13,696 nt of DNA from Acholeplasmatales bacterium (GTDB lineage: Bacteria > Bacillota_I > Bacilli_A > Acholeplasmatales > Anaeroplasmataceae): assembly GCA_024690445.1 (NCBI GenBank), contig JAILPD010000065.1:1-13696 (forward strand). The letters are read 5' to 3'. The notes below the pieces were generated by a model. It ran no database searches. It had not been told where the DNA came from and saw nothing but the letters and a program-made list of their open reading frames with translations. The position numbers were made by a program, and so were the translations under genes. Positions 1 to 13,696 of the stretch are shown here, one piece after another (position 1 is the stretch's first letter; each line of letters begins with the position of its first letter).

Positions 1-1172
1 TTTGATTGAACGAAAATCATAGTTGTTGGAATAACATATGCACAGAATTGTGCATCATGACCAGCACCTGAATGAATATACTGATGAGATACACCAGTTT
101 CTTCTGCAGCTGCTTTAACATATGATACTAATTTCTTATCCCAGTAAACTGTATCACGATTCCATGCCTTCACCACTTCACACTTACAACCGTTCCATGT
201 CTTATCAGCACAGCTCTTAACAATAGCTAATACCTGCTCAAGTACTTCTGGCTTTTCATGTCTTGAATCAAATGAGAATTCAAAGAAATCAGGCACACAT
301 GTATGAACACATGGGTGACATACAACTTCACCAGTAGTATATACAAGTTCAGGAACACCTAATTTTTCAACTAGCTTATCAATTTCTGTATGTAAATATA
401 CTAGTGCTTCACTTGCTGCAAAGAAAGCATCCTTACGCTTTGGCATAGGGAATGTACCAGCATGTGTAGTTTGACCATAAAACTTTAATCTGTAATTGAA
501 CATACCTAATACACAGTCAACAACACCGATTTCTTTATTATTATCTTCAAGAATTGGTCCTTGCTCAATATGTGTTTCAAACATATATTGATATCTATCA
601 GGAGATAAACGGAACTTCTTATCACCCTTAAACCCTGACTTTTCAAGTGCCATACCAAATGTTTGAGATGGATCAAGAATTGACTTTGAATTCATCATAT
701 CCTCATATTTGAATTTTTGTCTTATATCCTCTGGTAAATAGTCATAGCATACAATACCAGAGCACATCATTGCAGGCGGATATAATGAGCCCTCCTCATT
801 TGTCCATATCATAGCTGTTAACGGATGCTTATGAGGAATATTTTCAGCAACAACTGTCTCTAATACCTCCATTGCAGACATAACACCTAAAATACCATCA
901 TAGTTACCACCATTTTTTACTGAATCACAATGAGAACCCATAACTATTCTCTTTGCTGTAGGATCTGAACCCTCTATTGTTGCATAAAGATTGGCAACGT
1001 CATCACATTCAATCTTTGCACCAATTGCAGTCATTCTTTTAATAAATTCATTTCTAGCCATAATAGCCTCAGGTGATAATGAATATCTAGTGATTCCTCC
1101 ATGTCCGGCATCACCAAACTTAGAGAAAGTTTTAATTTTATCTGACATTCTTTCTAAACTACACTTATACAT
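1..1172 (-). CDS. pydC: M20-family N-carbamoyl-amino-acid amidohydrolase, probable beta-ureidopropionase (3' end cut by window edge)
   Basis: Zn-dependent amidohydrolase of the M20 carbamoylase/allantoate amidohydrolase family. From context it would hydrolyse N-carbamoyl-beta-alanine to beta-alanine, CO2 and ammonia in the cytosol. I translated 390 codons by hand. The motifs come in family order: GSHCDS (79-84, His81), NYDGILGV (90-97, Asp92), TNEEGSLYPPAMMCSG (124-139, Glu127), HIEQGP (201-206, His201), THAGTFPM (236-243) and SGAGHDAQ (368-375, His372), giving the expected set of metal ligands. Family members run to roughly 405-415 residues, so only some 15-25 residues are missing beyond position 1. 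The start is the ATG at 1172: GGAGG (1183-1187) lies 10 bases upstream, inside the last codons of the preceding gene, which ends 5 bp away. Family and fold are secure. The choice among beta-ureidopropionase, L-carbamoylase and allantoate amidohydrolase rests on the neighbouring dihydropyrimidinase and dehydrogenase. Confidence 0.88.
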   Translation of the reverse strand, partial: MYKCSLERMSDKIKTFSKFGDAGHGGITRYSLSPEAIMARNEFIKRMTAIGAKIECDDVANLYATIEGSDPTAKRIVMGSHCDSVKNGGNYDGILGVMSAMEVLETVVAENIPHKHPLTAMIWTNEEGSLYPPAMMCSGIVCYDYLPEDIRQKFKYEDMMNSKSILDPSQTFGMALEKSGFKGDKKFRLSPDRYQYMFETHIEQGPILEDNNKEIGVVDCVLGMFNYRLKFYGQTTHAGTFPMPKRKDAFFAASEALVYLHTEIDKLVEKLGVPELVYTTGEVVCHPCVHTCVPDFFEFSFDSRHEKPEVLEQVLAIVKSCADKTWNGCKCEVVKAWNRDTVYWDKKLVSYVKAAAEETGVSHQYIHSGAGHDAQFCAYVIPTTMIFVQS

Positions 1173-1177
1173 AATAA

Positions 1178-1597
1178 CTAATCCTCCATATCATTTCTAT
1201 ATCTTTGTTCTGGTACTCTTACGCACCATTCAAGTAACTCTCTTACTTCATTTCTATCGCATGAGAACTGTAACTCTCGTACTTCTTTGTGGTCCTCAAT
1301 TGAAAGCACAAATTCCTTATCCCAGTCATATAAATGCACCCTAATATTTTCGAAATCAACATCATTTAATTTAAGTAATTCCTTCATATTATTTGTAATA
1401 TGAGCATACGCATACATTCGACCAATCCAAGGTGTCTTAAATGACAATGACTTTCTAAAAGGATCCTTAATAAAAATCTCTACTGGATATTCACTGTCGG
1501 CACGAGGCATTTCAAAATTAGTGACTGTTCTAAAATACCTAAAGGATATTAACTCTAATATATTAACTTCCTTTAAAGGTGGCTTGTTAATTGCCAT
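1178..1597 (-). CDS. Uncharacterised 139-residue operon protein
   Basis: I do not recognise this protein. It is soluble by appearance, with no signal peptide or membrane segment, and slightly acidic (about 26 Asp/Glu against 21 Lys/Arg). The pattern is mixed: short beta-like stretches (VEIFIKDP, IRVHLYDWDKEFVLSI) and a C-terminal amphipathic helix-like part (EVRELLEWCVRVPEQRYRND). It has two cysteines (113, 125) with no metal-site spacing, and several aromatic residues. It is a real gene: GGAG at 1609-1612 precedes its ATG, it starts 6 bp after the alcohol dehydrogenase stop, and its last codons contain the ribosome site of the amidohydrolase gene 5 bp downstream. Its place between the last reductive enzyme and the amidohydrolase suggests a role in beta-ureidopropionate or beta-alanine metabolism, or an accessory or regulatory role. 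That is inference from position only. Confidence 0.75.
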   Translation of the reverse strand: MAINKPPLKEVNILELISFRYFRTVTNFEMPRADSEYPVEIFIKDPFRKSLSFKTPWIGRMYAYAHITNNMKELLKLNDVDFENIRVHLYDWDKEFVLSIEDHKEVRELQFSCDRNEVRELLEWCVRVPEQRYRNDMED

Positions 1598-1603
1598 AAT
1601 ACA

Positions 1604-2710
1604 TCACGCTCCTAAAAATACATCTTCAAGTATCTTAATTAAGTCATCATTTTCAGGTACAATTAAACTATTTTGTAAGTTTTTTGCTGCCAATGCTTTG
1701 CCTACAAATATAACAATTTCTTCTTTTGTTATCTTTTCTTTTTCTCCAAATAAAGAATCTAGTTTATCTTTAAATTCACTTACACTATTCATATTCATAA
1801 ACGATAATACTTCGTTAACCTTATCAGGAATATAACCATATAAGAATTCTAAATATCTTCCAAGAAGCAATCCATTTGCCCTACCATGATCTATGTCTTT
1901 GAAATATGTTAACGAATACCCCATTGAATGAACTGCAGTTGTTCCTGTATGGGATATTACAATACCTGCTAATGTTGATGCAAATAGTAAATTATCTCTA
2001 TCCACTAATAATAAATCATTTTCTTCAATTTTCTTAAATAAAGATGAAATAATTCTTATTGCTTTTTCTGAATATATTGCAGTCATTTCATTAGCTTTTT
2101 TATTTAAAAAGCCTTCTATTGCATGACTCAATGCATCAATTGCAGTATTTATTGTTGTATTTTTTCCTAGGCTACACATATACTTTCCGTCAAGGAATGC
2201 ATAATCTGGAAACATAATTGGTGATGATAATGTTGTCTTTGTTTCTAATTCATCATTAGTAAGAATTGAGTACTGAGTAACCTCACTACCTGTTCCAGCA
2301 GTTGTTGGAATAAATACCATTGGCAATATTTCATCTGTATACTTTCCAGAAAATAAGCTTTCTCTAGAAATATCCTGTGCTGCAAGTAACGCTATTGCCT
2401 TTGCTGCATCCATTGGTGAACCACCGCCAATAGCAACAACAAAATCATCTCCATGTTCCTTGGCGAACTTTGCTCCGTCGTAAACAATATCAATAGTTGG
2501 ATTAGACATAATATTGTTAAAAATATCATAACCAACTCCAGCTAGCTTTAACGCTGATAACACATCAGCAAGAGATCCATTTGATTCAGCTGAATGTTTA
2601 CCAGTTACAATTATTGCTTTCTTTCCAAGAGAACTAAATATTTTATAATTACTTATAATTACATCTCTGCCACTAATAATTTTAGTAGGCATATTGAAAG
2701 CAAATTTCAT
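1604..2710 (-). CDS. Iron-type (group III) alcohol dehydrogenase, probable malonic semialdehyde reductase
   Basis: 368 residues, normal for group III alcohol dehydrogenases. The nucleotide-binding motif GGGSPMDAAK is at 95-104, TTAGTGSEVT at 136-145, and the metal ligands are Asp192 and His196 (IDALSHAIEG), His261 and His275 (DHGRANG). The additional His found in some members after the third ligand (HxMxH) is Tyr265 here, as in other members, so it is not a defect. It stands 14 bp after a beta-alanine-type aminotransferase in a pyrimidine catabolism operon. The likely reaction is NAD(P)H-dependent reduction of malonic semialdehyde to 3-hydroxypropionate (methylmalonate semialdehyde to 3-hydroxyisobutyrate from thymine), the role called PydE in the extended pathway. 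I do not recall for certain that characterised PydE belongs to this ADH family, so I give no symbol. Expected to be cytosolic; this step also re-oxidises cofactor. Confidence 0.85.
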   Translation of the reverse strand: MKFAFNMPTKIISGRDVIISNYKIFSSLGKKAIIVTGKHSAESNGSLADVLSALKLAGVGYDIFNNIMSNPTIDIVYDGAKFAKEHGDDFVVAIGGGSPMDAAKAIALLAAQDISRESLFSGKYTDEILPMVFIPTTAGTGSEVTQYSILTNDELETKTTLSSPIMFPDYAFLDGKYMCSLGKNTTINTAIDALSHAIEGFLNKKANEMTAIYSEKAIRIISSLFKKIEENDLLLVDRDNLLFASTLAGIVISHTGTTAVHSMGYSLTYFKDIDHGRANGLLLGRYLEFLYGYIPDKVNEVLSFMNMNSVSEFKDKLDSLFGEKEKITKEEIVIFVGKALAAKNLQNSLIVPENDDLIKILEDVFLGA

Positions 2711-2724
2711 ATTACACCATCCCT

Positions 2725-4050
2725 TTAAATTAATTTATCTACCTCAGATAAAACCTCATCTAACTTAACTAATTCTGCTAATAATTGTTCTTCAGTAATA
2801 ATTAATGGTGGGTTAACAAATAACATATTTTCATGTGAATAAGTCATAAAACCCTTCTTCTTTAACATTCCAACAATTTTACCCATTGTACCTTCTGGAT
2901 CCTTACCGAAAGGAACTAATGGTTCACCTGTTTTCTTATCCTTAACTAGCTCTAATGAAGAGAATAAACCAATATATCTTACTTCACCAACCGAAGGATG
3001 CTTACTAGAAAATTCTTCAAGCTTTTCACCTAAAACTTTACCGACCTTATTAACATTATCTAGAATCTTTGCATCATCATAATACTTAACACATGCAACA
3101 CCAGCAGCACATGCAAGAGGATGTCCTGAATAAGTAAGACCACACAATAAAGTATGATCATTGAAATATTCAGCTATTTTTTTAGATACTACTACACCAC
3201 CAAGCTGTACGTAACCACATGTTACACCCTTAGCGAATGATACAATATCTGGCTTAACACCGAAATTTTCAAATGCGAATAGTTTACCTGTTCTTCCCCA
3301 GCCAGCCATTACCTCATCACAAATCATCATAATGCCGAATTCATCACAAATTTTTCTAACTCCTGGCAAATATCCCTTTGGTGGAATAATTACACCATTA
3401 GAGCCTGTGATAGTTTCTAAAACAATAGCTGCAACCTGATCTGCACCTTCATAAATAATTTGTTCACGAAGCTTTGATAAATAATAAGCTGTAGCTTGCT
3501 CTTCAGATTCAAATTTAATAACTGGTTCACGATAAATATATGGGTCAAAGAACTTTACGAATCCAGGGATACCTGGTTCAATTGATGCTCTTCTTGGTTC
3601 ACCAGTTAATGAACCAGCTCCAAATGTAGAACCATGATATGATCTATATCTAGAAAATACCTTTGGTCTACCAGTAACAATACGAGCCATCTTAATAGCA
3701 TTTTCGTTAGCATCAGCACCACCATTAGTGAAGAACACCTTTCCCATATTATCAGGCATTCTATCAATGATCATCTTAGCTAACACTGCACGAGCCTCAA
3801 CACCATATGATGGCCCTAAATAAGCATATTTATCAAGCTGCTCAACGATAGCAGCATTAATTTCTTTATTAGCAAAACCAACATTTAAATTAACTAATTG
3901 TGACGACATATCAGTATATCTGTTTCCATCATAATCCCACATATAAATCCCTTCTGCCTTTTCAATAGCAATTGGATTTAAATTTCCTTGCTTACTCCAT
4001 GACTGTAATACATATTTCTTTTGTAATTCTCTAATCTCTTCACCATTCAT
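2725..4050 (-). CDS. pydD: Class III PLP aminotransferase, probable beta-alanine:2-oxoglutarate (taurine-type) aminotransferase
   Basis: Fold-type I, class III aminotransferase (441 residues from this start). Visible motifs: FTNGGADANENA (107-118), YRSYHGST (135-142) for PLP phosphate and ring contacts, CDEVMAGWGRTG (244-255) with Asp245 for the pyridine nitrogen, and Lys274 in SFAKGVTCGY as the Schiff-base lysine. The opening (WSKQGNLNPI, MSSQLVNLNVGF) resembles taurine/beta-alanine aminotransferases more than GABA or ornithine enzymes. Proposed reaction: beta-alanine plus 2-oxoglutarate (or pyruvate) gives malonic semialdehyde plus glutamate (or alanine), releasing the second pyrimidine nitrogen. 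An in-frame ATG at 4065 would add MEIII, but GGAG at 4060-4063 lies 9 bases before the ATG at 4050, so I chose 4050; it begins 5 bp past the pucR stop. The choice of amino acceptor is not visible in the sequence. Confidence 0.87.
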   Translation of the reverse strand: MNGEEIRELQKKYVLQSWSKQGNLNPIAIEKAEGIYMWDYDGNRYTDMSSQLVNLNVGFANKEINAAIVEQLDKYAYLGPSYGVEARAVLAKMIIDRMPDNMGKVFFTNGGADANENAIKMARIVTGRPKVFSRYRSYHGSTFGAGSLTGEPRRASIEPGIPGFVKFFDPYIYREPVIKFESEEQATAYYLSKLREQIIYEGADQVAAIVLETITGSNGVIIPPKGYLPGVRKICDEFGIMMICDEVMAGWGRTGKLFAFENFGVKPDIVSFAKGVTCGYVQLGGVVVSKKIAEYFNDHTLLCGLTYSGHPLACAAGVACVKYYDDAKILDNVNKVGKVLGEKLEEFSSKHPSVGEVRYIGLFSSLELVKDKKTGEPLVPFGKDPEGTMGKIVGMLKKKGFMTYSHENMLFVNPPLIITEEQLLAELVKLDEVLSEVDKLI

Positions 4051-4055
4051 AATTA

Positions 4056-5213
4056 TTATCTCCATTTTTTATCTATTATTTTCATTAGTTTGAATGATAT
4101 TACTAGTTCTGCAATATCCTCGTAAGTAAGATTCAAGCCAAAATTATCCTTCAAAAACTTAATTCTATTGTTAATAGTATTTCTGTGAACACCATACATT
4201 TCAGCAAGCTTATTTACGCTACCGTTTGTTGCAATGTAATCCTCTAAAACCTTTAGATAATCTGTAGAGTTTTCAATGTCATAGTCGGCTATTTTCCCTA
4301 GAACATAATTTACATAATTAATTCTTACATTATTATCAGATACCTTAAATAGTAGCTGATAAATACCACATTCGCTGTATTTAGTTATTACGTTATCCAA
4401 TATTTGTGATGTTTTAAGTGCATCATTTGATTGTGAATACAATAGTGGTAATTGATCTAATCCATTTTTAGAATTAGACACTCCAATATGATATTTAATT
4501 TTGTATTCATCAAGAATACTCATTATCTTTTCAACTAAATCATTGTAATATTTCTTCTCATTATCAATTGAAATAACAATTAAATTATCTGCCTCTGAAA
4601 ATACTGATACTTCACTTCGTTTAAAGCTTGATTCAATAGACTCAATTATTCCGATAATTGAAGTAACTGTATCAGATTTATCAACTTTAATATTTAATAT
4701 TCTAAATCTATCAGTAGAATTTATTCCTACTCTTTCGATTGTTGAATAATTAACACTTTCTTCTCCCAAGGAGAATATAATATTTGAAAAAGCCTTTGAT
4801 ACACTAAGCAATATTTTTTCATTTTCGATTAATATATGAGAAAGCTCATATGTAACATCTGTTAATCTCTTTTCCCATGGAATTGTAAATAGAGGTAATC
4901 CTTTTCTGTTACAAAGATCAATGACATCTTGTGGAACCTTAGTAATATATGGGCCAAGGTTCAACACCCATCCACTACATTTTCTACTTAAAAGAGTTTC
5001 AGCAAATCTTGTTAACGAAAATGTTGGCTTTGACGAAATACCAATACCGGTAGTAAATATCAATTCAGTACCATGTAGAAATGATGGAACATCATCATCT
5101 TCTACTACATGAATCCATCTACATGGTCTATTAAGGCCAAGAGTTCCTGCAATAATTTTAATATCGTATTTATGATTTGAATACGATAGCAATTCTCTAA
5201 GTGTTAATGCCAT
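4056..5213 (-). CDS. PucR-family transcriptional regulator
   Basis: Full-length PucR/CdaR-type regulator, 385 residues. The N-terminal PucR ligand-sensing domain covers about 1-125 (LRELLSY, WIHVVEDDDVPSFLHGTELIFTTGIG, PLFTIPWE). A degenerate GGDEF-like middle domain follows at about 165-290. The C-terminal helix-turn-helix of the HTH_30 type is at about 332-360 (SVNKLAEMYGVHRNTINNRI). Members govern purine, pyrimidine, proline or amino-acid catabolism, most often as activators responding to a pathway metabolite. The gene lies inside the operon, 2 bp after the dehydrogenase stop and 5 bp before the aminotransferase, so its own level should rise with the pathway. Its likely target is the promoter at 11865-11893, where I see a phased direct repeat; ligand and sites are inference. 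The ATG at 5213 has only a modest ribosome site (AGGTAG). Confidence 0.9.
   Translation of the reverse strand: MALTLRELLSYSNHKYDIKIIAGTLGLNRPCRWIHVVEDDDVPSFLHGTELIFTTGIGISSKPTFSLTRFAETLLSRKCSGWVLNLGPYITKVPQDVIDLCNRKGLPLFTIPWEKRLTDVTYELSHILIENEKILLSVSKAFSNIIFSLGEESVNYSTIERVGINSTDRFRILNIKVDKSDTVTSIIGIIESIESSFKRSEVSVFSEADNLIVISIDNEKKYYNDLVEKIMSILDEYKIKYHIGVSNSKNGLDQLPLLYSQSNDALKTSQILDNVITKYSECGIYQLLFKVSDNNVRINYVNYVLGKIADYDIENSTDYLKVLEDYIATNGSVNKLAEMYGVHRNTINNRIKFLKDNFGLNLTYEDIAELVISFKLMKIIDKKWR
4060..4063 (-). promoter_or_regulatory. Ribosome binding site deciding the aminotransferase start
   Basis: GGAG, formed from the last codons of the PucR-type gene, stands 9 bases before the ATG at 4050. 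It lies inside the longer reading that would start at 4065, so it argues for the shorter start and for translational coupling to the regulator gene. Confidence 0.6.
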
Positions 5214-5215
5214 AT

Positions 5216-6700
5216 TTATCTACCTACTTTCTTTATTCTCTTTGATTTATTTATGGCATCTACTGGACATACAAGTCTACATAAATGACAACCTACACAA
5301 TTCTTTCCAATAATTTTAGGTCCATCATCGCTAAAATCGATTGCTTGATGTCCACCATCATAGCACGATAGATAGCATCTACCACACTTGATACACTTTT
5401 CCTTATCAATAACTGGGAATTCAACAGTACTTCTATCTAAATGATCTGCAGAAACAATTTGATCTAAAGCTTTTCCTACAACCTCACTAATAGACTTATA
5501 CCCCATCTTTTTTAGATAAATTTTGGCACCAGATATCATATCCTCAATTATTCTATAACCATATTGCATAACAGCTGTTGTCACCTGGATGTTTTCACAT
5601 CCTAATGCCATAAACTCTAATGCATCCTGCCAGGTCTCGATTCCACCAATACCTGAAATAGGATAATTCTTTAATGTTTCATTCTTCTTCATATCAGTAA
5701 TAAATCTTAGTGCAATTGGTTTAACCGCTTTTCCTGAATAACCTGATATAGAAGTTTTACCAGCAACTGTTGGATAAGATTCAAATGAATATAAATCTAC
5801 TCCAGTTATGGATTTAATAGTATTAATAGCTGCTATACCATCAGCTCCAGAGCTGATAGATGCTAAAGCTGGAAGTTCCATATTACCAATATTTGGTGTC
5901 ATCTTTGCTAAAACTGGAATACTACATCCAGCCTTTGTAGCCTTAACATATCTTGATACCAAGTCAATATCTTGTCCTACATCAGAACCCATACCATTCT
6001 TTGCCATTTGTGGACAAGAGAAATTACATTCAATAATATCTACTCCTACTTCCTCTGATAACTTTGCTAAAGAAGTCCACTCTTCTTCATTTTCACCCAT
6101 AATAGAAGCCACAATGATTCTATCTGGATAATTTTCCTTTAATCTTTTTAAAATACTTAAATTTTCTTCTAAAGAATGAGTAGATGTTTGTTCAAGATTT
6201 TTAAAGCCAACAAATGGATTATCCTCTTTTTCTAATGTAGAAAATCTAGGAGAAACTTCATCTGGAATATAATATCCAAATGTTTTAAATACAATTCCAC
6301 CCCAACCCATATCTAATGCTTTTGCACACATCTCATAAGTTGAAGCAACTACAGACGATGATAGGAAAAATGGATTAATACAATGAATACCTGCAAAATC
6401 AATTCCTAAATCTACATCAGATGTATCAATTTTTTTAGCATCAAGTGATGTAATAATATCCTTAATTCTAATTTTGCCATCATAATGGATACATGCATTT
6501 TCGCAAGGTGCATTGCATGTAGCGCATATTTGGGCATCGGCCATATCATATGCACCATCTTTATTCTCAAATCTTATAGATCTAATGAATCTAGCAGGAT
6601 CAAATCCATTAGGACAAGCCTTTGTACATGCAGCATTATGACAAAGCATGCACTTAAAAGTTTCAGTTTTAATAATCTTATCCTTGTATTTGTTTTCCAT
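5216..6700 (-). CDS. preA: Dihydropyrimidine dehydrogenase, PreA-type, with N-terminal DPD/PreT-like Fe-S domain
   Basis: Reduces uracil/thymine to the 5,6-dihydro base, the first step of the pathway. There are 494 residues from this start. Residues 1 to about 85 form a Cys-rich domain like domain I of mammalian DPD and the front of PreT/GltD: Cys17, 20, 25, 29, then Cys59, 62, 66, 70. Residues about 95-425 are the FMN-binding dihydroorotate-dehydrogenase-like barrel, closely PreA-like (CNFSCPQ, MGSDVGQ, LAKMTPNIG, GIAAINT, SGYSGKAVKPIALRFI, SGIGGIETW). The C-terminus carries two [4Fe-4S] motifs, Cys436/439/442/446 and Cys468/471/474/478. The FAD and NAD(P)H domains that sit between domains I and IV of DPD are absent and no PreT is in view. 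The position of the catalytic Cys of mammalian DPD (xACGQ) is Val241; as I recall, E. coli PreA reads the same. The ATG at 6700 is chosen because GGGG (6710-6713) lies 9 bases upstream; ATGs at 6715 and 6709 would add 5 or 3 residues. Confidence 0.9.
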   Translation of the reverse strand: MENKYKDKIIKTETFKCMLCHNAACTKACPNGFDPARFIRSIRFENKDGAYDMADAQICATCNAPCENACIHYDGKIRIKDIITSLDAKKIDTSDVDLGIDFAGIHCINPFFLSSSVVASTYEMCAKALDMGWGGIVFKTFGYYIPDEVSPRFSTLEKEDNPFVGFKNLEQTSTHSLEENLSILKRLKENYPDRIIVASIMGENEEEWTSLAKLSEEVGVDIIECNFSCPQMAKNGMGSDVGQDIDLVSRYVKATKAGCSIPVLAKMTPNIGNMELPALASISSGADGIAAINTIKSITGVDLYSFESYPTVAGKTSISGYSGKAVKPIALRFITDMKKNETLKNYPISGIGGIETWQDALEFMALGCENIQVTTAVMQYGYRIIEDMISGAKIYLKKMGYKSISEVVGKALDQIVSADHLDRSTVEFPVIDKEKCIKCGRCYLSCYDGGHQAIDFSDDGPKIIGKNCVGCHLCRLVCPVDAINKSKRIKKVGR

Positions 6701-6709
6701 ATCTATCAT

Positions 6710-6713
6710 CCCC
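6710..6713 (-). promoter_or_regulatory. Ribosome binding site deciding the dehydrogenase start
   Basis: GGGG followed by nine bases and then ATG at 6700. The upstream in-frame ATG at 6715 is preceded only by an A-rich stretch lacking a clear Shine-Dalgarno, so the shorter start is preferred. The evidence is moderate, because GGGG is a weaker match than GGAGG. Confidence 0.45.
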
Positions 6714-6722
6714 ATTTATTTC

Positions 6723-8078
6723 TTATTTTAAAGAACGTTTAACCATCTTTCCCCAGCCTCTTTCACCTTTAAATTCGCCATTTTCATATACTAAACGGCC
6801 TCTAGAAAAAGTCATAACTGGATATCCCTTAAGCTTCTTGCCTTCCCAAATTGTATGATCACAATCTGAGTGCATCTTTTCATTTGTAATCGTAAAATCT
6901 AATTTAGGATCATATATTACGATATCAGCATCATAACCTGGCTTTAAGAAACCTTTTTTCTTACAACCAGAAAGCTTTGCTGGATTTTCGCTACAAAGCT
7001 TTACAACAGTTTCAATTGTTGTCTTTCCCTTATTAGCTTCACTAAGCATATAAGGATACATATTTTCAACACCAGCACAACCATTAGGAATCTTTGTAAA
7101 ATCATCCTTACCCCAATCCTTTTCAGTCTTTTGGAAAGGACAATGATCAGTTGCCACTGTATCTACAACACCCATGTTGATTGCTCTCCATAAGGCATCC
7201 TTAGATTCCTTACCCTTCATTGGAGGAGAGCACACAAAGTCACGTGCATCATTTCTTTTATAAACATCACTTGTAAATTCAAGATATTGAGGACAGGTTT
7301 CTGCATACACCTCAACACCTTCCTTTTTTGCACGCTCAATTGCTTCAATTCCACCCTTAGATCCGACATGAACGATATATAAAGGAGCACCTAGTGCCTT
7401 AGCAAAATTAATTGCTCTAATATCTGCCTCCTCTTCAACCCATTCAGGTCTAGACATATAATGGTACCAAGCTGATGTCTTTCCTTCTTCTAAAAATCTC
7501 TTAGTTAATACAGCAATTGCATCTCTATTTTCAGCATGAACAGATACTCTTGCACCAATCTTTTTAGAATGCTCAAGTAACCTAAATAAATCACCATCTT
7601 GTACACCAAAGTCATAAACCATAAATGCTTTAAATGTTGGAACACCAAATTTTACTGCATCGTCCATAGTAGTTAATAAACCATTTGATAAATCCTTAAT
7701 ACCAACATGGAATGCATAATCACATGCTGCATCAGGAGCGCAAATTGCATCTCTACGCTTAACTGTATCTAGAATTGATTCATTAAAATCTTGTAAAGCA
7801 AAATCGAATACCGTTGTAGTACCACCACATACTGCAGCTCTTGTTCCAGCAAAATAATCATCTGCAGAAACAGTACCACCAAATGGCATAGCTAAATGTG
7901 TATGTAAATCAATAGCTCCAGGTAATACAAGCTTTCCAGTTGCATCAACAACCTTAGTAGCTTTATCCGGAATTAGGTTCTTACCAATCTCACTAATGAC
8001 TCCATTTACAACTGAAATATCAGCCTTATATTTCCCCGATGAAGATACTAAAGTACCGTTCTTAATTAATAAATCCAT
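6723..8078 (-). CDS. hydA: Dihydropyrimidinase / D-hydantoinase
   Basis: Cyclic amidohydrolase that opens dihydrouracil or dihydrothymine to the N-carbamoyl-beta-amino acid. 451 residues, typical for the family. The binuclear metal site is complete at near-canonical positions: His59 and His61 (DLHTHLAMPFGG), carbamylated Lys150 (TFKAFMVYDFG), His181 (SVHAEN), His237 (YIVHVGS) and Asp311 (ATDHCPF). NGCAGVENMYP and the closing beta-sandwich (GYDADIVIYDP) follow. Tyr155, two residues before the glycine of the FMVYDFG stretch, fits the conserved substrate-loop tyrosine. An ATG at 8084 is only two bases from the strong AAGGAGGG (8086-8093), while the ATG at 8078 has an 8-base spacing, so I start there. 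The gene sits 64-70 bp after the binding-protein gene, beyond a hairpin, and 22 bp (7 bp from the longer start) before the dehydrogenase, matching consecutive pathway steps. Confidence 0.95.
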   Translation of the reverse strand: MDLLIKNGTLVSSSGKYKADISVVNGVISEIGKNLIPDKATKVVDATGKLVLPGAIDLHTHLAMPFGGTVSADDYFAGTRAAVCGGTTTVFDFALQDFNESILDTVKRRDAICAPDAACDYAFHVGIKDLSNGLLTTMDDAVKFGVPTFKAFMVYDFGVQDGDLFRLLEHSKKIGARVSVHAENRDAIAVLTKRFLEEGKTSAWYHYMSRPEWVEEEADIRAINFAKALGAPLYIVHVGSKGGIEAIERAKKEGVEVYAETCPQYLEFTSDVYKRNDARDFVCSPPMKGKESKDALWRAINMGVVDTVATDHCPFQKTEKDWGKDDFTKIPNGCAGVENMYPYMLSEANKGKTTIETVVKLCSENPAKLSGCKKKGFLKPGYDADIVIYDPKLDFTITNEKMHSDCDHTIWEGKKLKGYPVMTFSRGRLVYENGEFKGERGWGKMVKRSLK

Positions 8079-8085
8079 ATTCATT

Positions 8086-8093
8086 CCCTCCTT
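8086..8093 (-). promoter_or_regulatory. Strong ribosome binding site deciding the dihydropyrimidinase start
   Basis: AAGGAGGG is the best Shine-Dalgarno in the window. It leaves 8 bases to the ATG at 8078 but only one or two to the ATG at 8084. With the hairpin just upstream in the transcript, it suggests that this enzyme is translated independently of the transporter genes. Confidence 0.7.
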
Positions 8094-8103
8094 ATTAATA
8101 TTT

Positions 8104-8132
8104 CTAAGGGCTAGGATTTTCCTAACCCTTAG
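8104..8132 (-). other. Intercistronic hairpin between binding-protein gene and hydA
   Basis: Arms 8104-8115 (CTAAGGGCTAGG) and 8121-8132 (CCTAACCCTTAG) enclose a 5-base loop. Read on the minus strand, all 12 positions pair, with one G-U. Read on the plus strand, the same position is a C-A mismatch, so selection seems to act on the minus-strand RNA. No U-tract follows (AAATATTAATAAGG), so a classical intrinsic terminator is unlikely. A more likely role is protection of the 3' end of the upstream transporter mRNA after processing, or partial attenuation, giving more transporter or binding protein than enzymes. Confidence 0.7.
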
Positions 8133-8148
8133 AAGTAACTATTAAATC

Positions 8149-9234
8149 TTACTTATACTTATAAACTAATACTAATCCAGATCTTTGGTAAACTTGTGCA
8201 ATTTGTAATAATGATGAACCAGCAGCATTAGCAGCAATTAAGTTAGAAACCCAAGTAACACCAAAATCAACTGAACCATTTGAAACTGCTGTTGTTTCAG
8301 ATAAGTCACCACCACCTGAAACGATATTTACATTTGTAAAGCCAGCTTCAGTATAGTAACCCTTAGCTTTAGCTACATAGTAGCCCATAAACTGTGCTTG
8401 AGGTAACCACTTTAATTGAATGCTTACGCTTGTCTTTTCTAATGCACCATATGTCTTTGACTTTGCCATTTCTACATAAGTAGAATCACGGAAGCTATCT
8501 AATGTCATTTCACTAAGCTTTGTTTGTGCGGCAGTATCATCTAATGTAATATACTTCTTTGCTTGTGTTAATGTTGTAGTTAATGCAGTATCATATAAAG
8601 TACCATCTACAGCAACTGTGTTACCAGATGTATCCTTTGTTACAAGTTTTGCAACTTCAGATGCCATATACTTTTGATGATCCTGTGATACTGAAGAACC
8701 AGCTTCGTAAACAATTTGTGCTGCTTCCTCTGTATGCTCACATGCATAAGCCCAGCCCTTCATTGATGCTTCAATAAATGCTGCAGTTGTATTAGGATTT
8801 GCTTCAGCGAATGCTTTTGTTGTAAAGATATTATCTTCAAGCATTGCAACACCCTCATCATTCATATCAATTACACCAACACTATCTCCGTATCCTAATC
8901 CACCTGTATATGAATTCTTAACTAAACCTAGTTCGTTGTAAGTCATTGCTGATGCTAATGAGATAGTTCCATCATCAAATGAATCCATTGTAAAATCCTG
9001 TGAAACATACTTCTTTTCTTGACCATACTTTTGTAATAAAGCTAAAATTTCATACTCATTACCTAAACCCCAGTTACCAACAGCATTGCTTGCTGCAGCT
9101 TCCTTTACAATAGTTTCTGATGAAGTACCCTTATCCCAAGCGATACCTTTTGCATTTGAGCATGATACAGCAAATACTGTAGCTCCTGCTGCAACACAAA
9201 TTGCAGCTAACTTAATAAATCCTTTTCTTTTCAT
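8149..9234 (-). CDS. ABC transporter substrate-binding lipoprotein, NMT1/THI5-like, apparently circularly permuted
   Basis: Extracellular binding lipoprotein for the importer encoded upstream; the likely ligand is a pyrimidine base or related ring. Residues 1-24 are a signal peptide (KRKGFIK, hydrophobic core) ending in AVSC, so Cys25 is the predicted lipidated residue. The order of conserved blocks is abnormal. NMT1/THI5-like proteins begin, after the signal, with a block such as VSIQLKWLPQAQFMGYYVAK, then an ADFGVTW block, then QVYQRSGLVLV, and only then VGNWGLGNEYEILALLQKYG and SAMTYNELGLV. Here VGNWGLGNEYE is at 52-62 and SAMTYNELGLV at 95-105, while VSIQLKWLPQAQF starts at 270, VDFGVTWVSNL is at 332-342 and the protein stops soon after QRSGLVLVYKYK. 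All parts appear present (361 residues) but rotated, with the break at the first inter-lobe strand. AAGGAGA precedes the ATG at 9234. An assembly artefact is possible, but a matching signal peptide and stop codon argue against it. Confidence 0.9.
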   Translation of the reverse strand: MKRKGFIKLAAICVAAGATVFAVSCSNAKGIAWDKGTSSETIVKEAAASNAVGNWGLGNEYEILALLQKYGQEKKYVSQDFTMDSFDDGTISLASAMTYNELGLVKNSYTGGLGYGDSVGVIDMNDEGVAMLEDNIFTTKAFAEANPNTTAAFIEASMKGWAYACEHTEEAAQIVYEAGSSVSQDHQKYMASEVAKLVTKDTSGNTVAVDGTLYDTALTTTLTQAKKYITLDDTAAQTKLSEMTLDSFRDSTYVEMAKSKTYGALEKTSVSIQLKWLPQAQFMGYYVAKAKGYYTEAGFTNVNIVSGGGDLSETTAVSNGSVDFGVTWVSNLIAANAAGSSLLQIAQVYQRSGLVLVYKYK

Positions 9235-9272
9235 TTTTTCTCTTCTCCTTAAAATTATTTTTTTATATTAAA

Positions 9273-10085
9273 TTAAGACTTTCTATGTCTTAATGTAATA
9301 CCAGAAATTAGCATTAGTAGCATGTATAATAAAATACCCATAATGCAAGCTACAAATATATAAGACCAAGCAGTTGAGAACTGCATTAGATTGATATTTG
9401 CCTTAATTTGATAACCAACTCCTACTGTTGATTCAGTAAAATATTCAGATACAACACTTGTAATAACAGCTGTAGGAATGCCGATTTTAAGTGCTGTAAA
9501 CACATATGAAATACTATTTGGTATTCTTAATTTAAATAGTATTGTTCTCTTGTTACATGCATATGATAACAAGAGGTCTTTTGAAAATGGCTTTAATTCT
9601 GTTAAACCTCTATAAGCTGTAATCGACATACTAGACATCGAAACAACTGTGATAACTAAAATCTTTGCCAACATACTTCTAAAATCAGAAGATCCTCCAC
9701 CAATTTTAGTTAAATTCATAAACACAGGTGTTAATGCAATAATAGGGACTGCATTAAATGCTGTTACTAGACTAATTCCACCTTTTCCAGCTACAGGGAA
9801 TAGAGCTGCTATTATTGCTAGAGAATATCCCAATAACGATCCAATTAATAACCCAATCAATACTGATGATAAGGTTGACCAAATGTCATCAGCCATTTTC
9901 CCTAGATTATCGTTCATTACTCCGATAATATGAAATGGTTGTGGCAATATTTGTGAATCTACGGAAAATACCTTATTTATTACTTGTGTTTGCCATAAAA
10001 TTACTAATATAGAAAATGCAATTAGTGGATATAATACCGATGATATAATTCTCCACCTATGTTTCATTAATTTGAGTAGTTTCAT
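9273..10085 (-). CDS. ABC transporter permease (second of two)
   Basis: BPD_transp_1-type inner-membrane permease of the nitrate/taurine/thiamine-precursor importer class, 270 residues. There are about six hydrophobic segments: one near the N-terminus (VLYPLIAFSILVILWQ), then a core block from about residue 70 with SSVLIGLLIGSLLGYSLAII, a segment ending in NAVPIIALTPVFM, and others. The coupling (EAA-like) loop for the ATPase is around AYRGLTELKPFSKDLLLSYACN with the following IPNSISYVFTALKIG. Its 5' end overlaps the upstream permease gene by 29 bp, implying translational coupling. Possible starts cluster at 10091 (TTG), 10088 and 10085 (ATG). GGTGA six bases before 10085 favours that one, with low certainty. 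It differs clearly from the other permease, so the channel is predicted to be a heterodimer. Confidence 0.88.
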   Translation of the reverse strand: MKLLKLMKHRWRIISSVLYPLIAFSILVILWQTQVINKVFSVDSQILPQPFHIIGVMNDNLGKMADDIWSTLSSVLIGLLIGSLLGYSLAIIAALFPVAGKGGISLVTAFNAVPIIALTPVFMNLTKIGGGSSDFRSMLAKILVITVVSMSSMSITAYRGLTELKPFSKDLLLSYACNKRTILFKLRIPNSISYVFTALKIGIPTAVITSVVSEYFTESTVGVGYQIKANINLMQFSTAWSYIFVACIMGILLYMLLMLISGITLRHRKS

Positions 10086-11004
10086 CATCAATCACCACAC
10101 ATTCCTTTTGTTTCTTAAATAATCTAATGAATTTTAAGAATAGTTTTCTAATCTTCTGACTACCCTTATACTTATAAGGACATACAATTCTTTCGATTAG
10201 TCCCATCAAGCCGCCAGAACCAATTCCAATAAATGCACTTAAGAACACAATTTGCCAAAATATGTACCTACTCATACCACCCTTTAAAGATTGGCTAAGT
10301 AAGCATCCTAGTGATTCTCCACCTTGTAACGTGTCTACTAGGATAGCAGCTGTAATTGCCAATGGTGCAGCTATCTTTAATCCTGTAAATAGATAAGGCA
10401 TCGCTGACGGAATCATAGTTTTTCGATAAATAGTAAATTTATTAGCTGCACATATTTTCATCAAATCTCTTTTTTCACTCTCAACCGCCTTAAATCCAGC
10501 AAGAACATTTGTTGAGATTGGATAAAATGTTAAGATTGCTGCAATTGTTATTCTTGTTACATCTACATTGTTAGTCATTGCAAATATAATGGGTGCAAGA
10601 CCAAGAATAGGAATCATTTGAATTAGCATTAGAAATGGAAATGCTACCTTTTCTACCGCACCAATCAAGTCCATTAATAATGCTAGAACATATCCCAATA
10701 CAATACCTATTGCAAATCCTAATAAAGCTCTTGAAATAGTAATACCTGCAGATTGTAATACAATTCCAAATCCCCAATCAGAACCATTCTTTACAGTAAA
10801 TATTGAAATAATTACATCATATATATGAGGTAAATAATTTTCAGGAGTTCTAAATGAGAATTGTACATAAAATGCTATGATTTCCCATACAATTGCGAAA
10901 CCAATTAGCCAAACACATAAGCTAAAGTTTCTTCTCTTTTTTAGCTTTCCTATAAAAACTTTTACCTTTGATTCTGTTTTTATCTTGTTGATAGATCTTT
11001 CCAT
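10057..11004 (-). CDS. ABC transporter permease (first of two)
   Basis: BPD_transp_1-type inner-membrane permease, 315 residues. An N-terminal membrane segment (CVWLIGFAIVWEIIAFYV) is followed by the conserved core with ISRALLGFAIGIVLGYVLAL, IQMIPILGLAPIIFAM and the cytoplasmic EAA-like loop DLMKICAANKFTIYRKTMIPSAMPYLFTG (in pieces), then further helices. It carries a basic, Lys/Arg-rich tail of about 45 residues after the last helix that the second permease lacks; the end of this tail overlaps the next gene. A GTG at 11013 lies too close to AAGGAG (11015-11020). The ATG at 11004 has a 10-base spacing and is chosen; it lies 5 bp after the ATPase stop. It pairs with the second permease and the upstream ATPase to form the membrane part of the importer. 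Confidence 0.88.
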   Translation of the reverse strand: MERSINKIKTESKVKVFIGKLKKRRNFSLCVWLIGFAIVWEIIAFYVQFSFRTPENYLPHIYDVIISIFTVKNGSDWGFGIVLQSAGITISRALLGFAIGIVLGYVLALLMDLIGAVEKVAFPFLMLIQMIPILGLAPIIFAMTNNVDVTRITIAAILTFYPISTNVLAGFKAVESEKRDLMKICAANKFTIYRKTMIPSAMPYLFTGLKIAAPLAITAAILVDTLQGGESLGCLLSQSLKGGMSRYIFWQIVFLSAFIGIGSGGLMGLIERIVCPYKYKGSQKIRKLFLKFIRLFKKQKECVVIDDETTQINET

Positions 11005-11009
11005 CAGAA

Positions 11010-11804
11010 TCACACTCCTTCAAAGCTACCTCTTACCTTCGCAACTAATTCAGTAAATTCTTGAGTATTCTTCATATCCATTGTTCTAGGTCTAGGAAGA
11101 TTTACATCTATTACTGCACTCAATCTACCAGGATGTGGTGATAATACACAAATTCTATTTGATAGAAATACTGCTTCCTGTATATTATGAGTAACAAATA
11201 TTACAGTTTTATTTGTTTTTCTCCAAATATTTAATAAATCAATATGAAGTTTTTCCTTTGTAAATTCGTCCAATGCAGAAAATGGCTCATCCATCAATAG
11301 AATTTCAGGCTTAACTGCAAATGCTCTAGCAATACCAACTCTTTGCTGCATACCACCTGATAACTCATGTGGATAATGATCTGCAAATTTTGATAAGCCT
11401 ACAAGATCAAGCATTGTCTTTGAAGTTTCCATTCTATCAATCTTACTTACCTTCATAATTTCAAGTGGAAGCTCTATATTTTTTCTTATTGTTCTCCATT
11501 CATAAAGAACTGGCGCTTGGAAAACCATTGCATATTTCCTAGCAAGTCTCGCTTCCTTAGGTGTCATTCCTTCAATTAGAACTTCACCATCTGTATTATC
11601 TAATAGGTTAGCTATAATTCTTAATAATGTAGATTTACCACATCCAGAAGGTCCTAAAAGAGAGATGAATTCTCCTTTATGGATATCTAAAGTAACATCT
11701 GTTAGTGCCTTAGTTACATTAACACCATCTGAATATGTCATACCAACATGATTTAATTTAATTTCAATATCATTAGTAGAAATTACTTCTCTTTCCTTTT
11801 CCAT
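11010..11804 (-). CDS. ABC transporter ATP-binding protein (nitrate/taurine/pyrimidine-precursor class)
   Basis: First gene of the operon, the cytosolic ATPase that powers the importer; 264 residues from this start. All motifs are intact: Walker A GPSGCGKS (51-58), Q-loop Gln96 (VFQAP), signature LSGGMQQ (148-154), Walker B ILLMDEP (168-174) with the D-loop SALD following, and switch His206 (THNIQEA). The sequence style (EFISLLGPSGCGKST, APVLYEWRT, CVLSPHPGRL) is that of the SsuB/TauB/ThiZ group, which matches the NMT1/THI5-like binding protein. TTG at 11819 and ATGs at 11810 and 11804 are in frame. GGGGTGG (11811-11817) with a 6-base gap favours 11804. The 5' leader from the predicted transcription start is about 54 bases. 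Substrate identity cannot be read from this subunit. Confidence 0.93.
   Translation of the reverse strand: MEKEREVISTNDIEIKLNHVGMTYSDGVNVTKALTDVTLDIHKGEFISLLGPSGCGKSTLLRIIANLLDNTDGEVLIEGMTPKEARLARKYAMVFQAPVLYEWRTIRKNIELPLEIMKVSKIDRMETSKTMLDLVGLSKFADHYPHELSGGMQQRVGIARAFAVKPEILLMDEPFSALDEFTKEKLHIDLLNIWRKTNKTVIFVTHNIQEAVFLSNRICVLSPHPGRLSAVIDVNLPRPRTMDMKNTQEFTELVAKVRGSFEGV
11015..11020 (-). promoter_or_regulatory. Ribosome binding site deciding the first permease start
   Basis: AAGGAG, inside the final codons of the ATPase gene, is 10 bases before the ATG at 11004 and effectively touches the alternative GTG at 11013. This favours the ATG. Confidence 0.6.
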
Positions 11805-11810
11805 ATTCAT

Positions 11811-11817
11811 CCACCCC
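11811..11817 (-). promoter_or_regulatory. Ribosome binding site deciding the ATPase start
   Basis: GGGGTGG lies 6 bases before the ATG at 11804. A start at the upstream TTG (11819) would place the site inside the coding sequence with no comparable site before it. Confidence 0.55.
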
Positions 11818-11833
11818 AAAACACTACATTTTC

Positions 11834-11858
11834 AAACAAGATTTTTGTTGTCTTGTTT
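11834..11858 (-). promoter_or_regulatory. Inverted repeat at the predicted +1 (operator or 5' leader hairpin)
   Basis: Perfect 8-bp arms AAACAAGA (11834-11841) and TCTTGTTT (11851-11858) with a 9-base loop. The right arm starts about 7 bases past the -10 box, so in the transcript this would be the very first structure. It could be a DNA operator placed over the transcription start or a stem-loop that protects the 5' end. No U-tract follows, so it is not a terminator. Confidence 0.6.
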
Positions 11859-11864
11859 ACGAAT

Positions 11865-11893
11865 ATTATAAAACCAAAAAAGCGTTTTGTCAG
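11865..11893 (-). promoter_or_regulatory. Sigma-A-type promoter of the pyrimidine catabolism operon
   Basis: On the minus strand, -35 CTGACA (11893-11888), a 17-base spacer, and a perfect -10 TATAAT (11870-11865). The predicted start is near 11858, leaving a leader of about 54 bases before the ATPase ATG. It is the only promoter-like sequence I found upstream of the operon. One mismatch in the -35 box and the adjacent repeats fit activation by a regulator. Confidence 0.72.
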
Positions 11894-11946
11894 CACAAAA
11901 TTCGTTTTTAAAGCCATTTACCATAATTTTATGCAGTGAAAACGCT
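11881..11946. repeat. Widely spaced inverted repeat AGCGTTTT / AAAACGCT
   Basis: AGCGTTTT (11881-11888) and its exact complement AAAACGCT (11939-11946) flank the region just upstream of the promoter, with 50 bases between them. The left arm is part of the first direct repeat, so the right arm may be a third, inverted site for the same regulator. Eight bases in AT-rich DNA could also be chance. Confidence 0.35.
11883..11914 (-). repeat. Two 20-bp-phased direct repeats at the -35 region (candidate activator sites)
   Basis: The plus strand reads CGTTTTNNNAGC twice, at 11883-11894 and 11903-11914, with starts exactly 20 bp (about two helical turns) apart. The first copy covers the -35 box and the second is just upstream of it. 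This is the usual arrangement for an activator next to RNA polymerase. The likely protein is the PucR-type regulator of the same operon, though no binding motif is known to me for it. Confidence 0.45.
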
Positions 11947-11995
11947 ATTTATTGAATTTTATTTGTTTGAACGTTTAGTTTGATAGTCTGAAATT

Positions 11996-12009
11996 TGTGC
12001 TCGTGCACA
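11996..12009. repeat. Small palindrome TGTGC-TCGT-GCACA
   Basis: Arms of five bases, TGTGC and GCACA, around TCGT, flanked by T-rich DNA. It is the GC-richest spot in an otherwise AT-rich spacer about 105-120 bp upstream of the operon promoter. It could be a protein-binding site; function unknown. Confidence 0.35.
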
Positions 12010-12060
12010 TTTTTTTAAATTTAAAACTACTTTTTTGAGGATTTAAATAAGAAATTACTT

Positions 12061-12072
12061 GTTCAGCTGAAC
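12061..12072. repeat. Perfect 12-bp palindrome GTTCAGCTGAAC
   Basis: A gapless self-complementary 12-mer lying 6 bp beyond the stop of the hsdS remnant. It could be a dimeric protein's binding site or a recombination scar. It does not match the LexA box (CGAAC-N4-GTTCG) because the central bases and spacing differ. Confidence 0.4.
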
Positions 12073-12078
12073 CACAAT

Positions 12079-12372
12079 TTATTTTTTATTTGCTGCTTTT
12101 TTTACTTTCTCTAATTCTTCACCCTCATAGAATCTGAGTAAATAACCACAATCATAACAAATATAATTGATATTTCCCATTAAATGATAAAAATATCTAA
12201 ATGAAATATCATTATTTTTTGGTATCAAATTTTTCATTGCTGAAGATTTTACCTTAAAATTAAAATTAACTCAATGAAATCCTGCGGTGAAATCGTCAAA
12301 TATAATAACAGGATTTTCTTTAGTGGCTCCGTATATTCCTTTGGTTTCATCAGTGTATCCAATAATAAATGA
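12079..12372 (-). pseudogene. Decayed fragment of a type I restriction specificity subunit (hsdS-like)
   Basis: Minus-strand reading from about 12372 gives [20 protein letters not shown], then [13 protein letters not shown], then a TGA stop (12273-12271), then VNFNFKVKSSAMKNLIP. Blocks like FDDFTT.F.WV.F.FKVKSSAM are typical of HsdS target-recognition domains, where the residue at the stop is normally Trp, so TGG appears to have become TGA. After the stop an open stretch of 52 codons (ATG 12237 to TAA 12079) runs on through RYFYHLMGNINYI and then diverges into CYDCGYLLRFYEGEELEKV, which I cannot place. No start, second recognition domain, hsdM or hsdR is nearby. It is a relic, without function as a specificity subunit. 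I read it by hand, so the exact ends are approximate. Confidence 0.68.
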
Positions 12373-12486
12373 TTTTCGGTGTTTTGAAGTTTAATATAAT
12401 ACCAATTTACACCTTTTTGTATTTAGACAAAAATAAAAAGCAGGGTGAGGAGTCCTACTTAATTACATTTATTTTTAAATATAAAT

Positions 12487-13696
12487 TTATAAAAAATTGC
12501 TCAATACTTCTTTTTTATGTTTAACCAATATAACAATAGATATAATAGATGTTAAAAATTCAGCTATAGGAAATGACCACCATACAAGTGTTTTTGCATT
12601 ATCTTGATATACAAATATTAATGCAAAAGGTACTAATAAAGCAATCAATCTTAACAAAGATATAATAAGTGGAGTATATGATTTTCTATAAGCTTGTAAT
12701 ATTCCTTGAATAGCAATAGATATAGCCATAAAAACATAGCCTATAGATGAAATTCTAATTGACGTTTTACATAAATCTATTATTTGATTTTTATTATCTC
12801 CTGTCGCTGTTAAACCAAATAGGTTTGCTATTGGACCGGCAAAAACTTCAAATATTATAATAATTATAATTGAAACTAAAACAGTATCAATAATCCCATA
12901 TTTCATACATTCTTTTATTCTATTTTTATCCCCTAGACCAATGTTAAATGCTAAAAGAGATATAATAGTATTTGATAATCCGAAGCATGAAAATAATGCT
13001 ATTTGCTGAATCTTATAATAAATTCCATATGTACCATTTATTAATTCTACATCAGGACTTATTGAAAATACTTTAACCATTACAAACATATTTATAGATA
13101 ATAACCCTTGCATTAGCGTAGCTGCCCAACCAACCTTATAAATACTACCTATTATTTTACCATTAGGAACTATATCTTTAAGAGTGTGTTTAACACCTTT
13201 ATTTAGTGTGTAATGAAATATTAAAGCTAACAATAAAGATACAAACTGACCAATTACAGTAGCGTATGCAGCTCCTGCAACACCCAATTTAAGTGGATAT
13301 ATAAATATATAATCTAAAACTATATTAGTTAAAGCTCCTGAAAGCTGAGCAATAGTAGAATGAACTGTCTTACCAGTAGCTTGTAAAAATCTTTCGTAAA
13401 TAGTAAAACCTACTGATCCAAACGATAATATTGTAACTATCCTTAAATAATCAGAACCAATTCTTATTATTTCTTCATCAGTTGTTTGAATAGATAAAAA
13501 CCAATTAGATAAGAATAAGCCGAAGAATAAAAACAATAAATATATTACACTTCCAAAAAAGATTCCATTACCTAATGTTAAACCTATCTTCTTTTTATCA
13601 TCTTCACCTACTGCCCTAGATAATAACGCATTAATACCAATACCTGTTCCTACACCTAATGCTATCATAAATATTTGGACAGGAAATACATAAGTC
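12487..13696 (-). CDS. MATE-family multidrug/metabolite efflux transporter (5' end cut by window edge)
   Basis: Inner-membrane antiporter of the MATE family; 402 residues are visible and the frame stays open to the right edge (TYVFPVQIFMIALGVGTGIG), so the internal ATG at 13668 is not the true start. Conserved features include GVGTGIGINALLSRAVGEDD after the second helix, ATGKTVHSTIAQLSGALTNI in the middle (with the paired Asn-Asp of NIVLDYIFIYPLKLGVAGAA) and a similar second-half repeat (GLSNTIISLLAFNIGLGDKN). About ten hydrophobic segments remain of the usual twelve. Roughly 40-60 N-terminal residues are missing. Full-length members are about 440-460 residues. It reads in the same direction as the catabolic operon but is separated by about 590 bp of promoter region and relic DNA, so it belongs to another transcription unit. 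The substrate cannot be inferred. Confidence 0.9.
   Translation of the reverse strand, partial: TYVFPVQIFMIALGVGTGIGINALLSRAVGEDDKKKIGLTLGNGIFFGSVIYLLFLFFGLFLSNWFLSIQTTDEEIIRIGSDYLRIVTILSFGSVGFTIYERFLQATGKTVHSTIAQLSGALTNIVLDYIFIYPLKLGVAGAAYATVIGQFVSLLLALIFHYTLNKGVKHTLKDIVPNGKIIGSIYKVGWAATLMQGLLSINMFVMVKVFSISPDVELINGTYGIYYKIQQIALFSCFGLSNTIISLLAFNIGLGDKNRIKECMKYGIIDTVLVSIIIIIIFEVFAGPIANLFGLTATGDNKNQIIDLCKTSIRISSIGYVFMAISIAIQGILQAYRKSYTPLIISLLRLIALLVPFALIFVYQDNAKTLVWWSFPIAEFLTSIISIVILVKHKKEVLSNFL

Follow-up and report, generated by a model that had tools for sequence, protein, structure and literature searches.

Does the binding-protein gene of this Acholeplasmatales locus encode a protein that was circularly permuted in nature, or does the rotated order of its conserved blocks have another cause? 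A sequence-only reading of the window, i.e., the whole 13,696-nucleotide stretch of DNA that was analysed, had favored the former. The gene (Table 1) is a 361-codon open reading frame at positions 8149-9234 of the minus strand, with its ATG start codon at 9234-9232; the plus-strand frame of the same interval is filled with stops. The earlier reading had given no strand; the uninterrupted frame, ribosome-binding site, signal peptide and Cys25 that it described can all be read in the sequence. We consider it very probable that the product is a naturally circularly permuted NMT1/THI5-like (type II) substrate-binding lipoprotein, derived by permutation of one gene and with the role proposed below.

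Table 1. Positions of the permuted binding-protein gene, its parts and its neighbours in the window. Fractions give the named loci of permuted homologues in which a homologue of the neighbour was found.
Feature	Positions	Strand	Basis
Hydantoinase/carbamoylase-type amidohydrolase, cut by window end	3..1172	minus	TIGR01879 285.2 bits, cut-off 204; 61/80 loci
139-aa ORF, Pfam match absent	1178-1597	minus	15/80 loci
Iron-containing alcohol dehydrogenase family protein	1604..2710	minus	PF00465; 62/80 loci
Class III aminotransferase	2725..4065	minus	PF00202; 63/80 loci
PucR-type regulator	4056..5213	minus	PF07905, PF13556; 62/80 loci
PreA-like dihydropyrimidine dehydrogenase, N-terminal Fer4_20 segment	5216..6715	minus	NF006183 566 bits, cut-off 335; PF14691 at 5-84; 72/80 loci
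Dihydropyrimidinase/hydantoinase	6723..8084	minus	TIGR02033 475.8 bits, cut-off 393.25; 76/80 loci
Permuted NMT1/THI5-like substrate-binding lipoprotein, 361 aa	8149..9234	minus	ORF; PF09084 in two stretches; 4nmy_A blocks swapped
Old N-terminal block, residues 269-361, ending on hinge strand GLVLVYKYK	8152..8430	minus	PF09084 profile 2-79; last model element, strand E353-359
Joint of old C-terminus and old N-terminus, ~residues 259-268	8431..8460	minus	L110 ends; best rotations at model residues 255-264
Old middle and C-terminal parts, now first, residues 39-258 (lobe 2, second crossing, C-part of lobe 1)	8461..9120	minus	Collinear with C block of ordinary homologues; model elements H38-47 to H251-258
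Linker, residues 26-38, variable length in family	9121..9159	minus	Alignment
Signal peptide and lipobox, residues 1-25, ending AVSC (Cys25)	9160..9234	minus	Sequence
Ribosome-binding site AAGGAG, 10 bases before ATG	9245..9250	minus	Read directly from sequence
ABC permease 2	9273..10091	minus	PF00528; 80/80 loci
ABC permease 1	10057..11013	minus	PF00528; 79/80 loci
ABC ATPase	11010..11819	minus	PF00005; 75/80 loci

The VGNWG and VSIQLKW blocks start at residues 52 and 270, respectively, as previously claimed. Against PF09084, the protein scores 86.3 bits, above the family cut-off of 20.5; the match falls in two stretches, the best of which places residues 280-358 on profile positions 2-79, as the swapped order had led the earlier reading to expect. 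Coordinates are available for this best stretch only, and the other block was placed with TIGR01728 (residues 133-180 on profile positions 185-232) and with 4nmy_A, for which a single-sequence search aligned residues 269-338 with chain positions 7-74 and residues 50-193 with chain positions 111-257. A search with a 63-row profile again matched 4nmy in two swapped pieces. As controls, two ordinary-order relatives each gave one PF09084 stretch over profile positions 2-216, and two permuted relatives each gave two. The window protein gave no single collinear PF09084 match in the ordinary chain order, nor did it align collinearly with ordinary NMT1/THI5 proteins; a collinear alignment is what the earlier reading had regarded as fatal to its proposal. 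The window protein is a permuted derivative of the PF09084 family by descent, not an ordinary member. A half-length Pfam match, such as the one observed here, can hide this kind of rearrangement.

The mature protein was circularly rotated in all possible ways, and each version was aligned with its ordinary Clostridial counterpart from locus L110 (model residue n corresponds to protein residue n+1). The six best rotations start at model residues 255-264, with a best score of 531, compared with a median of 229 over the rotations, 120 for the unrotated chain, and a mean of -57 and a best of -5 for 100 shuffles. Three other ordinary homologues gave peaks at 257-265. When predicted secondary structures were compared at every third rotation, the best score (429.5) was found at 265 (median, 268; unrotated, 251). 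This sharp optimum, present in both the sequence and the predicted secondary structure, rules out chance similarity between blocks. The circular permutation is borne out by the swapped profile matches, the rotation optimum and the order of the predicted structural elements.

Alignment with ordinary relatives, the AlphaFold model and the rotation scan agree with the earlier reading that the chain was cut where it first crosses the hinge and that the old ends were joined near residues 260-270. The ordinary L110 protein ends in ...SKYWEQAAAK, and its mature strand starts with ...APDKITLQLKW. The new linker, formerly assigned to residues ~26-51, was retained for residues 26-38, whereas residues ~39-48 form a predicted helix (model H38-47) that occupies the place of the 'GIxxPADLKG' segment of ordinary relatives. 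Among distinct permuted proteins, the distance from the lipobox cysteine to the VGNW motif is 26-96 residues (median, 45), and a lipobox pattern precedes this motif in 193 of 202 (3 of the 205 lack VGNW and were skipped). The strict end motif is present in 192 of the 205 (absent in 10, with 3 skipped), and 190 of these 192 stop no more than 7 residues past it; the two exceptions to this near-uniform end stop 12 and 116 residues past the motif. Judging from these sequences, the permuted chain terminates right after the hinge strand.

For the permuted protein, AlphaFold confidently predicts a two-lobed fold (mean pLDDT 88.0, pTM 0.87), whose elements follow the rotated order of those of the ordinary model. 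The structures 9b1v (PqqT) and 7an6 match the ordinary model end to end and the permuted model only over residues ~30-260, i.e., the C block. When sequential aligners were used to search for folds like that of the permuted model, ThiY and Thi5 were absent among the 50 matches listed, which is expected from the permutation and was not counted as a difference in fold. The blocks of ThiY, the thiamin-binding protein and Thi5 (3ix1, 4nmy, 4h6d and 4esx) are swapped relative to those of the window protein, and their expected substrate differs. We propose that a single gene was permuted, in or near Clostridia, with the chain being cut at its first lobe-to-lobe crossing. The old C-terminal helix would have been joined to the old N-terminal strand via about ten residues, and the new N-terminus bears the signal peptide and lipobox. 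Lobe 2 and lobe 1 would each have become contiguous and share one covalent crossing, the other hinge strand being the free C-terminal end of the protein.

The rotated order could also stem from faulty assembly or from the collapse of a tandem pair of binding-protein genes, the latter having been named by the earlier reading as a finding that would overturn it; moreover, the nearest named relative of the window is a metagenome-assembled genome. Nevertheless, the same order recurs in independent genomes. A homologue search retrieved 3,814 proteins at E <= 1e-10 among 7,990 scored, and the rotated order was found in all of the 120 best-ranked. A scan of species genomes located 219 places that encode a relative, and the best 80 of the 219, the named loci, were all rotated; both lists were ranked by likeness to the permuted query and show many independent copies, not the frequency of the order among relatives. 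These 80 loci come from several phyla and include the complete chromosome of the isolate Anaerocolumna sp. AGMB13025 (NZ_CP121445.1). Loci with the rotated order were found in the isolates Ruminococcus bromii, Anaerosporobacter faecicola, Agathobacter ruminis, Sporobacter termitidis and Defluviitalea phaphyphila, as well as in Treponema and other Spirochaete MAGs. Assembly error and collapsed tandem genes are refuted by these independent genomes, the near-uniform chain ends also speak against them, and we give this explanation practically no credence. The rotated order is inherited and is not an accident of assembly. The earlier reading was correct in its main points, and the window gene is not a single odd gene, but belongs to a family with one apparent permutation event, a more general case than the one originally described.

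The permuted gene is under purifying selection. From 153 gene pairs compared, 14 fell within the synonymous range of 0.03-0.65 per site, and their dN/dS was 0.022-0.18, the same interval as in the 8 pairs with dS below 0.5; most of these 8 come from a few near relatives and are, hence, not independent. Direct repeats of at least 20 bases in the region 8000-9300 form a single family of three weak 32-base copies, which are no scar of duplication, and no Rfam family reached the gathering level anywhere in the window.

The permuted proteins also form one clade in the sampled trees. In the main tree, composed of 62 rows (23 permuted and 39 ordinary), this clade has an SH-aLRT support of 100 and joins 19 Clostridial ordinary rows at 98. 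With six long-branched rows omitted, the corresponding values are 100/99 for the permuted clade and 89/94 for its union with the Clostridial ordinary rows, and the Clostridial ordinary group, at 87/72, does not decide between a sister and a nested placement of the permuted clade.

A further explanation is a fusion in which another NMT1-like gene supplied the C-terminal block, so that the protein would be a chimera mimicking a permutation. The available text of PMC4990184 considers an origin of this kind for the permuted part of TpMglB-2, and the stem of the permuted clade is long (0.92 in the 62-row tree). Separate trees of the two blocks, nevertheless, reject two parents. The N-block tree, built from 89 columns and with an unsettled bootstrap, recovers the permuted clade at 99/97 and unites it with the 19 Clostridial ordinary rows at 97/92, while the C block alone gives 100/100 and, with the same 19 rows, 97/91. 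Likewise, the window protein is 51% identical to the L110 protein in the N block and 41% in the C block. Both blocks descend in common with PF09084 members, and since each groups with the same Clostridial ordinary rows, they are of one stock and one permutation is enough. We therefore regard a chimera as highly improbable. On the evidence of the sampled trees, the protein arose by genuine circular permutation of one gene, and nothing in them points to a second origin. Tandem duplication followed by loss, as suggested in the earlier reading, is a possible route; no N-C-N-C intermediate was found among the ORFs of at least 200 aa of the loci and the 240 listed proteins scanned. The only block doubled above 25 bits was in P0009 (430 aa), a permuted homologue in which part of the C block is tandemly repeated, either by real duplication or as a metagenome artefact.

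Trees of the transporter partners (25 rows) do not establish how the transporter evolved. In the ATPase tree, the partners of permuted and of ordinary proteins are split by a branch supported at only 44/88. The permease 1 tree requires two changes, and its smallest starred set holding the window (96/98) comprises two partners of permuted and two of ordinary proteins, with the caveat that L143 and one more row are attached to the rest there by a long branch. The permease 2 tree requires three changes and has few resolved forks. In both permease trees, some rows were less than half filled because only the best-scoring domain was used.

Both forms occur in the genomes surveyed. Up to five candidates were scored per genome in the scans of the Anaerosporobacter class and of the phylum of G001, and their counts are lower bounds. 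The 391 genomes of the Anaerosporobacter class hold the permuted form in at least 7 (one of them split over contig ends) and a strong ordinary relative (at least 270 bits) in at least 4, with both forms in G786. Within the 58 genomes of the order of G718, the strong ordinary form is found in two (G718 again, and G825) and the permuted form in one. In the Treponema class (148 genomes), six are permuted, one of which is cut at a contig end and shows the C block alone; two carry ordinary relatives of ~247 bits and five carry weaker ones. At least 14 of the 392 genomes of the phylum of G001 have a match. G001 itself has two full-length permuted copies; the other 13 matching genomes are all weak, seven with both blocks in the ordinary order and six with one block only. 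Two permuted copies in G001 and none in any other of the 392 genomes suggest a gain from Clostridia, unless bin contamination accounts for them. The operon with the permuted gene is present twice (L003 and L004) in an Acholeplasmatales rumen MAG. A search of 13 genomes near G001 for the MatE protein of the window gave nothing at E <= 1e-60 and is uninformative about the host.

A protein search from L110 returned the ordinary order in 120 of 120 proteins among the matches listed (P0121-P0240), some of them from Desulfosporosinus, Syntrophobotulus, Fusibacter and Anoxybacterium. Like the permuted proteins, the ordinary Clostridial proteins are homologous along both blocks and have ABC partners and a lipobox cysteine, near-invariant in at least 90% of 38 rows; unlike them, they keep the ordinary order and, in L110, the sole one tested, match PF09084 in one stretch. 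The L110 locus resembles the permuted operons in carrying PreA and dihydropyrimidinase genes. Four strong Clostridial ordinary loci were examined with their flanks. Only L140 has both enzymes, in the opposite orientation: its transporter genes begin ~3.5 kb from them, with two M20-type amidohydrolase genes between, and its binding-protein gene lies ~6 kb away. The flanks of L141, L143 and L144 have neither. In L141, a gene with a 2-thiouracil desulfurase domain (PF04463) at 10530-11027 follows the ordinary-order paralogue of G786, the genome that has the permuted form too.

A protein search of plasmid records found a match in 36, and the N block precedes the C block in all 7 records fetched. 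Five of the seven stretches, all from phyla other than that of the window, contain a dihydropyrimidinase gene (Sinorhizobium meliloti, Deinococcus taeanensis, a Klebsiella plasmid, Qingshengfaniella and Thalassospira), and three of these five (Deinococcus, Klebsiella and Qingshengfaniella) also contain preA; the Azospirillum and Tistrella stretches contain neither. Ordinary relatives near dihydropyrimidinase genes were, in all, located in these five plasmid records and in one Clostridial genome.

In the window, both permease genes and the ATPase gene lie upstream of the binding-protein gene, and the genes from the dihydropyrimidinase to the amidohydrolase lie downstream on the same strand. The signal peptide and lipobox next to an ATPase and two permeases are those of an ABC-importer binding subunit. 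The neighbour counts of Table 1 were obtained by tblastn (E <= 1e-10) in the best 80 loci; the genes differ in order and strand from locus to locus, and many of the loci are truncated at contig ends. Among the four loci without a dihydropyrimidinase, three (L010, L064 and L075) end less than 250 bases from the gene, and L077 has ~3.4 kb without it. The operon points to a lipid-anchored binding subunit of a pyrimidine-type ABC importer as the likely role. The compound bound in the cleft would be of the pyrimidine type (uracil, thymine, a dihydropyrimidine or a hydantoin) and would be handed to the permease pair for reductive breakdown by the PreA/dihydropyrimidinase/carbamoylase pathway, with the class III aminotransferase probably serving the beta-amino acid step. 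In the PreA-like protein, the Fer4_20 segment corresponds to domain II of dihydropyrimidine dehydrogenase. None of the 12 window ORFs given to Pfam was PreT-like; unlike in the window, an NAD(P)-dependent oxidoreductase is annotated next door in the plasmid preA loci.

The substrate might, nevertheless, be something other than a pyrimidine, e.g., a thiamin precursor or another amide or ureide, which would be compatible with the permutation. The nearest solved relatives bind thiamin or formyl-aminopyrimidine or make HMP, and the dihydropyrimidinase models overlap those of allantoinase and dihydroorotase. On the other hand, most named loci encode dihydropyrimidinase and PreA (Table 1), and ordinary relatives lie beside hydA in the five plasmid records mentioned above, three of them with preA. 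We lean against a non-pyrimidine substrate while regarding it as a serious possibility. The permuted protein occurs in many gut bacteria, in which it is a probable route of pyrimidine uptake; in Anaerostipes hadrus, enzymes of this pathway act on 5-fluorouracil, according to the available part of PMC11036815.

The effect of the permutation on the importer may be none. A frozen accident that leaves binding and hinge motion unchanged would be compatible with the permutation, and ABC partners and a lipobox accompany both forms, the partners being separated only unclearly in the ATPase tree. The long stem and wide spread of the permuted clade speak against neutrality, although neither proves adaptation, and we find a neutral change somewhat the easier case to accept. 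The lipid tether, formerly on lobe 1, would now sit on lobe 2, at its hinge side. A more speculative proposal, which we hold to be rather unlikely, is that this one NMT1/THI5 permutation, by reducing two covalent hinge crossings to one and placing the lipid anchor on lobe 2 instead of lobe 1, altered opening, closing or docking on the permeases and was adaptive, aiding the spread of the protein through gut Clostridia and Spirochaetes and into an Acholeplasmatales lineage.

Permuted binding proteins of other families, namely OpuAC versus ProX and TpMglB-2, are already in print. No permuted NMT1/THI5 protein appeared among the matches listed in searches of the open literature on permutation, a scope outside which most subscription papers fall. 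TpMglB-2 (Tp0684) is a permuted glucose-binding lipoprotein for which the class 'Type Ic / Cluster Bc' was proposed and, like the window protein, is a binding protein that was circularly permuted in nature, serves an ABC importer and is tethered by lipid (PMC4990184, available part). Unlike the window protein, it has a Type I fold, binds glucose, is cut elsewhere and has gained a fourth crossing, whereas the covalent crossings of the window protein would drop from two to one. Its authors suggested, in the same available text, that the permuted topology possibly arose as an adaptation to membrane anchoring. Our data bear on this idea: anchoring alone does not separate the two forms studied here, because the ordinary Clostridial relatives are also lipoproteins. 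CPSARST reported circular-permutation relations among the glycine betaine-binding proteins 2b4l (OpuAC), 1r9l and 1sw1 (PMC2395249, available part). In sequential alignment, the permuted model matches OpuAC of Bacillus subtilis (2b4l and 2b4m) best, over residues 40-360; unlike the window protein, OpuAC belongs to another family and binds another ligand. Because their likeness is one of fold at 11% identity, the two are likely separate permutations. The strings 'permut' and 'swap' are absent from the available part of the paper on OpuA of L. lactis (PMC2861598), and 'permut' refers only to an engineered sensor in that of the paper on the ergothioneine importer EgtU (PMC9732360).

A natural permutation beside close unpermuted relatives, some of them in matching loci, offers a good natural control set (205 distinct permuted and 120 close ordinary sequences). 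Their comparison allows the roles of the number of covalent hinge crossings and of the site of the membrane tether in a Venus-flytrap protein to be asked.

Longer chains were also observed. P0027 (434 aa) opens with the first part of an ABC ATPase and continues in frame as a permuted binding protein, probably through a deletion or an assembly join; no lipobox was found ahead of its VGNW motif. Ordinary-order NMT1-like blocks start open frames of 601-811 aa in Spirochaete and Clostridial genomes (L158, L160 and L125), which are possibly sensor fusions.
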